Assembly: GCF_000022145.1 (NCBI RefSeq)
Contig: NC_011891.1
Coordinates: 1,872,001 to 1,936,000 of the forward strand
Source of the DNA: Anaeromyxobacter dehalogenans 2CP-1
GTDB lineage: Bacteria > Myxococcota > Myxococcia > Myxococcales > Anaeromyxobacteraceae
Length of the DNA stretch: 64,000 nucleotides
Direction: 5' to 3'
Shown here: in pieces, positions 1 to 64,000 of the stretch
Layout: every line of letters begins with the position of its first letter
How positions within the stretch are numbered: the first letter of the stretch is position 1
Notes under the pieces: generated by a model
Database searches by the model: none
What the model saw: only the letters and a program-made list of their open reading frames with translations
What the model was told of the DNA's origin: nothing
Position numbers and translations under genes: made by a program

Positions 1-1
1 C

Positions 2-793
2 GCCCAGCTCGACGAGGGCACGCGCCGGCACGTGGTGCCGCACCTGCCGGCCTCGCTCCACGGGATCCCGCGCGCGAACATCGAGTTCCTGCCCATCGAG
101 AACGCCTGGTTCTCCGGGTCGATGAACTACGTCGGGCGGGCCCGCGGGCCCGACGGCTCGCCGCGGTACGAGGCGACCTACGAGATCAACGCGGCCCTCC
201 AGATCTCGGTCCCGGAGTTCCTCGACCTGGTGGCGCACGAGGTGGTCCCCGGGCACGTCACGAACTTCGCGCTCGCCCAGGCGCTCCACGTGCAGGGGCG
301 GCTCGGGTTCGAGGGCACCGTCCTCACCATGAACACGCGCGGCGCGGCGCTCTCGGAGGGCCTCGCCAACAACGCCATGATGATGGCGCTCGGCGTCACC
401 GAGGTGGAGCAGCTGCCCGACCCCGACCTGCAGATCGGGAAGCTCCTGGTGCTCCTGCAGGACGACGCGAAGAACCAGGCGTCCTGGCTCACCTGGGCCG
501 AGGGCCGGCCGCAGGACGAGGTCGCCACGGCGCTGCGGCGCGAGTACCTGCTCTCCGAGGAGCGCGCCGCCAAGATCTCCGGCGCCTGGGCGCGCCACCC
601 GCTGAACGGCCGCATGTACCTGCCGTGCTACCGGGCCGGCACCGAGAAGGTCGCCGAGCTGCTCCGGCGCCACGCGCCGGAGCAGGTCATCCCGGCGCTC
701 TACCAGGTGCGCGGCCTGGTGGACGTCGTGACCATCGACCAGGTGCTGGAGGGCGTGGCGGCCGCCGGCGGCGCCGCCGGTCAGGCCGGGTAG
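2..793 (+). CDS. DUF885-family putative zinc metallopeptidase, 3' part (5' end outside the window)
   Basis: The frame is open from base 2, so the N-terminus lies outside the window and about 263 residues are visible. The motif HEVVPGH (codons near 236-256) is the HExxPGH zinc signature of DUF885-type proteins, and a downstream SEGLANNA segment could supply the glutamate of the third-ligand helix. These proteins are predicted peptidases or carboxypeptidases of unknown substrate. The gene converges on the ketopantoate reductase gene and the two coding ends overlap by 13 bp. The family call rests on the motif and general layout; the substrate is unknown. Confidence 0.75.
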   Translation, partial: AQLDEGTRRHVVPHLPASLHGIPRANIEFLPIENAWFSGSMNYVGRARGPDGSPRYEATYEINAALQISVPEFLDLVAHEVVPGHVTNFALAQALHVQGRLGFEGTVLTMNTRGAALSEGLANNAMMMALGVTEVEQLPDPDLQIGKLLVLLQDDAKNQASWLTWAEGRPQDEVATALRREYLLSEERAAKISGAWARHPLNGRMYLPCYRAGTEKVAELLRRHAPEQVIPALYQVRGLVDVVTIDQVLEGVAAAGGAAGQAG

Positions 794-1761
794 AGGCCGC
801 GCACGCGCGCGTGCAGCCGGGCCAGCCCGAGCAGCGTGTCGATGCGCGGCGTCGGCTCGCCGACCCGCGCGCCGATCTCCCGCACCGCCGACACGAGCGC
901 GTCCAGCTCCACCGCCCGGCCCGCCTCCACGTCCTGCAGCATCGACGTCTTGAACGCGCCCAGCTTGCGCGTGACCGCCATGCGGTCCTCGCCGCTCTCG
1001 GAGATGGGGCACCCGATGGCCGCGCCGATGCGCGCCGCCTCGCCCATGACGTCCAGGCAGAAGCGGTACACCTGCGGATCGTCGAGGATCCGGTCGCAGG
1101 TGGCGCCGGTGATCGCCGAGACCGGGTTCATGGTCATGTTGCCCCAGAGCTTGTACCAGACGTCCGCCTGGATCCGCCGCGAGACGTCCACGTCGAACCC
1201 GGCGCCGCGGAGCGTCGCGGCGAGGCGCGCGAGGCGCTGCGACGCCTCGCCGCCGGGCTCGCCCACGATGAGGCGGTTGCCGGCCGTGTGGCACACGAAC
1301 CCCGGCTCCGGCACCGCGCAGGCGAGGTGGACCACGCAGCCGACCACGTGCCGCGACGGGATGCCCGCCGCGATGGCGCCGCCGGGGTCCACCGAGTCGA
1401 GCCGGGTGCCGGCCCAGCGGCCGCCGAACCGGTCGAAGAACCACCAGGGCACGCCGTTCATGGCGGTGAGCACGACCGTGTCCGGCCCGAGCAGCGGGCC
1501 GATGTCCCGGGCCACGTGGACGAGCGCGGGCGCCTTCACCGCCACGACCACCAGCTCCTGCGGCCCGAGCTCGGCGGGATCGTCCGACGCCGGGAGCCGG
1601 ACGCGCGCCTCCCCGCCGGCCGAGACGAGCCGCAGCCCGCGCGACCGCAGCGCGTCGAGCGTCGCGCCGCGCGCCACCGCGCTCACCTCGTGCCCGGCGC
1701 ACGCCAGGCGGGCGGCCACGAGCCCGCCCACCGCGCCGGCGCCGTAGATCGCGATCCTCAC
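781..1761 (-). CDS. panE: 2-dehydropantoate 2-reductase (ketopantoate reductase family)
   Basis: This enzyme family reduces ketopantoate to pantoate with NADPH in the cytoplasm, a step of pantothenate and CoA synthesis. The N-terminus MRIAIYGAGAVGG carries the GxGxxG Rossmann motif at residues 7-12. The C-terminal helical domain holds a WYKLWGNMTMNP segment, with the lysine and asparagine typical of the active site, and FKTSMLQDVEAGR, a family signature. The GTG start at 1761 is chosen because the dinucleotide motif begins immediately after it and a GGGAGG box precedes it. The length, 326 residues, is normal. Several paralogues of this family act on other 2-keto acids, so the exact substrate is an inference. 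Confidence 0.85.
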   Translation of the reverse strand: MRIAIYGAGAVGGLVAARLACAGHEVSAVARGATLDALRSRGLRLVSAGGEARVRLPASDDPAELGPQELVVVAVKAPALVHVARDIGPLLGPDTVVLTAMNGVPWWFFDRFGGRWAGTRLDSVDPGGAIAAGIPSRHVVGCVVHLACAVPEPGFVCHTAGNRLIVGEPGGEASQRLARLAATLRGAGFDVDVSRRIQADVWYKLWGNMTMNPVSAITGATCDRILDDPQVYRFCLDVMGEAARIGAAIGCPISESGEDRMAVTRKLGAFKTSMLQDVEAGRAVELDALVSAVREIGARVGEPTPRIDTLLGLARLHARVRGLYPA

Positions 1762-1774
1762 CGCCACCACCTCC

Positions 1775-1791
1775 CCGCGGAGCCTCCGCGG
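1775..1791. other. Perfect 8-bp inverted repeat just upstream of the panE ribosome-binding site
   Basis: CCGCGGAG and CTCCGCGG are separated by one base and sit about 14 bp before the GTG start of the reductase gene. In the mRNA this could fold next to the ribosome-binding site, or it could be an operator. Only the symmetry is observed. Confidence 0.4.
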
Positions 1792-1891
1792 AGGGGAGAG
1801 TACCGCAGGCGGGGCGGGCGCGGGGCGCGCCGCGCGACGCGGCCGGGCCGGGTTCACTCGTCGTGAGCGGGCAGGCGGGCGTGGCCGGCCC

Positions 1892-2419
1892 TCAGTCGCC
1901 GTGGGTGTGGCAGGCCCGGCAGAGCGGCATCGGGCTCACGTCGGCGCCGTCGTCGTCGTCCGGCGCCGCGCGCGCGTGGCTCCCGTACGTCGCCGGGTCA
2001 CCGGGGACGACGCGCGGTCCCGCCGTCGCGTCGTCGGGGATGAGCAGGTGGTACCGCCAGCGCGAGCCCAGCGCGTGGCAGCTCCAGCAGTGCACCTTGC
2101 CCTCCGGCAGCGCCACGCCCCGGCGCTCGACCTCTGCGCGGGGCCGCAGCGAGGACCTCGGGCCCGGCTGGTAGGTCATGCCGACCGGGTGGTTGCCCTG
2201 CGGCATCAGCGCCTCCTCGTGGCAGGAGAGGCACGCGTCGACCGGTGCGTCGGCGAACGCTGCGTGGAGCTCCTCGAAGCGCGAGGGCGCGTCCCACTGC
2301 GCGGCCGCCGGGGGCGCGAGCGCGGCGAGGAGCAGGAGCACGGGACCGGCGGCGCGGTCGAGCGCGGCGATCGACCGCGCGGCGGCGGCGCGCCTCGCCT
2401 GCGAGCGTGATGGAATCAT
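1892..2419 (-). CDS. Periplasmic triheme c-type cytochrome
   Basis: The 175-residue product starts with a basic segment and a hydrophobic stretch ending in APPAAA-Q, a likely Sec signal peptide cleaved near residue 40. Three CxxCH heme-attachment sites follow: CLSCH at 63-67, CWSCH at 111-115 and CRACH at 167-171, the last only four residues from the C-terminus. Extra histidines between them could be distal axial ligands. It is expected to be matured in the periplasm and to carry electrons. An ATG with GGAGG upstream fixes the start. No redox partner is encoded next to it and I do not recognise a named family; NrfB/NapB-like small cytochromes are possible relatives. Confidence 0.8.
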   Translation of the reverse strand: MIPSRSQARRAAAARSIAALDRAAGPVLLLLAALAPPAAAQWDAPSRFEELHAAFADAPVDACLSCHEEALMPQGNHPVGMTYQPGPRSSLRPRAEVERRGVALPEGKVHCWSCHALGSRWRYHLLIPDDATAGPRVVPGDPATYGSHARAAPDDDDGADVSPMPLCRACHTHGD

Positions 2420-2627
2420 TCACCCTCCGTTGAGTGTCGGTGTCGGGGAAGGCGACTGCACCCGATGTGCCGCGGGCCCGGACGGCGCCGAGGCCTGGGC
2501 CCCGCGCGCGGGCGCGGGTCGGCGCGCGGGGTCGGGAGCCACCCCGAGGCGCCGGCGCGGCTCCGCGCTCGCGTGGCGTCAGGCGGCCGGCGTCGTGGGG
2601 ATCGCGGACACCGGCGGCCCGCGCGCG

Positions 2628-3491
2628 CTACGCCCGGGTGATCACCGCCTCGAGGTACGTGGCCGGCACCGCGAGCGTGCCGTCGGTGGCGGTGTCGGCC
2701 TCCTCGAGCAGCGCGAGCAGGTCGCGCTCGAGCGCCGGCCGCGCTTCGGCGGCGAGCGCCGCGAACGCGCGGTGGATGGGGCCGTACCAGGTGCGGAACA
2801 CCTCCACCCAGTGCGCCGCCGAGCGGTAGCGGAACACGAACTCGCGGCGCTGCGCGCGGATCTCGCGGGCGCCGGGGACGAACAGCTCGTGGAGGCGCGC
2901 CTCGGTGCCCCAGGCGGCCGGCGGTCGGAGGCCGGCGGGCGGCGGCACGTGGCGGCCCACCGCCTGGAACACCTTGCCGATGAAGCCGTCCGGCGTCCAC
3001 GAGGCGAGCGCGATGCGGCCGCCCGGGCGGCACACCCGGAGCAGCTCGCCCGCGGCGCGCGCCTGGTCGGGCGTGAACATCACGCCGAACGTCGAGAGCA
3101 CCACGTCGAACGCGCCGTCGTCGAACGGCAGCGCCTCGGCGTCGCCGCCGCGGAGCTCCACCGCGAGGCCGTCGGCCGCCGCGCGGGCGCTCGCCCGCTC
3201 GAGCAGCGCGGGGACGTAGTCGACCCCGGTCACGCGCGCGAAGCGGCGGGCCGCCGCGAGCGCGGCGTTGCCGTTGCCGCAGGCCACGTCGAGGACGCGC
3301 TCGCCGGCCGAGACCGCGGCCGCCTCGCAGAGCGTCTCGCCGACGATCTGCAGCGTGGTGCCGATCACCGCGTAGTCCCCCGAGCTCCAGGTGGACTGCT
3401 GCCGTGCCTTCACGGCGTCGAGGTCGAGGCCCGGGGGCGGCGCGGCGGGCGGGGTCATGGGGGTGGGGGAGCGGGAAGCGATGCCGTTCAT
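2628..3491 (-). CDS. Class I SAM-dependent methyltransferase (UbiE/Methyltransf_11 type)
   Basis: The protein has the Rossmann-like SAM-binding order: motif I in VLDVACGNGNAALAAA, an acidic residue after the second strand (VTGVDY), GGDAEALPFDDGAFDVV as motifs II/III, and LLRVCRPGGRIAL afterwards. This pattern is typical of small-molecule methyltransferases of the Methyltransf_11 family; the acceptor cannot be told. The ATG at 3491 is preferred over an internal ATG at 3458 because AAGGAG lies 8 bp before it. It is transcribed divergently from the AraC-type regulator at 3651, which may control it. Confidence 0.82.
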   Translation of the reverse strand: MNGIASRSPTPMTPPAAPPPGLDLDAVKARQQSTWSSGDYAVIGTTLQIVGETLCEAAAVSAGERVLDVACGNGNAALAAARRFARVTGVDYVPALLERASARAAADGLAVELRGGDAEALPFDDGAFDVVLSTFGVMFTPDQARAAGELLRVCRPGGRIALASWTPDGFIGKVFQAVGRHVPPPAGLRPPAAWGTEARLHELFVPGAREIRAQRREFVFRYRSAAHWVEVFRTWYGPIHRAFAALAAEARPALERDLLALLEEADTATDGTLAVPATYLEAVITRA

Positions 3492-3650
3492 CTGCGGTCT
3501 CCTTGCCTGCAGGTCAGGTGGCGTGGACGCCGGGCGGGATCTAGGAAACCCGGGCCGGTCCGGACCTGCTCGCCCCGCCGCGTTCGTTGCCCGTCCGTCC
3601 GCGACCTGAGCGGGGCCCACGGGCCCACGGAGCGTCACGGGGGAGGGCGA

Positions 3651-4655
3651 ATGGGCGCGGATCCGCTGGCCGACGTGCTGACCTCGGTTCGCCTGACCGG
3701 CTCGGTGTTCTTCCGCGTCGCGGGCGCTCCGCCCTGGGCCGCCGAGGCGCCGCCCTCCCGCGCCATCGCGGCGCAGGTGATGCCCGGCGCCGACCACGTC
3801 ATCGAGTTCCACGCGGTGGCGCGCGGGCGCTGCCTCGCAGGCATCGTGGGAGAGCCGCCGGTCGTGCTCGAGGCGGGGGACGTCGTCTGCTTCCCGCACG
3901 GCGACGCGCACGTCCTGTCGAGCGCGGCCGGCCTCCGCGGCGCCGCGCCGGACCTCGCGCCGTACGCGCTGGCGCGGGACGCGCCGCGGCCGTTCCTGGT
4001 GCGGGTCGGCGCCGGGCCCCCCGACACCGAGGTGCTGTGCGGCTTCTTCGGATGCGACGCGCGCCCGTTCAACCCGCTGCTCGCCTCGCTGCCGCGCCTG
4101 CTCCGCGCCAGCGATCGGGAGGGACCGCGCCGCGGGTGGCTGTCGCGGTTCCTCGAGGTGGCGGAGGCCGAGGCGAGCGCGCCGGGACCGGGAGGCGAGG
4201 GCGTGCTGAGCCGGCTCGCGGAGCTGATGTTCCTCGAGATGGTGCGTCGGCACCTCGAGGCCCTCCCGGCGGGCCGCGGCGGCTGGCTGGCGGGCCTCTC
4301 GGATCCGCACGTGGGCCGCGCGCTCGCGGCGCTCCACGCGCGCCCGGCGGATCCGTGGTCGCTGGAGCGGCTCGCCCGCGCCGCCGGCCTGGCCCGCTCG
4401 TCCCTGGCGGAGCGGTTCGCGACGCTCATCGGCGAGCCGCCCATGCAGTACCTCGCGCGCTGGCGCATGCAGGTCGCGGCCGGGCTGCTCGCCACCACGC
4501 GCGAGGGCGTGGCGTCGATCGCGGGCCAGGTGGGCTACGCCTCGGAGGCGGCGTTCAACCGGGCGTTCAAGAAGTGCGTGGGGGAGCCGCCCGCCACCTG
4601 GCGCCGCCGCCGCGCCGACAGGAGGCCCGAACGACGCGCTGGGCCGGCCGCGTAG
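3651..4655 (+). CDS. AraC-family transcriptional regulator with cupin-type sensor domain
   Basis: Residues 1 to about 190 form an N-terminal cupin-like domain (AraC_binding_2/Cupin_6 type) with segments such as HVIEFHAVARGRCLAG and VVCFPHGDAHVLSS. Residues of about 220-320 contain two helix-turn-helix units, including SLERLARAAGLARSSLAERF and VASIAGQVGYASEAAFNRAF, which is the standard AraC signature. A GGGAGG box precedes the ATG. The gene is divergent from the methyltransferase gene with 159 bp between them. Regulators of this layout often act on adjacent oxidoreductase or methyltransferase genes; the target and effector here are inferred only from position. Confidence 0.88.
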   Translation: MGADPLADVLTSVRLTGSVFFRVAGAPPWAAEAPPSRAIAAQVMPGADHVIEFHAVARGRCLAGIVGEPPVVLEAGDVVCFPHGDAHVLSSAAGLRGAAPDLAPYALARDAPRPFLVRVGAGPPDTEVLCGFFGCDARPFNPLLASLPRLLRASDREGPRRGWLSRFLEVAEAEASAPGPGGEGVLSRLAELMFLEMVRRHLEALPAGRGGWLAGLSDPHVGRALAALHARPADPWSLERLARAAGLARSSLAERFATLIGEPPMQYLARWRMQVAAGLLATTREGVASIAGQVGYASEAAFNRAFKKCVGEPPATWRRRRADRRPERRAGPAA

Positions 4656-4769
4656 CCGCCGCTCCGTCCGCGCTGCGTCCGTCCCCGCCCGTGCCACGCG
4701 CGAGATTCCGCGCGTACCGGCGCGGCACGCCCGTGGCATCTGCGCCCGTCCCCACCACGGAGGGTGCAC

Positions 4770-6281
4770 ATGCTCGTCGGAACCGCGTCCGCCTCGCAGC
4801 TCCCGATCTCCCGTCTCGCGCCGGAGGACGCAGCGCCGGGACCCGGCGCCTCCGGGCGTCCGCGCACCCGCGGCGCCGCGGGCGCTGCCGCCACCGCGCC
4901 CGTCCACGCGGCCGCGGCGGCGGCGCCCGATCCGGTCGCGCTCGCCGGCCTGCCCGCGGCCATCGAGGACGCGCGCGCCGCCGCCCTGTCCGGCGCCGGC
5001 GGCCCGCCCGATCCGGCCACCTTCGCGGCGCTGCGCGCGCGGCTCGCGAAGGCGTCGCCGGCCCTCCCGGCAGCGTACCGGCGCGCCGTGGCCGAGCCGC
5101 TCCTCCGGACCCTGGACCAGCTCGGCCCTGGGGGCTTCGCGCGCGTCCTCCGCGAGGACCCGGATCGCCAGGCCGGCGCGCGCCTGCTGCTCGACGTGGC
5201 CCAGGCGGTGTTGCAGCGCGGGGAGGGCCACCAGGCCCGCGCCACCGCCGCGTTCCAGGAGGTCGTGACCGATCTGTACGAGGGCTTCCTCTCCGCCGAG
5301 GACCGCCGCGGCGTGAAGCCGCCGGATCACGGCGTGGTCCCGCCGCTGGTCCGGTGGGGAAGCGCGGAGACGGGGCCGTACACCTGGCCCGCGACCGCCA
5401 CCCGGGCGGTGGGCGTGAAGGCGGCGGTGGTGAGCCTGCCGGCCGCCAACGCCTCGGGCGGCCTGCTCGCCTGGCCCGCGCTCGCGCACGAGACCGCCGG
5501 GCACGACATCCTCGAGGCCGACGTCGGGCTCCGCGCCCAGCTCGCGGGGGCGGTGCGCGAGCGGCTGCTCGGCGCCGGCATGGTCCCGGAGGTCGCCGCC
5601 TACTGGGCCGAGCGGATCGACGAGACCGCGGCCGACGTCCTCGGCGTCCTGAACATGGGCCCGGCTGCGGCGGTGGGGCTGGTCGGCTACTTCCGCGCGA
5701 TGAACGCGGCGGCGCACGGACGGCCGGCGCTCCGGAACGTGGGGCGGGCCGAGGATCCGCACCCGGCCGACATGGCGCGCGCGTACCTGGCTGCGGAGAC
5801 CGTCCGGCTCCTGTCGTTCGAGGGCGCGGGCAAGTGGGCCGACCGCCTGGTGGCGGAGGCCGACCGGGATCTCGGGCGCGTGTGGCTGGGGAAGACCGAG
5901 GTGCCGCCCGCCGCGGTGAAGGCGTCCGCCGCGCTCGTCGCGCAGGCGATCGCGCGCACGCGGCTGCCGGCGCTGGAGGGGCGGGCGCTGCAGCAGATCC
6001 AGGACTGGCGCGACCGGGACGAGGCGGTGGTGGCGGACCTGCGCGAGGCGGTGTCGGGCCGCGCCGGGCGATCCGGCCCGGCCCGCGCCGGCCGGGCCTA
6101 CGGCGAGGGCGCCTACGCCGCGCACGTGGTCGCGGCCGCGGTCTACGAGGCGGCGGGCGGTGGCTCCGACCCGGAGGCGGTCATGGACCGGATGATGGGA
6201 GTGCTCGCGGCGATGCACGCCCGGAACGCCGGGTGGCGGGACGCGGCCGCGGACGCCACGGCGCCGCCGCGGGTGGCCTGA
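4770..6281 (+). CDS. Unassigned protein with HExxGH-like and DExxAD motifs (possible zincin)
   Basis: I do not recognise this 503-residue protein. The first 60 residues are Ala/Gly/Pro-rich with no clear signal peptide, and the rest looks like an all-alpha globular protein. Two motifs stand out: H240-E-T-A-G-H-D246, and D284-E-T-A-A-D289 forty residues later. The arrangement resembles gluzincin metallopeptidases, where HExxH supplies two zinc ligands and a downstream (N/D)ExxxD helix the third, but here one extra residue separates the two histidines. The ATG at 4770 has GGAGGG 5 bp upstream and is preferred to a GTG at 4764. A 7-bp hairpin directly follows the stop. Enzymatic activity is speculative. 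Confidence 0.6.
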   Translation: MLVGTASASQLPISRLAPEDAAPGPGASGRPRTRGAAGAAATAPVHAAAAAAPDPVALAGLPAAIEDARAAALSGAGGPPDPATFAALRARLAKASPALPAAYRRAVAEPLLRTLDQLGPGGFARVLREDPDRQAGARLLLDVAQAVLQRGEGHQARATAAFQEVVTDLYEGFLSAEDRRGVKPPDHGVVPPLVRWGSAETGPYTWPATATRAVGVKAAVVSLPAANASGGLLAWPALAHETAGHDILEADVGLRAQLAGAVRERLLGAGMVPEVAAYWAERIDETAADVLGVLNMGPAAAVGLVGYFRAMNAAAHGRPALRNVGRAEDPHPADMARAYLAAETVRLLSFEGAGKWADRLVAEADRDLGRVWLGKTEVPPAAVKASAALVAQAIARTRLPALEGRALQQIQDWRDRDEAVVADLREAVSGRAGRSGPARAGRAYGEGAYAAHVVAAAVYEAAGGGSDPEAVMDRMMGVLAAMHARNAGWRDAAADATAPPRVA

Positions 6282-6300
6282 CGGGCGGCGCGGCGCCCGT
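6281..6300 (+). terminator. Short GC hairpin after the HETAGHD gene
   Basis: ACGGGCG and CGCCCGT flank a six-base loop immediately after the stop codon. No run of T follows, so this is only a weak candidate for transcription termination. Confidence 0.35.
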
Positions 6301-6404
6301 GCGGGATGCCGGTGCGGGCGGCGGGAGCGACGCGCTCACGCTACGAGAAGGCCGCGCGGTGCGACCGCGGCCGGGCGCGCATCGCGTCCGCGAGGGGGAA
6401 CGGC

Positions 6405-6830
6405 ATGGCGTTCGAGGTGGAGACCCGTAGCCTGCAGGGGTGCGTCACGGCCGTCGGAAGCGCGGGCGGGCACACGGTCGTGATCGACCGGCCGGAGGCG
6501 GCAGGCGGGGGCGGGCTCGGATTCAACGGGGGGGAGCTGCTGCACCTCGCGGTGGCGGGGTGCGTCTCAAACGATCTGTTCCGCGAGGCGCTCGCGGCCG
6601 GGATCCGCCTGGAGTCGGTGCGGGTCCGGGTCCGGGGCGATTTCGCCGGCGAGCCGGCGGTGTCCACCGGCATCCGCTACGACGTCGAGATCGCGGGGGA
6701 CGCGAGCGAGGAGCGGCTCGCGGAGCTGGTCGCGCGGGTGGATCGCATCGCGGAGATCCCGGGCACGCTGCGGCGCGGCGCCGCGGTCCAGCTCGGCGAG
6801 GCGAACGTGCGGCGCTCGACGCGCGCCTGA
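6405..6830 (+). CDS. OsmC/Ohr-family protein
   Basis: The 141-residue product has the OsmC fold pattern: an N-terminal beta region, a central GFNGGELLHLAVAGCVSNDLFREA helix where the conserved cysteine of the thiol-peroxidase pair sits, and a C-terminal half with VRVRVRGDF. Only one of the two cysteines expected in hydroperoxide-reducing OsmC/Ohr enzymes is obvious, so this may be a YhfA-like, non-peroxidase member. The ATG at 6405 is chosen because homology-like sequence begins there; upstream codons are low-complexity. Confidence 0.75.
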   Translation: MAFEVETRSLQGCVTAVGSAGGHTVVIDRPEAAGGGGLGFNGGELLHLAVAGCVSNDLFREALAAGIRLESVRVRVRGDFAGEPAVSTGIRYDVEIAGDASEERLAELVARVDRIAEIPGTLRRGAAVQLGEANVRRSTRA

Positions 6831-6888
6831 AGGCGCGGCGGAACGCGCGTGCGGCGGCGCGCGAGCCTCCTCGCGCCGCCGCTCCGGA

Positions 6889-7125
6889 TCAGGCCGCCGT
6901 GTTGCCGCTGCGCGCCATCGGGCCGCGCGCGTCCACCGTGGACCAGGGGGTCGGCGAGGTGCGCACGAGCGCGACCAGCGCGGCGCCGGCCAGCGCGATC
7001 CCGCGGCAGATCGCCGCGGCGGCGAGGATGGGGATGAGGACGATGCCGAACAGCGGGACCAGCGTGGCGAGGACCGCCCACGCGAAGGTGCCCTTGACGG
7101 CCTGGGATGCGGTGAGGTGGTGCAT
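6889..7125 (-). CDS. Small membrane protein, 78 residues
   Basis: After a short polar start (MHHLTASQAVKG) the protein has two hydrophobic segments, around residues 12-38 and 42-60, and ends in a polar tail. A near-perfect AAGGAGG sits 6 bp upstream of the ATG, which strongly supports translation. No family is recognised. It lies downstream of, and on the same strand as, the PEP-mutase-like gene, with 119 bp between them. Confidence 0.65.
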   Translation of the reverse strand: MHHLTASQAVKGTFAWAVLATLVPLFGIVLIPILAAAAICRGIALAGAALVALVRTSPTPWSTVDARGPMARSGNTAA

Positions 7126-7244
7126 GTGGCCTCCTTGGTGGTCGGCAACATGCCCGCGAACCCGGGACCGCGGAACGCGCAAGAACGGATGTGCCATCAG
7201 CGGAGATTATGGACTGGATCGTGCGGCGCGAAGCGAGCTGATGG

Positions 7245-8084
7245 TCACGGCGCGTGCCCGTACCCACCGTCCGGCCGGAACAGCCCGTTCAGCGCGGCGT
7301 ACCCCGCCGCCTCGCCCAGCCGCTCGAACGTGCCGCGCTCGGCGATCTCGCGCGAGGCCTCGAGGAACGCGCCCCACGCCGCGCGCGCCAGCGCGGAGCC
7401 GAGGCTGACGCGGCGGACGCCGAGCGCGGCCAGCTCGGCGACGGTGAACGCCGGGCCGCCGGCGAGGACGTTCACCGGTCGTGGCGCCACCGCCTTCACC
7501 ACCGCTGCGACCTGCTCGCGCGTGGTGAGGCCCGGCGCGTAGAGGCAGTCGGCACCCGCCTCCGCGTACGCCACCAGCCGCCGGATGGTCTCGGCGAGGT
7601 CGGGCCGCCCCACCACGAACCCCTCGGTCCGGCAGGTGAGCACCACCCCGCCGCCCGCCGCGTCGATGGCGCCTCGCGCCGCGCGCAGGCGCGCCGCGGC
7701 CTCGTCGGCCGGGTACAGCGGCGCCGCCGGATCGCCGGTGGCGTCCTCGATCGAGAGCCCGGCCACCCTGGCGTCCACGCACGCCCGCACGTTCGCCGCG
7801 ACCTCGGCCGCGGTGGCGCCGTATCCGTCCTCCAGGTCGGCGTTCACGGGCAGCGAGGTGGCGCCGACGAGCTCGCGGACGTGCGCGAGCATGTCCGCGC
7901 CGGCCACCGCGCCGTCGGGCAGGCCGCGCGAGAACGCGAAGCCGGCGCTGGTGGTGGCGAGCGCCCGGAAGCCGGCGCGCTCGAGCGCGCGGGCGGTGCC
8001 GGCGTCCCACGGGTTGGGCAGCACGAAGCAGCCCTGCTGGTGGAGCGCGCGGAAGGCGGTGCGCCGCTCGTCGATCGAGGTCAT
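7245..8084 (-). CDS. Isocitrate lyase/phosphoenolpyruvate mutase family protein
   Basis: This 279-residue protein has the compact TIM-barrel layout of the ICL/PEP-mutase superfamily: VLPNPWDAGTARALERAGF at the N-terminus, the metal-binding segment VNADLEDGYG, a GLSIEDATG strand, LTCRTEGF, and VNVLAGGPAFTVAELAALGVRRVSLG near the end. The KKCGH catalytic motif of true isocitrate lyases is absent, so it is more like the oxaloacetate decarboxylase/PEP-phosphonomutase-related proteins common in proteobacteria. The substrate is not known. It is divergent from the EamA transporter gene with 104 bp between starts. Confidence 0.82.
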   Translation of the reverse strand: MTSIDERRTAFRALHQQGCFVLPNPWDAGTARALERAGFRALATTSAGFAFSRGLPDGAVAGADMLAHVRELVGATSLPVNADLEDGYGATAAEVAANVRACVDARVAGLSIEDATGDPAAPLYPADEAAARLRAARGAIDAAGGGVVLTCRTEGFVVGRPDLAETIRRLVAYAEAGADCLYAPGLTTREQVAAVVKAVAPRPVNVLAGGPAFTVAELAALGVRRVSLGSALARAAWGAFLEASREIAERGTFERLGEAAGYAALNGLFRPDGGYGHAP

Positions 8085-8188
8085 GCCGCCAGCGTAGCGG
8101 GCGTCGCGGGCGGCGGCCCGGCCCCGGCGGAGCCTTGCGCGGCCCTCCCGCGCTTCGCTACTGCGAGACCGACTCGGAGGGAGCGCGG

Positions 8189-9094
8189 ATGGACGGCAGC
8201 CCTGCACGCCCGGTCCCCCTCGCGCCGGGCGCGGCGCCCGCCGCCCCCGGCGGCGCGCGCCTCGCCGCGCTCACGGTCCTCACGCTCGCCTTCTTCGCGG
8301 CGAACTCGCTCCTGGCGCGTGCCGCGCTGCGCCCGGGGCTCGCCGACGCCGCGGCGTTCACCGCGATCCGGCTCGTCTCCGGCGCGGCCGCGCTCGGTGC
8401 CCTCGCGCTCGCGTCGCGCCGCGGGCGGCCGAGGGGCGGGAGCGCCGGGTCGGCGCTGGCGCTCTTCGCCTACGCCGCCGCGTTCTCGCTCGCCTACCGG
8501 CGGATCGACGCGGGCCCGGGCGCGTTCCTGCTGTTCTTCGCGGTGCAGGCCACCATGATCGGCTGGAGCGTGCTCCGCGGCGCCCGCCCGACCCGGCGGC
8601 AGTGGACGGGCCTGGCGGTGGCGCTCGCCGGCCTGGCCTGGCTCACGCTGCCGGGCGCGCACGCGCCGGACGCGCGCGGCGCGGCGCTCATGCTGGCGGC
8701 CGGCGTCGCCTGGGGCGCCTACACCTTGCGCGGGCGCGGCGTCCGGGATCCCGCCGGTGCCACCGCGGCGAACTTCGCGCTGGCGGTCCCGCTGGCGCTC
8801 GGCCTCGTGATTGCCTCGGCGGGGACCCTGCACCTGACCGCCCGGGGGGCCGCGCTCGCCGCCGCCTCCGGGGCCGTGGCCTCCGGCGTCGGCTACGTGC
8901 TCTGGTACACGGTCGTGCCGGCGCTCGGTGCCGCGCGCGCGGCGGCGGTGCAGCTCGCGGTCCCGGCGATGGTGCCGCTGGCCGCGGCCGCCCTGCTCGG
9001 CGAGGCGATCACCCCGCGGCTGCTGGCGGCCGGGACAGCCATCCTCGCCGGCGTGGCGCTGGCGATGGCGCCGGCGACGCCCCGCGGCGCGTGA
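8189..9094 (+). CDS. EamA/DMT-superfamily transporter
   Basis: The 301-residue product contains about ten hydrophobic segments in two repeats, the organisation of drug/metabolite exporters with duplicated EamA domains. Recognisable segments include FFAANSLLARAAL in TM1 and ASGVGYVLWYTVVPALGA in the second repeat. Such proteins usually export amino acids or other small metabolites across the inner membrane. The ATG at 8189 is preceded by CGGAGGGAG. The substrate cannot be told from the sequence. Confidence 0.85.
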   Translation: MDGSPARPVPLAPGAAPAAPGGARLAALTVLTLAFFAANSLLARAALRPGLADAAAFTAIRLVSGAAALGALALASRRGRPRGGSAGSALALFAYAAAFSLAYRRIDAGPGAFLLFFAVQATMIGWSVLRGARPTRRQWTGLAVALAGLAWLTLPGAHAPDARGAALMLAAGVAWGAYTLRGRGVRDPAGATAANFALAVPLALGLVIASAGTLHLTARGAALAAASGAVASGVGYVLWYTVVPALGAARAAAVQLAVPAMVPLAAAALLGEAITPRLLAAGTAILAGVALAMAPATPRGA

Positions 9095-9159
9095 GCCCGC
9101 CGGCGCGGCGCGCTCCGGCCGGACGCCGGGGCGGCCCCGGTCTCGCACGCGGCCCGCGA

Positions 9160-9178
9160 CCCGTTCGGCGAGAACGGG
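9160..9178. other. 7-bp perfect inverted repeat between the EamA and Hsp70-like genes
   Basis: CCCGTTC and GAACGGG flank GGCGA, about 50 bp before the start of the Hsp70-like gene. It could be an operator, a leader hairpin or an imperfect terminator of the upstream gene. No further evidence separates these. Confidence 0.35.
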
Positions 9179-9229
9179 CCCGCGTGCGCACTTTCCTCGC
9201 GCCCCGGGGCGGGTTAGAACCCGCGCCCC

Positions 9230-10504
9230 ATGTCCCCGCGGCCCACCCACTACGCGATCGACTTCGGCACCAGCAACTCGCTGCTGGCCGCGGCCTGCGC
9301 CGATCGCACGTTCGATCCCGCGCCGCTCGACCCGGACGCGCCGGATCCGACCGTCCTGCGCAGCATCGTCTGCTTTCCGGACGAGGGGGGCGTCCACGTG
9401 GGGGTGGAGGCGATCCGGCAGTTCGTGGAGCACGGGGGCGAGGCCCGGCTCCTCCGCTCGATCAAGCACCACCTCGGCACGCGCTCGTTCCGCGGCACGG
9501 TCATCCGCGGCCGGATGCTCACCGCAGAGGAGCTGGTCGCGGCGGTGCTGCGCCGGATGCGCGAGCGCGCCGACGCGCACTACGGCGTCGAGGTACGGCG
9601 GGCGCTGCTGGGCCGCCCGGTGCACTTCGACGGCGAGGACGACGCGTTCGCGGAGGCGCGGCTGCGCCGGGCCGCGGAGCTGGCCGGCTTCGAGCACGTG
9701 AGCTTCCTGCCGGAGCCGGTGGCGGCGGCGCGCGCGTTCGGCGCGGCGGCGGAGCGCGAGGAGCTGGCGCTCATCGGCGACTTCGGCGGCGGCACCTCGG
9801 ACTTCACCGTGCTCCGCGTGGGGCCGCGCGCCCTCGCCCGGGAGGACGTGCTCGCCGTGGGCGGGGTGGCGGTGGCCGGCGACGCGCTCGACGCGTCGAT
9901 CATGCGCGAGAGCGTGGCGCGGCACTTCGGGGCGGAGGTCCTGTACCGGGTCCCGTTCGGCAAGAACGTGCTCCGCATGCCGCAGGGGATCGTGCAGCAC
10001 CTCTGCTCGCCGGCGCACCTCTCGATCCTGCAGCGGCGCGACGTGGCGAGCTTCCTCGCCGACGTGCGCCGCTGGTCGCTCTCCGACGAGGACCGGCGGC
10101 GCATGGACCAGCTCACGGTCATGGTCGAGGAGACGCTCGGCTTCCAGGTGTTCGAGGCCATCGAGCGCGCCAAGCGCGAGCTGTCGGGCGCGACCCGCGC
10201 GCGGGTGGAGGTCTCGCACCCCGGCATCGAGGTGCGCGAGCCGGTGACCCGCGCCGGGTTCGAGAAGGCCTGCCGGCGCGAGGTGGACGCGATCCTGGCG
10301 TGCCTGGACGAGACGGTGCGCCGTGCCGGCGTCGCGCCCGAGGAGGTCGGCGTGGTCTGCTGCACGGGCGGCACCGCCCGCGTCCCGCGCCTCGCCGACG
10401 AGATCCGCCGCCGCTTCCCCGCCGCGCGCATGGAGCAGTTCAAGGGGTTCCACTCGGTGGTGGAGGGGCTCGCCCGCGAGGCGCAGGCGGTGGCGCGGGG
10501 CTGA
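9230..10504 (+). CDS. Hsp70-like ATPase-domain protein (YegD type)
   Basis: The 424-residue protein contains the actin/Hsp70 nucleotide-binding fold: phosphate-1 loop YAIDFGTSNSLLA at residues 7-19, phosphate-2 loop LIGDFGGGTSDFTVLRVG, and a C-terminal adenosine motif VVCCTGGTARVPRLADEI. An FLPEPVAAARAFG segment corresponds to the connecting motif. The length stops at the ATPase domain, so the peptide-binding domain of DnaK is absent, as in E. coli YegD. No DnaJ or GrpE gene is nearby. Its client or role is unknown. Confidence 0.85.
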   Translation: MSPRPTHYAIDFGTSNSLLAAACADRTFDPAPLDPDAPDPTVLRSIVCFPDEGGVHVGVEAIRQFVEHGGEARLLRSIKHHLGTRSFRGTVIRGRMLTAEELVAAVLRRMRERADAHYGVEVRRALLGRPVHFDGEDDAFAEARLRRAAELAGFEHVSFLPEPVAAARAFGAAAEREELALIGDFGGGTSDFTVLRVGPRALAREDVLAVGGVAVAGDALDASIMRESVARHFGAEVLYRVPFGKNVLRMPQGIVQHLCSPAHLSILQRRDVASFLADVRRWSLSDEDRRRMDQLTVMVEETLGFQVFEAIERAKRELSGATRARVEVSHPGIEVREPVTRAGFEKACRREVDAILACLDETVRRAGVAPEEVGVVCCTGGTARVPRLADEIRRRFPAARMEQFKGFHSVVEGLAREAQAVARG

Positions 10505-10534
10505 CCGGTCGGCGCCTCGACACCGCGAGCGGCC

Positions 10535-11851
10535 TCAGGCGTCCACGAGCTCCTTCGGCGCGCGCTTCCCCGCGGCCGCCTTCACCGCCGCGAGGAAGCG
10601 CGAGCGGAGCGCGTCGCCCATGAGCGCCTGCTTCACCGGCGGCAGCCGCAGGAACCCGCCCACCAGCGCCCGCAGGAACGCCTGGGACTTGCTGCCGGGG
10701 TCGTCGAAGAGCTGGTTCTGCAGCGTGCCGCGCTCCAGGCACTGCAGGATGAGCCGCTCGAACAGGTCCTCGGGGTGCAGCACGCGCTGGGTCCGGTGGT
10801 GGAGCTTCATCGCGCCCGGGTTGCACGTCAGCGTGCACACGCCGCACCCCAGGCAGCGCGCCTCGTCCACCTGCGGCCGGCCGTGCTTGCGGAACCTCGG
10901 GTCGGGATCCGGCACGCGCGGGATGGCGCCGACCGGGCAGCGCTTCGAGCACTTGCCGCAGCCCAGGCAGCGTTCCCGGTCCGAGGCGGCGACGTAGCTC
11001 GACGTCACCACCGCGTTCGGATACCCGTGGCGCGTGACGCCGAGCAGCATGTTGCAGCAGCAGCCGCAGCAGTGGCACATGAACGTCGCGCCGCGGCGCA
11101 CGTTGTCGGCGTTGAGGACCAGGCCGAGCGCGCGGGAGCGGGCCAGGTTGTCCAGCATCTCGGCGCGCGACACCTCGCGGGCGAAGCCGTGGGCGATGAG
11201 GTAGTCGGCGCCGTGGTCGAACGAGGAGCAGGTGTCGAGCGGCGCGGCGCACCGCTGCTCGCCGAGGTGGGACTTCTCGTGCCGGCAGGAGCAGATGCCG
11301 ATGGCGAGGCGGCGGGCCGACTCCACCATCGCGACCGCCTTCTCGTGGTCCAGCACCTCGACGTACTCCTCGGGCCGCACCGCGCCCTCGTGCGGGACCG
11401 CGCGCATGAGGGACACGCGCTGCCCGCCGGCGAAGTTGGCCCGGTAGAAGGCGCCGTCCTCCAGGTAGTCGTGGAACAGCCGCGCCCAGCGCGCGTGGTC
11501 GCCCTCGGTCGCGCCGGCGGTGCGCATCATCGTGTACTCGAAGATGCCGATGGCCATCGGCGACGGCGCGTACCAGGCGCGTCCCCGCACCTCGACGTCC
11601 ATCACGAGGCCCCGCGGGCAGAGCGTGTCCAGCCGGCGCCGCACGTCGTCGGGGGCGAGGCCGGTCACCCGCGCGATCCGCTCCAGCGGCGCGAGGCCGT
11701 ACGGCATCTTCACCACCAGCTCGGCCTCGGCCTCGGAGTAGAGCTCCTTCAGGATCGCGAACAGCGCCGCGTTCCAGGGCGCGCGGACGGTGAGCCCGTC
11801 CACCTTCGCGCCCAGGTGGCGGTACAGGTCCTTGCCGACGAGGTGTCCCAT
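10535..11851 (-). CDS. Cysteine-rich 4Fe-4S ferredoxin-type protein with N-terminal winged-helix-like domain
   Basis: The 438-residue protein has four parts. Residues of about 50-100 (ERIARVTGLAPDDVRRRL and a following strand pair) resemble a winged helix. Cysteines 187, 189, 201 and 208 form a CSCRHEKSHLG-type cluster. Residues 259-266 hold six cysteines in MCHCCGCCCN. Two classical 4Fe-4S motifs follow, C295-C298-C301-C305 and C333-C336-C339-C343. It is probably a soluble electron carrier or iron-sulfur oxidoreductase subunit; proteins of this architecture occur in anaerobes next to varied redox genes. Here no partner enzyme is adjacent. RBS evidence for the start is weak. Confidence 0.75.
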   Translation of the reverse strand: MGHLVGKDLYRHLGAKVDGLTVRAPWNAALFAILKELYSEAEAELVVKMPYGLAPLERIARVTGLAPDDVRRRLDTLCPRGLVMDVEVRGRAWYAPSPMAIGIFEYTMMRTAGATEGDHARWARLFHDYLEDGAFYRANFAGGQRVSLMRAVPHEGAVRPEEYVEVLDHEKAVAMVESARRLAIGICSCRHEKSHLGEQRCAAPLDTCSSFDHGADYLIAHGFAREVSRAEMLDNLARSRALGLVLNADNVRRGATFMCHCCGCCCNMLLGVTRHGYPNAVVTSSYVAASDRERCLGCGKCSKRCPVGAIPRVPDPDPRFRKHGRPQVDEARCLGCGVCTLTCNPGAMKLHHRTQRVLHPEDLFERLILQCLERGTLQNQLFDDPGSKSQAFLRALVGGFLRLPPVKQALMGDALRSRFLAAVKAAAGKRAPKELVDA

Positions 11852-11944
11852 GGCGCGTTCCCCTGCGGCAGCATCGCACGGCGGCGCGGCCGGCAGCAGG
11901 GCCGACGGGGTCGCCCGAGGGGAGGGCCGGGTCGCCCGCCTCGC

Positions 11945-13312
11945 CTACGGCGCCGCCTCGAGCACCAGCCGGGCGAGCTTCGGGTAGTCGCGGTCGAAGT
12001 GGTGCGCGCCGGGCAGCACCACCCGGCGGACCTCCGGCCGGCCCTCGATCAGCGGGCAGGCGCTGTCCTTCTCCTCGACGCCCTGGACGCAGAGGATCCG
12101 CACCGAGCCGTCCAGCGCCTCGACCGCCTTCTGCGTGGAGGTGGCGGCGCCGCGGCGCACCGAGGTGAACAGGTCCACCACGTGGACCTCGAACTCGGCG
12201 AAGGACTCCGGGCCGAGCATCGCCACCAGCTTCACGGCGGCGCGCTCGGCGGGCGGCATGCGCGGCGGCAGGAACGGGACGATGTCCGCGCCGCGCGAGT
12301 AGCCGATGAGCAGCACCTCGTCGCGGCCCCACTTCGCGCGGTAGTGCGCGATGATGCGGGCCACGTCCGCGGCGGTCTGCTCCGGCGTCCTGGCGGTCCA
12401 GAAGTACTTGAGCGAGTCGAGGCCGGCCACCGGCACCCCGGCCGCGACCATCGCCTTGGCCAGCCCCTTGTCGAGCCCCACCCAGCCGCCGTCGCCGGTG
12501 AGCATGACGGCCATCCGGCGGCCCGATCCGGCGACCGGGTTCTCCACCACCGGCAGGTCCGAGACCGGCGGCGCGTTCGCCGGCGGAGGGGTGGGCGGGG
12601 GCGGGGCGGCGGCCGCGGCGGTGAGCTCGTGCGCGCGCGCCCGGGCGGTCACCGCCTCGGCCCGCGCCTCCGCGGTCGCGCCCGCGGGGACGGTCTCGAG
12701 CGTCGCGCCCGGGATCTGGCGCGCGAACTCCTGCACCTCGCCCGCCGGGCAGCCGGGACGCGCGGCCTCCTCCAGGATCGCGAGCGGCTGGTCGAGGTGC
12801 GGCGCGGGCGGGACGACCTCGCCGCCGCGCGTCGCCTCGGGCAGCGGGCCGGAGCCGTGGCACAGGTGGAGCGGCAGCGGGCGGGACGGGCAGAACCCGA
12901 CGAGCGCCGCGCCGGAGAACGTCCCCGCGGGCGCCTCGGCGAGCGCGGCCCACGCGAGCGACGCGCCCATGCCGACGCCGACCGGCATGGGCCGCAGGTA
13001 CGCGCCGAGGCCGGCGCGCTTCTGGAGCCGCTGGGCCAGCGTCTCGAGATCCGCCGCGGGGTAGGCGCAGCGCGCCTCCCGCACCGAGCGCAGGTACGCG
13101 CGGAGGTCGACCGTCGCCACCAGCGCGCCGCGCGCGGCGAGCGCGCGCGCCAGGTCGTCGAGCGCGGCGTCGCGACCGCCCGCGTCGGAGACCAGCAGGA
13201 TCGCCCGCTGCGGCGCCCCGGGCGGCGCGGAGACGGGCACGGCCCCGAGGCCGGGGACGTCGAGGGTGGCGGGGACGGCGGCGAGGGCCAGCGCCAGCGC
13301 GGCAGGGATCAT
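11945..13312 (-). CDS. acvB: AcvB/VirJ-family protein, putative periplasmic lysyl-phosphatidylglycerol hydrolase
   Basis: The 455-residue product begins with a short hydrophobic signal segment and contains two alpha/beta-hydrolase-like halves joined by a Pro/Ala linker near residues 205-225. The second half carries LTGDGGWVGLDKGLAKAM, the nucleophile elbow GYSRGADIVPFLPPRMP and a late GAHHFDRDY histidine, which match AcvB/VirJ. The first half has GVGMGAS in place of a serine elbow. AcvB homologues are reported to remove lysine from lysyl-phosphatidylglycerol made by LpiA/MprF. The ATG overlaps the mprF stop (ATGA), so the two are translationally coupled, which supports that role. Confidence 0.85.
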   Translation of the reverse strand: MIPAALALALAAVPATLDVPGLGAVPVSAPPGAPQRAILLVSDAGGRDAALDDLARALAARGALVATVDLRAYLRSVREARCAYPAADLETLAQRLQKRAGLGAYLRPMPVGVGMGASLAWAALAEAPAGTFSGAALVGFCPSRPLPLHLCHGSGPLPEATRGGEVVPPAPHLDQPLAILEEAARPGCPAGEVQEFARQIPGATLETVPAGATAEARAEAVTARARAHELTAAAAAPPPPTPPPANAPPVSDLPVVENPVAGSGRRMAVMLTGDGGWVGLDKGLAKAMVAAGVPVAGLDSLKYFWTARTPEQTAADVARIIAHYRAKWGRDEVLLIGYSRGADIVPFLPPRMPPAERAAVKLVAMLGPESFAEFEVHVVDLFTSVRRGAATSTQKAVEALDGSVRILCVQGVEEKDSACPLIEGRPEVRRVVLPGAHHFDRDYPKLARLVLEAAP

Positions 13313-15843
13313 TTGGTCACCACGCCCTTCAGGCCGCGCGAGACGAGCGCGGCCAGGTTCGCGAGGATGGCGGGGAGGCGGAGCCCGCCGGGCGCGGCCA
13401 GCCAGCGCGGCCGCCACTCCGGCGCGAACTTCTCCTTGTACGCGCGGAGCCCCTGGAAGTTGTAGAAGTTCTCGCCGTGCCGGTAGAGCCGGGCGCCCAT
13501 CCGCGTCCACAGGGGCGCGAGCTGGCGCGGCTCGAACCCGGAGAACGGGGCCATGCCGAGGTTGAACGCGCGGTAGCCCTCGGCCCTTCCCCAGAGCATG
13601 AGCGAGGTGAACAGGTAGTCCATGGTCGAGCGCGGCGCGGAGGGGTGGTAGCGCATGAGGTCCACCGACAGCTCCACGCGGGCCGCGCTGGCCCACACGT
13701 TCGCGAAGCCCACGATCTTGCCGTCGAGGCGCACCAGCGCGACCGGCCCCTCCGCCAGGTAGCGCGCGTCGAACGACCCGAGGGAGAAGCCCTTCTCGCG
13801 CACGCCCTTCTCGATCAGCCACGCGTCCGAGACGGCGGCGAGATCCGGGAGGAGCCCGGGCACGGCCGGGGCGGGCGCGACCTCGAAGGAGAGGCCGTCG
13901 CGCTCCGCACGGGCGTGCGCCTGGCGCAGCGCCCGGCGGGCGCTCCCGTCGAGCGAGAACCCGTCCAGCGGCACCACCGCCTCCTCGCCCAGCTTCAGCA
14001 GGGAGAGGCCCAGGTCGAGGTAGCGCGGCAGCGCGGCCGGCCCGACCTGGTAGAAGCAGGCCCAGCCGTCGTGCCGGTCCGACAGCTCCCGGAAGCGCCA
14101 GGCCAGCTCGGTCGCGGCCGGGTCCGGGCCGACCGGATCGCCCATGGCGATCCAGCTCCGGCCCTCGACCGCGTACATCAGGAACGCGGCGTCGGCCTCC
14201 GCGAACAGCAGGCACTTGTCGCCGGTGAGCGCGAGGTGCGCGTAGGACTCCGGCGCGCGGTCCACCAGCGGGCGCACCCGGTCCAGCTCCGCCTGGCCCG
14301 TGCGCGGGGGCTCGGGCGGCGCAGGCCGGAGCAGCGTCGCCACCCCGAACAGCACCAGGAGCGACACGCCGGCCACCGAGGCGCGCAGGAACCGCGGCGC
14401 GTCCCCGTGGAACGCGAACGTGAACCACAGGTCCCGCGACCACTCCACGTGCCGGTACGAGAGCACGCCGATCACGATCGAGCCGGCCACCAGCAGCGCC
14501 ACCCCGAGCGCCCAGCCGGCGGAGGGGACGCCCTCGAGCATCGAGCTGCGCCGGTAGAACTGGCGGTGGAACGGCGCGATGGCCGCGAGCAGCGCGACGA
14601 GCAGCGTCGCCTCCTCCCAGTCGAGCCCCTTCGCGAGCGAGGCCACCGCGCCCGCCGCGAGCAGCCCGATGGCGACCGCCCAGGCCGCGTCGATGCGGCG
14701 GACCAGCGCGCGGGCGAGGAGGAGCAGCGCCGTCCCGACCAGGCTCCCGACCAGGTGCGACGCCTCCAGCACCGGCAGCGGCACGGCGCGGCGCAGCAGG
14801 TGGAGCCGCTCGGCCTCCGCCGGCGTGGCGCCCGAGACGAGCAGCACCGCGCCGGCGAGCAGCGCGGCGCCGCCGGCCAGCCACGGCACCACCGGGGCGA
14901 AGGAGGCGTGCGCGCCGCGCAGGACCCGCCCCAGCCAGGCGCGCCGCAGCAGCAGCTCGTGCGTCGCGAGCAGGGCGAACGCGGCCAGGAACGGGGCCAC
15001 GTAGTAGACGAGCCGGAACGCCACCAGGCTCGACACCACCGCCGGCGCCGGCACCGCGGGCGTCAGCGCCGCGAGCACGATCGACTCGAACACGCCCAGG
15101 CCGCCCGGCACCTGCGAGGCCAGGCCCACCACCTGCGCGGCCACGAACAGCCCGAGCAGCTGCACGAAGCCGAGGGGCGAGGCGGGCGGGAGCAGCACGT
15201 GGAGCACCAGCGCCGCCAGCGCCCAGTCTGCGGCGGACACGACGATCTGCGCGAGCGTCAGCGGCAGCGAGGGCAGCGAGAAGCGGACGCCCTTCACCGA
15301 GAGCGTCGTGCCGCGGGCGGCGGCGACCACGTAGGCCGCGGTCACCGCCAGCGCGGCGGCGCCCAGCGCCCGGGCCGCCCAGCCCGGGAGCGGCACCGGC
15401 AGCCCGGACAGCAGCGCCACCCCGGCGATGGGCAGGAGGCCGGCCCAGAGCTGCGCGGCGGTGAACGCGACCACCCGCGTGATCTCGAGCGCGGAGAGGC
15501 CCCACTGCGAGTAGAGGCGGAACCGCACCGAGCCGGAGGACAGCAGCGCGAACCCGACGTTGTTCCCGAACGCGTAGGAGACGAACGAGGTGAAGACCAC
15601 CCGCGAGTACGGGAGGCGGCGCCCGGCGTAGCGGAGCGCCAGCACGTCGTAGGCGGAGAGCAGCAGGTAGTCGAGCGCGGTGAGCCCGGCGGCGAGCGCG
15701 AGCAGGGCCGCCGGCAGCGCCGACAGCTCGCGCTCCACCTGGTGCAGGTGGAGGCCGCGCAGCTCCACGTGGAGCGTCCAGGCGGCCGCGCCGAGCAGGG
15801 CGACGGGGAGGAGCACCAGCGCGGCGCGGCGGAGCCATGTCAC
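13309..15843 (-). CDS. mprF: Phosphatidylglycerol lysyltransferase-type MprF/LpiA
   Basis: MprF transfers an amino acid from aminoacyl-tRNA to phosphatidylglycerol and moves the product across the inner membrane, reducing negative surface charge. The 844-residue protein matches: about fourteen transmembrane helices over residues 1-520, including the flippase-like part with SQVPGGLGVFESIVL, then a soluble C-terminal DUF2156 synthase domain with LTGDKCLLFAEADAAFLMY, AMGDPVGP and a terminal LRAYKEKFAPEWRPRWL segment. GAGGGTGAC precedes the ATG. The last base pairs overlap acvB. Which amino acid is transferred cannot be read from the sequence. Confidence 0.92.
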   Translation of the reverse strand: MTWLRRAALVLLPVALLGAAAWTLHVELRGLHLHQVERELSALPAALLALAAGLTALDYLLLSAYDVLALRYAGRRLPYSRVVFTSFVSYAFGNNVGFALLSSGSVRFRLYSQWGLSALEITRVVAFTAAQLWAGLLPIAGVALLSGLPVPLPGWAARALGAAALAVTAAYVVAAARGTTLSVKGVRFSLPSLPLTLAQIVVSAADWALAALVLHVLLPPASPLGFVQLLGLFVAAQVVGLASQVPGGLGVFESIVLAALTPAVPAPAVVSSLVAFRLVYYVAPFLAAFALLATHELLLRRAWLGRVLRGAHASFAPVVPWLAGGAALLAGAVLLVSGATPAEAERLHLLRRAVPLPVLEASHLVGSLVGTALLLLARALVRRIDAAWAVAIGLLAAGAVASLAKGLDWEEATLLVALLAAIAPFHRQFYRRSSMLEGVPSAGWALGVALLVAGSIVIGVLSYRHVEWSRDLWFTFAFHGDAPRFLRASVAGVSLLVLFGVATLLRPAPPEPPRTGQAELDRVRPLVDRAPESYAHLALTGDKCLLFAEADAAFLMYAVEGRSWIAMGDPVGPDPAATELAWRFRELSDRHDGWACFYQVGPAALPRYLDLGLSLLKLGEEAVVPLDGFSLDGSARRALRQAHARAERDGLSFEVAPAPAVPGLLPDLAAVSDAWLIEKGVREKGFSLGSFDARYLAEGPVALVRLDGKIVGFANVWASAARVELSVDLMRYHPSAPRSTMDYLFTSLMLWGRAEGYRAFNLGMAPFSGFEPRQLAPLWTRMGARLYRHGENFYNFQGLRAYKEKFAPEWRPRWLAAPGGLRLPAILANLAALVSRGLKGVVTK

Positions 15844-15974
15844 CCTCGAATGAGAGTCCCGAACCCGGGCCGCGGTCCACTTCCGCGACGGGGCGTGCGG
15901 CGCGGCACCGTTGCCGGAGGTTCACGCACCGTCGACCCCGGGCCGGCGCAGGTCGGGCGCGGCGGCGCCCGGTC

Positions 15975-16400
15975 TCAGCTCCCGGAGCAGGTCGCGTCGC
16001 AACCGGCGCCCGGCGCGCCCAGGACGTGCAGCGACGTCCGCGGAGCTCCTTCGGGCGGGCAACACTCCTCCTGCACCACCGGGAGCCGGCCGGCGATGTG
16101 GAGCGCCAGCGCGTCCGCCACCCGGCCCGAGGGCGTCCGGAGCACCGCGATGCGGCGGCGGGCGCGGATCCGCTCCAGCGCGTGCGTGCCGATCCCGCCG
16201 ACCAGGAACACGTCGATGTCCTCGTTCGCCAGCGCGCGGCAGGCATCGCACGGTCGCTCGGTGGGCGCGTTCGGGAGGATCCGGTACGCCAGCGTGGCGG
16301 CGTTCACGAGCATGAACGCCGGCGCGCGCCCGAAGTGGCGCGACACCGGGCTGAGGAGGCCGCGGTTCTCTTCGATGGGGATGCAGAGCGTGGCGGACAT
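15975..16400 (-). CDS. NifX/NifB-type dinitrogenase iron-molybdenum cofactor family protein, cysteine-rich
   Basis: The first 110 of 141 residues follow the NifX/NafY-like ribonuclease-H fold family, with IPIEENRGLLSPVSRHFGRAPAFMLV at the start and DVFLVGGIGTHALERI in the middle. Three cysteine pairs are unusual: C51-C54, C113-C114 and C134-C138, the last two on a C-terminal extension (EECCPPEG and CDATCSGS). These could bind a metal or iron-sulfur species. No nitrogenase gene is near, so a role in FeMo-cofactor assembly is not implied. GGGAGAA precedes the ATG at 16400. Confidence 0.8.
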   Translation of the reverse strand: MSATLCIPIEENRGLLSPVSRHFGRAPAFMLVNAATLAYRILPNAPTERPCDACRALANEDIDVFLVGGIGTHALERIRARRRIAVLRTPSGRVADALALHIAGRLPVVQEECCPPEGAPRTSLHVLGAPGAGCDATCSGS

Positions 16401-16637
16401 GCGTTCTCCCTGCGTGCGGCGCGCCACCTCCCATCGGTCGGCCGCCCGATGCTGGCCGCCACCCGCGAGTCCGGCGCGCCGCGCGGACCGACGGGACCCT
16501 GAGGCATATGAGCGCGTCCAGCCCCTGGCGGGTTCGTCGGAATGTGCTTCGCGACAACGTGCCGCGGGCGGACGCCGGCGAATCGTGCGTGGACCGATCC
16601 GGTCCACCATCCCGGCACGGCCGGCGTCCGGGCCCGG

Positions 16638-17492
16638 TTACGGCTCGTCCAGGAACGCCTCGATCATCGGGCCGAGCCACTCCACGCGGCGTTGCACCAC
16701 GCCGTCGTGGTCGGTGGCGGGGAGCACCGCCAGCCGTGCGTCCGGGAGCATGCGGGTCAGCGCCACCGCGTGCTCGGGCAGCACGGCGTCGCGGTCCCCG
16801 GCCACGACGAGCACCGGGACCGTGATCGACCGCACCTCGGCGTCCGGCCAGTCGCGGAACTCGAGCATGCGGCGCGCCGACTTCGCGTGGAAGGACGCGA
16901 GCTGGTCGGGGTGCGGCGCGACCGCGAGGTACGCCTGCCGCAGCTCGACCGGCATGTCCTCCAGGCGCCCGCGCCGGATCGCCTCCCACGCCTGCGGCGC
17001 CAGGCCGTCGCGGCGCACCATCGCCGACGCCACCACCAGCCGCCGCACCAGCGCGGGGTGACGGACGGCGACCTGCAGGGCGATGGTCCCGCCGTTGCTG
17101 AAGCCGAGGAGGTCGGCGCGCGCTACGCCCAGGTGCCGGAGCAGGGCCGCGGTGTCGTCGGCCGACTGCTCGAACGTGAACGGGCGGTCGGGGAGGTCGG
17201 CGGTGCGGCCGTGGCCCTGCTGGTCGAACGCGATCACGCGGCGGTGGCGCGCGAGCGCGGGGAGCAGGCTCGCGAAGGAGGTGTCGATGCTCGAGCCGCC
17301 GCCGTGGAGCAGCACGAGCGGCGGCCCCTTCGCGCCGGCGGGGCCGTGGAGCTCGTAGTAGATGCGAAGGCCGTTCACCGGCGCGTAGCCGCGCTGCACC
17401 GGGTCGGCGGGCGCGCGCGCCGGGGCGTTCGGCGCGGCGGGGCTGGCCGCGAGCAGCGCGGCGGCGAGGGCGGCGGGGAGGAGCGCGGTCAT
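16638..17492 (-). CDS. Secreted alpha/beta hydrolase
   Basis: A signal-like N-terminus (ALLPAALAAALLAASPAAP) is followed by a classical alpha/beta-hydrolase fold: PPLVLLHGGGSS oxyanion region, the DQQGHGRT strand, the nucleophile elbow LLGFSNGGT, the acid in VAGDRDAVLP and the histidine in LPATDHDGVV. The length is 284 residues. The gene begins 14 bp after the ECF sigma factor gene on the same strand, so it is probably co-transcribed with it and part of its regulon. The substrate is unknown; esters or lactones are typical. Confidence 0.85.
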   Translation of the reverse strand: MTALLPAALAAALLAASPAAPNAPARAPADPVQRGYAPVNGLRIYYELHGPAGAKGPPLVLLHGGGSSIDTSFASLLPALARHRRVIAFDQQGHGRTADLPDRPFTFEQSADDTAALLRHLGVARADLLGFSNGGTIALQVAVRHPALVRRLVVASAMVRRDGLAPQAWEAIRRGRLEDMPVELRQAYLAVAPHPDQLASFHAKSARRMLEFRDWPDAEVRSITVPVLVVAGDRDAVLPEHAVALTRMLPDARLAVLPATDHDGVVQRRVEWLGPMIEAFLDEP

Positions 17493-17506
17493 GGGCGGGA
17501 TCCCTC

Positions 17507-18490
17507 TCACCAGTAGCGGTAGCCGTTGATGCGGTAGGGGAGGCCGAGCTCGCCGCACACCTCGGCGATGACGCCCGGCGTGTAGAAGTAGTTGCGCACA
17601 CGCGAGAGCCGGTCGCCCGAGGTCTCGAGCCGGGTGAGCGCGCGGACCGCCTCGCCGTCGGCGTGCGCGTACCAGTGCACGATGACCGGCTCGCCCCGGT
17701 GCAGCCGCACCTCGCAGCGGGGGCGGTCGGGGAGGGCGCCGAGGCGGTAGCGCGGGTCGATGCCGGTGGTCTGGCCGTCCACGCCGGCCAGCCGCCGGCT
17801 GCCGTACATCATGCCCTGGAACACGCCCTTGCGCGCGGCGTCGCGGCCGTACTCGGCGTGCACGCGCACCACCTCCACGCTGGCGGTGTCGAGCAGGAGC
17901 GCCACCAGCCGCTCGAGGTCCCCGGCGTTGAACGCCGCGCAGAACGCGTCGAGCACCGGCGCGCTCGGGGACGCCGTGACCGCCTCGTCCGGCCCGGCCA
18001 GCTTCCCGCGGCCGCGGTGGAGCGCCGCCTTCACCGCCCCGACGCTGGTGGCGAGCGCCTCGGCGATCTCCTCGAGCGAGAGGTCGAACGCCTCCTTCAG
18101 CACCACCGCGGCGCGCTCCTGTGGCGACAGCCGGCCGATGAGCGTGCCGGCCGCCTCGCGCGACGCCCTCGGCTCGGGCGCGGTCGCGCCCTCCGGCACG
18201 TCCCCGGCGTCCTCGCGCGTCCGCCGGAGCCGGTCGATCCACAGGTTCGACGCCACCCGGAACAGCCAGGCCCGCGGGTTCTCCGGCGGGCCGTCCATGC
18301 AGCCGAGCGTCACGAACGCCCGCGCCATCGCGTCCTGCACCAGGTCGTCCGCGTCCCAGGGGCTGCGCGCCAGGCTGCGGCAGTACCGGTACAGCTCCGG
18401 GCGCAGCGGCTCGTAGGTGTCGAGGAAGCGGTGCCAGGACGCCTGGACGGCGCCGGCGAGGGAAGGGGTCGGCTCTGGAGGCGTGGTCAT
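17507..18490 (-). CDS. ECF RNA polymerase sigma factor with C-terminal NTF2/SnoaL-like domain
   Basis: Region 2 is seen in LYRYCRSLARSPWDADDLVQDAMARAF and WLFRVASNLWIDRLRR, and region 4 in LSPQERAAVVLKEAFDLSLEEIAEAL with AALHRGRGKLA. The last roughly 120 residues form an NTF2/SnoaL-like domain (LDAFCAAFNAGDLERLVALL). Such fused domains replace an anti-sigma factor and modulate polymerase binding in SigJ/ECF41-like groups. The DGGGR signature of ECF41 is not seen; DGQTTG stands near that place. No separate anti-sigma gene is adjacent. The alpha/beta hydrolase gene follows after 14 bp. The start at 18490 is taken because upstream residues are non-conserved. Confidence 0.88.
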   Translation of the reverse strand: MTTPPEPTPSLAGAVQASWHRFLDTYEPLRPELYRYCRSLARSPWDADDLVQDAMARAFVTLGCMDGPPENPRAWLFRVASNLWIDRLRRTREDAGDVPEGATAPEPRASREAAGTLIGRLSPQERAAVVLKEAFDLSLEEIAEALATSVGAVKAALHRGRGKLAGPDEAVTASPSAPVLDAFCAAFNAGDLERLVALLLDTASVEVVRVHAEYGRDAARKGVFQGMMYGSRRLAGVDGQTTGIDPRYRLGALPDRPRCEVRLHRGEPVIVHWYAHADGEAVRALTRLETSGDRLSRVRNYFYTPGVIAEVCGELGLPYRINGYRYW

Positions 18491-18603
18491 GCGGTGGAGA
18501 CGGATGGATGCCGCCGCGGGATACGGGCGGCACGCTCCTGCGTCACGGGCGCTCCAACCGGGTGCCGAAACGCGCCCAGGCGGACGGGTGGCGGGGCGTC
18601 CGG

Positions 18604-18638
18604 GCACCGCCCGCGCCGGAAGGGCGCGCGGGCGGTGC
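18604..18638 (-). terminator. 12-bp GC hairpin after tctC
   Basis: GCACCGCCCGCG (18604-18615) and CGCGGGCGGTGC (18627-18638) are perfectly complementary around an 11-base loop, 12 bp after the tctC stop codon. There is no T-run, but position and strength suggest the end of the tctBAC operon. Confidence 0.6.
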
Positions 18639-18649
18639 CGCGGTGCGGC

Positions 18650-19645
18650 TCACTTCGCGGCGCCGGTGGCCTTCAGCACCTTGTTCCAGCGCGCCACCTC
18701 GCTCTCGACCAGCTTCTGCAGCCCCTCCGGCGTGCGCGCGGCGGTGTTGGAGAGGTCGCCGCCGAGGTCGAGCAGCCGCTTGCGCGTGGCCGCGTCGTCG
18801 AGCGACGCGAGCAGCGCCTGGGAGAGCCGCTTCACCACCGCCGGCGGCGTCCCCTTGGGCGCGAACACCGCGTTCCAGGCCGTCACCTGGAACTCCGGCA
18901 GCCCGCCTTCCTTGGTGGTGGGCACGTCGGGCAGCGCCGGCGAGCGCTCGGGCAGCGCCACCGCGTACGCCTTGATGGTGCCGGCCTGGATCTGCGGCAC
19001 CAGGTTCACGATCTGGTCGCACATGTAGTCCACCTGGCCGGCCACCAGGTCGTTCAGCGCGGGCCCGGTGCCGCGGTACACCACGCGCGTCGGCTTCGCG
19101 CCGAGCAGCGAGTTGAACAGCGAGCAGGTGGTGAACGAGACCGAGCCGACGCCGGCGTGCGCCTCGTTCAGCTTCTCCGAGTCCGCCTTCACCTTCGCGA
19201 CGAACTCCTTGAAGTCCTTGGCCGGGAAGTCCTTGCGCGCGACCACCACGATGGGCGTGCCGGCGGCGAGCCCGATGGGCGCGAAGTCCGTGCGCGGATC
19301 GTACTTCAGGTCCGGGTACACGGCCGGCGCGGCGCCGTGCGTGCCCATGTGGCCCATCATGATGGTGTAGCCGTCCGGCGCTGCCTGGGAGGCGCGCAGG
19401 ATGCCGGTGGTGCCGCCGGCGCCGGCCACGTTCTCGATCACCACCTGCTGGCCGAGCGTGCGCGACATGTGCTCGGCCACGATCCGCGCCACCACGTCGG
19501 TGGGGCCGCCCGCGGCGAACGGGACGATCATGGTGATGGGGCGCTCCGGGTAGGCGGCGCGGGCCGGGGTCGCCGCGAGCGCGGCGGCCGCGAGGAGCGG
19601 GACGGCGAGCCGGGCGGCGGCTCGGTGCATGCGATTCGGGCTCAT
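18650..19645 (-). CDS. tctC: Tripartite tricarboxylate transporter substrate-binding protein TctC
   Basis: TctC proteins capture citrate-like carboxylates in the periplasm and deliver them to TctAB. The 331-residue product has a signal peptide ending ATPARA-AYPERP and the family blocks YPERPITMIVPFAAGGPTDV, VVIENVAGAGGTTG and ELGVPE-like LPDVPTTKEGGLPEF. The ATG overlaps the tctA stop (ATGA), with AAGGAGG about 10 bp upstream. The family (Bug proteins) is diverse, so the carried substrate is not determined. Confidence 0.92.
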   Translation of the reverse strand: MSPNRMHRAAARLAVPLLAAAALAATPARAAYPERPITMIVPFAAGGPTDVVARIVAEHMSRTLGQQVVIENVAGAGGTTGILRASQAAPDGYTIMMGHMGTHGAAPAVYPDLKYDPRTDFAPIGLAAGTPIVVVARKDFPAKDFKEFVAKVKADSEKLNEAHAGVGSVSFTTCSLFNSLLGAKPTRVVYRGTGPALNDLVAGQVDYMCDQIVNLVPQIQAGTIKAYAVALPERSPALPDVPTTKEGGLPEFQVTAWNAVFAPKGTPPAVVKRLSQALLASLDDAATRKRLLDLGGDLSNTAARTPEGLQKLVESEVARWNKVLKATGAAK

Positions 19646-21144
19646 TCGACGAACACCTCCTTGCGGCGCGTGCGCACCGCGGGCAGCACTGCGAGGACCA
19701 GCACGACGAGGGCGAGCGCGAGGAAGGCCGCGCTGATGGGACGCTGCACGAACGCGGCGGCGCTGCCGCGCGAGATGGCGAGCGCGCGCCGCAGGTTCTC
19801 CTCCATGAGGCGGCCGAGCACGAAGCCGAGCAGCAGCGGCGCGGTCTCGAGGTCGAGCCGCACGAACGCGTAGCCGGCGAGCGCGAACGCGGCGGTGAGG
19901 AGCACGTCGGCGGCGGAGTTGTTCACCGAGTAGATCCCGATGCAGGAGAAGACCAGGATCGCGGGGAACATGAGCCGGTAGGGCACCTTCAGGAACCGGA
20001 CCCACACGCCCACCAGCGGCAGGTTGATGACGAGCAGCATCAGGTTCCCGATCCACATGCTGGCGATGACGCCCCAGAAAAGCTGCGGGCTGCGCGTCAT
20101 CACCAGCGGGCCGGGCACGATGCCGTGGATGGTCATGGCGCCGACCATGAGCGCCATCACCGCGTTGGGCGGGATGCCCAGCGAGAGCAGCGGGATGAAG
20201 GACGTCTGCGCCCCGGCGTTGTTGGCCGACTCCGGGCCGGCGACGCCCTCGATGGCGCCGCGGCCGAAGCGGCGCGGGTCGCGGGCGAGCCGCTTCTCCA
20301 CCGCGTAGGACGCGAACGGCCCGAGCACCGCGCCGTTGCCGGGAAGGATCCCGAGGATCGCGCCGAGGAGGCTGCCGCGGACGATCGGCAGCGCCGAGCG
20401 CCGGAGGTCCTCGCCGCTCGGCAGCAGCCGGCCGATGGGCCGCCGCACCACGTCGCGCTGCTCGGTGAGGTCGAGGTTGCGCAGCACCTCGGCGAACCCG
20501 AACACGCCCATGGCCAGCACCGCGAAGTCGATGCCGTCGGCGAGCGGCGACCAGCCGAACGTCATGCGCTCGGCGCCGGTCTCGAGATCGGTGCCCACCG
20601 TGGAGAGCAGCAGGCCGAGCAGGATCATCACCAGCGCGCGCGGCACCGAGCCGCGCGCGAGCACCACGGCGAACGCCAGGCCCGCCAGCATGAGCGAGAA
20701 GTACTCGGCCGGCCCGAACAGGAGCGCCACGCGCGTGAGCGGCGCGGCGAGCGCGGCCACCACCAGCGTGGCGACGCACCCGGCGAAGAACGAGCCGATG
20801 GCGGCGATGCCGAGCGCGGCCCCGGCGCGCCCCTGCTTCGCCATCTCGTGCCCGTCGAGCGTGGTGACCACCGCGGTGACCTCGCCCGGGATGTTCACCA
20901 GGATGGCGGTGGTCGAGCCGCCGTACTGCGCGCCGTAGTAGATGCCGGCGAGCAGGATGATCGCGCCGGTGGGCTCCACGCCGTAGGTGATGGGCAGGAG
21001 CATGGTGATGGTGGCGATGGGGCCGACGCCGGGGAGCACGCCCACCAGCGTGCCGATGAGGCAGCCCACCAGCGCCAGCCCGAGGTTCTGGAGCGTGAAC
21101 GCGACCGAGAAGCCGAGCGCGAGGTGCGAGAGCAGGTCGCCCAT
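19642..21144 (-). CDS. tctA: Tripartite tricarboxylate transporter large permease TctA
   Basis: The 500-residue membrane protein has about twelve transmembrane segments and the TctA signatures GVLPGVGPIATITMLLP near residue 36 and GILPGNGAVLGPFASY in the second half, the two family glycine-rich loops. It forms the main translocation path of the proton- or sodium-driven carboxylate importer in the inner membrane. It starts 8 bp after tctB and overlaps tctC by four bases, so the three genes form one operon. Confidence 0.93.
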   Translation of the reverse strand: MGDLLSHLALGFSVAFTLQNLGLALVGCLIGTLVGVLPGVGPIATITMLLPITYGVEPTGAIILLAGIYYGAQYGGSTTAILVNIPGEVTAVVTTLDGHEMAKQGRAGAALGIAAIGSFFAGCVATLVVAALAAPLTRVALLFGPAEYFSLMLAGLAFAVVLARGSVPRALVMILLGLLLSTVGTDLETGAERMTFGWSPLADGIDFAVLAMGVFGFAEVLRNLDLTEQRDVVRRPIGRLLPSGEDLRRSALPIVRGSLLGAILGILPGNGAVLGPFASYAVEKRLARDPRRFGRGAIEGVAGPESANNAGAQTSFIPLLSLGIPPNAVMALMVGAMTIHGIVPGPLVMTRSPQLFWGVIASMWIGNLMLLVINLPLVGVWVRFLKVPYRLMFPAILVFSCIGIYSVNNSAADVLLTAAFALAGYAFVRLDLETAPLLLGFVLGRLMEENLRRALAISRGSAAAFVQRPISAAFLALALVVLVLAVLPAVRTRRKEVFVE

Positions 21145-21151
21145 GCCGGCC

Positions 21152-21652
21152 CTAGAGGCGGAACCCTGGGAGGATGAGCACCGGGATGGGCAGCCCGAGC
21201 GCGAAGCGGAACAGCCCGGCGCAGGCGACGGTGGTCACCACCGCGAAGATGGCCAGCTCCTTCCAGCGCACCTCCGGCGAGGCCGCGCCGCCGAGCAGCA
21301 TCACCAGCGGCCCCGCCAGCGCGAGCCCGACCGTGCGGATGGTGAGCGCGAACGCGATCACCGCGAGCGAGATGAACACCGGGCCGCGCAGCGACCAGCG
21401 GCCGATCGGCTCCCCGTCCTTCAGGAACGCGGCGGCGATCAGCGCCAGGCCGGCGAGGCCCAGGATGGCCGCGACGGCGCGGGGGAGCATGCCGGGGCCC
21501 ATGGCGCGCAGCCGGCCCGGGTCCAGGTCGCCGGTCGCGAGCAGGGCCACCGCCGCGATGCCGGCGACGAGCACGCCGGCCGCGAGATCGCGCGGCGCGC
21601 GCACGTGCGGGCCTCGGCGGGCGGGAGCGGGGTGCTCCGTGTCCTCTTCCAA
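21152..21652 (-). CDS. tctB: Tripartite tricarboxylate transporter small permease TctB
   Basis: This 166-residue protein has four predicted membrane helices and fits the small TctB subunit, being the first gene of tctBAC. The longest frame begins with TTG at 21652, which has GGAGG four bases upstream; a GTG at 21604 with a weaker GAGG is the alternative and would remove a polar N-terminal stretch. The initiating codon is therefore uncertain. Confidence 0.8.
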   Translation of the reverse strand: MEEDTEHPAPARRGPHVRAPRDLAAGVLVAGIAAVALLATGDLDPGRLRAMGPGMLPRAVAAILGLAGLALIAAAFLKDGEPIGRWSLRGPVFISLAVIAFALTIRTVGLALAGPLVMLLGGAASPEVRWKELAIFAVVTTVACAGLFRFALGLPIPVLILPGFRL

Positions 21653-21967
21653 GCGGCCTCCGGTGCCGCGGCCCGAGGCGAGCGAAGGGCCGGACGGCGA
21701 GCAGGGGGTAAACGGATGGTTCGATGATGCTGAACGGCGCGGCCGGGCGCGCCGTCCCGCGTGGGGCCCGCGAACGCACGACGCCTGCGACGCAGCGGGT
21801 CATGGCGCGGCCGCGCCGGTCGTGCAGGCCGGGGGCGGCGAGCGGGCCACTTCGAAGGCGACCCGCAGGACGCCGCTCACCCGGTTCAGCACCCGGGGCC
21901 CCCAGGCTCACCGGGCTGCGCCCGCGGCGCGAGCGCGGCCCACACCGCCCCGATCCGGGGGCTCGGA
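21653..21967. other. 315-bp stretch without a recognised gene
   Basis: The segment lies between the 3' end of the DUF2277 gene and the start of tctB, both on the minus strand. It should contain the tctBAC promoter. I found no convincing coding frame, RNA gene or repeat in it. Confidence 0.5.
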
Positions 21968-22240
21968 TCACGGAGCGTGGAAGCGGCGCGCGGCGCGGGC
22001 GCGCGCCTTCTCGCGCTCGCCCTCGCGCGTGCGGACGGCGGTGCGCGCGCGCAGGGCGCCGAGCAGCCGGCGCGTGGACGCGGCCACCTCGTCCACCGCC
22101 CGGCCGAACGCCTCCGCGTCCGCGGCCGCGGGCTCCCGCACCCCGCTCACCTTGCGCACGTACTGCAGCGCGGCGTCGCGGATCTCGCCGTCGGTGGTGG
22201 GCGGGTCGAAGTTGTGGAGGACGCGGATGTTGCGGCACAT
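21968..22240 (-). CDS. DUF2277 family protein
   Basis: The 90-residue product opens with [20 protein letters not shown], the hallmark of DUF2277, followed by [14 protein letters not shown] and a highly basic C-terminal helix rich in Arg and Ala. The function of this family is unknown; it is small, soluble and widespread in actinobacteria and proteobacteria. The start at 22240 matches the family N-terminus. Confidence 0.85.
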
Positions 22241-22247
22241 GCCGCGG

Positions 22248-23138
22248 TCATAGGGCGCGGCCGCCGGCGCGGCCACCCCTGCGCGGGCGCGCGGGGAGGG
22301 TAGGGGTCGTGGCCTGCGCCCTGGCCCGGGCAGCCTCCGCGGCGGCGCTCGCCGCCTCGGCTTCGGCCCGGGCCGCCTGCATGGCGCGCTGCGCCCGCTC
22401 CACCTCCTGCGCCGCGCGGCGCAGGCGCTCGGCCGCCCGCTTCCGCGCACGCTCCAGCCGCTCCGCCTCGGCCCAGGCGCGCCGACGCTCGCGCTCGCGG
22501 CGCGCCGCCTCGGCCCGCGCGCGCTGCCCGGCGCGGTCCTGCTCGCGCGCATCCCGGGACCGCCCGCGAGGCGGCGGCTCCGGCGCGGCGCCCGCCTGCG
22601 GCGCGAGCCCGCCCAGCAGCGCCAGGCCACCCGCCTCGGGCAGCCGCTCCAGCACGCCGGCCCGCAGCGCGGCCCGCTCGGCCGGCGCGGCGGTCGCTGC
22701 CGCCCGCAGCCCGCGCTCCACCGGCCCGAGCTGCGCCGCCGCGGCCCCGCGTCCCGCGGCGTCCGCGATGGCCCGGACCGCCCCGAGCGCCTCGGCGATC
22801 GCGTCGTGCAGCGCCGCCGCCGCCTCCCGCAGCGCGCCGCCGTCGCCGCGCACCGCGCGCGCCTGCGCCTGCCGGAGCCCGTCGCCCGCCTCGAGCACCG
22901 CCGCGAGCGCCTCGGGCCGCTCGCGGGCGAGCGCGTTCAGGAGCCAGGCCGCGAGCGGCGGGCGCCGCAGCCGGCGGACCCGGGCGGCCTCCGGGCTGCG
23001 CTCGCCGTCGAGCTCGCGCGCCAGCGCGTCGCGGCGGGCCACGAAGTCGGCGGGCGGTGCGGCGAACAGGGCGCGGACGCGCGCGTCGGGGCCCGCGGCA
23101 GCTTCGATCGGTCGGGATCTGGTGCGTCGGGAGGCCAC
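22248..23138 (-). CDS. Uncharacterised coiled-coil protein resembling an actinobacterial hypothetical family
   Basis: An N-terminal block ([20 protein letters not shown], then [20 protein letters not shown]) matches the layout of an unnamed family common in actinobacteria. The C-terminal half is a long Arg/Ala/Glu-rich coiled coil of about 100 residues and a basic tail. The role is unknown; DNA or RNA association is only a guess from charge. Start is uncertain: GTG at 23138 or ATG at 23216 fit, neither with a clear ribosome-binding site. It ends 7 bp before DUF2277 on the same strand, so the two may be an operon. Confidence 0.6.
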
Positions 23139-23310
23139 GGCCGGCGCCGGGGCGCCTGCGCCAAACGTGGGGCCGACGACGTCGCGCCGGCACGGCCGCG
23201 GGGCTCGGCGCCCCATCCGGCGGGCGGGGCCGGGACGACGTCGAGCGCGGGAGCGGGCATCATTACCGCGTGGCATGCGGCCCCACTCGCCGCCCTCGGA
23301 GGGACCTCCC

Positions 23311-24813
23311 GTGACCGCTCCCCTGCTCGACCTCTGGATCGCCGGCCGGCGCACCGCCCCCCGCAGCGCCCGCACCGGCGAGGTGTTCGACCCTGCCACG
23401 GGCGAGGTGGTCCGGCGCGTGCCGCTCGCCGGCGCCGACGACGTCGCCGCCGCGGTCGCGGCGGCGAAGGCCGCGTTCCCGGCGTGGCGCGACACGCCCC
23501 CGCTCCGGCGCGCCCGCGTGCTGGCGCGCTTCCGCGAGCTGCTGGAGGCGAACCGCGACGCGCTCGCGGCGCTGGTGTCGGAGGAGCACGGCAAGACGCT
23601 GGCGGACGCGGGCGGCTCGGTGCAGCGCGGCATCGAGGTGGTGGAGTTCGTGTGCGGGGCGCCCCACCTGCTGAAGGGCGAGCGCGCCGAGGACGCGGGG
23701 CGCGGCATCGACGTGCACTCCACGCTGCAGCCGCTCGGCGTCTGCGCCGGCATCACCCCGTTCAACTTCCCGGCGATGGTCCCGCTGTGGATGTTCCCGG
23801 TGGCGATCGCGTGCGGGAACGCGTTCGTGCTGAAGCCCTCGGAGAAGGTCCCCTCCACCAGCCTGCGGATGGCGGAGCTGTTCCACGAGGCGGGGCTGCC
23901 GGAGGGCGTGCTGAACGTGGTGCCCGGGGACGCCGAGGCGGTGGACGCGCTCCTTGCCCACCCGGACGTGGCGGCGGTCTCGTTCGTGGGCTCGACGCCG
24001 GTGGCGCGCCACGTCTACGAGACCGCGGCGAGGCACGGCAAGCGGGTGCAGGCGCTCGGCGGCGCGAAGAACCACGCGGTGGTGCTGCCCGACGCCGACC
24101 TCGGCTTCGCCGCCGACGCGCTCGCGGGCGCGGCGTACGGCTCCGCGGGCGAGCGGTGCATGGCCATCTCGGCGGTGGTCGCCGTGGGGGAGGCGGCCGA
24201 TCCGCTGGTGGAGGCGCTGGCGGAGCGCGCGCGGCGGTTGCCGGTCGGGCCCGGGACGGCGCCGGGCGTCGAGATGGGGCCGGTGATCACCGCGGCGCAC
24301 CGCGACCGGATCCGCGGGTTCATCGACGCCGGCGTGCGGGAGGGCGCGCGGCTGGTGGTGGACGGGCGCGCGCGGGAGGTGCCGGGCGGCGGGCGCGGCT
24401 TCTTCGTGGGCCCGACGCTGTTCGACCGCGTCACCCCGGAGATGTCGATCCACCGCGAGGAGATCTTCGGGCCGGTGCTGGTGGTGCTGCGCGCCGCGAG
24501 CCTCGACGAGGCGCTCGCGCTGGTGAACCGCAACCCGTACGGCAACGGCACGGCCATCTTCACCCGCTCCGGCGCCGCCGCGCAGCGCTACGCGCGCGAC
24601 GTGGAGGTCGGGATGGTGGGGGTGAACGTGCCCATCCCCGTGCCCATGGCGTTCTTCTCCTTCGGCGGCTGGAAGGCGTCCCTGTTCGGCGACCTCCACG
24701 TGCACGGGCCGGAGGGGATCGCGTTCTACACGCGGAGCAAGGTCGTCACGAGCCGCTGGCCCGCCGGCGCCGGCGAGGCGCGCGGGCACTTCGCCATGCC
24801 GACGCACGCGTAG
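23311..24813 (+). CDS. mmsA: CoA-acylating methylmalonate-semialdehyde dehydrogenase
   Basis: This enzyme oxidises methylmalonate semialdehyde or malonate semialdehyde to propionyl-CoA or acetyl-CoA with NAD+, in valine, thymine or inositol breakdown. The 500-residue length is standard. [31 protein letters not shown] and catalytic C283 in [10 protein letters not shown] are visible. [15 protein letters not shown] replaces the usual ELGGK glutamate motif of ALDHs, a hallmark of the CoA-dependent group. The GTG at 23311 is chosen for its GGAGGG seven bases upstream over an ATG at 23275. No other valine-catabolism gene is adjacent. Confidence 0.92.
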
Positions 24814-24830
24814 CCGCGGCCGCGTGCACC

Positions 24831-25254
24831 TCAGGGCGCGTCCTTCCCGCGCAGCCCGTCCAGGCTGAAGCGGCCCGGCCCGGCGGCGGCGAGGTAGAGG
24901 AACACGAACGCGAACAGCGCCGCGGGCGTGCCCTGGTTCAGCACCGGCCAGAAGCCCTGCGGCGCGTGCCCGTAGAAGTAGGCGACCGCCATCTCGCCGG
25001 AGAGCAGGAACGCGACCGGCCGGCTGAACAGCCCCACCAGCAGGAGCGCGCCCCCGAACGCCTCGATGGCGCCGGCGATCCCGGCGAGCGACGCGAGCGG
25101 CGCGGTGCCGCCGCCGGGCATGACGGGGCCGGGGGAACGCGAACAGCTTCGCGGTCCCGAACTGCAGGAACAGGAACGCGGCGACGATCCTGAGCACGCC
25201 GAGCAGGTGCGGGGCCCAGGAGCGAGCCCGGGGCGCGAGGTCGGGGTAGTCCAT
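24831..25254 (-). pseudogene. DoxX-family membrane protein gene interrupted by a single-base frameshift
   Basis: The first about 40 codons from the ATG at 25254 (AAGGAGG upstream) read MDYPDLAPRARSWAPHLLG and AAFLFLQFGTAKLFAFP, the first helix of a DoxX protein. The rest, PVMPGGGTAPLASLAGIAG through three more helices to the stop at 24831, is in another frame. The switch falls at a run of five G (25131-25135, five C in the coding strand); four C would restore FPGPVMPGGG. It is a recent inactivation, a slippage-controlled gene or a sequencing error. DoxX proteins are four-helix inner-membrane proteins, often redox linked. Confidence 0.82.
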
Positions 25255-25322
25255 GGCTGCCTCCTTCGCCGGGAGAGGTAGCCGCGGCGCGCGCGCCGTT
25301 CCGTGGAATCCGCCGGGCGCGG

Positions 25323-26111
25323 TCAGGCCCCGGGCGCCGGCACCGCGATCTCGGCCGTCTGCCCGCGCGCCAGCGGCACGAGACGCGCCTGCTGCCCCAG
25401 CGCCGCGAACGAGCGCTCCAGGTCGGAGGCGGACTCGGTGAAGTGCGCCCAGCCCTCGTTGTGCACCGCCACCAGCGCCGCGCCGGGGAACGCGCGCGCG
25501 GTCTCGAGCGCGTCGTTGACGCTCATGGTGAGGTGGAAGGGGCCGCGGGTGCGGGCCGCGCCGGTGAACATGAGCACCACCGCCGGCCGGAAGCGGCGCG
25601 CCACCTCCGCCACGCCCTCGTAGAACACCGTGTCGCCGGTCACGTAGACGAGGTCGCGCCCCTCCGGCTCGCTCACCACGAAGCCGGTCACCTCGCCCGA
25701 GAGCGGCTCGATGCCGGGCGGCCCGTGGCGCGCCGGCGTGGCGGTCACGAGCAGCGCGCCGGGGCCGGCGGCGAGGAGGCGCCGCTCCCACGGCGCCAGC
25801 CCCTCGGTGCCCGGCAGCCGGCCCGCGGCCTCGCGGGTGGTGAGGACCCGCCGGGCGCCGCGCAGGAAGGCCCGCCCGGCCGGGTCGAGGTTGTCGGCGT
25901 GCTGGTCGTGGCTGAGCAGCACCGCGTCCACCGCGCCCACGGCGTCGGCGGCGAGCGCGGGGCCGGTGCGCTTGGTGAGCGTGACGGCGCCGCCCGACGA
26001 CGGATAGCTGCCGGGCGCGTCGAACGTGGGATCCGTGACGAGGCGCAGGCCGCCCACCTCGAGGAGCACGGTGGGACCGCCCACCAGCGTGATGCGAACC
26101 GTCCGGGACAT
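25323..26111 (-). CDS. MBL-fold metal-dependent hydrolase (UlaG-like)
   Basis: The protein of 262 residues has the metallo-beta-lactamase fold of the UlaG/L-ascorbate-6-phosphate lactonase-like group: ITLVGGPTVLLEVGGLRLVTDPTF, then the ligand motif LLSHDQHADNLD (HxHxD variant), the YVTGDTVFYEG aspartate and VAVHNEGW near the end. In the standard motif the first histidine is followed by x-H-x-D-H; here SHDQHADN retains HxxxHxD. GGAGG precedes the ATG. It is divergent from a LysR gene 88 bp away, which probably regulates it. The substrate is unknown. Confidence 0.82.
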   Translation of the reverse strand: MSRTVRITLVGGPTVLLEVGGLRLVTDPTFDAPGSYPSSGGAVTLTKRTGPALAADAVGAVDAVLLSHDQHADNLDPAGRAFLRGARRVLTTREAAGRLPGTEGLAPWERRLLAAGPGALLVTATPARHGPPGIEPLSGEVTGFVVSEPEGRDLVYVTGDTVFYEGVAEVARRFRPAVVLMFTGAARTRGPFHLTMSVNDALETARAFPGAALVAVHNEGWAHFTESASDLERSFAALGQQARLVPLARGQTAEIAVPAPGA

Positions 26112-26199
26112 GAGGACCTCCGGGGCGGGCTCCGGGGATCGGAGGGGCCGCGCCGCACGCCGGAACCTGCCCCGCCGGCGCCTGTGCGACAATGCGCAG

Positions 26200-27108
26200 A
26201 TGCGCACCATCGCTGATCGACATCGCACAGCCACGCTCGACTGGGAGGACGTCCGCTGCTTCGCGGCGCTGGCGCGGACGGGGAGCCTCTCCGGCGCGGG
26301 CCGCGCGCTCGGCGTGAACCACGCCACGGTGGCACGGCGGGTGGCCGCGCTGGAGCGGGCCCTCGGGCGGCGGCTGCTGGAGCGGCGCCCGGACGGCGTC
26401 CGCCTGACCGCCGCCGGCGCGGCCGCGCTGGAGCGCGCCCGGGACATGGAGCGCGCGGCCACGTCGCTGGCGGCGGACCGCGGGGCGGCGGAGGCGGCCG
26501 CGGTGGTCCGCGTCACCGCCACCCGGCCCGTGATCGACGCGTTCCTCCTGCCCCGGCTCGCCCGCGTCCAGGAGCGCCTGCGCGGCTGCGAGCTGGAGCT
26601 CATCGGCGAGTCGCGCGCGCTCAGCCTCGCGCGGCACGAGGCCGACCTCGCCGTCCGGCTCGGCTCGCCGCGCGGCGAGGACCTGGTGGGCCGCCGCATC
26701 GCGACGTTCGCGTACGGCCTCTACGCCGCGCCGGCCGTGGCCCGCGCCATCGCCGGCGGCGCGCGGCCGCGCTGGATCGGCTTCGACGAGGGGAGCGCGC
26801 ACCTGCCGGAGGCGGTGTGGCTCGCCGAGGCGCACCCGGAGGAGCGGCCGTCCTTTCGCACCAACGGCTTCGGCTCGCAGCAGCTGGCCGCCCGCGCGGG
26901 CCTGGGGCTCGCGCTGCTGCCCTGCTACATGGGGGATCCCGATCCCGCGCTGCGCCGCGTCGAGGGGCCGGTCCCGCCGCCGCGGCCGGTGTGGCTGCTG
27001 CGCCGCGCCACGTCGCGCGGCGATCCGGCCATCGGGGCGGTGGCGGCGGCGCTGACGCGGCTGTTCACCGGGGCCCGGGCGCTGTTCGCCGGTGACGCCA
27101 CCGGGTGA
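26200..27108 (+). CDS. LysR-family transcriptional regulator
   Basis: The N-terminal winged helix is clear (DVRCFAALARTGSLSGAGRALGVNHATVARRVAALE), followed by an effector-binding domain ending with PRPVWLLRRATSRGDPA. The length is 302 residues. It is divergent from the MBL-fold hydrolase gene, the usual arrangement for a LysR regulator and its target. A partly symmetrical TGCGACAATGCGCA (26185-26198) directly precedes the start codon and could be an autoregulatory site. The ATG at 26200 lacks an obvious ribosome-binding site. Confidence 0.87.
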   Translation: MRTIADRHRTATLDWEDVRCFAALARTGSLSGAGRALGVNHATVARRVAALERALGRRLLERRPDGVRLTAAGAAALERARDMERAATSLAADRGAAEAAAVVRVTATRPVIDAFLLPRLARVQERLRGCELELIGESRALSLARHEADLAVRLGSPRGEDLVGRRIATFAYGLYAAPAVARAIAGGARPRWIGFDEGSAHLPEAVWLAEAHPEERPSFRTNGFGSQQLAARAGLGLALLPCYMGDPDPALRRVEGPVPPPRPVWLLRRATSRGDPAIGAVAAALTRLFTGARALFAGDATG

Positions 27109-27146
27109 GGCGGCGCCCGCCGCGCCGGCCGGCGTACAATCCCCGC

Positions 27147-27998
27147 ATGCGCGAGCGCCCCGGCGCCCGGGAGCTGGAGGCGGCCGCCGCGGCCCGGCCC
27201 CCGCGGGCGGGCCGCGCGCGCGCCCCCGCATCGGAGCCGCTCGCGATGCTGGTCCGCCGCGGCCTCGACCCGCGGCTGTCCCGCCCCGACCTGCCGTTCG
27301 ACCCCGCCCTGCCGGCGCCCGCGCTCGACGCCATCGCCGCGCGCCTCGGGCACTACGCGTTCCGGCTGTTCCTGCGCGGCGCCATCCTCGCGCCGGCCGG
27401 CTTCCTGCCGTCGGAGGCCACCCGCTACGTGGACGCGGCGCGCGCCCGCGCCATGGCCGAGGACTGCGTGGCGCTCGGCCTGGCCGAGCGGCGCCCGCGG
27501 GGACGCTACCGCCTCCTGCGGCGGGCGCGGTCGTTCGGCGGGACGCTGGAGTGGTGGGTGGCGCGCGAGCTGTCCTCGCGGCTGGGCCTCCAGGTGGCGA
27601 CCGGCGTGCGGAGCGGCGCGCCGGGCGTCGGCGGGGACCTCGACGTCGTCGCCGCCGCGGAGGGCAGGCTCGTCTACCTCGAGCTGAAGTCCGGGCCGCC
27701 CAAGCACCTCATGCCCGCCGAGGCCGACGCGTTCGTGCGGCGGCTGCGCGCGCTCCGGCCCGACGTCGCCCTGTTCGCGATCGACACCGCGCTCCGCCTC
27801 GGCGACAAGGTCCTGCCGCTGCTCGGCCGCGCGCTGGTGGGCCCCGGCGGCGCGGCGCCCGAGCCTCGGCGGGTGGTGCGCGACACCTGGGCCCTCGGAC
27901 CGCATCTGTACGTCGCCAGCGCGAAGGAGGATCTCATCGAGAACCTCTCTCGCGCGCTCGCGGAGGGGCTGCGCGCGCTCGCGCCGGATCCGCCGTGA
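27147..27998 (+). CDS. Unassigned protein with PD-(D/E)XK nuclease-like motif
   Basis: I do not recognise a named family for this 283-residue protein. Its middle has the signature of the PD-(D/E)XK fold: GVGGDLDVV with D166, a strand, then YLELKSG with E179 and K181. A helix-rich N-terminal region, residues 60-130 (SEATRYVDAARARAMAEDCVALGLAERR), resembles a winged helix. It could be a restriction-endonuclease-like or tRNA/DNA-repair nuclease, or an inactive scaffold. It follows the LysR gene after 38 bp on the same strand. Confidence 0.65.
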   Translation: MRERPGARELEAAAAARPPRAGRARAPASEPLAMLVRRGLDPRLSRPDLPFDPALPAPALDAIAARLGHYAFRLFLRGAILAPAGFLPSEATRYVDAARARAMAEDCVALGLAERRPRGRYRLLRRARSFGGTLEWWVARELSSRLGLQVATGVRSGAPGVGGDLDVVAAAEGRLVYLELKSGPPKHLMPAEADAFVRRLRALRPDVALFAIDTALRLGDKVLPLLGRALVGPGGAAPEPRRVVRDTWALGPHLYVASAKEDLIENLSRALAEGLRALAPDPP

Positions 27999-28079
27999 GC
28001 CCGCCGGAGCGCGCGGGGTCGGGAGGCGGCGAGCGATCGTGCGGGCGGCCCGCCGGGCGTCGCCGGGGCGACGGGACCT

Positions 28080-28094
28080 GCTCAAGGCTTGAGC
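28080..28094. promoter_or_regulatory. GCTCAAGGCTTGAGC palindrome, candidate response-regulator binding site
   Basis: The 15-bp sequence GCTCAA-GGC-TTGAGC is symmetrical and recurs, with only its central base triplet changed, at 30979-30993. It lies about 125 bp upstream of the GG of a sigma-54-type element before the histidine kinase gene. This distance is typical for an NtrC-type activator, and the neighbouring operon encodes one. Confidence 0.65.
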
Positions 28095-28210
28095 AGGTTG
28101 TTGGAGTTCTGCGCGGCGAGGCGGAAACGGCCGTTGGTCACGTTCCGGGGCGAGCGCGTGCGTTCAGGGCCGGGTTAATCGAGCTGGGCCATGGTCAGAG
28201 TCCTCTCCGC

Positions 28211-28226
28211 CGGCCCGGATCTTGCC
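28211..28226 (+). promoter_or_regulatory. Candidate sigma-54 (-24/-12) promoter of the histidine kinase operon
   Basis: CGGCCCGGATCTTGCC fits the sigma-54 consensus TGGCACGN4TTGCW at the GG and at TTGC, with the exact GG-N10-GC spacing. Transcription would start near 28238, which is why the kinase start is placed downstream at 28296. Confidence 0.55.
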
Positions 28227-28295
28227 TTTCGCTCCGGGGACGTGGTCGCCCCTCCGCGCACACACCCGCTGGTCGCCTCCGCGCCGCCCTGCCCG

Positions 28296-29579
28296 ATGAC
28301 GGCGGCCGCGCCGTCGCGGGAGCGCGCCGACCGGTGGCCGCGCCGGGAGGACCTGTTCGCGATCGCCTACTACCTCGCGGCGGCGGGGGTGCTCGCGTGG
28401 GCGGGCTACGCGCCCTGGAGGATCGGCGTGGTGCTGGCGGGCGGCGCCGTGCAGCAGGTGGGCGTGCGCGGCTGCCGGCGGGGCGACGCCAGCCGGTGCG
28501 TGAACGCGACCTTCGACCGGATCGCCCTCTACGTCGTCCTGGGACAGGCGTCGTTCTTCCTGACGACCGCGCTCGCGGCGGCGGTGACCGGCGGCGAGCA
28601 GAGCCCGCTCATCCTCCCGTTCCTCGGGTCGTACTTCGTGGCGGTCTCGGTGGTGGGGGACCGCGTCGCCACGCGCGGGCTGCTCGCCGCGACGGCGCTC
28701 GGCGGCGCCGTGCTGGCGCTCCTGCCGGACGCGGTCGCCGGTCCGGAGCTGCCCGCGCTCCAGCGCGGCGTGCTCACGGTGGTGAGCGTGCTCGGCGTCG
28801 GCGCGCTGCTCGCGCCGGCGCACGCGGAGACGCGGCGCAAGCGCGACCAGGTGGCCCGCGCCCGCGCCGAGATGGTGTCCGACGCGCTCAGCCGGGCGCA
28901 GGGGCTGGAGCAGGTCGGCGCCAAGGTGGCGCACGAGCTGAAGAACCCGCTCACCGGCGTGAAGGCGCTCGTCCAGCTCGGGCTGCGCAGCCCGGCGGAG
29001 GCGGCCTCGCACGAGCGGCTCGAGGTGGTGGACCGCGAGGTCACGCGGATGCAGGAGATCATCCAGAACTACCTCTCGTTCAACCGGCCGCTCCAGTCGG
29101 TCAACCCGCGGCAGGTGGCGCTCGGGCCGCTCGTCTCCGACACGCTGCTGGTCCTCTCCGCCCGCGCCGACGAGGCGCGGGTGCGGCTCTACGCGCGCGG
29201 CGACGCGTCGCTCGAGGCGGACCCGCGCCGCCTGAAGGAGGCGCTGCTGAACCTGGTGGCGAACGCGATCGAGGCGACGCCGGCCGGCGGCGAGGTGGTG
29301 GTGGAGGCGCGCGAGCTGTCCGGGGACGACATCGAGCTGGTGGTGCGGGACACCGGGCGCGGGATGCCGCCGGAGACGCTCCGGCGCATCGGCACCCCGT
29401 TCTTCACCACCCGCGACGACGGCACCGGGCTGGGCGTGGTGCTGGCGCGGGCGGTGATCGTGCAGCACGGTGGTACCCTGCGCTACGAGAGCGAGCCGGG
29501 GAGCGGGACGAAGGTGCTCGTCACGTTGCCGCGCGCCGCGAAGAGGAGCGGGGATGTCGCGCGTGCTGCTGGTGGATGA
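28296..29579 (+). CDS. Membrane sensor histidine kinase
   Basis: The first about 190 residues hold six hydrophobic segments with no large periplasmic loop. The kinase core follows: H-box KVAHELKNPLTGVKALVQL with H213 as phosphoacceptor, N-box ALLNLVANAIEATP, DTGRGMPPETLRRIG and FFTTRDDGTGLGVVLA. It should autophosphorylate and pass phosphate to the adjacent NtrC-type regulator, whose ORF overlaps its end by 26 bp. The ATG at 28296 is chosen because a sigma-54-type promoter lies between it and an in-frame ATG at 28191. Neither start has a good ribosome-binding site. The signal is unknown; the target operon suggests membrane or toxic-compound stress. Confidence 0.88.
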   Translation: MTAAAPSRERADRWPRREDLFAIAYYLAAAGVLAWAGYAPWRIGVVLAGGAVQQVGVRGCRRGDASRCVNATFDRIALYVVLGQASFFLTTALAAAVTGGEQSPLILPFLGSYFVAVSVVGDRVATRGLLAATALGGAVLALLPDAVAGPELPALQRGVLTVVSVLGVGALLAPAHAETRRKRDQVARARAEMVSDALSRAQGLEQVGAKVAHELKNPLTGVKALVQLGLRSPAEAASHERLEVVDREVTRMQEIIQNYLSFNRPLQSVNPRQVALGPLVSDTLLVLSARADEARVRLYARGDASLEADPRRLKEALLNLVANAIEATPAGGEVVVEARELSGDDIELVVRDTGRGMPPETLRRIGTPFFTTRDDGTGLGVVLARAVIVQHGGTLRYESEPGSGTKVLVTLPRAAKRSGDVARAAGG

Positions 29580-30945
29580 CGAGCCGTCGGTCCGCGCCGC
29601 GCTCAAGGAGCTGGTGCAGGGCCGCGGCTGGGAGCCGGTGCTCGCGTGCTCGGCCTCGGAGGCGCTGGAGCAGCTCGAGCGCGCCGACGTGCTGGTGACC
29701 GACTTCTCCATGCCGGAGATGGACGGTCTCGCGCTGCTCCAGGCGGTGCGCGAGCGCGACGAGTGGCTGCCGGTCATCCTGCTCACCGCGCACGGCTCGG
29801 AGCGCCTGGCGGTGCGCGCCATGAAGGCGGGCGCGTACGAGTACGTGCCGAAGCCGTTCGACGTGGACGAGCTGGCGCTGGCCATCGGCCGCGCGCTGGA
29901 GGCGCGGCTCCTGCGCCAGCGCAACCGCCAGCTCACGGTGGAGCACGCCATCGGCCGGCGGCTGGTGTTCGAGTCCGCGAACATGCGCCAGGTGCTGGCC
30001 GCCACCGCCCGGGTGGCGGCGCGCGAGATCACCGTGCTGGTGTGCGGCGAGACCGGCACCGGCAAGGAGCTCATCGGGACGCTGCTCCACGCGCTCAGCA
30101 AGCGGGCCGCCGGGCCGCTCGTCCGGTTCAACTGCAGCGCCATCCCGGCCGAGCTGGCGGAGGCGGAGCTGTTCGGCCACGTGCGCGGCGCGTTCACCGG
30201 CGCCGTGCAGGCGCGGCCCGGGTTCTTCGCGCAGGCCGACGGCGGGACGCTGGTGCTCGACGAGGTCGGCGAGCTGCCGCTCGGGATCCAGGCGAAGCTG
30301 CTCCGGGCGCTGCAGGAGGGCGAGATCCAGCCGGTCGGCTCGGGCCGGGTGGAGCGGGTGGACGTGCGGATCGTCGCGTGCACGCACCGCGACCTGCGCG
30401 CCGACGTGCAGGCGGGGAGGTTCCGCGAGGACCTGTACTACCGGCTGGCGGTGGTGGAGCTGACCGTCCCGCCGCTCCGGGATCGCCGCGAGGACATCCC
30501 GGCGCTGGCCCACGAGTTCGCGCTGCGCTACGCCGAGCGCTTCGGGTCGGAGGACGTGCGGCTCGCGCCGGCCCTGATCGAGCGGCTGGTCGAGGCGGAC
30601 TGGCCCGGCAACGTGCGGCAGCTCGAGAACGTGGTGGCGCGGATGGTGGCCCTGAGCGGCGGGGGCGAGATCGGCCCCGACGCGTTCGAGGCGACCAGCG
30701 TCCCGGCGGACCGGCCGGCCGCCGTCGCGCGCGGCGGCGAGGAGACGCGCACGCTCCGCGAGCAGCTCGACGAGCTGGAGCGGGCCGTCATCGCGCGGAC
30801 CATGGCCGCCGTCCGCGGGAACCAGTCCGAGGCGGCGCGGCGGCTCGGCATCAGCCGGAACACGCTCACCGAGCGGCTGCGGCGCTACGAGCTCGTCACC
30901 GACGCCGTCGAGGGCGCGGCGGCGACCGCCGGCGCCGTCCGCTGA
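29554..30945 (+). CDS. NtrC-family sigma-54-dependent response regulator
   Basis: The 463-residue protein has a receiver domain (D8, D9, phosphoacceptor D50 in TDFSMPEMDG, K in PKPFD), an AAA+ activator domain with Walker A GETGTGKE at 165-172, the sigma-54-contacting GAFTGA at 212-217, Walker B LVLDEVGELP and R-finger-like region, and a C-terminal Fis-type helix-turn-helix (NQSEAARRLGISRNTLTERL). All residues needed for activation of RpoN polymerase are present. GAGGAG precedes the ATG. The twin palindromes upstream of this operon and of the efflux operon are its likely binding sites. Confidence 0.93.
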   Translation: MSRVLLVDDEPSVRAALKELVQGRGWEPVLACSASEALEQLERADVLVTDFSMPEMDGLALLQAVRERDEWLPVILLTAHGSERLAVRAMKAGAYEYVPKPFDVDELALAIGRALEARLLRQRNRQLTVEHAIGRRLVFESANMRQVLAATARVAAREITVLVCGETGTGKELIGTLLHALSKRAAGPLVRFNCSAIPAELAEAELFGHVRGAFTGAVQARPGFFAQADGGTLVLDEVGELPLGIQAKLLRALQEGEIQPVGSGRVERVDVRIVACTHRDLRADVQAGRFREDLYYRLAVVELTVPPLRDRREDIPALAHEFALRYAERFGSEDVRLAPALIERLVEADWPGNVRQLENVVARMVALSGGGEIGPDAFEATSVPADRPAAVARGGEETRTLREQLDELERAVIARTMAAVRGNQSEAARRLGISRNTLTERLRRYELVTDAVEGAAATAGAVR

Positions 30946-30978
30946 GCGCCGGATCGCGCCCGCATACCCGAACGCGGT

Positions 30979-30993
30979 GCTCAAGGGTTGAGC
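30979..30993. promoter_or_regulatory. GCTCAAGGGTTGAGC palindrome upstream of the efflux operon
   Basis: This is the second copy of GCTCAA-NNN-TTGAGC, 33 bp after the response-regulator stop codon and about 107 bp before the GG of a sigma-54-like element at 31092. The matching copy at 28080 stands before the kinase operon. Both are placed like enhancer sites. Confidence 0.65.
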
Positions 30994-31091
30994 GGCCCCG
31001 TCGGACCTCGGTACGGCGGCGGCGCGGGGGCGCCGCGCCGGGGCACGCGCCGTCCAGCGGAGTCCTTGCGTTTCGCGCGTGGCGTGAGCGC

Positions 31092-31107
31092 TGGCGCGAC
31101 CGGTGCA
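31092..31107 (+). promoter_or_regulatory. Candidate sigma-54 promoter of the tolC-RND operon
   Basis: TGGCGCGACCGGTGCA keeps GG-N10-GC and differs from TGGCACGN4TTGCA at two positions. Transcription would begin near 31118, leaving only about six bases before the ATG at 31124, so either the leader is very short or a weaker match (31055-31069, with AG in place of GG) is used. Confidence 0.45.
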
Positions 31108-31123
31108 AGGTCGCCGGCGAACC

Positions 31124-32446
31124 ATGTCGAGCCTCCATCTTCGAATCCTCAAGTTCGGTCTCGCGGCGGCGGTCCTCACGCTCGCCGGACGGGCGAGCGC
31201 GCTGCAGCCGCTCGAGTCCTTCCTGCGCGGCGCGCGCGACGCCAGCCCCGACAACGCCGAGGCGCGCGCGGCCCGCGCGCAGGCGTCGGCCGGTACGCAG
31301 GCGGCCCTGGGCCGGGCGCTGCCCGGCGTGTCGCTGCTCGGGACCTACACCCGCAACCAGTACGAGACCCGCATCCCGAGCGCGACCGGGCCGGTGGTCC
31401 TCACGCCGCGCGACCAGCTCGACGGCTACGCGACCATCCACGTGCCGCTGGTCGACCTCGCCACCTTCGCGCGCATCGGCGCGGCGCGCGCCGCCTCCGG
31501 CGCCGCCGCCGAGCAGCAGGACGCCACCGAGCTGCGCGTGCAGTCGCTCGTGTCGCGCGAGTACCACCAGCTCGTGGCCAGCCAGGCGCTGGTCCAGGCC
31601 TCGCGGCGCGCGCTGGACGTCTCGCGGGCCGGCCTGCGGATCGCGGAGGCGCGGCACGGGGCGGGCTCCACCGCGCTGCTCGACGTGGACCGGGCCCGCG
31701 CCGAGGTGGAGCGCAACGTCCAGCAGGTCGCGACCGCCGAGCTGCAGGTGTCGCTCGCCGCGCGCGCGCTCCGGTCGCTGAGCGGGATGGAGCCCGAGCT
31801 GGAGGGGGAGGTCGCGCTCGGCGACGACCTGCACGAGGAGGCGCCCATCGAGTCGTTCCAGGCGCGCGACGAGGACGTCCCGGCCATCGCGGCGGCGGTG
31901 CGCGCGCGCGTGGCCGAGGAGCGGGAGGCCTGGGCGCGGCGGCTGGTGCTGGTGCCGAGCCTCTCGGCGAGCGCCACCGAGCACGCGACGGACTACACCG
32001 GCCTGGCGGGCCACGAGCGGACCTGGCAGGCGGTCGTGTCGCTGAGCTGGTCGTTCGACCTCACCACGCTCGCGAACATGCGCGCGCAGGACGCCGTCGC
32101 GGACGGCGCCCGGGCGCGCGAGGAGCGGGCGCGGCTCGCGGCGCACGACGACGTCCACAGCGCGTGGATGACCGTCCGCACCGACATCGCGCGCAGCCGG
32201 TCGGCGCGCGTGCAGGCCGAGGTGAGCCAGCGCGCCGCCGGCCTGGCGCTGGAGCGCTACCAGGCGGGCGCGGCCGACCAGCTCGACCTGCTCCAGGCGC
32301 AGCGCGACGCGTTCAACGCCGACGCCGCCCGCATCCAGGCGGACGCCGAGGTGTCCGACGCGCGGGCGCAGCTCCGGCTCGCGGCCGGCCGGAACCTCCT
32401 CGACGCGCGGGAGCCCCCGCCGGCCTCCCCGCAGGCTTCCCCATGA
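31124..32446 (+). CDS. TolC-family outer-membrane efflux protein
   Basis: The 440-residue product begins with a signal peptide ending GRASALQ and has the two internal repeats of outer-membrane efflux proteins, each with long amphipathic helices (ARAQASAGTQAALGRALPGV; DQLDLLQAQRDAFNADAARI). It should form the trimeric channel through which the downstream adaptor and RND pump discharge substrate. A ribosome-binding site is weak (AAGG thirteen bases upstream). It is the first gene of a four-gene operon. Confidence 0.9.
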   Translation: MSSLHLRILKFGLAAAVLTLAGRASALQPLESFLRGARDASPDNAEARAARAQASAGTQAALGRALPGVSLLGTYTRNQYETRIPSATGPVVLTPRDQLDGYATIHVPLVDLATFARIGAARAASGAAAEQQDATELRVQSLVSREYHQLVASQALVQASRRALDVSRAGLRIAEARHGAGSTALLDVDRARAEVERNVQQVATAELQVSLAARALRSLSGMEPELEGEVALGDDLHEEAPIESFQARDEDVPAIAAAVRARVAEEREAWARRLVLVPSLSASATEHATDYTGLAGHERTWQAVVSLSWSFDLTTLANMRAQDAVADGARAREERARLAAHDDVHSAWMTVRTDIARSRSARVQAEVSQRAAGLALERYQAGAADQLDLLQAQRDAFNADAARIQADAEVSDARAQLRLAAGRNLLDAREPPPASPQASP

Positions 32447-32495
32447 CGGGGCGTCACGCCCTGACCTTCACACTCGTCTTCCAGCAGGAGCGCAC

Positions 32496-33629
32496 ATGAA
32501 GAGCAAGAAGCAGTGGGCAGTGTTCGCGGTGGGCCTGGTGGTGGTGCTCGCCATCCTGGTCGGGGTCAAGGCCGGGCAGATCGTCACCATGGTGCGCGCC
32601 GGCGAGGCGTTCGTGCCGCCCCCGGAGTCGGTCACGTCGGCGAAGGTCGAGGCGACCGAGTGGGAGGCCTCCCGGGCCGCGGTCGGCTCGCTGGTGGCGG
32701 TGCAGGGCGTGACGCTCGCGGCCGAGCTGCCCGGCACCGTGCGGCAGATCGCGTTCGAGTCCGGGAGCAACGTGCGCCGCGGCCAGGTGCTGGTCCGGTT
32801 CGACACCTCCGCCGAGGAGGCGCAGCTCGCCGCGGCCACCGCCGACGCGGCGCTCGCGAAGGTCAACCTGGAGCGCGCCCAGCGGCTGCGGCAGGGCGAG
32901 GCGAACGCGCAGGCCGACCTCGACGCGGCCGACGCCAAGGCGAAGCAGGCCGACGCGACCGTCCGCAACCTCCAGGCGATCATCGCCAAGAAGACCATCC
33001 GCGCGCCGTTCGACGGCCGCATCTCCATCCGCCAGGTGGAGCTCGGCCAGGTGGTGTCGCCGGGCAGCCCCATCGCGTCGCTGCAGTCGGTGACGCCCAT
33101 CCACGCGGACTTCTGGCTGCCGCAGCAGGCGCTGGTGGACCTCGCGGCGGGGCAGAAGGTGCGGCTGCGGACGGACACGTTCCCGCGCGCCGACTGGACC
33201 GGCGAGATCACCACCGTGAACCCCGAGGTGGACCCGGTCACCCGCAACGTGCGGGTGCGCGCCACCTTCCCGAACAAGGACGGGCGGCTCCGCCCCGGCA
33301 TGTTCGTGAACGTGGCGGTGCTGTCGGCGGACAAGCACAAGGTCCTCGCCATCCCCGCCACCGCGGTGATGTTCGCCCCCTACGGCGACTCGGTCTACGT
33401 GATCGAGCAGAAGAAGGACGCGAACGGCAAGCCGACGCTGGTGGCCCGCCAGCAGTTCGTCCGCACCGGCGAGCGGCGCGGCGACCTGGTGGCGGTGCTG
33501 GACGGTCTCAAGGGCGGGGAGACCGTGGTCAGCAGCGGCGTCTTCAAGCTGCGCAACGGCGCCGCGGTGGCGGTGAACGACTCGCTGGCGCCGCGCGCGC
33601 AGCTCGCGCCGAAGCCGACGGAGAACTGA
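32496..33629 (+). CDS. RND efflux periplasmic adaptor (membrane fusion protein)
   Basis: The 377-residue adaptor has an N-terminal membrane anchor (FAVGLVVVLAILVGVKAG), a lipoyl-like half GTVRQIAFESGSNVRRGQVLV, a coiled coil of about residues 100-160 and the second lipoyl half KKTIRAPFDGRISIRQVELG, then beta-barrel and membrane-proximal domains (FPNKDGRLRPGMFVNVAV). It links the inner-membrane pump to TolC. AGGAG precedes the ATG. It is separated from the permease gene by a single base. Confidence 0.93.
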   Translation: MKSKKQWAVFAVGLVVVLAILVGVKAGQIVTMVRAGEAFVPPPESVTSAKVEATEWEASRAAVGSLVAVQGVTLAAELPGTVRQIAFESGSNVRRGQVLVRFDTSAEEAQLAAATADAALAKVNLERAQRLRQGEANAQADLDAADAKAKQADATVRNLQAIIAKKTIRAPFDGRISIRQVELGQVVSPGSPIASLQSVTPIHADFWLPQQALVDLAAGQKVRLRTDTFPRADWTGEITTVNPEVDPVTRNVRVRATFPNKDGRLRPGMFVNVAVLSADKHKVLAIPATAVMFAPYGDSVYVIEQKKDANGKPTLVARQQFVRTGERRGDLVAVLDGLKGGETVVSSGVFKLRNGAAVAVNDSLAPRAQLAPKPTEN

Positions 33630-33630
33630 G

Positions 33631-36600
33631 ATGAAGCTCACCGACCTGTTCGTCCGGCGCCCGGTCATCGCGGTCGTCGTCAACCTCGTCATCGTCATCG
33701 CGGGCCTGCAGGCCATCCGCACGCTGAACGTGCGGCAGTACCCGCGCAGCGAGAACGCGCAGATCACCGTCACCACCACCTACGTGGGCGCGAACGCCGA
33801 GCTGGTGCGCGGCTTCATCACCACGCCGCTCGAGCGCGTCATCGCCTCCGCGGACGGCATCGACTACCTGGAGTCGGAGAGCAAGCAGAACGTCTCGATC
33901 ATCCGGGCGCGCCTGCGGCTGAACTACGACTCGAACCGCGCCCTGGCGGAGATCGGCTCCAAGATCGACCAGGTGCGCGGCGACCTGCCGCCCGAGGCGG
34001 AGGTCCCGGTGGTCGGCATCGAGACCGCCGACAGCCAGTTCGCCTCCGCGTACCTGAGCTTCTCGTCCAGGTTCCTGAAGCAGAACGAGATCACCGACTA
34101 CCTGGTCCGCGTGGTGCAGCCGCGCCTCTCGTCCATCGAGGGCGTGCAGCGGGCCGACATCCTCGGCGCCCGCACCTTCGCGATGCGCGTCTGGCTGCGG
34201 CCGGACCGCATGGCCGCGCTCAACGTCAGCCCGGCGCAGGTGCGGGAGGCGCTCGCCCGCAACAACTACCAGGCGGCGGTCGGGCAGACGAAGGGCTCGC
34301 TGGTCCAGGTGAATCTCACCGCCAACACCGACCTCCGCTCGGTGCGCGAGTTCCAGCAGATGGTGGTGCGCGAGCGCGACGGCGCCACCGTCCGGCTGGG
34401 CGACGTGGCCGACGTGGCGCTCGGGGCGGAGGACTACGACGCCGAGGTGAACTTCACCGGCGAGACCGCGGTGTTCGTCGGCATCTGGGCGCTGCCCGAC
34501 GCGAACTCGCTCGACGTGATCAAGCGCGTGCGCACCGAGATGGGCGCGATGCAGACGCAGATCCCCGAGCAGATCAGGGCGGTGGTGGCGTACGACGCGA
34601 CCGCCTACATCCAGGACGCCATCAAGGACGTCGAGCACACGCTGGCCGAGACGCTGGTCATCGTGGTGATCGTCATCTTCCTGTTCCTCGGCTCGCTCCG
34701 CTCGGTGCTGGTGCCGGTGGTGGCCATCCCGGTGTCGCTCGTCGGCGCGGTGTTCCTGATGCAGGCGTTCGGGTTCACCCTGAACCTGCTCACGCTGCTC
34801 GCGATCGTGCTCTCGGTCGGCCTGGTGGTGGACGACGCCATCGTGGTGGTCGAGAACGTGGAGCGCCACCTGCGCGAGGGGAAGACGCGGATGGAGGCGG
34901 CGCTGGCCGGCGTCCGGGAGCTGGTCGGCCCGGTGATCGCCATGACCATCACGCTCGCGGCGGTGTACACGCCCATCGCGTTCCAGGGCGGCCTGACCGG
35001 CTCGCTGTTCCGCGAGTTCGCGCTCACGCTGGCCGGCGCGGTGACCATCTCCGGCGTGGTCGCGCTCACGCTCTCGCCCATGATGTCCGCGCACCTGCTG
35101 CGCGAGGGCGGCGAGGCGAAGGGCCTGGCCCGCCTGCTGGAGCGCGGCTTCGAGCGGGTGCGCGACGTCTACGCGCGCCACCTGGAGAAGTCGCTGCAGG
35201 CGCGCGGCGCCATCTACGCCGCCTGGGTCGCCATCATCCTGCTGGTCGGGGCCATGTTCACCATGGCGCCCCGCGAGCTCGCGCCCACCGAGGACCAGGG
35301 CGTGGTGATGGGGATCGTGAACACCCCGTCGAACTCCACGCTCGAGCAGCTCGTGCCGAACACCAAGGCCGTGAACCGCTCGCTCATGGAGATGCCGGAG
35401 GCCGGGTTCACGTTCCAGATCACCCAGCCCACCGGCGGCTTCTGGGGCGTCGGGCTGAAGCCCTGGACCGAGCGCAGCCGGACGGCGGCCGAGGTGCTGC
35501 ACGAGGTGCAGGGGCGCCTCGCGGTCATTCCCGGCATCCAGACGTTCGCGATCCTCCCCCCGGCGCTGCCCGGCGGCGGGAACTTCCCGGTGGAGATCGT
35601 CCTCGCCTCCACCGCCGACACCCAGGAGATCCTCGGGTTCGCGCAGCAGCTCCAGGAGAAGGCGGCGAAGAGCGGCATCTTCGCGTTCCCGCCGCTCATC
35701 GACGTCAAGATCGACCAGCCGTCCTCGGAGATCGAGCTCGATCGCGAGAAGGTGGCGGAGCTCGGCCTCGACCTGCGCACCGTCGGCCAGGACCTGGGCT
35801 CCGCGGTGGGCGGGAACTACGTGAACCGCTTCAACGTGGGCGGCCGCAGCTACAAGGTGATCCCGCAGCTGCTGCGCTCGGAGCGGCTCAACCCCGAGCA
35901 GCTCGAGGACATCCACGTCACCGGGCCGGACGGGCGGCTCATCCCGCTCGCGTCCATCGCGCGGATCCGCGACCAGGTGACGCCGCGCTCGCTGAACCGC
36001 TTCCAGCAGCTCAACGCGGTGAAGCTGAGCGGCGTCGCCATCCGCCCGCTCGACGAGGCGCTCACGTACCTGGAGGACGAGGCCGGGAAGATCCTGCCCG
36101 CCGGGTACGTGATCGACTACACCGGCGAGTCGCGCCAGCTCCGCACCGAGGGGAACAAGTTCCTCCCCGCGTTCCTGCTGGCCATCGTGCTCATCTTCCT
36201 GGTGCTGGCCGCCCAGTTCAACAGCTTCCGGGACCCGCTGGTGATCCTGGCCGGCTCGGTGCCGCTCGGCATGTTCGGCGCGCTCGCGCTGGTGTTCCTG
36301 AAGATGCCCAACCCGCAGATGCCGTTCTTCACCGACGGCTGGACCACCACGCTCAACGTCTACTCGCAGGTGGGCCTGGTGACGCTGGTGGGCCTGGTCG
36401 CGAAGAACGGCATCCTCATCGTCGAGTTCGCGAACAAGCTCCAGGAGCAGGGGCTCTCGAAGGTGGAGGCGGTCCGGCAGGCGGCGGTCACGCGCCTGCG
36501 GCCCATCCTCATGACCACGTTCGCCACCGTGTTCGGGCACCTCCCGCTCACCTACGTGACCGGCCCCGGCGCCCACGCCCGCAACAGCATCGGCCTGGTG

Positions 36601-36774
36601 CTGGTCGCGGGCATGACGGTCGGCACCGCGTTCACGCTGCTCTTCCTCCCGTCGATCTACGTGCTGATCGCGCGCGACCACCGGAAGGAGGCGCTCGCGG
36701 CGCGCCCGGTCGAGCTGGAGGCGCCGGTGAACGTGCCGCTCCACCCGCAGCTCCCCTCGGGCACCGAGCCCTGA
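33631..36774 (+). CDS. RND multidrug efflux permease (AcrB/MexB-like)
   Basis: The 1047-residue protein has RND architecture: TM1 in FVRRPVIAVVVNLVIVIAG, a large periplasmic loop, TM2-7 with the proton-relay GLVVDDAIVVVENVERH (two adjacent aspartates on TM4), a second large loop, and TM8-12 with VTLVGLVAKNGILIVEFANK, which holds the conserved lysine of TM10. It is a proton-driven pump of the hydrophobe/amphiphile family. Substrate range cannot be predicted. GGAG lies upstream of the ATG. Confidence 0.95.
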   Translation: MKLTDLFVRRPVIAVVVNLVIVIAGLQAIRTLNVRQYPRSENAQITVTTTYVGANAELVRGFITTPLERVIASADGIDYLESESKQNVSIIRARLRLNYDSNRALAEIGSKIDQVRGDLPPEAEVPVVGIETADSQFASAYLSFSSRFLKQNEITDYLVRVVQPRLSSIEGVQRADILGARTFAMRVWLRPDRMAALNVSPAQVREALARNNYQAAVGQTKGSLVQVNLTANTDLRSVREFQQMVVRERDGATVRLGDVADVALGAEDYDAEVNFTGETAVFVGIWALPDANSLDVIKRVRTEMGAMQTQIPEQIRAVVAYDATAYIQDAIKDVEHTLAETLVIVVIVIFLFLGSLRSVLVPVVAIPVSLVGAVFLMQAFGFTLNLLTLLAIVLSVGLVVDDAIVVVENVERHLREGKTRMEAALAGVRELVGPVIAMTITLAAVYTPIAFQGGLTGSLFREFALTLAGAVTISGVVALTLSPMMSAHLLREGGEAKGLARLLERGFERVRDVYARHLEKSLQARGAIYAAWVAIILLVGAMFTMAPRELAPTEDQGVVMGIVNTPSNSTLEQLVPNTKAVNRSLMEMPEAGFTFQITQPTGGFWGVGLKPWTERSRTAAEVLHEVQGRLAVIPGIQTFAILPPALPGGGNFPVEIVLASTADTQEILGFAQQLQEKAAKSGIFAFPPLIDVKIDQPSSEIELDREKVAELGLDLRTVGQDLGSAVGGNYVNRFNVGGRSYKVIPQLLRSERLNPEQLEDIHVTGPDGRLIPLASIARIRDQVTPRSLNRFQQLNAVKLSGVAIRPLDEALTYLEDEAGKILPAGYVIDYTGESRQLRTEGNKFLPAFLLAIVLIFLVLAAQFNSFRDPLVILAGSVPLGMFGALALVFLKMPNPQMPFFTDGWTTTLNVYSQVGLVTLVGLVAKNGILIVEFANKLQEQGLSKVEAVRQAAVTRLRPILMTTFATVFGHLPLTYVTGPGAHARNSIGLVLVAGMTVGTAFTLLFLPSIYVLIARDHRKEALAARPVELEAPVNVPLHPQLPSGTEP

Positions 36775-36797
36775 GGGGCGGAGAGGAGATCATCATC

Positions 36798-37373
36798 ATG
36801 GACTGGATCTATCCCATCTCGGTGTTCGCCCACGTCGCCGGCGCGGTGCTGCTCGGCGTCGCCGGCGGGATCGAGGCGGTGGCGCTCGCGAGGCTCCGGC
36901 GCGCCGTCACGGTGGACGAGGCGAGGACCTGGCTCGGGCAGCTCGCGCTGCCGGGGCGGCTCGGCCAGCTCGCCATGCTCGCCATCCTCGCCTCGGGCAT
37001 CTGGATGACGGTGTCGGTCTGGGGCCACGCGCCCTGGATCGCGAGCGGCTTCGCCGGCATGGTGCTGATGGGCGCGCTCGGCGGCGCGGTGACGGGGCGG
37101 TGGCTGAAGCGGGTCGGCCCGGCGGTGCGGCAGGAGCGCGGGCCGGAGCTGACGCCGGAGCTGCGCGCACGGCTCGCGAGCCCCGTGCTCGACGCCTCGC
37201 TCCGGCTCCGCGCCGCGCTCGGCGTGGGCGTGCTCGCGCTCATGGCGATGAAGCCGACCGGCGGCCCGGCCGCGACGGTCCTCCTGGCGGCCTCGGCGGC
37301 GCTCGGGCTCGCCTGGGCGGCGGGGCCGCTCGCCGCCGCGCGGGGCAAGGGCGCGCAGGCGGGCGGCGCCTGA
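36798..37373 (+). CDS. Integral membrane protein, fourth gene of the efflux operon
   Basis: This 191-residue protein has about five hydrophobic segments (for example ISVFAHVAGAVLLGVAGGIE and LAMLAILASGIWMTVSVWG) and resembles the small DUF2269-like membrane family. It starts 23 bp after the RND permease with GGAGAGGAG upstream, so it is likely co-transcribed and may act with the pump. A 13-bp hairpin follows it, which closes the operon. Function is unknown. Confidence 0.7.
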   Translation: MDWIYPISVFAHVAGAVLLGVAGGIEAVALARLRRAVTVDEARTWLGQLALPGRLGQLAMLAILASGIWMTVSVWGHAPWIASGFAGMVLMGALGGAVTGRWLKRVGPAVRQERGPELTPELRARLASPVLDASLRLRAALGVGVLALMAMKPTGGPAATVLLAASAALGLAWAAGPLAAARGKGAQAGGA

Positions 37374-37385
37374 CGATCCGCCGGA

Positions 37386-37415
37386 CCACATCGGCGCCGC
37401 CCGGCGCCGGTGTGG
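37386..37415 (+). terminator. 13-bp hairpin closing the efflux operon
   Basis: CCACATCGGCGCC and GGCGCCGGTGTGG pair with one G-T wobble around a GCCC loop, starting 13 bp after the stop codon at 37373. There is no T-run, as is common in this GC-rich DNA. Confidence 0.65.
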
Positions 37416-37539
37416 GGCCGGGGCGCGGAGAAACTCGGGGATCGCGCGGCGGGGCATGAATCCCCGGGTTCGCCGGTTCGTCCCTCCATCGGTGCTCGTC
37501 TGGCCCGCTGGAGGGCCGCGGCTCCGACAGGAGGTCGAG

Positions 37540-38499
37540 ATGCGCTGGTTGCCCGTCGCGTTCGCGCTGCTGCTCGCCCCGCTGGCCCCCGCCCGCGCCC
37601 AGGTCAGCGTGGGCATCGGGATCACGGCGCCCGGCGTCTCCATCGGCATCAACGTGCCTGCGTACCCGGAGCTCGTCGCGGTGCCGGGCTACCCGGTCTA
37701 TTACGCCCCGCGCCTCCCGGCGAACTACTTCTTCTACGACGGGCTGTACTGGGTGTACGCGGACGACACCTGGTACGCGAGCAGCTGGTACGACGGCCCG
37801 TGGGACGCGGTGGACCCGTACTACGTGCCTGCCTACGTGCTCCGCGTTCCGGTGCGATACTACCGGGCGCCGCCGCCGTACTTCCGCGGCTGGCACGCCG
37901 CCGCGCCGCCGCGCTGGGGCCACCACTACGGCCACGACTGGGAGCACCGCCGCGCGGGCTGGGATCGGTGGGATCGCCGCGCCGTCCCGCGCCCGGCCCC
38001 GCTGCCGAGGTATCAGCGCGGCTACGCGGGCGATCGCTACCCGCGCGCCCTCGAGCAGCAGCGCTCGATCCGGAGCACGAGCTACGGGTACCGGCCGCGG
38101 GAGGACTTCTCGCAGCGTCACGACCCGGGCCCGGGCCCGGGCCACCGCGGCGGTCCCGCCGCGCGTCCGCACGACGCGCAGGGCTGGAGCCGCGGCGAGC
38201 CGCAGCCGGCGCGCGGCCCCGGCGGTCCCGGCGGCCGCGCCGACGGGTGGCAGCGGCAGCAGCCGGAGCAGCGGTACGATCGTGGCGGCGGGCCGGATCG
38301 CGCCGGCCAGGGCGGTCGCCCGCAGGAGCGCGGCGGCGCCGCGGCCCCGCGGTACGACCGCGGCGGGCCGGGGCGCGACGCCGGTCCCGCGCCGCAGCGC
38401 GGCGGCGATCGCGGACCCGACCGCGGCGATCGGGGCGGTGACCGCGGCGGCGATCGCGGCGGGCGCGGGCACGACCGCGGCGGGCCGGAGCGCGGATAG
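37540..38499 (+). CDS. Secreted Tyr/Trp-rich protein with Arg/Gly/Asp-rich low-complexity tail
   Basis: A signal peptide (WLPVAFALLLAPLAPARAQ) is followed by a compact block rich in tyrosine and tryptophan (FFYDGLYWVYADDTWYAS; YYVPAYVLRVPVRYY), typical of a small proteobacterial cell-envelope family of unknown function. The last 150 residues are disordered, with repeated DRGG/RGG units rising in density to the C-terminus. Such tails can bind nucleic acid or polyanions, but outside the cell this is speculation. CAGGAGGTCGAG precedes the ATG. The gene is not obviously part of an operon. Confidence 0.72.
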   Translation: MRWLPVAFALLLAPLAPARAQVSVGIGITAPGVSIGINVPAYPELVAVPGYPVYYAPRLPANYFFYDGLYWVYADDTWYASSWYDGPWDAVDPYYVPAYVLRVPVRYYRAPPPYFRGWHAAAPPRWGHHYGHDWEHRRAGWDRWDRRAVPRPAPLPRYQRGYAGDRYPRALEQQRSIRSTSYGYRPREDFSQRHDPGPGPGHRGGPAARPHDAQGWSRGEPQPARGPGGPGGRADGWQRQQPEQRYDRGGGPDRAGQGGRPQERGGAAAPRYDRGGPGRDAGPAPQRGGDRGPDRGDRGGDRGGDRGGRGHDRGGPERG

Positions 38500-38505
38500 G
38501 GCGGC

Positions 38506-39972
38506 TCACCGGCGCGCGCGCACCGCGGGCGGCGGCTCCAGCGCCGCCGCCAGCCGGCGGACGCCCTCGTCGATCCGGGCCGCGGGGATGATCCCGTAGC
38601 CGAGCGCGAAGCCGGGCCGTCCCGGCCGCGCGTGGTACGGCGCGAGCGGCTGGACGGCCACGCCCAGCGCCTGCGCGCGCCGGACCACCCCCGCCTCGTC
38701 CGCGCCTGCGTCGGCGAGGAGGAAGCTCCAGTGCAGGCCAGCCGAGGCCGGGAGCGCGATCACGCGGCCGGCGAGGTGGCGCTCGACGGCGGCGGCGAGC
38801 CGGTCGCGGCGCTCCCGGTACACCCGGAGCACGCGGCGGACGTGGCGGGCCAGGAGCCCGTCGTCCACCAGCTCGGCGAGGGCGCGCTGCAGCTCGAGCG
38901 GCCCGTGGGAGTCCGCCAGGGCCTTCGCGGCGCGCAGCGCCGGGACGAGCGAGGCGGGGGCGACCAGGAACCCGAGCCGCAGCGTCGGCAGCAGCACCTT
39001 CGAGAGCGAGCCCACGTAGACGACGCGCCCCTGGCGATCCAGCGCCTGCAGAGGCTCGAGCGGCCGGCCGTCGAAGCGGAACTCGCTGTCGTAGTCGTCC
39101 TCGACGATCGCCGCGCCGGTCCGCTCGCTCCAGGCGAGCAGCGCCTGCCGCCGGCGCAGCGACATGGGCATGCCCAGCGGGAACTGGTGCGACGGCGTGA
39201 CGTAGACGAGCCGCACGTCCGCGGGCAGCGCCTCCACCACCAGGCCCTCCGCGTCCACCCGCACCGGCACCGCGCGCGCGCCGAGCGCCTCGAACGCGCC
39301 GCGGGCGGGCGGATACCCCGGATCCTCGAGCGCGACGCGATCGCCGGGCGCGAGCAGCACCCGCCCCACCAGGTCGAGCGCCTGCTGCGCGCCGGAGGTG
39401 AGGATCACGTCCTCCGCGCCGGCGCGCACCGAGCGGGCCACGCCCAGGTGGCGCGCCACCGCCGCGCGCGCGCCGGGATCGCCCTCGGGCGGCGGGTAGC
39501 CCGCGCGCGCCCGCCGGCCGCGGAGCTGGCGCGACACCCGCCAGCGCCAGGCGTCCCACGGGAACAGCGCCGGGTCCGGCGCGCCGACCTGGAAGTCGTA
39601 GGGCGCGGGACGCGGGGGAGGAGCCGGCGGCGGGGGCATCGACGCCCAGGCCGCGCGCGGCTGCAGCGCCGCGCCGACCGGCGCGCGCCGGCCGGCGGCG
39701 CCGGCGCGGACCCCTTCCGCCACGTAGGTCCCCGCGCCCGCGCGGCCGACCAGGTAGCCTTCCGCCGCGAGCCGCTGGTACGCGTGCAGCACGGTGTTGC
39801 GCGAGACGTCCAGGCGCCGGGCCAGGTCGCGGGTGGCGGGCAGCCGGTCGCCGGCGCGCAGGCGGCCGTCCAGGATGGCCTCCCGGAGCTGGCGGTAGGC
39901 GTCGGCGGCGAGCCGGCCGCGGCGGTGAAGGGAGACGTGCAGGTCCACGCTCCCGGACGGTAATGGATCCAT
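38506..39972 (-). CDS. MocR/PdxR-type regulator (GntR helix-turn-helix fused to aminotransferase fold)
   Basis: Residues 10-75 form a GntR winged helix (YRQLREAILDGRLRAGDRLPATRDLARRL). From about 125 a type I aminotransferase domain follows, with the PLP lysine in YVGSLSKVLLPTLRLGF and IVEDDYDSEFRFDG. Such proteins bind PLP as effector and usually control vitamin B6, GABA or taurine genes. It is divergent from a cupin/DoxX-like gene pair 56 bp away. The start codon ATG lies inside a palindrome, suggesting autoregulation. Confidence 0.9.
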   Translation of the reverse strand: MDPLPSGSVDLHVSLHRRGRLAADAYRQLREAILDGRLRAGDRLPATRDLARRLDVSRNTVLHAYQRLAAEGYLVGRAGAGTYVAEGVRAGAAGRRAPVGAALQPRAAWASMPPPPAPPPRPAPYDFQVGAPDPALFPWDAWRWRVSRQLRGRRARAGYPPPEGDPGARAAVARHLGVARSVRAGAEDVILTSGAQQALDLVGRVLLAPGDRVALEDPGYPPARGAFEALGARAVPVRVDAEGLVVEALPADVRLVYVTPSHQFPLGMPMSLRRRQALLAWSERTGAAIVEDDYDSEFRFDGRPLEPLQALDRQGRVVYVGSLSKVLLPTLRLGFLVAPASLVPALRAAKALADSHGPLELQRALAELVDDGLLARHVRRVLRVYRERRDRLAAAVERHLAGRVIALPASAGLHWSFLLADAGADEAGVVRRAQALGVAVQPLAPYHARPGRPGFALGYGIIPAARIDEGVRRLAAALEPPPAVRARR

Positions 39973-39994
39973 TGGATTTCGCCAGTGTGGACCT
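39962..39994. promoter_or_regulatory. TGGAYYY repeats and AATGGATCCATT palindrome at the MocR start
   Basis: The palindrome AATGGATCCATT (39962-39973) covers the start codon of the MocR gene. TGGATCC (39964), TGGATTT (39973) and TGGACCT (39988) are direct repeats on the plus strand. MocR regulators typically bind direct repeats, so these are the natural operator candidates for both divergent genes. Confidence 0.45.
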
Positions 39995-40028
39995 GTGAGG
40001 GAGCCACTGCGGCCGCTACCTGGAGGGC

Positions 40029-40460
40029 ATGACCCACGAACCGAACCACCCGGACGGAACCGATCACCTGCCCTGGGCCGAGGTGTCGCCCGGCTTCTCC
40101 CTGAAGCTCCTGCGCGGCTCGGCGGACGGCGACACGCGCGCGCTGCTGCTCCGCCTGGAGCCCGGCACCCTGGTCCCGCGGCACCGGCACGAGGACGAGG
40201 TCCACGCGCTCAACCTGGCAGGCCACCGGAAGCTGCTCGACACCGGCGAGGTGGTCGGCCCCGGCGGCTACGTGTACGAGCCGCCCGGGAACGTGGACAG
40301 CTGGATGGCGGTGGGCGACGAGCCGGTGGTCGTCTTCGTGACCGTGCGCGGCGCCATGGAGACGCTCGACCCGCAGGGCGGGGTGGCCGAGCGGAGCACC
40401 ACGGCCGGCATCGCGGCCTTCTACCGCGGCGTGCTCGCCGGGCGCGGAGCCGACCGATGA
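40029..40460 (+). CDS. Cupin domain protein (ChrR-like)
   Basis: The 143-residue protein has a cupin motif 1 in LVPRHRHEDEVHALNLAG, with two histidines and a glutamate for metal binding, and a second beta motif with GGYVYEPPGNVDSW. The order resembles ChrR-type cupin_7 and 2,4'-dihydroxyacetophenone-dioxygenase-like proteins. The expected role is a metal-dependent dioxygenase or sensor; the substrate is unknown. Its stop overlaps the start of the next gene by ATGA. Confidence 0.8.
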   Translation: MTHEPNHPDGTDHLPWAEVSPGFSLKLLRGSADGDTRALLLRLEPGTLVPRHRHEDEVHALNLAGHRKLLDTGEVVGPGGYVYEPPGNVDSWMAVGDEPVVVFVTVRGAMETLDPQGGVAERSTTAGIAAFYRGVLAGRGADR

Positions 40461-40909
40461 CCGGCCGCGCGGCCCGCTGGGCCATCGTGTACGCGCGCCT
40501 GGCCCTGGCGGCGGCGTTCCTGTCGGCGGTCGGCAGCCGGCTCGGGCTGTGGGGGCACAACGACTTCGACGCGTTCGTGCGCTACACCGCCGAGGTGAAC
40601 GCGTTCCTGCCCGCGGCGCTCGCGCCGTTCCTGGCGCGCGCGGCGACCGTGGCCGAGACCACGCTCGGCCTCGCGCTCCTCGCCGGCGTGCGGCTGCGCT
40701 GGGTGGCGCTCGCCAGCGCCGGCCTGCTGGCGGTGTTCGGCGCCGCCATGGGGATCTCGTTCGGCCCGAAGTCGCCGCTCGACTACTCGGTGTTCTCCGC
40801 GTCCGCCGCCGCGCTCCTGCTGGCGCTGGCCGCGCCGGCCCCGGTCCCGGCCCGCGGCGAGGCTCGGCGAGCCGGGACCCCCGGGGTGGAGCCCGCCGCC
40901 GGCCGGTGA
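40457..40909 (+). CDS. DoxX-like small membrane protein
   Basis: The 150-residue product has four transmembrane helices (WAIVYARLALAAAFLSAVGSR; LARAATVAETTLGLALLAGV; LLAVFGAAMGISFGP; ASAAALLLALAAPA), typical of DoxX/DUF417-like proteins, and a short polar tail. It is translationally coupled to the cupin gene (ATGA overlap). The pair lies opposite the MocR regulator, probably its target. Confidence 0.72.
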   Translation: MTGRAARWAIVYARLALAAAFLSAVGSRLGLWGHNDFDAFVRYTAEVNAFLPAALAPFLARAATVAETTLGLALLAGVRLRWVALASAGLLAVFGAAMGISFGPKSPLDYSVFSASAAALLLALAAPAPVPARGEARRAGTPGVEPAAGR

Positions 40910-40938
40910 GGCCGGAGCGGGCCCCGCCCGCCGGGCCG

Positions 40939-43900
40939 CTACCGGTGGTCCTCCTCGACCATCGCCTCCGGATCGTGCCACCACCGCGCCGGCGTCACCG
41001 CCACCCCGGGCGCGGCCGGCAGCCGCCGGTGCGCGACGGCGGACGCCGCGGCACCGCCGGTGAACGGCGCCATCAGCTCCGCGACCGTGTGGAGGCGGCC
41101 GTTCTTCATCACCAGCTCCACGTTGGCCGCGTCGGCGACGTCGGCCAGCGGATCGCCGCGCACGAACACCACGTCGGCGAGCTTGCCCGCCTCGAGCGTC
41201 CCGAGGTCCGCGTCCACCCCGAACGCGCGGGCGGGCAGGGCGGTGGCGGTGCGCAGCGCCTCCCAGGGCGCCAGGCCGCCGAGCTTCACCTGCGCCCGCA
41301 GGTTGAGGTGCAGCGCGGTCGCGACGTTGTCGATGGGCGAGTCGGTCCCGGCGAGCATGGTGCCGCCGGCGCGCAGCACCGCCGCGAGCGTCTCCTCCTC
41401 CCGGCGCAGGCTCTCCAGGCTGACGGTCTGGTCGGTGGTGAGCGCGCGGTCGCGCTTCCCGCGCAGCAGCACCTGGTCCCACGGCGTGTTGAGCGCGAGC
41501 AGGCGCGGGTCGTCCACCATGGCCGGGTCCTCGGCGTAGAGCGAGGAGTTGAAGGTGGTGGAGATGTCGAACATGCCGGAGCGCGCGAACAGCGTGCGCA
41601 CGTCGCCGTAGCTCACCCCGCCCGACGAGCGGGTGTAGGCGAAGCCGAGGCGGGTGGTGGCGCTCACGTGCGTCTGGCCGTCCATCCCGTACGACATGCC
41701 GGGCAGCATGTAGTGCGAGCCGACCCACACGCCCATCTCCTCGTGCGCGAAGCGCACGGCCTTCGCCTGCCACTCGTGCTTCATCCGGACGTAGGTCTTC
41801 ACCATGTCGTAGTCGAGCGCCTTGGCGCGCGCGAGCTCGAGGTCGAGCTGCGCGTCCGTCGTGGTCGGGCGCATGAAGTTGTAGTAGACGCGCTCGCCGT
41901 CGATCGCCTCGCCGCTCGCGAAGAACCGCGGGCCGACGCGGGCACCCGAGGCGTAGGCCTCGCGCGTCTCCACCGCGCGGTAGTCCGGATCGCCGAGCGA
42001 GTGGGCCGAGGTCACGCCGTAGGACAGCCACAGCCGGCCGAGCCGTGCGCCGTAGAACTTGCCGCTGATCCACTCGTGCGTGTGCGACTCCCACAGGCCC
42101 GGGATGGCGGTGAGCCCCGACGCGTCCACCACGCGCTGCCCCTGCGCGGCGGCGCGCGCGTGGGCGTCGGCGCGGTGCGGGAGGATGGCGCGGATCCGGT
42201 TGCCGGCGACGAGCAGATCCACGTCGTGCTGGACCTCGGGCCCCCGGCCGTCCCACAGCCGCCCGGCGTGCACCAGCACGGTGCCCTCCGGACGCTCCGG
42301 GCGCCAGCGCAGCTCGACCGGCACGGTCGCCGGCGCGCCGCCCTCGCGGGCCACCATCCGCAGCGTGCCGCTCGACAGGTAGAGCAGGCGGCGGGAGTCG
42401 CCGCTCCAGGTGGGCGCGTCGGTGGGCTCGGAGGTGATGCGCACCGCCGGCCCGGCGGCGCGGCCGGACGCGTCCACCGGCATGACCCACAGCGTGCTCT
42501 GCATCACGAACGCGAGCGCGGTCCCGTCCGGCGACCACACCGGGCCGTCGTCGCCGCGGGTGCTCAGCGACTCGAACGGCGCCGCCTCCTGGTAGCGCGT
42601 CGCGCCGGACTCCACGTCCACGGTGAGGATCTGGCTGGTGCCCTCGCGGAAGCGGCGCGTGTATGGCTTCAGCGCGGCGAGCGCCAGCGTGCGCCCGTCC
42701 GCGGACCAGGTCGGGCGCCCCGGTGCGAACAGCGGCGCCACCACCTGGCGCACCGCGCCGGTGGCGAGATCGAGCACGTGCGTGGCGCCCGCCTGGTCCT
42801 GGAACGCGAGCCGCCCGCCGTCCGGCGACCACGCCGGCGCCACCTCCGCGCCGGGCAGCGAGGTCACGCGCTGCTCCGCGCCGGTGACCACGTCGAGCAC
42901 GTACAGGTCGGCGGTGCCGCCCTTGTCCGAGGCGTACGCGATGCGGGTGCCGTCGCGCGACCAGGCCGGATCCTGCGCGTAGTACGGGCCCTCGGTGAGC
43001 GGGCGGGGCGCCCCGCCCACGTCCATCAGCCACAGGCGGTTCAGCGCCTGGAACACCACCCGCGTGCCGTCGGGCGACAGCGCCGGCGCGACGATGCCGA
43101 GCGCCCGGCGCGGCGCGGTGCGGTCGAAGTCGAAGCGCTTGCGCTCCCAGGCCGGGCGCACCAGCCGGAACGTCGCCTGGAACGCGACCTGCTCGCTGGT
43201 GCCGGCGTCGAGATCGGTCACGCGGATGCCGCCGTCGGCGGTGTAGAGGAGCGTCCGCGGGGACAGCCAGTGGGCCGGGAAGGGGAACACGTCCTCGAAC
43301 GGCGAGGCGGGCGCGCCGTCCACCACGAGCCGGCTGCGGTTCGCGGCGAACTGGATCCAGGCGAGGTGCGCGCCATCGGGGGAGATCGACGGAGAGCTCA
43401 GGCGCGCGCCGGCGGGCGCGGTCGCGAGCGTGCGGCGGGTGCCGGCCGCGTCCACCGCCTCGATGGCGGTGCCGGTCGAGCCGGCGCCGCTCACGAACGC
43501 GATCTCGCCGCCGTCCGGCGTCCAGGCCGGCTCGAACTCGTCGGCGGGCGCCTCGGTCCAGCGCGTCAGCGCGCCGGTCGCCACGTCGGCCACCCACACG
43601 TCGTAGCTGCCCTGGAAGGCGCGGTCGGAGGAGAACGCGATGCGCGTCCCGTCCGGCGAGAAGCGCGGCTCGCGGTCGTCGCCGTGGCCCGAGGTGAGCT
43701 GGCGCACGTCGGTGCCGTCGGGCCGCATGGTCCAGATGTGGAACGTCCCGCCCGCGTACGCCTGGAACGCCACCAGGTCGCCGCGCGGCGAGTAGTCGGG
43801 GCGGGCGGGCTCGAGCAGCCCGTCGGTGAGGCGCCGCGCCTCCCCGCCGCCGCGCGGCAGCGACCAGAGCACGCCCTGGAGATCCAGGACCAGGTCGCGC

Positions 43901-44061
43901 CCGTCGGGGGAGGCGGTGACCGCGACGTTGGTCCCTTCGTGGACGGTGATGTCGCGCACCGCGGCCCGGCTGCCGCCCTGGAGCGAGGCGGCGCCGAGCG
44001 AGGCGGCGGCGACGGTGGCGAGTGTGACTGCGGCGATCCGGGAACGGCGGGTGAGCGGCAT
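40939..44061 (-). CDS. Secreted amidohydrolase with TolB-like beta-propeller
   Basis: The 1040-residue protein has a signal-like N-terminus, then repeats of SPDG..LAF and WS.DG type over about residues 40-630 (for example ASPDGRDLVLD, FSPDGTRIAFSS, WSRDGTRIAYASDKGG), a TolB/WD40-like propeller. The C-terminal about 400 residues are an amidohydrolase: EGTVLVHAGRLWDG, HTHEWISG with the HxH metal pair, a SHY histidine, and LAGTDSPIDN aspartate. It probably cleaves peptides or cyclic amides outside the cytoplasm, the propeller controlling access. GGAGG precedes the ATG at 44061. Confidence 0.88.
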   Translation of the reverse strand: MPLTRRSRIAAVTLATVAAASLGAASLQGGSRAAVRDITVHEGTNVAVTASPDGRDLVLDLQGVLWSLPRGGGEARRLTDGLLEPARPDYSPRGDLVAFQAYAGGTFHIWTMRPDGTDVRQLTSGHGDDREPRFSPDGTRIAFSSDRAFQGSYDVWVADVATGALTRWTEAPADEFEPAWTPDGGEIAFVSGAGSTGTAIEAVDAAGTRRTLATAPAGARLSSPSISPDGAHLAWIQFAANRSRLVVDGAPASPFEDVFPFPAHWLSPRTLLYTADGGIRVTDLDAGTSEQVAFQATFRLVRPAWERKRFDFDRTAPRRALGIVAPALSPDGTRVVFQALNRLWLMDVGGAPRPLTEGPYYAQDPAWSRDGTRIAYASDKGGTADLYVLDVVTGAEQRVTSLPGAEVAPAWSPDGGRLAFQDQAGATHVLDLATGAVRQVVAPLFAPGRPTWSADGRTLALAALKPYTRRFREGTSQILTVDVESGATRYQEAAPFESLSTRGDDGPVWSPDGTALAFVMQSTLWVMPVDASGRAAGPAVRITSEPTDAPTWSGDSRRLLYLSSGTLRMVAREGGAPATVPVELRWRPERPEGTVLVHAGRLWDGRGPEVQHDVDLLVAGNRIRAILPHRADAHARAAAQGQRVVDASGLTAIPGLWESHTHEWISGKFYGARLGRLWLSYGVTSAHSLGDPDYRAVETREAYASGARVGPRFFASGEAIDGERVYYNFMRPTTTDAQLDLELARAKALDYDMVKTYVRMKHEWQAKAVRFAHEEMGVWVGSHYMLPGMSYGMDGQTHVSATTRLGFAYTRSSGGVSYGDVRTLFARSGMFDISTTFNSSLYAEDPAMVDDPRLLALNTPWDQVLLRGKRDRALTTDQTVSLESLRREEETLAAVLRAGGTMLAGTDSPIDNVATALHLNLRAQVKLGGLAPWEALRTATALPARAFGVDADLGTLEAGKLADVVFVRGDPLADVADAANVELVMKNGRLHTVAELMAPFTGGAAASAVAHRRLPAAPGVAVTPARWWHDPEAMVEEDHR

Positions 44062-44260
44062 GCATCCTCCGGGGGGAACGGGACGGCGGGAAGGGGCTCT
44101 CCTGTTCGTCCTGCGGCGGAGGTGGCAACGGGCCGGCGGGGGCGTACCATGCACGGAGCGCCCGAGGTGCGGCGTGACGCCAAGCGTTGCTACGCAAACG
44201 ATCGATGACGCCCCGGCCGCCTCCCGAGAGGCGGCGCCGCGACGCGGGCGAGGAGCTCCG

Positions 44261-44599
44261 ATGGCCAAGGACGACCTGCTGCCGCCCGCCGTGTCGCACC
44301 GCTTCGTCGAGCTGCTCGGCTACGCCGAGCACGGCATCGCCAGCCGCGTGCTCGCCAAGAAGGGGACGAGCAACGTCACGCTGTTCGCGTTCGACGCGGG
44401 GCAGGGGCTCACCGAGCACACCTCGCCGTTCGACGCCCTGGTGGTCGTGCTGGAGGGCGCCCTGACCCTCACGATCGGCGGGGAGCCGGTCGAGGCGCCG
44501 GCGGGCAGCCTCACGCGCATGCCGGCGAACGTGCCGCACGCGGTGGACGCCGTCTCGCGCACGCGGATGCTGCTGGTGATGCTGCGCGATCCGAAGTGA
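44261..44599 (+). CDS. Single-domain cupin protein, 112 residues
   Basis: A double-stranded beta-helix pattern is visible: VTLFAFDAGQGLTEHTSPFDALVVVLEGALTLTIGGEP, then PAGSLTRMPANVPHAVDAV. One histidine of the first metal motif (EHTSP) and one of the second (PHAV) are kept, so metal binding is possible but the site is incomplete. CGAGGAGC precedes the ATG. It is divergent from the amidohydrolase gene with 199 bp between starts; its biological role is unknown. Confidence 0.78.
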   Translation: MAKDDLLPPAVSHRFVELLGYAEHGIASRVLAKKGTSNVTLFAFDAGQGLTEHTSPFDALVVVLEGALTLTIGGEPVEAPAGSLTRMPANVPHAVDAVSRTRMLLVMLRDPK

Positions 44600-44734
44600 G
44601 CCCTCCGACGGCGGATCCCACCTGTCCTTCATCGCGGGGGTCAGCGGCCGTTCACGGCGCGCGCCCCGCGACGACGCCCTACCTCAGGACCGCCTCCCCC
44701 GTCGACGATCTCCGGGGAGGTGAAAGGACGAACC

Positions 44735-45193
44735 ATGGCCGTGGACATCAAGCAGTCTCACCGGCGGCTGTTCGAGGAGGCGTGGGGGAAGGGGAACCTC
44801 GAGGTGTTCGACGAGCTCTGCGATGCAGGGTACCGGAGCCACGACCCGGTGAACGGCGACGCCGATCTGGCCAAGTCCAAGGAGACGTGCCGCGCGTACC
44901 GCGACGCGTTCCCGGACCTGAAGCCCACGCTCCTCGCGTCGTTCACGGAAGGTGACTCGGTCACGACGCACTGGCGCATGACCGGCACCCACCGCGCGGC
45001 GCTGCTCGGCATCGCGCCCACCGGAGCGCGCTGCACGGTCGAGGGGATCACCATCGCCCGGTTCCGCTCGGGCAAGGTGGCGGAGGAGTGGACGCAGTGG
45101 GACGCGCTCGGGCTGATGCGCCAGCTGGGCGTGTCGCCCACCGCGCAGCCGGGCGCGGAGGCGCGCGGGCCGGAGGCTCGCCCACACGCCTGA
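44735..45193 (+). CDS. SnoaL-like polyketide cyclase/ester cyclase family protein
   Basis: This 152-residue protein has an NTF2-like fold pattern typical of the SnoaL-like ester cyclase family (RRLFEEAWGKGNLEVFDEL, SHDPVNG, TLLASFTEGDSVTTHWRMTGTH, FRSGKVAEEWTQWDALGLMRQLG). Most members are of unknown substrate. The ATG at 44735 with AAAGGA upstream is chosen over a GTG at 44720. It stands alone between a cupin gene and a fatty-acid-modifying methyltransferase gene. Confidence 0.82.
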   Translation: MAVDIKQSHRRLFEEAWGKGNLEVFDELCDAGYRSHDPVNGDADLAKSKETCRAYRDAFPDLKPTLLASFTEGDSVTTHWRMTGTHRAALLGIAPTGARCTVEGITIARFRSGKVAEEWTQWDALGLMRQLGVSPTAQPGAEARGPEARPHA

Positions 45194-45304
45194 TCGGCTC
45201 GGGGGCGAACCGCGGGTGCGCCTGGCATCCGCGGGGCGCCCCTCCGCCGCGGCGCCCCCGCCGGCGCCCCTCGCCCGGCCACTCGCTCGAGTATGCTGCC
45301 CCCC

Positions 45305-46615
45305 ATGGACCCGGCCCGGGTCGCCGCGGCGATGTTCGACTCCGAGTCCCGCACGTTCGCGGTCCGGCTCTGGGACGGCACGCTGCTCCCGCCGGCGCGC
45401 GACGCGGGCGTCCGCGGTGTGGTGCTCCTGCGCGATCCCGCCGCGCTCGACGCGCTCGTGCCCCCGGCCGCGGAGCGGCGCCTCGCGGAGGCGATCCTCG
45501 ACGGCCGCATCGAGCTGGAGGGCGACGCCATCGCGCTCGTGGAGGCGGCGGCGCGGTGGACCGGCCCCCGGCCGCACCCGGCGCTCGCCGCGGCCATCGC
45601 GGGCGCCCTGGCCCGCCGCGCGCTCCACGCGCTCGGTCCGGCGCCGCTCGAGGCCCGGCTGCACGGGGGACGGCACAGCGTGCGCCGCGACCGCGACGCG
45701 GTGCGCCACCACTACGACGTCTCCGACGCGTTCTACCGGCTGTTCCTGGGCGAGGACCTCGTCTACTCGTGCGCGTACTTTCCGACCGGCGGGGAGGGGC
45801 TGGAGGAGGCGCAGCGCGCCAAGCTGGAGCTGGTGTGCCGCAAGCTCGCGCTCGCGCCCGGCGAGCGGTTCCTCGACGTGGGCTGCGGGTGGGGGGCGCT
45901 GATCGAGCACGCGGCCGTCCGCCACGGCGCGCGCGCCACCGGGATCACGCTCAGCCAGCACCAGCTCCGCACCGCCGAGGCGCGCGCGGAGCGCCTGCGC
46001 GGGCGGGCGGACCTCGCGGTGCGGTCGGAGGACTACCGGACGCTCCGCCCCGAGGCGCCCTTCGACAAGGTGGCGAGCGTCGGCATGATGGAGCACGTCG
46101 GGCGGGCCCGGCTCGACGCGTACTTCGCGGCGGTGCACCGGCTGCTCCGGCCGGGGGGGCTGTTCCTCAACCACGCCATCGCGTCGGTGGACGGGCGGGG
46201 GCCGACGCTGCCCTGGGCCGGGCAGCGCGGCGGCGGGTTCATCTGGCGCTACGTGTTCCCGGACGGCGAGCTGGTCCCGATCGCCGAGGTGATCGCCCGG
46301 GCGGCGCTGGCCGGGTTCGAGGTGCGCGACCTGGAGTGCCTCCGGGAGCACTACGCGGAGACGCTCGCCGCCTGGCTGGGGCGGCTGGAGGAGCGGTACG
46401 GGGAGGCGGTCGGCCTGGTGGGCGAGCGGCGGGCCCGCCTGTACCGGCTCTACCTCGCCGCCTCCGCCGCCGGGTTCCGGCTCGGGCGCATCAGCGTGTT
46501 CCAGCTCCTGCTCGCCCGGCCGGACGCCGAGGGGCGGGCCGTCGGGACGCCGCGCAGCCGGTCCGGGTGGTATGCAGAGCGGGCCAAAGGGCGCCCCGAG
46601 CGCGCGCGCGGCTGA
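45305..46615 (+). CDS. cfa: Cyclopropane-fatty-acyl-phospholipid synthase family methyltransferase
   Basis: CFA synthases add a methylene from SAM across the double bond of membrane phospholipid acyl chains. The 436-residue protein carries HHYDVSDAFYRLFLGEDLVYSCAYF, SAM motif FLDVGCGWGALIEHA, ITLSQHQ and SVGMMEHVG, all characteristic. The N-terminal lipid-binding region is short. The start may be 45305 or the in-frame ATG at 45293; neither has a good ribosome-binding site. Related enzymes methylate rather than cyclopropanate, so the exact product is inferred. Confidence 0.87.
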   Translation: MDPARVAAAMFDSESRTFAVRLWDGTLLPPARDAGVRGVVLLRDPAALDALVPPAAERRLAEAILDGRIELEGDAIALVEAAARWTGPRPHPALAAAIAGALARRALHALGPAPLEARLHGGRHSVRRDRDAVRHHYDVSDAFYRLFLGEDLVYSCAYFPTGGEGLEEAQRAKLELVCRKLALAPGERFLDVGCGWGALIEHAAVRHGARATGITLSQHQLRTAEARAERLRGRADLAVRSEDYRTLRPEAPFDKVASVGMMEHVGRARLDAYFAAVHRLLRPGGLFLNHAIASVDGRGPTLPWAGQRGGGFIWRYVFPDGELVPIAEVIARAALAGFEVRDLECLREHYAETLAAWLGRLEERYGEAVGLVGERRARLYRLYLAASAAGFRLGRISVFQLLLARPDAEGRAVGTPRSRSGWYAERAKGRPERARG

Positions 46616-46733
46616 GCGCCCGAACGGGCCGCGACGGACGGCGCACCGGCGCCGCCGGAGCCCCGCGGAATCCATGGCGCGGCGGGGCTGTTCGTAGACG
46701 TTGGCAGTCCACTTTCCGGCCAAAGATCCGTGA

Positions 46734-50073
<3,340 letters not shown>

Positions 50074-50107
50074 CGACCGCCGCGGCCTCGCCGCGGAGCA
50101 GGACCCG

Positions 50108-50137
50108 GGCCCCGATCGCCGCCAGGCGGTCGGGGCC
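50108..50137 (+). terminator. 13-bp hairpin after mdh
   Basis: GGCCCCGATCGCC and GGCGGTCGGGGCC pair with one wobble around a GCCA loop 35 bp after the mdh stop, ahead of GCTTCGTT. It probably ends the icd-mdh transcript and also separates it from the convergent flavoprotein gene. Confidence 0.65.
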
Positions 50138-50157
50138 GCTTCGTTCAGGGGGGGGCG

Positions 50158-51384
50158 CTACGCCAGCCCGAGCTGCGCCTGCGGCTCCGGCTCGTCGAGC
50201 AGCGCCGCGATCGCCGCCGCGTCGCACGGGCCGAACGGCCCCAGCCCCACCGGATCCGGCAGGGCGGGATCGCCGGCGAGCAGGCGCGGCAGCACCCGCG
50301 CGCGCCGCGCCGCCGCCTCGGGCCCGGGCGTCCAGACCAGCCGGTCCATGGCGTCGAGGATGCGCCGGAGCGCGCCCGCGTACGCGTCGTGCTCGCCGGC
50401 CCAGCGCTCGAGCGCCTCGGCGTCGGAGCCGCCCGCGCCGAGCGCGGCCGCGAGCCGCTCCGCGTCCACCAGCGTGAGCGCGAGGCCGCAGCCCCAGCTC
50501 GGATCCGAGGACGCGGCCGCATCTCCGATCAGCGCCACGCCGTCACGGCACGGGTGGTCCACCCAGCGCTCGGCCCCGGAGAACTGCGCCAGCGGCCCCG
50601 CCTGCCGGACGCGCGCCAGCCACGCCGCGGGCACGCCGGTCGCGCGGCAGGCCTCGACGAACGCCCCGAAGCGGCGGTCGCCGGTCAGGCCCGGGCGGCC
50701 CGCCGCGGCCGGGGAGACGAAGTACAGGCGGGCACGGCCGCCGCCGAGCGGGCCGAGCAGCATCGCGATCCCGTCGCCGAACGCGAGGTGGATCGAGTCC
50801 TCGGGCGCGGCCGACGCCTCCACGAGCACGCCGGCGATCTCGAGCAGCTCGGGCTCGCGCCGGACGTCGAAGCCGGCCCAGGCCCGCGCGCGCGAGTCGC
50901 GCCCGTCCGCCGCGACCAGCACCGGGGCCACCTCCGTCCGGCGCACGCCGCCCTCGGTCCAGGTGACCGCGGGCGGCCGATCGTCGGCGCACGCCAGGGC
51001 CACCACCGTCGCGCCGCGCCGGACCGTGGCGCCGCGCGCCGCGGCGCGCGCCAGCAGCGCCTCCTGCATGGCCGGGTGGTAGGCGTCCAGCGCCGGGTCC
51101 GCGCCGGGCGTGGTGGACGGCAGGTGCCGCCGCCGGACCACCTGCCCGCCCGCGTAGTTCGTGAACCAGGGGACGAGGATCCCGCCCGCGCCGACGAGGT
51201 CGCGATCGATCCCCAGGCGGCGCGCCGCCGCGACACCCCAGGGCAGCAGGTTCTCCCCGCGGACCCGATCCCGGAACCGGGTCTCGCGCTCGAGCACCAG
51301 CACCTCACGCCCGCCGCGGGGGAGCGCGCCCGCGAGCGCCGCGCCGCCGATCCCGCCGCCGACCACGATCACGTCGAACGCCAT
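50158..51384 (-). CDS. FAD-dependent oxidoreductase of the geranylgeranyl-reductase/PHBH-like family
   Basis: The 408-residue flavoprotein has GGGIGGAALAGALPRGG near the start (GxGxxG for FAD), a GENLLPWGV segment, an AADGRDSRAR motif and GDAAASSDPSWGCGLALTLVDAERL, typical of group A flavin monooxygenases and geranylgeranyl reductases. It is probably cytosolic; the substrate is unknown. GGGAGG lies before the ATG at 51384. It does not share an operon with mdh, which converges on it. Confidence 0.85.
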   Translation of the reverse strand: MAFDVIVVGGGIGGAALAGALPRGGREVLVLERETRFRDRVRGENLLPWGVAAARRLGIDRDLVGAGGILVPWFTNYAGGQVVRRRHLPSTTPGADPALDAYHPAMQEALLARAAARGATVRRGATVVALACADDRPPAVTWTEGGVRRTEVAPVLVAADGRDSRARAWAGFDVRREPELLEIAGVLVEASAAPEDSIHLAFGDGIAMLLGPLGGGRARLYFVSPAAAGRPGLTGDRRFGAFVEACRATGVPAAWLARVRQAGPLAQFSGAERWVDHPCRDGVALIGDAAASSDPSWGCGLALTLVDAERLAAALGAGGSDAEALERWAGEHDAYAGALRRILDAMDRLVWTPGPEAAARRARVLPRLLAGDPALPDPVGLGPFGPCDAAAIAALLDEPEPQAQLGLA

Positions 51385-51665
51385 GGCTGCCTCCCCCGGC
51401 CGCGCGGCGCACTGGTGCGCCCGGCCGGCGTCGCGCCGGTGCATGCGCGAGACGGCGCCGCGTCGAAACGGCCGCGAGGGGCGAAAGCGTCGCGCTGCGC
51501 GCGGCGGCCAGGCGGGCGCTCGCAGCGCAGGCCGGCGCGCCAAAGGCGCAGGTGCAGCCCCGCCCTCGCGTGGCGCGTGGACTCGGGGAAGAACTGCCCG
51601 CAAGGCGCCTGTCGGCCGGGCTCGCCGCGAGGGCCGTCCGACCGGGGCGACCTCGCGAAGGCGAC
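51385..51665. other. 281-bp intergenic stretch with a 15-bp tandem repeat at its right end
   Basis: The segment carries the promoter of the flavoprotein gene (minus strand). Its right end continues a 15-bp repeat, related to CAGGTCGCCTTCGGG on the coding strand, which starts in the 3' end of the BNR gene. No other gene or repeat was seen. Confidence 0.5.
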
Positions 51666-52769
51666 CTACCCGAGGGCGACCTGCCCGAAGGCGACCTGAT
51701 AGATGGGCGGCAGCCTCGCGGGGTGCTGCACCCAGCGATCGCCGCCGTCCTCGGAGATCCATAGCCCGCCGGTGGTCGAGCCCATCGCCAGCCGGTCGCC
51801 GCCCGCGTCCACCGCCAGCCCGTGGCGGTACACGAGGTCGTACGCGTGGTCCTGCGGGAGCCCGTCGCGCAGCACCTCGAACGTGTCGCCTCCATCGCGC
51901 GTGCGCGCCACCACCAGCTTCCCGTCCACCGGCACGCGCCGCTCGTCCTTCACCGCCGGCACGAACCAGGCGGTGCGCGGATCCCGCGGGTGCACCGCCA
52001 GCGCGAAGCCGAACTTGGAGGGCCGGATGGCGGTGATCTCCGTCCACCGCTCGCCGCCGTCGGCGCTGCGGAACACGCCGTTGTGGTGCTGCGCGTACAG
52101 GCGCTCCGGCGCGGTGGGGGCCTGGACCAGGCGGTGGACGTCCTGCGCGTTGGGATCCTCGCGGCGCTCGGGCGGCATGTACTCTGCGTACATGCCGGTG
52201 GCGCGCAGCGCCCAGGTCTCGCCGTCGTCGGCGGTGCCCCAGACGCCGCCGGTGGAGATCGCGCACAGGAGCCGCCGCGGGTCGCGCGGATCCACCGCGA
52301 TCGAGTGCAGGCCGGGCTGGTCGTAGCCGCCGCCGCCCCAGTCCTTGCGCTCGGGGCGGTCGGACAGGCCGCGGACCAGCGTCCAGGACGCGCCGCGATC
52401 GCCGGAGCGGAACAGCGCCGCGGGGATGGTCCCGGCCCACAGTGCGCCGGGCCGGTCCGGGCCGGCGGGCTCGAGCGCCCAGATCTGCTGCACGCTGGGC
52501 GCGTCGCTCGCGCCCCCGGGCTCGGGCGGGAACGCGGGGGCGGGGAGCTCGGTCCAGGTCCGGCCGCGGTCGTCGGAGCGGTGCAGCTTCACGCCGAAGT
52601 GGCCGAGCGCCAGCGCGGCGTAGAGCGTCCCGTCGCGCGGATCGTCGAGCACCAGGCTGACCGGATCCCCGAGGAACGCGCAGCGCTCGATCTCCCAGCC
52701 GCGCGCGCCCCGCTCCAGCAGGAACAGCCCCTTGCGCGTGGCGACGCTCAGCCGATCGCTCGTGCCCAT
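51666..52769 (-). CDS. BNR/YCF48-type beta-propeller protein
   Basis: The 367-residue product has five or more BNR Asp-box repeats: SDDRGRTWTEL, SGDRGASWTLV, ADDGETWALR, SADGGERWTEI and SEDGGDRWVQ, spaced as in sialidase-like propellers. There is no signal peptide and no catalytic Arg triad, so it is not a sialidase; a cytosolic ligand-binding or scaffold role is more likely. Its start lies 3 bp after the ThiS-like gene, whose 3' end contains its GGAGGG ribosome-binding site. The stop codon falls inside a 15-bp tandem repeat. Confidence 0.85.
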   Translation of the reverse strand: MGTSDRLSVATRKGLFLLERGARGWEIERCAFLGDPVSLVLDDPRDGTLYAALALGHFGVKLHRSDDRGRTWTELPAPAFPPEPGGASDAPSVQQIWALEPAGPDRPGALWAGTIPAALFRSGDRGASWTLVRGLSDRPERKDWGGGGYDQPGLHSIAVDPRDPRRLLCAISTGGVWGTADDGETWALRATGMYAEYMPPERREDPNAQDVHRLVQAPTAPERLYAQHHNGVFRSADGGERWTEITAIRPSKFGFALAVHPRDPRTAWFVPAVKDERRVPVDGKLVVARTRDGGDTFEVLRDGLPQDHAYDLVYRHGLAVDAGGDRLAMGSTTGGLWISEDGGDRWVQHPARLPPIYQVAFGQVALG

Positions 52770-52772
52770 GCC

Positions 52773-53042
52773 TCACCCTCCCGAGAGCGCCTGCATGACG
52801 TGGATGCCGCTCCCGGGGCGCACCGGGTCGGCGAGGCCGTCGCGGTCGATCACCAGCGCGCCGTCCACGAACACGGCCACGTGCTTGCGCAGGCGGCCCT
52901 GGTCGTCGAGCACGTAGCCGCGCAGGCGCGGGTTGCCGCGGAACGCCGCCTCGAGCGCCTCGCGGACGGTCCCGCCCGGCACCTCGGCGGGCGGCGCGTC
53001 GAGGTGGCGCCGGAGCGTCGCGGTGAAGGTCACGAGCGGCAT
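52773..53042 (-). CDS. ThiS/MoaD-like ubiquitin-fold sulfur-carrier protein
   Basis: This 89-residue protein has a beta-grasp pattern (MPLVTFTATLRRHL, VREALEAAF, GYVLDDQGRLRKHVAVFVDG) and ends in SGG, the diglycine C-terminus that E1-like enzymes activate. It is coupled to the downstream BNR propeller gene. No MoaE, MoeB, thiamine or molybdopterin gene is in the neighbourhood. It could be a sulfur carrier for another pathway or a protein modifier. The ATG at 53042 has GAGG upstream; an in-frame ATG at 53072 would add ten residues. Confidence 0.85.
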   Translation of the reverse strand: MPLVTFTATLRRHLDAPPAEVPGGTVREALEAAFRGNPRLRGYVLDDQGRLRKHVAVFVDGALVIDRDGLADPVRPGSGIHVMQALSGG

Positions 53043-53131
53043 GCGGGCCTCGGGGAAGCGAGGCTCACGCATGGTGGACGTGACCCGGCGCCGCAACGCG
53101 CCGGTCGGGGCGCCCCGCGCAGGGGCGGGCG

Positions 53132-55378
53132 TCAGGCGCCGAGGAGCGCCTTCAGCGCCACGTGGTCCCGCGCGGCGAGCGCCTTCACCCGCGCCCGGTC
53201 CACGTCGGCGACGATGATCGCACCGACCTCCTGCGCCACCGAGCGGAACAGCCCGAGCGCCTTCATGCCCTCCGCCTGCCGCTGGTTGTCCTCGGTGGGC
53301 GTGACGTAGTGCGCCGAGTCCACCCGGTAGCGGTGGAACAGGAACAGCTGCGCGAGCGTCATGAGCCGCTTGCGCCGCAGCGCCAGGTCGTGCGTGTTCT
53401 GGTCGCGGACCGACAGGATGCTGCGCCCGCGCCGGTCGGTGATGCTCGCGAAGGTGACGTCGAGCTTCCGCTCGCCGTCGGCCGAGGTGACCACCAGCTC
53501 GAGCAGGTCGGAGCCCGCGGTGACCGGCCGGAGCGCCGCGCGCAGCTTGCCCTGGACGCCGTGCCGCTCGCGCCAAAGGTCGAGCCAGTCCTCCAGCAGC
53601 CGCGGCGGCACCTCGGTCTGGACCAGGTGCTGGTGCTGGGTCGAGCCCTGGCCCATGGCCTTGGTGGTGGCGGTGCGGCCGGAGACGGCCATGAGCGCCG
53701 CGTCGAGGCGCGGTCCGCCCACCAGCGTCTGCGGCGTCCGGTAGCCCGACTCGAGCAGGCGGAACTTCCGCTGCAGCCGCGCCAGCGCCAGCATGCCGTC
53801 CTCGCGCAGCGCCGTCGCGAACTCCTCCGCCGCCAGCCCGTCGATCTGGTGGCCGCCGTAGGTGATGAAGTCGAAGACGTACCCGAGCTTGCCGAGCTCC
53901 TCGGGGAAGCGGCGCATCTGCTCGTCGTCCATGCCGGTCGTGTCCCAGTTGAACGACGGGGACAGGTTGTAGGCGAGCATCTTGTCCGGGTGGACCGCGT
54001 GGATGGCGTCGGCGAAGCGCCGCGCGTCGGCGAGGTCGGCCGTCTTGGTCTCCATCCAGAGCAGGTCGGCGAACGGCGCCGCCGCGAGCGACTTCTGGAT
54101 GGCATAGTCGATGCCGCCGCGCACCTGGTAGTAGCCGTCCGGCGTCTTGGCGTGCTCGCAGTCCCAGGGCGTGTCGATCCCCATGGCGCGCGCCTTCTCG
54201 CGCGCCCGGTAGAACGGCGCGCGCGCTGCGAACGCCATCCACTCGTCCCGCCGCATGGTCGGGTGCTCGCCCTCGTGCTCGCGGAACGCGATCGCCTGCG
54301 CCACCGCCTCGGCGTAGGTGCAGACGCCGGCCTCCTGCTGCCACGCGTCCACGAACCGGTCGAACACCCGGTCGAGCGCGGCGTCCACCGCGAGCGCGCC
54401 GCGCTGGTGCTCGGCGGCGGCGGCGGCGATGGCCTTGTCGAAGCCGGTCCGCTCCAGCCAGGCGTCGGCGGCCGCGTACTCCTCGTCGCACACCGCGTAC
54501 AGCTCGTGGCCGGAGAGCTCCTCCACGCCGGCGCGGCGGAACCGGCGCAGGATCGCCAGGAACGCCGCGCGGAACGCCGGGACCGCGAGGTTGCTCGCGC
54601 CCAGGATGAACGGCTGGTCGCGCTCGTCGCCGCGGCCGTCGAGCAGCGTGGCCGACTCCGCGTCGGTGCGCGCCACCACGATCCCGGGCACGCCCATGAG
54701 GTCGAGCTGGAACCGCGCCGCGGAGAGGCGCTTCAGCTGCTCGTCCTCGGCGACCAGCACCTTGCCGCCCTGGTGCCCGCACTTCTTCACGCCCGGCTTC
54801 TGGTCCTCGATGTGGTAGCCGGGCACCCCGACCTCGACGAAGCGGCGGACGAGGTTGCGCACCTGCGCGTCGCCGCCGTGGCCGGTGTCGGCGTCGGCGA
54901 TGATGAACGGCCGGAAGTCCACCGCCGGGGTGGCGCGCCGCTGCTCCTCGGTCATGCGCGAGCGGGCGTGGTGCTGGTTCCGGTCCGCCGTGAGCAGCGC
55001 GCGCACGATGGGCGCCGCCTCGTCGGGCACCTGGCTGAGCGGGTAGCTGGCGAGGTCGGGGCCGGGGTCCTCCTGCACCGAGCCCTTGGCCGAGGTGGCC
55101 CAGCCGCCCAGGTAGATGGCCTCGATGCCCATCTTCTTCATGGCCACGGCCTGCCCGGGCGAGTAGGGGCCGAACGTGGTGATGCAGCGCCGCTGCTGGA
55201 ACAGCTCGCGCAGGCGCGCGTGGAACGCCTCGGCGGCCTCCCGCGCCACCGGGTAGTCCTGGCGGATCGTGCCGCGCTGCTCCATCACCTCGCGGGCGGT
55301 GTGGATGCGCCGGATGCCCGCGAACCGTGGGCTCTCGAACCAGCGGCGCAGGGCCGCGACCTCCTGCTCGAAGTCCAT
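53132..55378 (-). CDS. aceA: Isocitrate lyase, long ICL2-like form
   Basis: The glyoxylate-shunt enzyme splits isocitrate to glyoxylate and succinate. The 748-residue protein contains [12 protein letters not shown] with the catalytic cysteine and the core blocks GYHIEDQKP and [11 protein letters not shown]. It is about 200 residues longer than standard AceA and has a C-terminal domain ([20 protein letters not shown] to the end) as in the mycobacterial ICL2 class, where this domain is reported to mediate acetyl-CoA activation. It has no malate synthase gene next to it here. It is divergent from an exonuclease gene. Confidence 0.92.
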
Positions 55379-55553
55379 GTGTCGTCTCCTGGCGCCGTCG
55401 GCGGCGCGTCCCGACAGGCTGGACCCAGACGGTCCGGGAGGCCACCGCGCATCGGGGGCGCACGCGCGGGGTGCGGGCCACGCAGGTACCAGCCAGGGCG
55501 CGGCGGCGCGCGCACGCCCCGGGCGCGGGTTCGCGGAGCGTATACTTCGCGCC

Positions 55554-56513
55554 ATGAGGCTCCACCTGGTGGACGGCACCTACGAGCTGTTCCGCGCGCA
55601 CTTCTCGGGGCGGCCGGGCCACCGGGCGCCCGACGGCCGCGAGGTGAAGGCGACGCTCGGGATGGCCGCCTCGCTCCTGGCGCTGCTGCACGAGGCCGGT
55701 GAGGCGGTGACGCACGTGGCGGTGGCGTTCGACCGGCCCATCCGCTCGTTCCGCAACGACCTGTGGGCCGGCTACAAGAGCGAGGAGGGCGTCGAGCCCG
55801 AGCTGCTCGCGCAGCTCGAGGCCGCGGAGGAGGCCGCCCGGGCGCTCGGGCTGGTGGTGTGGTCGATGGACGCGCTGGAGGCCGACGACGCGCTCGCCAC
55901 CGCGGCGGCCCGCTTCCGCGACGAGGTGGAGCAGGTGCGGATCCTCACCCCGGACAAGGACCTCGGTCAGTGCCTCCGCGGGCGGCGGGTGGTCCAGGTG
56001 GATCGCATGCGCGGGCGCGAGACCGACGAGGCGGCGCTGCTCGCGCGCCGCGGCATCCAGCCGGAGAGCGTCCCCGACTGGCTGGCGCTGGTGGGGGACA
56101 CCGCGGACGGGATCCCGGGGCTGCCCGGCTTCGGCGAGCGCACCGCGTCGGCGCTGCTCGCCGTGTACGGGCACCTGGAGGACGTCCCGGCCGACCCGGC
56201 GCGCTGGCCGGCGGGCGTGCGCGGCGCGGCGAAGCTGGCCCGGGCGCTGGAGGAGGGGCGCGAGGCGGCGCTGCTGTACCGGCGGCTCGCGACGCTTGTC
56301 ACCGACGCGCCGCTGGCCGAGGGGCTCGAGGCGCTGCGCTGGCCCGGGCTCTCGCGCGAGCGGCTCGGCGCCTGGGCGGCGTCGCTCGGGGCCGAGCGGC
56401 TGGTGCAGGGGCTGGAGGCGCGACCGGCGCGGTGGGCGGGCCCCGGTGGCGCGCCGCCGCCGGCGGCGGGGCAGGGCGAGGCCCGCGACGTGGCGGGCCG
56501 GGAGGGGACATGA
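55554..56513 (+). CDS. 5'-3' exonuclease (Pol I N-terminal-like)
   Basis: The 319-residue protein matches the FEN/Pol I exonuclease domain: [17 protein letters not shown] with the first acidic residue, [46 protein letters not shown] with the H3TH DNA-binding loop. No polymerase domain follows. It probably acts on flaps or RNA primers in replication or repair. The last codons overlap the next gene by ATGA. The C-terminus is Gly/Ala-rich. Confidence 0.88.
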
Positions 56514-56944
56514 CGCTCCGCCGCGACTTCATCCAGCGCATGCTGGAGCAGCTCGGCTGGGCGCTCGCCGGGGTGCTGAAGCTCCGCCGGGCCGGCGCGC
56601 ACGAGCAGGCGGTGCAGCAGCTCGAGTCCACCGCCACCGGCCTCGTCGGCATCGACCTGCGGATGGTCGCCTCGGTGGAGTCGGCCACCGCGGCCGCGCT
56701 GGTGGCGGAGCCGGAGCGGCTGCTGGTCCTCGCGCGGCTGTGCCTGGAGCGCGCGGAGATCGCGCGGGAGCAGGCCGATCCGCTGGAGGCGGGGTGGCGC
56801 CGGCGCGCGGTGGAGCTGTGGCTGGAGGCCGCCGGCCGTGGCGCACCGCTCGACGCGGAGTCCCGCGCCGCGGTGGAGGCGGAGCCGGAGGAGGCGCTCT
56901 CGCCGCGCGCCCGGACGCTTCGCGCCGCGCTGCCCCCGCGGTAG
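56510..56944 (+). CDS. DUF6483-like helical protein
   Basis: The 144-residue protein starts [21 protein letters not shown], followed by LKLRRAGAHEQAVQQLES and a helical repeat-like C-terminus, matching the DUF6483 family of helical proteins of unknown function. It is coupled to the exonuclease gene by ATGA overlap, which suggests common expression. A hairpin follows the stop. Confidence 0.75.
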   Translation: MTLRRDFIQRMLEQLGWALAGVLKLRRAGAHEQAVQQLESTATGLVGIDLRMVASVESATAAALVAEPERLLVLARLCLERAEIAREQADPLEAGWRRRAVELWLEAAGRGAPLDAESRAAVEAEPEEALSPRARTLRAALPPR

Positions 56945-56966
56945 CGCGCCGCGGCCCGGATGCGCG

Positions 56967-57000
56967 GAGGCGGGACCCGCCGTGCGACGGGCCCCGCCTC
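56967..57000. terminator. Bidirectional hairpin between DUF6483 and amt
   Basis: GAGGCGGGACCCG and CGGGCCCCGCCTC are complementary with one wobble. The hairpin lies between two convergent genes and can terminate both. Confidence 0.6.
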
Positions 57001-57023
57001 GCGTCCGTTCCCCCCGCCCCAGG

Positions 57024-58547
57024 TCAGTAGGCCGGGGTCGTCTTGCCGACCGCCGCGACCGCGACCGGCGCGCCGTCGTGAGACGCGGTGCCGCCGAACG
57101 CGCCGCCCGAGCGGATCTGGAACTCCGGGTAGGCGGAGTTGCCGTGCTCGCCGACGTCCAGGCCCTCCAGCTCCTCCTCGGCCGTCACGCGGATCCCGCC
57201 GGACAGGAGCTTCGTCACGTACCAGGCCGCCAGCGACAGCGTGAACACGGACACCGCCACCACCCCGACGCCCAGGAGCTGCGGGCCGAGCTGCGCCATG
57301 CCGCCACCCAGGAACAGGCCGGGCTTCGCGACCGCCGCGCACGGCGCGACGGTGGGATCCGCGAACAGGCCGAGCGCGATCGTGCCGAAGACGCCGTTCG
57401 CGAGGTGCACCGCGGTCGCGCCCACCGGGTCGTCCACGCGGATCCGGTCGAAGAACACCACCGCCGCGACCACCAGCACCCCGGCGACGAGGCCGATGAC
57501 GAGCGAGCTCAGCACGCTCACGAACGCGCAGCCGGCCGTGATGGCCACCAGGCCCGCCAGGCAGCCGTTCAGCGTGATCCCGAAGTCCGGCTTCTTCAGG
57601 AAGATCCAGGCCGCGAGCATGGAGGAGACGGTGCCCGCCGCGGCGGCCACGTTGGTGGTGGTGGCGATGTGCGCGATGGACGCGCCGTCCGCCGCCATGG
57701 TCGAGCCGGGGTTGAAGCCGAACCAGCCGAACCACAGCACGAACACGCCGATGGCGGCGCTCGTCATGTTGTGGCCGGGGATGACGTTGATCTGCTTGCC
57801 GGGGCCGTACTTCCCGAGGCGCGGCCCGAGCACGAGGATGCCGGCGAGCGCCGCCCAGCCGCCGATCGAGTGCACCACCGTCGAGCCGGCGAAGTCGAGG
57901 AAGCCCTTGCTGGCGAGCCAGCCGCCGCCCCAGATCATGTGGCCGCCGACCGGGTAGACCACGCCCACCAGGAACAGCGTGAAGACGATGAAGGCCTTGA
58001 ACTTGATCCGCTCGGCGACCGCGCCGGACACGATGGTGGCGGCGGTGCCGGCGAACACGAGCTGGAAGAAGAACTTCGCCCACAGCGGCACGCCGGTCCA
58101 GTTGAGCGCGTGGTAGACGCCCTGGTACGCGTCGCCGAGCGCGGGGCTGTTGTCCGCGCCGGACGCGAACAGGAGCCCGCTCGTGCCGAAGAACGGGTTG
58201 CCGTCCCCGAACATCAGGCCGTACCCGATCACCAGGAACGCGAGCGACGAGATCGCGAACACCACGAAGTTCTTGAACAGGATGTTCACGGTGTTCTTCG
58301 CGCGGCAGAAGCCGGACTCGACCAGCGCGAAGCCGAGGTTCATGAAGAAGACCAGGAACGCCGCGATCATCACCCAGATCGTGTCGAGCCCGACCTTCTG
58401 GGCGGCGATGGCGTCGGCCATGCCCTGCGTGAACGCGACCGGCGCCGCCGCGGCGGCGTCGTCGGCGCGCGCGGCCGGGGCGTGGAGGAGCAGCGCGGCC
58501 GGGGCGGCCAGCGCTGCGAGGAGGAGCAAGGCTCGGAGCTTCTTCAT
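57024..58547 (-). CDS. amt: Ammonium transporter Amt
   Basis: Amt forms a trimeric channel importing ammonium. The 507-residue protein begins with a signal-like segment (LLLHAPAARADDAA), then eleven membrane helices with LDFAGSTVVHSIGG containing the first pore histidine, GHNMTSAAIGVFVLWFGWFGFN, and FGITLNGCLAGLVAITAGC. It converges with the DUF6483 gene and is divergent from a PII gene across about 270 bp, in place of the common glnK-amtB operon. PII probably blocks the channel when nitrogen is plentiful. Confidence 0.95.
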   Translation of the reverse strand: MKKLRALLLLAALAAPAALLLHAPAARADDAAAAAPVAFTQGMADAIAAQKVGLDTIWVMIAAFLVFFMNLGFALVESGFCRAKNTVNILFKNFVVFAISSLAFLVIGYGLMFGDGNPFFGTSGLLFASGADNSPALGDAYQGVYHALNWTGVPLWAKFFFQLVFAGTAATIVSGAVAERIKFKAFIVFTLFLVGVVYPVGGHMIWGGGWLASKGFLDFAGSTVVHSIGGWAALAGILVLGPRLGKYGPGKQINVIPGHNMTSAAIGVFVLWFGWFGFNPGSTMAADGASIAHIATTTNVAAAAGTVSSMLAAWIFLKKPDFGITLNGCLAGLVAITAGCAFVSVLSSLVIGLVAGVLVVAAVVFFDRIRVDDPVGATAVHLANGVFGTIALGLFADPTVAPCAAVAKPGLFLGGGMAQLGPQLLGVGVVAVSVFTLSLAAWYVTKLLSGGIRVTAEEELEGLDVGEHGNSAYPEFQIRSGGAFGGTASHDGAPVAVAAVGKTTPAY

Positions 58548-58819
58548 CGGCGGAGTTCTCCCGTGCTGTGGGCGGCCGCACGCGGTCGCGTTGGATGGGA
58601 CGGGAGGCGCCTCTGCAGCGCGCGTACCGGAACCCGCCGAGGCCGGTTCCAGGCGGTTTCCGGCGCGATCGCGCCCTCCGGCCGGGGCTGCTGCCGCGAG
58701 GGCGAGCAGCCCGGTGCACGGGGAGGCGGCGCGGCGAGGCGGTCCGGGCGCGCGGGCGCGGCCCGCAGCGCGCGCAGTGCACGCACGGTGATTGCACCTG
58801 CGCTCGCGCGGAGGTGTCC

Positions 58820-59158
58820 ATGAAGCGGATCGAGGCGATCATCCGGCCGTCGCGCGTCGAGCAGGTGCGCGCCGCGCTGGCCCACCCGTGGATCTCGGGG
58901 ATGACGGTCTCCGAGGCGCGCGGCTTCGGGCGGCAGCGCGGGCACGTCGAGCTCTACCGCGGCGCCGAGTACACCGTCGAGCTCGTCCCGAAGCTGCGGA
59001 TCGAGCTGGTCGTCCCGGACCCGCTCGTGCCGCGCCTCGTCGCCGAGCTCGAGGCCTGGGTGCGGACCGGCCGGATCGGCGACGGGAAGATCTTCGTCAC
59101 GCCGGTGGACGACGCGGTCCGCATCCGCACCGGCGATCGCGGCGAGGACGCGCTCTAG
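58820..59158 (+). CDS. glnK: Nitrogen regulatory protein PII (GlnK/GlnB)
   Basis: The 112-residue PII signal protein senses 2-oxoglutarate and ATP/ADP. Visible features are the start MKRIEAIIRPSRVEQVR, T-loop RGAEYTVELVPK with the uridylylation site Y51, and the C-terminal IGDGKIFVTPVDDAVRIRTG. Residue Q39 (GRQRGH) and K58-like loop positions are kept. CGGAGGTGTCC lies upstream. As the gene lies next to amt, it probably regulates it directly. Confidence 0.95.
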   Translation: MKRIEAIIRPSRVEQVRAALAHPWISGMTVSEARGFGRQRGHVELYRGAEYTVELVPKLRIELVVPDPLVPRLVAELEAWVRTGRIGDGKIFVTPVDDAVRIRTGDRGEDAL

Positions 59159-59189
59159 CGGGCCCGCCGCGCCGGCGCGGAAAAGGGAA

Positions 59190-59226
59190 GGGCCCGGCGG
59201 GCGGCCGAAGCCGCCTCGCCGGGCCC
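59190..59226. terminator. Strong hairpin between glnK and the decaheme cytochrome
   Basis: GGGCCCGGCG-GGCGGC pairs with GCCGCC-T-CGCCGGGCCC around a CGAA loop, with one bulged base. It lies between two convergent genes and is the strongest GC stem seen in the window. Confidence 0.7.
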
Positions 59227-59247
59227 GGGGTTCAGCCGTCGCCGGGC

Positions 59248-61944
59248 CTAGTGGCAGGCCTGACAGGACTCCTGCTCGTCACCGCTCCACGGGTTGGCCG
59301 GGGTCGGGTCGAGCGTCTGCAGCGCCATGTGCGCCTTGGCCGCATCGCCGTCGTGGCAGCCGCCGCAGGCGAGCCGGTTCGGGCGCGCGGCCCAGGTGCC
59401 GCTCGACGTGCCGTCGGGGTGGCACGCCTGGCAGTTCCGGACGTCCTGCGGGAACGTGATGTCCCAGTTCCGGCCCGCGACCGGGTCGCCGTTGGAGTAG
59501 GCGACGGTGGCGAGCGGGGTGAACAGGCTCGACCCGAAGTGCACGGCGTGGACGCGCTTCGAGATGGGGTGACCGCCGAGCCAGGCGCCGGTGGCGGAGC
59601 CGGGCTGGTAGTCGTGGCAGGCGCCGCACTGGTCCACGGCGTCGTCGGAGAAGATCTTGTTGTGGCGCGAGAAGTCGAGGACGAAGCCCCGGCCGTCGGC
59701 GCTCTGGTGGCAGGAGTTGCAGTTGCTCGCGATCGGCTTCTCCACCGCCGCGGTCTTCACCTGGAACGCGACCTTCGCCACCGTCGGCGTGCGGTAGTTG
59801 GTCTCGCTCACGCGCCCGAGCCGCGAGATCTCGACGCTCGCGACGTAGGTGCCGGGGGTGAGGTCGTCCACCGGATCGAGCTGGTAGGTGATCGACCCGG
59901 CGGTGCGGGTCACCTTGCGGTCGTTCGCGGCGCCGGGCGCGGCGTTGAACGCGAGCGTGTTGGACGGGTAGTAGCCGCCCGGCAGCTTCAGGGCCGTGTC
60001 GCCCGCGAACACCGCGGCCGTCACCGCGCTGGGATCGAGCTGGATCGCGTAGAGGCGGCCCAGGTTGCGGCTGCGGATCCCGAACCGGCCGGCCTCGACG
60101 TAGGCGATGGCGCGGCGGCTGAAGGCCGGGATGGCGTTCAGGCCGGCGGCCAGCTCCGCGGGCGTCGCCGCGGCGGGGTTCGCGAACGCCGACGCGGGCA
60201 CGGTCACCGAGATCGTCCCGGACGCGACGAAGTCACCGCCGGTCTGGTTGTACATCGTGACGTCTCGGCCGCTGTCCACCTTGAGCGCCAGCGCGGCGCC
60301 GCCGGACAGGTCCCAGGAGGCGGGCGCGGCGACCTCGATCTTGGCGCGCGCGGTGCTGGTGAGCACCGGGTTGCGCGTGGCGCGCGGGCCGCTCACGAAG
60401 AACGCCGTGTTCGCGAACGTGGTGGCGCTGGTCGGGGCCGGGCAGCCGGTGGGGAGGCACCCGAGCGCCGCGCCGGTGACGAGGTCGTGATCGATGGGCG
60501 TCCCGGTGGCCTTGTCCTTCAGGACCAGCGTGACGACCGGCGCCTCGCCGGCCACGTAGTACTTGCCGTTCGCCGGGGCGGACAGCGACAGCGCCGCGTC
60601 GAACTCGGGGACGTTGCGCGGGTCCTTGGTGGTCCAGTCGTGGGCGGGCACGATGGGCGCCCAGCCGGTGGTGGCGCCGTGGCAGGTGGCGCAGCCGGAG
60701 TCGTCCGCCTGCGCGCCGCCGGCGTGGTTCGCGCCGGTGGCGAAGTCCACCGTGTCGTGGCAGGAGCCGCACGCCTGCCGGGTGGGGTTCGTCTTCCAGT
60801 TGTCCACCTGCGCGCCGGTGCCGGTGTGGCACTTCTGGCAGTTCGCGAGCACGGCCGGGAACTCGGCCTTCCACCATTCGTGCTTGGTGTTCCGGTAGCC
60901 CCAGATCGCGTACTCGCCGTTGTCGGCGGACTCGTCCGCCGCCGTGCTCGGGTCGTCCCAGATCTTGCCGTCCGCGCCGGGCAGGCTGGCCAGCTCGCCG
61001 CCCGCGTGGATCTTGTGGATCATGACCGCCAGGTCGAGGCTCTGGCCGCCGTTCGCGTCGGTGGTGCCGGGCACGTGGCAGGTGGCGCAGTTCTCGACCG
61101 AGAGGCGGTTGCCGCCGTGGCCGTGGAACTCCTCGCCGTGGCAGGCCTTGCACGCGGCGGTCTGGACGATGTTGCGGGTGGTGGTGATCGCGGAGCCGTC
61201 CGGCACGAAGTCGAAGGAGGCCTCGCCGGTGGGCCCGTCGTGGCCGCCGATCATCACCGAGACGCGGTGCAGCAGGTTGCGCTGGTAGCCGACCGGCGCG
61301 CCCTCGGTGGTCGCGGCCGCGAGGTTCGTGGCGAACACGTAGGTGTAGCTGCCGTCACCGTGATCGGTGAGCGCGCCGTTGCCCTCGGTGTTGCCCTGGA
61401 CCGCGGTGGTGCCGGCCGGGTTCGGCCAGTCGCCGGCGGTGGCGGTCTCGATGCGCGTGATGTACGGCACGAAGCGCGAGGCGCGCTCGGTGGCGGTGCC
61501 GGGGACGAGCTTCGCCACGTCGGCCGTGATCGCCGCGATGCCCGGGACCGGCTGCCCGCCGGCGCCGGGGGTCGCGGCGGTGAAGTTCACCGTCAGGGTG
61601 CCGTCGGCCGCCGCGGTCGCGCCGGTGATGGCGACCTTCACGTCGAACTTGCCGGTGGCGTACTCGCCGCTCGACTTCAGGAACGCGGCGCCGTGGAAGT
61701 CGCTGATCGCGACGTTCCCGCCGGTCGCGCCGTTCGACACGGTCACCGACGTGCCGTCGGTGCAGGTGATGGTGTGGGTGCCGTCGTGGTTGTCGGTGAC
61801 CGTGCAGGACGTGCCGTTGCTGCCGTCCTGACCGTCCTGCCCGTTCGTGCCGTCGCGCCCGGGGGCGCCGGCAGGGCCCTTCGCGCCCTCGCAGGCGACG
61901 ACCGAGAGGCCGAGCGCCGCGAGCAGCAGTGTCCGTCGGATCAT
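59248..61944 (-). CDS. OmcA/MtrC-family decaheme c-type lipoprotein cytochrome
   Basis: The 898-residue protein has a lipobox signal (LLLAALGLSVVAC) and then a collagen-like run (GAKGPAGAPGRDG). Ten CxxCH motifs are counted: five in residues of about 285-445 and five in the last 170. The two groups flank a beta-rich domain, as in outer-membrane decaheme MtrC/OmcA cytochromes, which pass electrons to metals or humics. The last motif, CQACH, ends the protein exactly at its histidine. AAGGAG precedes the ATG. No mtrA or mtrB-like partner is encoded in the window. Confidence 0.95.
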   Translation of the reverse strand: MIRRTLLLAALGLSVVACEGAKGPAGAPGRDGTNGQDGQDGSNGTSCTVTDNHDGTHTITCTDGTSVTVSNGATGGNVAISDFHGAAFLKSSGEYATGKFDVKVAITGATAAADGTLTVNFTAATPGAGGQPVPGIAAITADVAKLVPGTATERASRFVPYITRIETATAGDWPNPAGTTAVQGNTEGNGALTDHGDGSYTYVFATNLAAATTEGAPVGYQRNLLHRVSVMIGGHDGPTGEASFDFVPDGSAITTTRNIVQTAACKACHGEEFHGHGGNRLSVENCATCHVPGTTDANGGQSLDLAVMIHKIHAGGELASLPGADGKIWDDPSTAADESADNGEYAIWGYRNTKHEWWKAEFPAVLANCQKCHTGTGAQVDNWKTNPTRQACGSCHDTVDFATGANHAGGAQADDSGCATCHGATTGWAPIVPAHDWTTKDPRNVPEFDAALSLSAPANGKYYVAGEAPVVTLVLKDKATGTPIDHDLVTGAALGCLPTGCPAPTSATTFANTAFFVSGPRATRNPVLTSTARAKIEVAAPASWDLSGGAALALKVDSGRDVTMYNQTGGDFVASGTISVTVPASAFANPAAATPAELAAGLNAIPAFSRRAIAYVEAGRFGIRSRNLGRLYAIQLDPSAVTAAVFAGDTALKLPGGYYPSNTLAFNAAPGAANDRKVTRTAGSITYQLDPVDDLTPGTYVASVEISRLGRVSETNYRTPTVAKVAFQVKTAAVEKPIASNCNSCHQSADGRGFVLDFSRHNKIFSDDAVDQCGACHDYQPGSATGAWLGGHPISKRVHAVHFGSSLFTPLATVAYSNGDPVAGRNWDITFPQDVRNCQACHPDGTSSGTWAARPNRLACGGCHDGDAAKAHMALQTLDPTPANPWSGDEQESCQACH

Positions 61945-61989
61945 TGCGTCTGGCTCCTTGAGGCGCGCATTCGACCGCACCCATAGGTT

Positions 61990-62010
61990 GGACTATCGCC
62001 TTGATAGTCC
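61990..62010. promoter_or_regulatory. 8-bp inverted repeat GGACTATC...GATAGTCC upstream of the decaheme gene
   Basis: The arms are perfect with a 5-base spacer, 46-66 bp before the start codon. The right arm contains TATCAA (minus strand, 62001-62006), a possible -10 element, so this may be an operator over the promoter or a leader hairpin. Confidence 0.55.
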
Positions 62011-62029
62011 CGTCGGGGCCAGCGTGATC

Positions 62030-62043
62030 TTGATTTACGTCAA
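62030..62043. promoter_or_regulatory. FNR/DNR-like site TTGATTTACGTCAA
   Basis: The sequence fits FNR consensus TTGATN4ATCAA with one substitution and the DNR-type TTGATN4GTCAA perfectly. Its centre is 42 bp upstream of the start site predicted from TATCAA, matching the position of a class II activator. Confidence 0.6.
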
Positions 62044-62183
62044 CGCGCGCGCGCTTTTCGCGGCGTGGTGTCGCAGTGGGTCGGCGGCGACCGCCGACTT
62101 CGCGGAGGCTCCGACCCATGGCGATCGGTCGCGCGGCAAATCGTGCGCGAGACGCCGCCCGATCGCCGCGCGTCAAAGGCCGC

Positions 62184-62813
62184 TTACGTGCCGGCGCCCT
62201 CGAACCCGCCCTCGAACGCGAGCGCGGAGAGCGGGAGCCGGTCGCTGGGGCGCTCACGCGCGCGCAGCGCCTCCGGGAGCGCGGCCGCGTCGCCGCGGCG
62301 GCCGATCGCCACGAACGCGTGCAGCGCGAGGCCGTCCGGCAGCGCCAGCGCCTCGCGGGCGCGGGCCGCGTCGAAGCCGCCCATGGCATGGGTGGCCCAG
62401 CCCCAGCGCTGCGCCTGGAGCGCGAGCTGCGCCCACGCCGCGCCGGCGTCGAAGGCGTGGCTGGCGTTCGGCACCGGACCCGGGCGGCCGGGCAGCTCCA
62501 TGGCCTCGCGGGACGCCACCGCCACCAGCGCCGCGGCGTTGCGCGCCCAGGCCTGGTTCGCGGGCGCGAGCGCGGACAGGAAGCGGTCGAACGCGGGCGT
62601 GCCCCGGCGCGCCCAGGCGAAGCGCCAGGGCTGCGCGTTCATGGCGGAGGGCGCCCAGCGCGCCGCCTCGAGCAGGCCGAGCAGCGTGTCGCGCGGGATC
62701 GCCTCGTCGGTGAACGCCCGCGGCGACCAGCGGGCGAGGAACGGCGCGTCGATGGGGTGCTCGGGCCGGCGGGCCGTCGCGGCGGCGGTCGGGGTGGCGG
62801 TCACGGTGGTCAT
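62184..62813 (-). CDS. Nitroreductase-family protein
   Basis: The 209-residue protein shows FMN-binding nitroreductase features: RWSPRAFTDEAIPRDTLLGLLEAARWAPSAMNAQPWRF at the N-terminus (arginine and serine contacts with FMN) and GWATHAMGGFDAARAREAL, then FVAIGRRGD. It would reduce quinones or nitroaromatics with NAD(P)H as a dimer. It is divergent from a LysR gene and therefore a likely target. A near-symmetrical ACTAGATAGT lies between the two. Confidence 0.87.
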   Translation of the reverse strand: MTTVTATPTAAATARRPEHPIDAPFLARWSPRAFTDEAIPRDTLLGLLEAARWAPSAMNAQPWRFAWARRGTPAFDRFLSALAPANQAWARNAAALVAVASREAMELPGRPGPVPNASHAFDAGAAWAQLALQAQRWGWATHAMGGFDAARAREALALPDGLALHAFVAIGRRGDAAALPEALRARERPSDRLPLSALAFEGGFEGAGT

Positions 62814-62889
62814 GGTGCGCAGGCTAGGCCGTTGCGGGAGAGTGGACTAGATAGTGAAGTCGGGAAAGACCGATGCGCGAGGAGCAACG

Positions 62890-63795
62890 ATGGACCTGAA
62901 CCGGATCGCGGTGTTCGCGCAGGTGGTGGAGGCGGGCAGCTTCACCGCCGCGGCGGCGTCGCTGGGCCTGCGCAAGTCGTCGGTGAGCCGCGCGGTGGCG
63001 GCGCTCGAGGCCGACCTGGGCATCCGCCTGCTGCAGCGGACCACCCGCCGGCTCAGCCTCACCGACGCGGGCCGCGCCTACTACGAGCGGACCCGCGACG
63101 CGCTGGCCGGGCTGCGCGAGGCGAGCGAGGAGGCGGCGGCGCTCGGCGCGGAGCCGCGGGGGACGGTGCGGGTGACCGCGCCGGTGGACCTGGCGCCCGA
63201 CCTGGCGCGGCTGACGGACGCGTTCCTGCGCGCGCACCCGCAGGTGCGCGTGGAGGTGTCGCTCACGGCGCGGTACGTGGACCTCGTGAAGGAGGGCTTC
63301 GACCTGGCCATCCGCGCCGGCGTCCTCGCCGACTCCTCGCTGCTCGCGCGGAAGCTCTCGGACAGCGCCCTCGCGCTGTTCGCCGCGCCGTCCTACCTGC
63401 AGGCGCGCGGGCGGCCGCGGCGCCTCGCCGACCTGGCCGGGCACGACTGCCTGCTCTACCGCGCCGGCCCCGAGACCGCCGTGTGGCGGCTCACCGGCCG
63501 TCGCGGCGAGGAGCAGGTGACGGTGCACGGGCGCGCCGCCGCCGACGAGTTCGCCTTCGTGCGCGGCATGCTGGTCGCGGGCGCGGGGATCGCCCTGGTG
63601 CCCACCGGCATGGTGGCCGCCCCCCTGCGCGAGGGCGCGATCGAGCGGGTGTTGCCGCAGTACGTCCGGCGCGGCGGCCCGGTGAGCGTGGTCTGGCCGA
63701 GCCGGCGGTACGAGCCGGTGGCGGTGGCGCGCTTCCGCGACGCGATCGTGGCCGCGCTGGGCGAGCCCGGCGCCGGGGCGGAGGCGCGCGGCTGA
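62890..63795 (+). CDS. LysR-family transcriptional regulator
   Basis: The helix-turn-helix (IAVFAQVVEAGSFTAAAASLGLRKSSVSRAVAALE) and the effector domain (VDLVKEGFDLAIRAGVLADSSL, HDCLLYRAG) are clear. It falls in the CrgA/DmlR-like group, which typically control adjacent oxidoreductase genes. GAGGAGCAACG precedes the ATG. It is divergent from the nitroreductase gene with 76 bp between starts, and converges with a partial MFS gene. Confidence 0.9.
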   Translation: MDLNRIAVFAQVVEAGSFTAAAASLGLRKSSVSRAVAALEADLGIRLLQRTTRRLSLTDAGRAYYERTRDALAGLREASEEAAALGAEPRGTVRVTAPVDLAPDLARLTDAFLRAHPQVRVEVSLTARYVDLVKEGFDLAIRAGVLADSSLLARKLSDSALALFAAPSYLQARGRPRRLADLAGHDCLLYRAGPETAVWRLTGRRGEEQVTVHGRAAADEFAFVRGMLVAGAGIALVPTGMVAAPLREGAIERVLPQYVRRGGPVSVVWPSRRYEPVAVARFRDAIVAALGEPGAGAEARG

Positions 63796-63804
63796 GCGAC
63801 GCCG

Positions 63805-64000
63805 TCAGGCGGCGGGGCGCCAGGCGCGGTGCGCGAGCGCGACGGTGCCGAGCTGGACGGCCACCACCATGGCCACGCACGCGCCCCAGCCGCCCGCGTG
63901 CCAGGCGAGCGCCGGCGCGACGCCGCCGGCGGCGCCGCCCAGGTAGTAGCTCGAGACGTACAGGCCGGACGCGGACGGCCGCAGCCGCGGCGGCGCGGCG
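63805..64000 (-). CDS. MFS transporter, C-terminal part (5' end outside the window)
   Basis: The last 64 codons read PPRLRPSASGLYVSSYYLGG, then GVAPALAWHAGGWGACVAM and a hydrophobic tail to the stop at 63805. SASGLYVSSYYLGG followed by a GGW..CVAM helix is typical for the last helices of major-facilitator drug or sugar exporters. The rest lies beyond the window. The reading frame is open to the end with no start codon available. Confidence 0.75.
   Translation of the reverse strand, partial: AAPPRLRPSASGLYVSSYYLGGAAGGVAPALAWHAGGWGACVAMVVAVQLGTVALAHRAWRPAA

Follow-up and report, generated by a model that had tools for sequence, protein, structure and literature searches.

What does a ThiS/MoaD-like carrier do beside the gene of an Asp-box propeller? 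This question arises in a stretch of 64 kb of Anaeromyxobacter dehalogenans 2CP-1, the window of this analysis, in a genome made of a single 5.03-Mb contig. A sequence-only reading had described an 89-residue protein ending in SGG, whose gene stops three bases before a propeller start. The coordinates confirm it: the carrier stop codon is TGA at 52773-52775, and the gap 52770-52772 separates it from the propeller ATG at 52769 (Table 1).

Table 1. Positions in the window of the carrier gene, the propeller gene and their conserved codons.
Feature	Position	Strand	Observation
ThiS/MoaD-like carrier gene, 89 aa	52773..53042	-	ends QALSGG; relative directly upstream of propeller in 79/80 loci
Terminal Ser-Gly-Gly codons of carrier	52776..52784	-	GG at carrier end in 235/238 adjacent carriers
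Asp-box (BNR) seven-bladed propeller gene, 367 aa	51666..52769	-	same family as PDB 3b7f
Propeller motif Q209-D210-V-H212 ... Q227-H228-H229	52083..52145	-	column 210 is Asp, Cys or TGA family-wide
Conserved His155 codon	52305..52307	-	His in 257/261 propellers

The carrier scores 24.7 bits against the Pfam ThiS profile, just above the curated cut-off of 22.5, and it has the C-terminal Gly-Gly of the ThiS/MoaD-like beta-grasp family. SAMP1 (NF041918) is the closest NCBIfam model, with 46.3 bits, below its equivalog cut-off of 60. The best PDB relative is 1v8c, related to MoaD. In an alignment of 47 sequences, the invariant columns include Q84, L86, G88, and G89, and few features of the carrier are as rigid as the GG. 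The whole genome presents four ThiS-family matches, and the carrier is the sole one within the window. The six flanking genes scanned are all ordinary (isocitrate dehydrogenase, malate/lactate dehydrogenase, an FAD-binding protein, isocitrate lyase, 5'-3' exonuclease, and an ammonium transporter).

The propeller exceeds the Pfam cut-offs of both Sortilin-Vps10 and BNR. At its start, MGTSDRLSVATRKG, a signal peptide is not obvious by eye. Both results agree with the earlier description of a non-secreted Asp-box protein. PDB 3b7f is a full-length relative (E 1.4e-60, residues 7-360), and a TM-score of 0.87 by target length was obtained with the model of a relative. The mean column identity is 63% in an alignment of 43 propellers.

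We scanned a genome collection with the propeller and kept the best 80 of 303 encoding stretches. Among these 80, the nearest named matches are from Anaeromyxobacter. In 79 of the 80, the gene immediately upstream on the same strand is a carrier, at a distance of 0-187 nt; L038 is the lone exception. Of these upstream carriers, 77 end exactly in GG, and two (L041 and L055) carry one further residue. A third conserved gene was not found around the 80 loci, where just shadow frames of the two genes and a few neighbours confined to particular lineages came up, nor around L111-L188.

Whole-genome samples per phylum were searched in order to avoid ranking bias; their centre genomes (G000, G211, G228, and G238) were known positives. 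Propeller matches at E 1e-10 are present in 41/195 Myxococcota and 14/200 Pseudomonadota genomes, and at E 1e-30 in 63/149 Planctomycetota and 49/149 Acidobacteriota genomes. Over the four samples, a carrier is adjacent on the same strand for 164 of 181 propellers. In Myxococcota, this holds for 37 of the 38 places of at least 195 bits; the 37 include a decayed pair (G127, L130), the remaining place is at a contig edge, and the coordinates were read partly by eye. The corresponding values are 10/11 in Pseudomonadota, 72/81 in Planctomycetota, and 45/51 in Acidobacteriota. Two of the phylum counts take named loci (G211 as L026, G238 as L067). Places under 195 bits were dropped from the Myxococcota and Pseudomonadota counts (G020, G022, G024:C146, G094, G097, G156, a small G127 piece; G259, G284, G383), as were two fragments of G238 (166 and 145 bits) from the Acidobacteriota count. 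Four of the 17 misses are at contig edges, and in three more the propeller is the second one of a carrier-propeller-propeller run (L159, L212, and L215). The pair also occurs in L047 (titled Verrucomicrobiaceae), in L021 (titled Latescibacterota), and on an Arthrobacter plasmid (L136). A supposed Pseudomonas aeruginosa pair, PA1355/PA1356, guessed from gene order, was dropped.

Considering the 79/80 named loci and the 164/181 phylum-sample places, the adjacency of carrier and propeller is not chance. The proposal of the sequence-only reading that the two genes form a coupled module outside thiamine and molybdenum-cofactor operons is strongly supported. The pair extends well beyond close relatives, and its tail is kept. 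Among all adjacent carriers, 215 of 238 end exactly in GG, and in 20 more the chain continues past the GG.

A number of propellers share the conserved site but have no adjacent carrier (Rhodobacterales plasmids L132-134, L148, and others). In G343 and G583, the A1 profile finds no carrier anywhere in the genome; carriers of the GAIAGG group may escape this profile. Their link to ThiS is weak, with about 9-12 bits to A1 and, in L123, no Pfam hit. A type I pair is decaying in L130 (G127:C1:9021500-9028000), with the propeller in pieces and a carrier ending in SGC; G127 also holds a pair of the other type. Close to some pairs, genes or domains of the VOC/PhnB-like, YciI (DGPF), and AHSA1 families turn up repeatedly (L138, L144, L145, L119, and L156; those of L119, L144, and L145 were named by eye).

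The order of the two genes is not uniform. The carrier is upstream in type I propellers, with one exception seen (L220, downstream), and also in the TILPAVSGG group. It is downstream in the 3b7f-like, GAIAGG, and selenocysteine groups. The loci fetched from the phylum samples contain 156 adjacent carriers, of which 83 precede the propeller and 73 follow it. L169 is a natural fusion, a single ORF of 460 aa with the carrier followed by the propeller. Carriers are also fused in frame to other domains: to LMWPc in L150 (3511-4218), to AHSA1 in L156 (2900-4342), and to a BipA-like GTPase, named by eye from its sequence, in L172 (164-2422). These last three fusions resemble ubiquitin precursor fusions. 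The GG is internal in all four, so a free carboxylate would need proteolysis.

The two proteins diversify together. Their distances correlate with r 0.84 over 165 pairs, compared with 0.05 for the best of 500 permutations, and with 0.82 to 0.94 within three single phyla; linkage alone can account for part of this correlation. The set took 14 random pairs of the 79 from named genomes, and it left out L130, L229, L287, L288, L169, and the plasmid loci. For 148 of the 165 pairs, the nearest carrier from another phylum belongs to the same subtype. The subtype alternates within the genus of the window: type I in G000, G031, G035, G036, and G038, GAIAGG in G032 and G034, 3b7f-like in G037, and none in G033. 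This alternation suggests that equivalent pairs were exchanged within the genus.

Over 261 propellers, His229 and Gly254 are invariant. Near-invariant are His212 (260), Ser172 (260), His155 (257), Gln227 (256), Arg315 (255), and Lys13 (248). L130 was left out of one motif comparison. Column 210 is different. It consists of Asp in 177 propellers, Cys in 75, an in-frame TGA in eight, and Thr in one, the carrier-less L167. From a reading of the topology, based on the sequence and the predicted strands and not on measured distances, residues 210, 212, and 155 would begin innermost strands, with 229 and 13 lying in B-C loops, which places them on the top face of the propeller.

All eight in-frame TGA found are in column 210, in six planctomycete genomes, and all eight propellers have a carrier. 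A tRNA-Sec exceeds the cut-off of 47 bits in the six genomes (65.7-75.2 bits). None of six comparison genomes, chosen for lacking selB over cut-off, has a tRNA-Sec over cut-off. The selB gene is over cut-off in five of the six TGA genomes, and also in 21 of 27 other planctomycetes tested. A common GC hairpin lies about 20 nt downstream of the TGA in 7-8 of the eight sequences. However, its z-scores are weak (about +0.1 to -1.9) and there is no covariation gain, so we do not take it as proof of a SECIS. The eight TGA probably encode selenocysteine in the planctomycete relatives, not in the protein of the window. The genome of the window holds a strong tRNA-Sec (G000:C1:2314985-2315079, 76.7 bits), although its own propeller has Asp in this column.

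In the DMSO reductase family, Asp, Cys, and Sec are also known to replace one another as the ligand of molybdenum. For this reason, we favour residue 210 as a metal ligand, and by this analogy the top-face site of three histidines plus Asp/Cys/Sec probably binds a metal. The sequence-only reading had proposed that the propeller may be a client, scaffold or receptor. With its conserved site, it looks like an enzyme and not just one of these.

How would the carrier act on such an enzyme? In the explanation we prefer, to which we give about equal weight for and against, the pair would be one functional unit, a dedicated, cytosolic propeller enzyme of seven blades with a GG-tailed carrier. A housekeeping MoeB-type E1 would charge the carrier in trans, probably by adenylation and possibly with thiocarboxylation. 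Where residues follow the GG, a JAB peptidase would trim them. The activated tail would then enter the top-face site, whose putative active residues are His155, His212, His229, and Asp/Cys/Sec210, with Gln227, Arg315, and Lys13, probably around a bound metal. There the tail, most likely its sulfur, would serve as co-substrate. The family and the Cys/Sec forms point to sulfur or redox chemistry.

Structure models of the pair are divided. In AF2 model 1 (a type I read-through pair), the pTM is 0.85, compared with about 0.75 allowed for an unplaced carrier according to our own pTM arithmetic; residues 87-110 have pLDDT <50. In contrast, AF2 model 2 (the opposite order, with a free tail) has a pTM of 0.76, about the unplaced-carrier value, and a tail pLDDT of about 40. 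Model 1 thus argues for a docking of the carrier on the propeller and model 2 against it, and in neither is the GG tail docked or confidently placed in the propeller. Together with the internal GG, the carrier-less propellers, and the weak tie of GAIAGG carriers to ThiS, model 2 weighs against a simple thiocarboxylate story. None of these weighs against the pairing.

Candidate enzymes for charging in trans are present. The earlier remark that no E1-like enzyme is nearby holds for the window, where a genome-wide search places no ThiF or JAB match. The genome itself has six ThiF matches, five of them over cut-off and MoeB-like ThiF among them. In a survey of the genomes of 50 of the 80 loci, 49 have ThiF over cut-off and 48 have a MoeB-like one at E 1e-61 or better. 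Only in G224 (L044), which bears a pair, was ThiF over cut-off not found. The genome of the window has a cluster at 4.065-4.067 Mb (G000:C1:4064879-4066736) with the genes of a MoaD, a MoeB-like ThiF, and a JAB peptidase, a candidate activating set for the window carrier.

A JAB peptidase of at least 71 bits is present in all ten tested genomes whose carrier runs past the GG (the genomes of L041, L055, L112, L207, L209, and L259, also with such carriers, were left out of the test). By comparison, JAB of at least 60 bits is present in 2 of 11 controls (Fisher 2e-4). The controls are a convenience choice from other phyla and subtypes than the ten, and the association of extended carriers with a trimming peptidase is only suggestive.

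These results also bear on a different explanation, which we consider unlikely. The carrier might not be chemically activated at all and be a structural or regulatory subunit that forms a lid on the propeller, with the GG conserved for fit only. It would explain why the GG can be internal, as in the L169 fusion and in the carriers with long extensions, why the E1 gene is not adjacent, and why one pair-bearing genome lacks ThiF over cut-off. However, the GG is highly rigid, and it is exactly terminal in 215/238 carriers. The MoeB-like ThiF of 48/50 genomes and the coincidence of extended carriers with strong JAB (10/10 against 2/11, with convenience controls) also argue against a lid.

Another possibility, which we judge improbable, is a ubiquitin-like modifier system, where the propeller would be a receptor, a ligase adaptor, or a deconjugating enzyme for the carrier. 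The nearest NCBIfam model is that of an archaeal modifier, though the score is below its cut-off, and a Cys or Sec beside His could in principle act as a hydrolase site. Nevertheless, no E1, E2-like, JAB or other conjugation gene is kept beside the pair in the 80 loci, and the candidate nucleophile is Asp in 177/261 propellers, unlike in a cysteine protease.

Finally, it is hardly credible that the propeller is a glycosidase or sialidase with the carrier as a chance neighbour, as the names of its relatives (exo-alpha-sialidase or sialidase family protein) and the title of 3b7f (putative glycosyl hydrolase) would have it, since the pairing is conserved in both orders and in a fusion, and GH74 structures match at just 11-17% identity. 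Three histidines plus Asp/Cys/Sec are not known as a glycosidase set. If the pair is one system, the name exo-alpha-sialidase that some genome records give to such proteins would probably be wrong.

Our preferred explanation, a propeller enzyme served by a charged carrier, can be extended to the whole family. Somewhat tentatively, and with a little more doubt than belief, we propose a class of propeller enzymes that would depend on a metal or on selenium and would strictly require, as co-substrate, the activated GG tail of a dedicated carrier. About a third or more of the Planctomycetota and Acidobacteriota genomes sampled would have such an enzyme, and Asp, Cys, and selenocysteine would be interchangeable at its active site. 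A widespread pair that survives order inversion, fusion, and a probable exchange of subtypes within a genus may fill a gap in the sulfur or protein-modification biochemistry of common bacteria. Column 210, with its Asp, Cys or Sec, is a concrete site to test, and the solved relative 3b7f is of help.

Among the titles and abstract beginnings searched, with subscription papers mostly outside the scope, we found no description of the carrier-propeller pair or of its selenium form. The accessible text of a 2006 survey of prokaryotic ubiquitin-like neighbourhoods, which treats AOR-linked MoaD and JAB-linked systems, does not contain BNR, propeller, sialidase, WD40, Asp-box or glycosyl hydrolase (PMC1779556). 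In PMC1949818, "propeller" appears once, and BNR and sialidase are absent. For 3b7f (Reut_B4987 of Ralstonia eutropha), the accessible part of the article lists the function as not known and does not mention a carrier (PMC2716378). This protein belongs to the family of the window propeller, with seven blades and a D-P-H motif. However, it resembles the carrier-downstream subfamily, whereas the carrier of the window is upstream.

The small archaeal modifier SAMP1 is similar to the carrier in length and GG tail, but the carrier scores below its cut-off, as noted above. In the CysO / Mec+ / CysM and QbsE-type systems, a GG-tailed carrier gives sulfur to a partner enzyme, and JAB can trim the residues after the GG. 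They combine a GG-tailed carrier with a partner enzyme, as we propose for the pair. In contrast, their partner is not a propeller and their E1/JAB genes are often linked, whereas the window pair has neither adjacent. The partner types so far known for the ubiquitin-like sulfur carriers of bacteria are few.

According to the accessible text of the 2006 survey, MoaD genes are strictly adjacent to aldehyde ferredoxin oxidoreductase genes, in clusters that often hold MoeB and other cofactor genes (Iyer 2006, PMC1779556). Like the pair, this is a dedicated ThiS/MoaD-like protein beside one enzyme gene in scattered distant prokaryotes. It differs in the partner, which is not a propeller, and in the MoeB and cofactor genes often clustered with it, whereas the window pair has no third conserved gene. 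Within the literature searched, the pair looks undescribed, a probable carrier-plus-partner system with a propeller as the partner.
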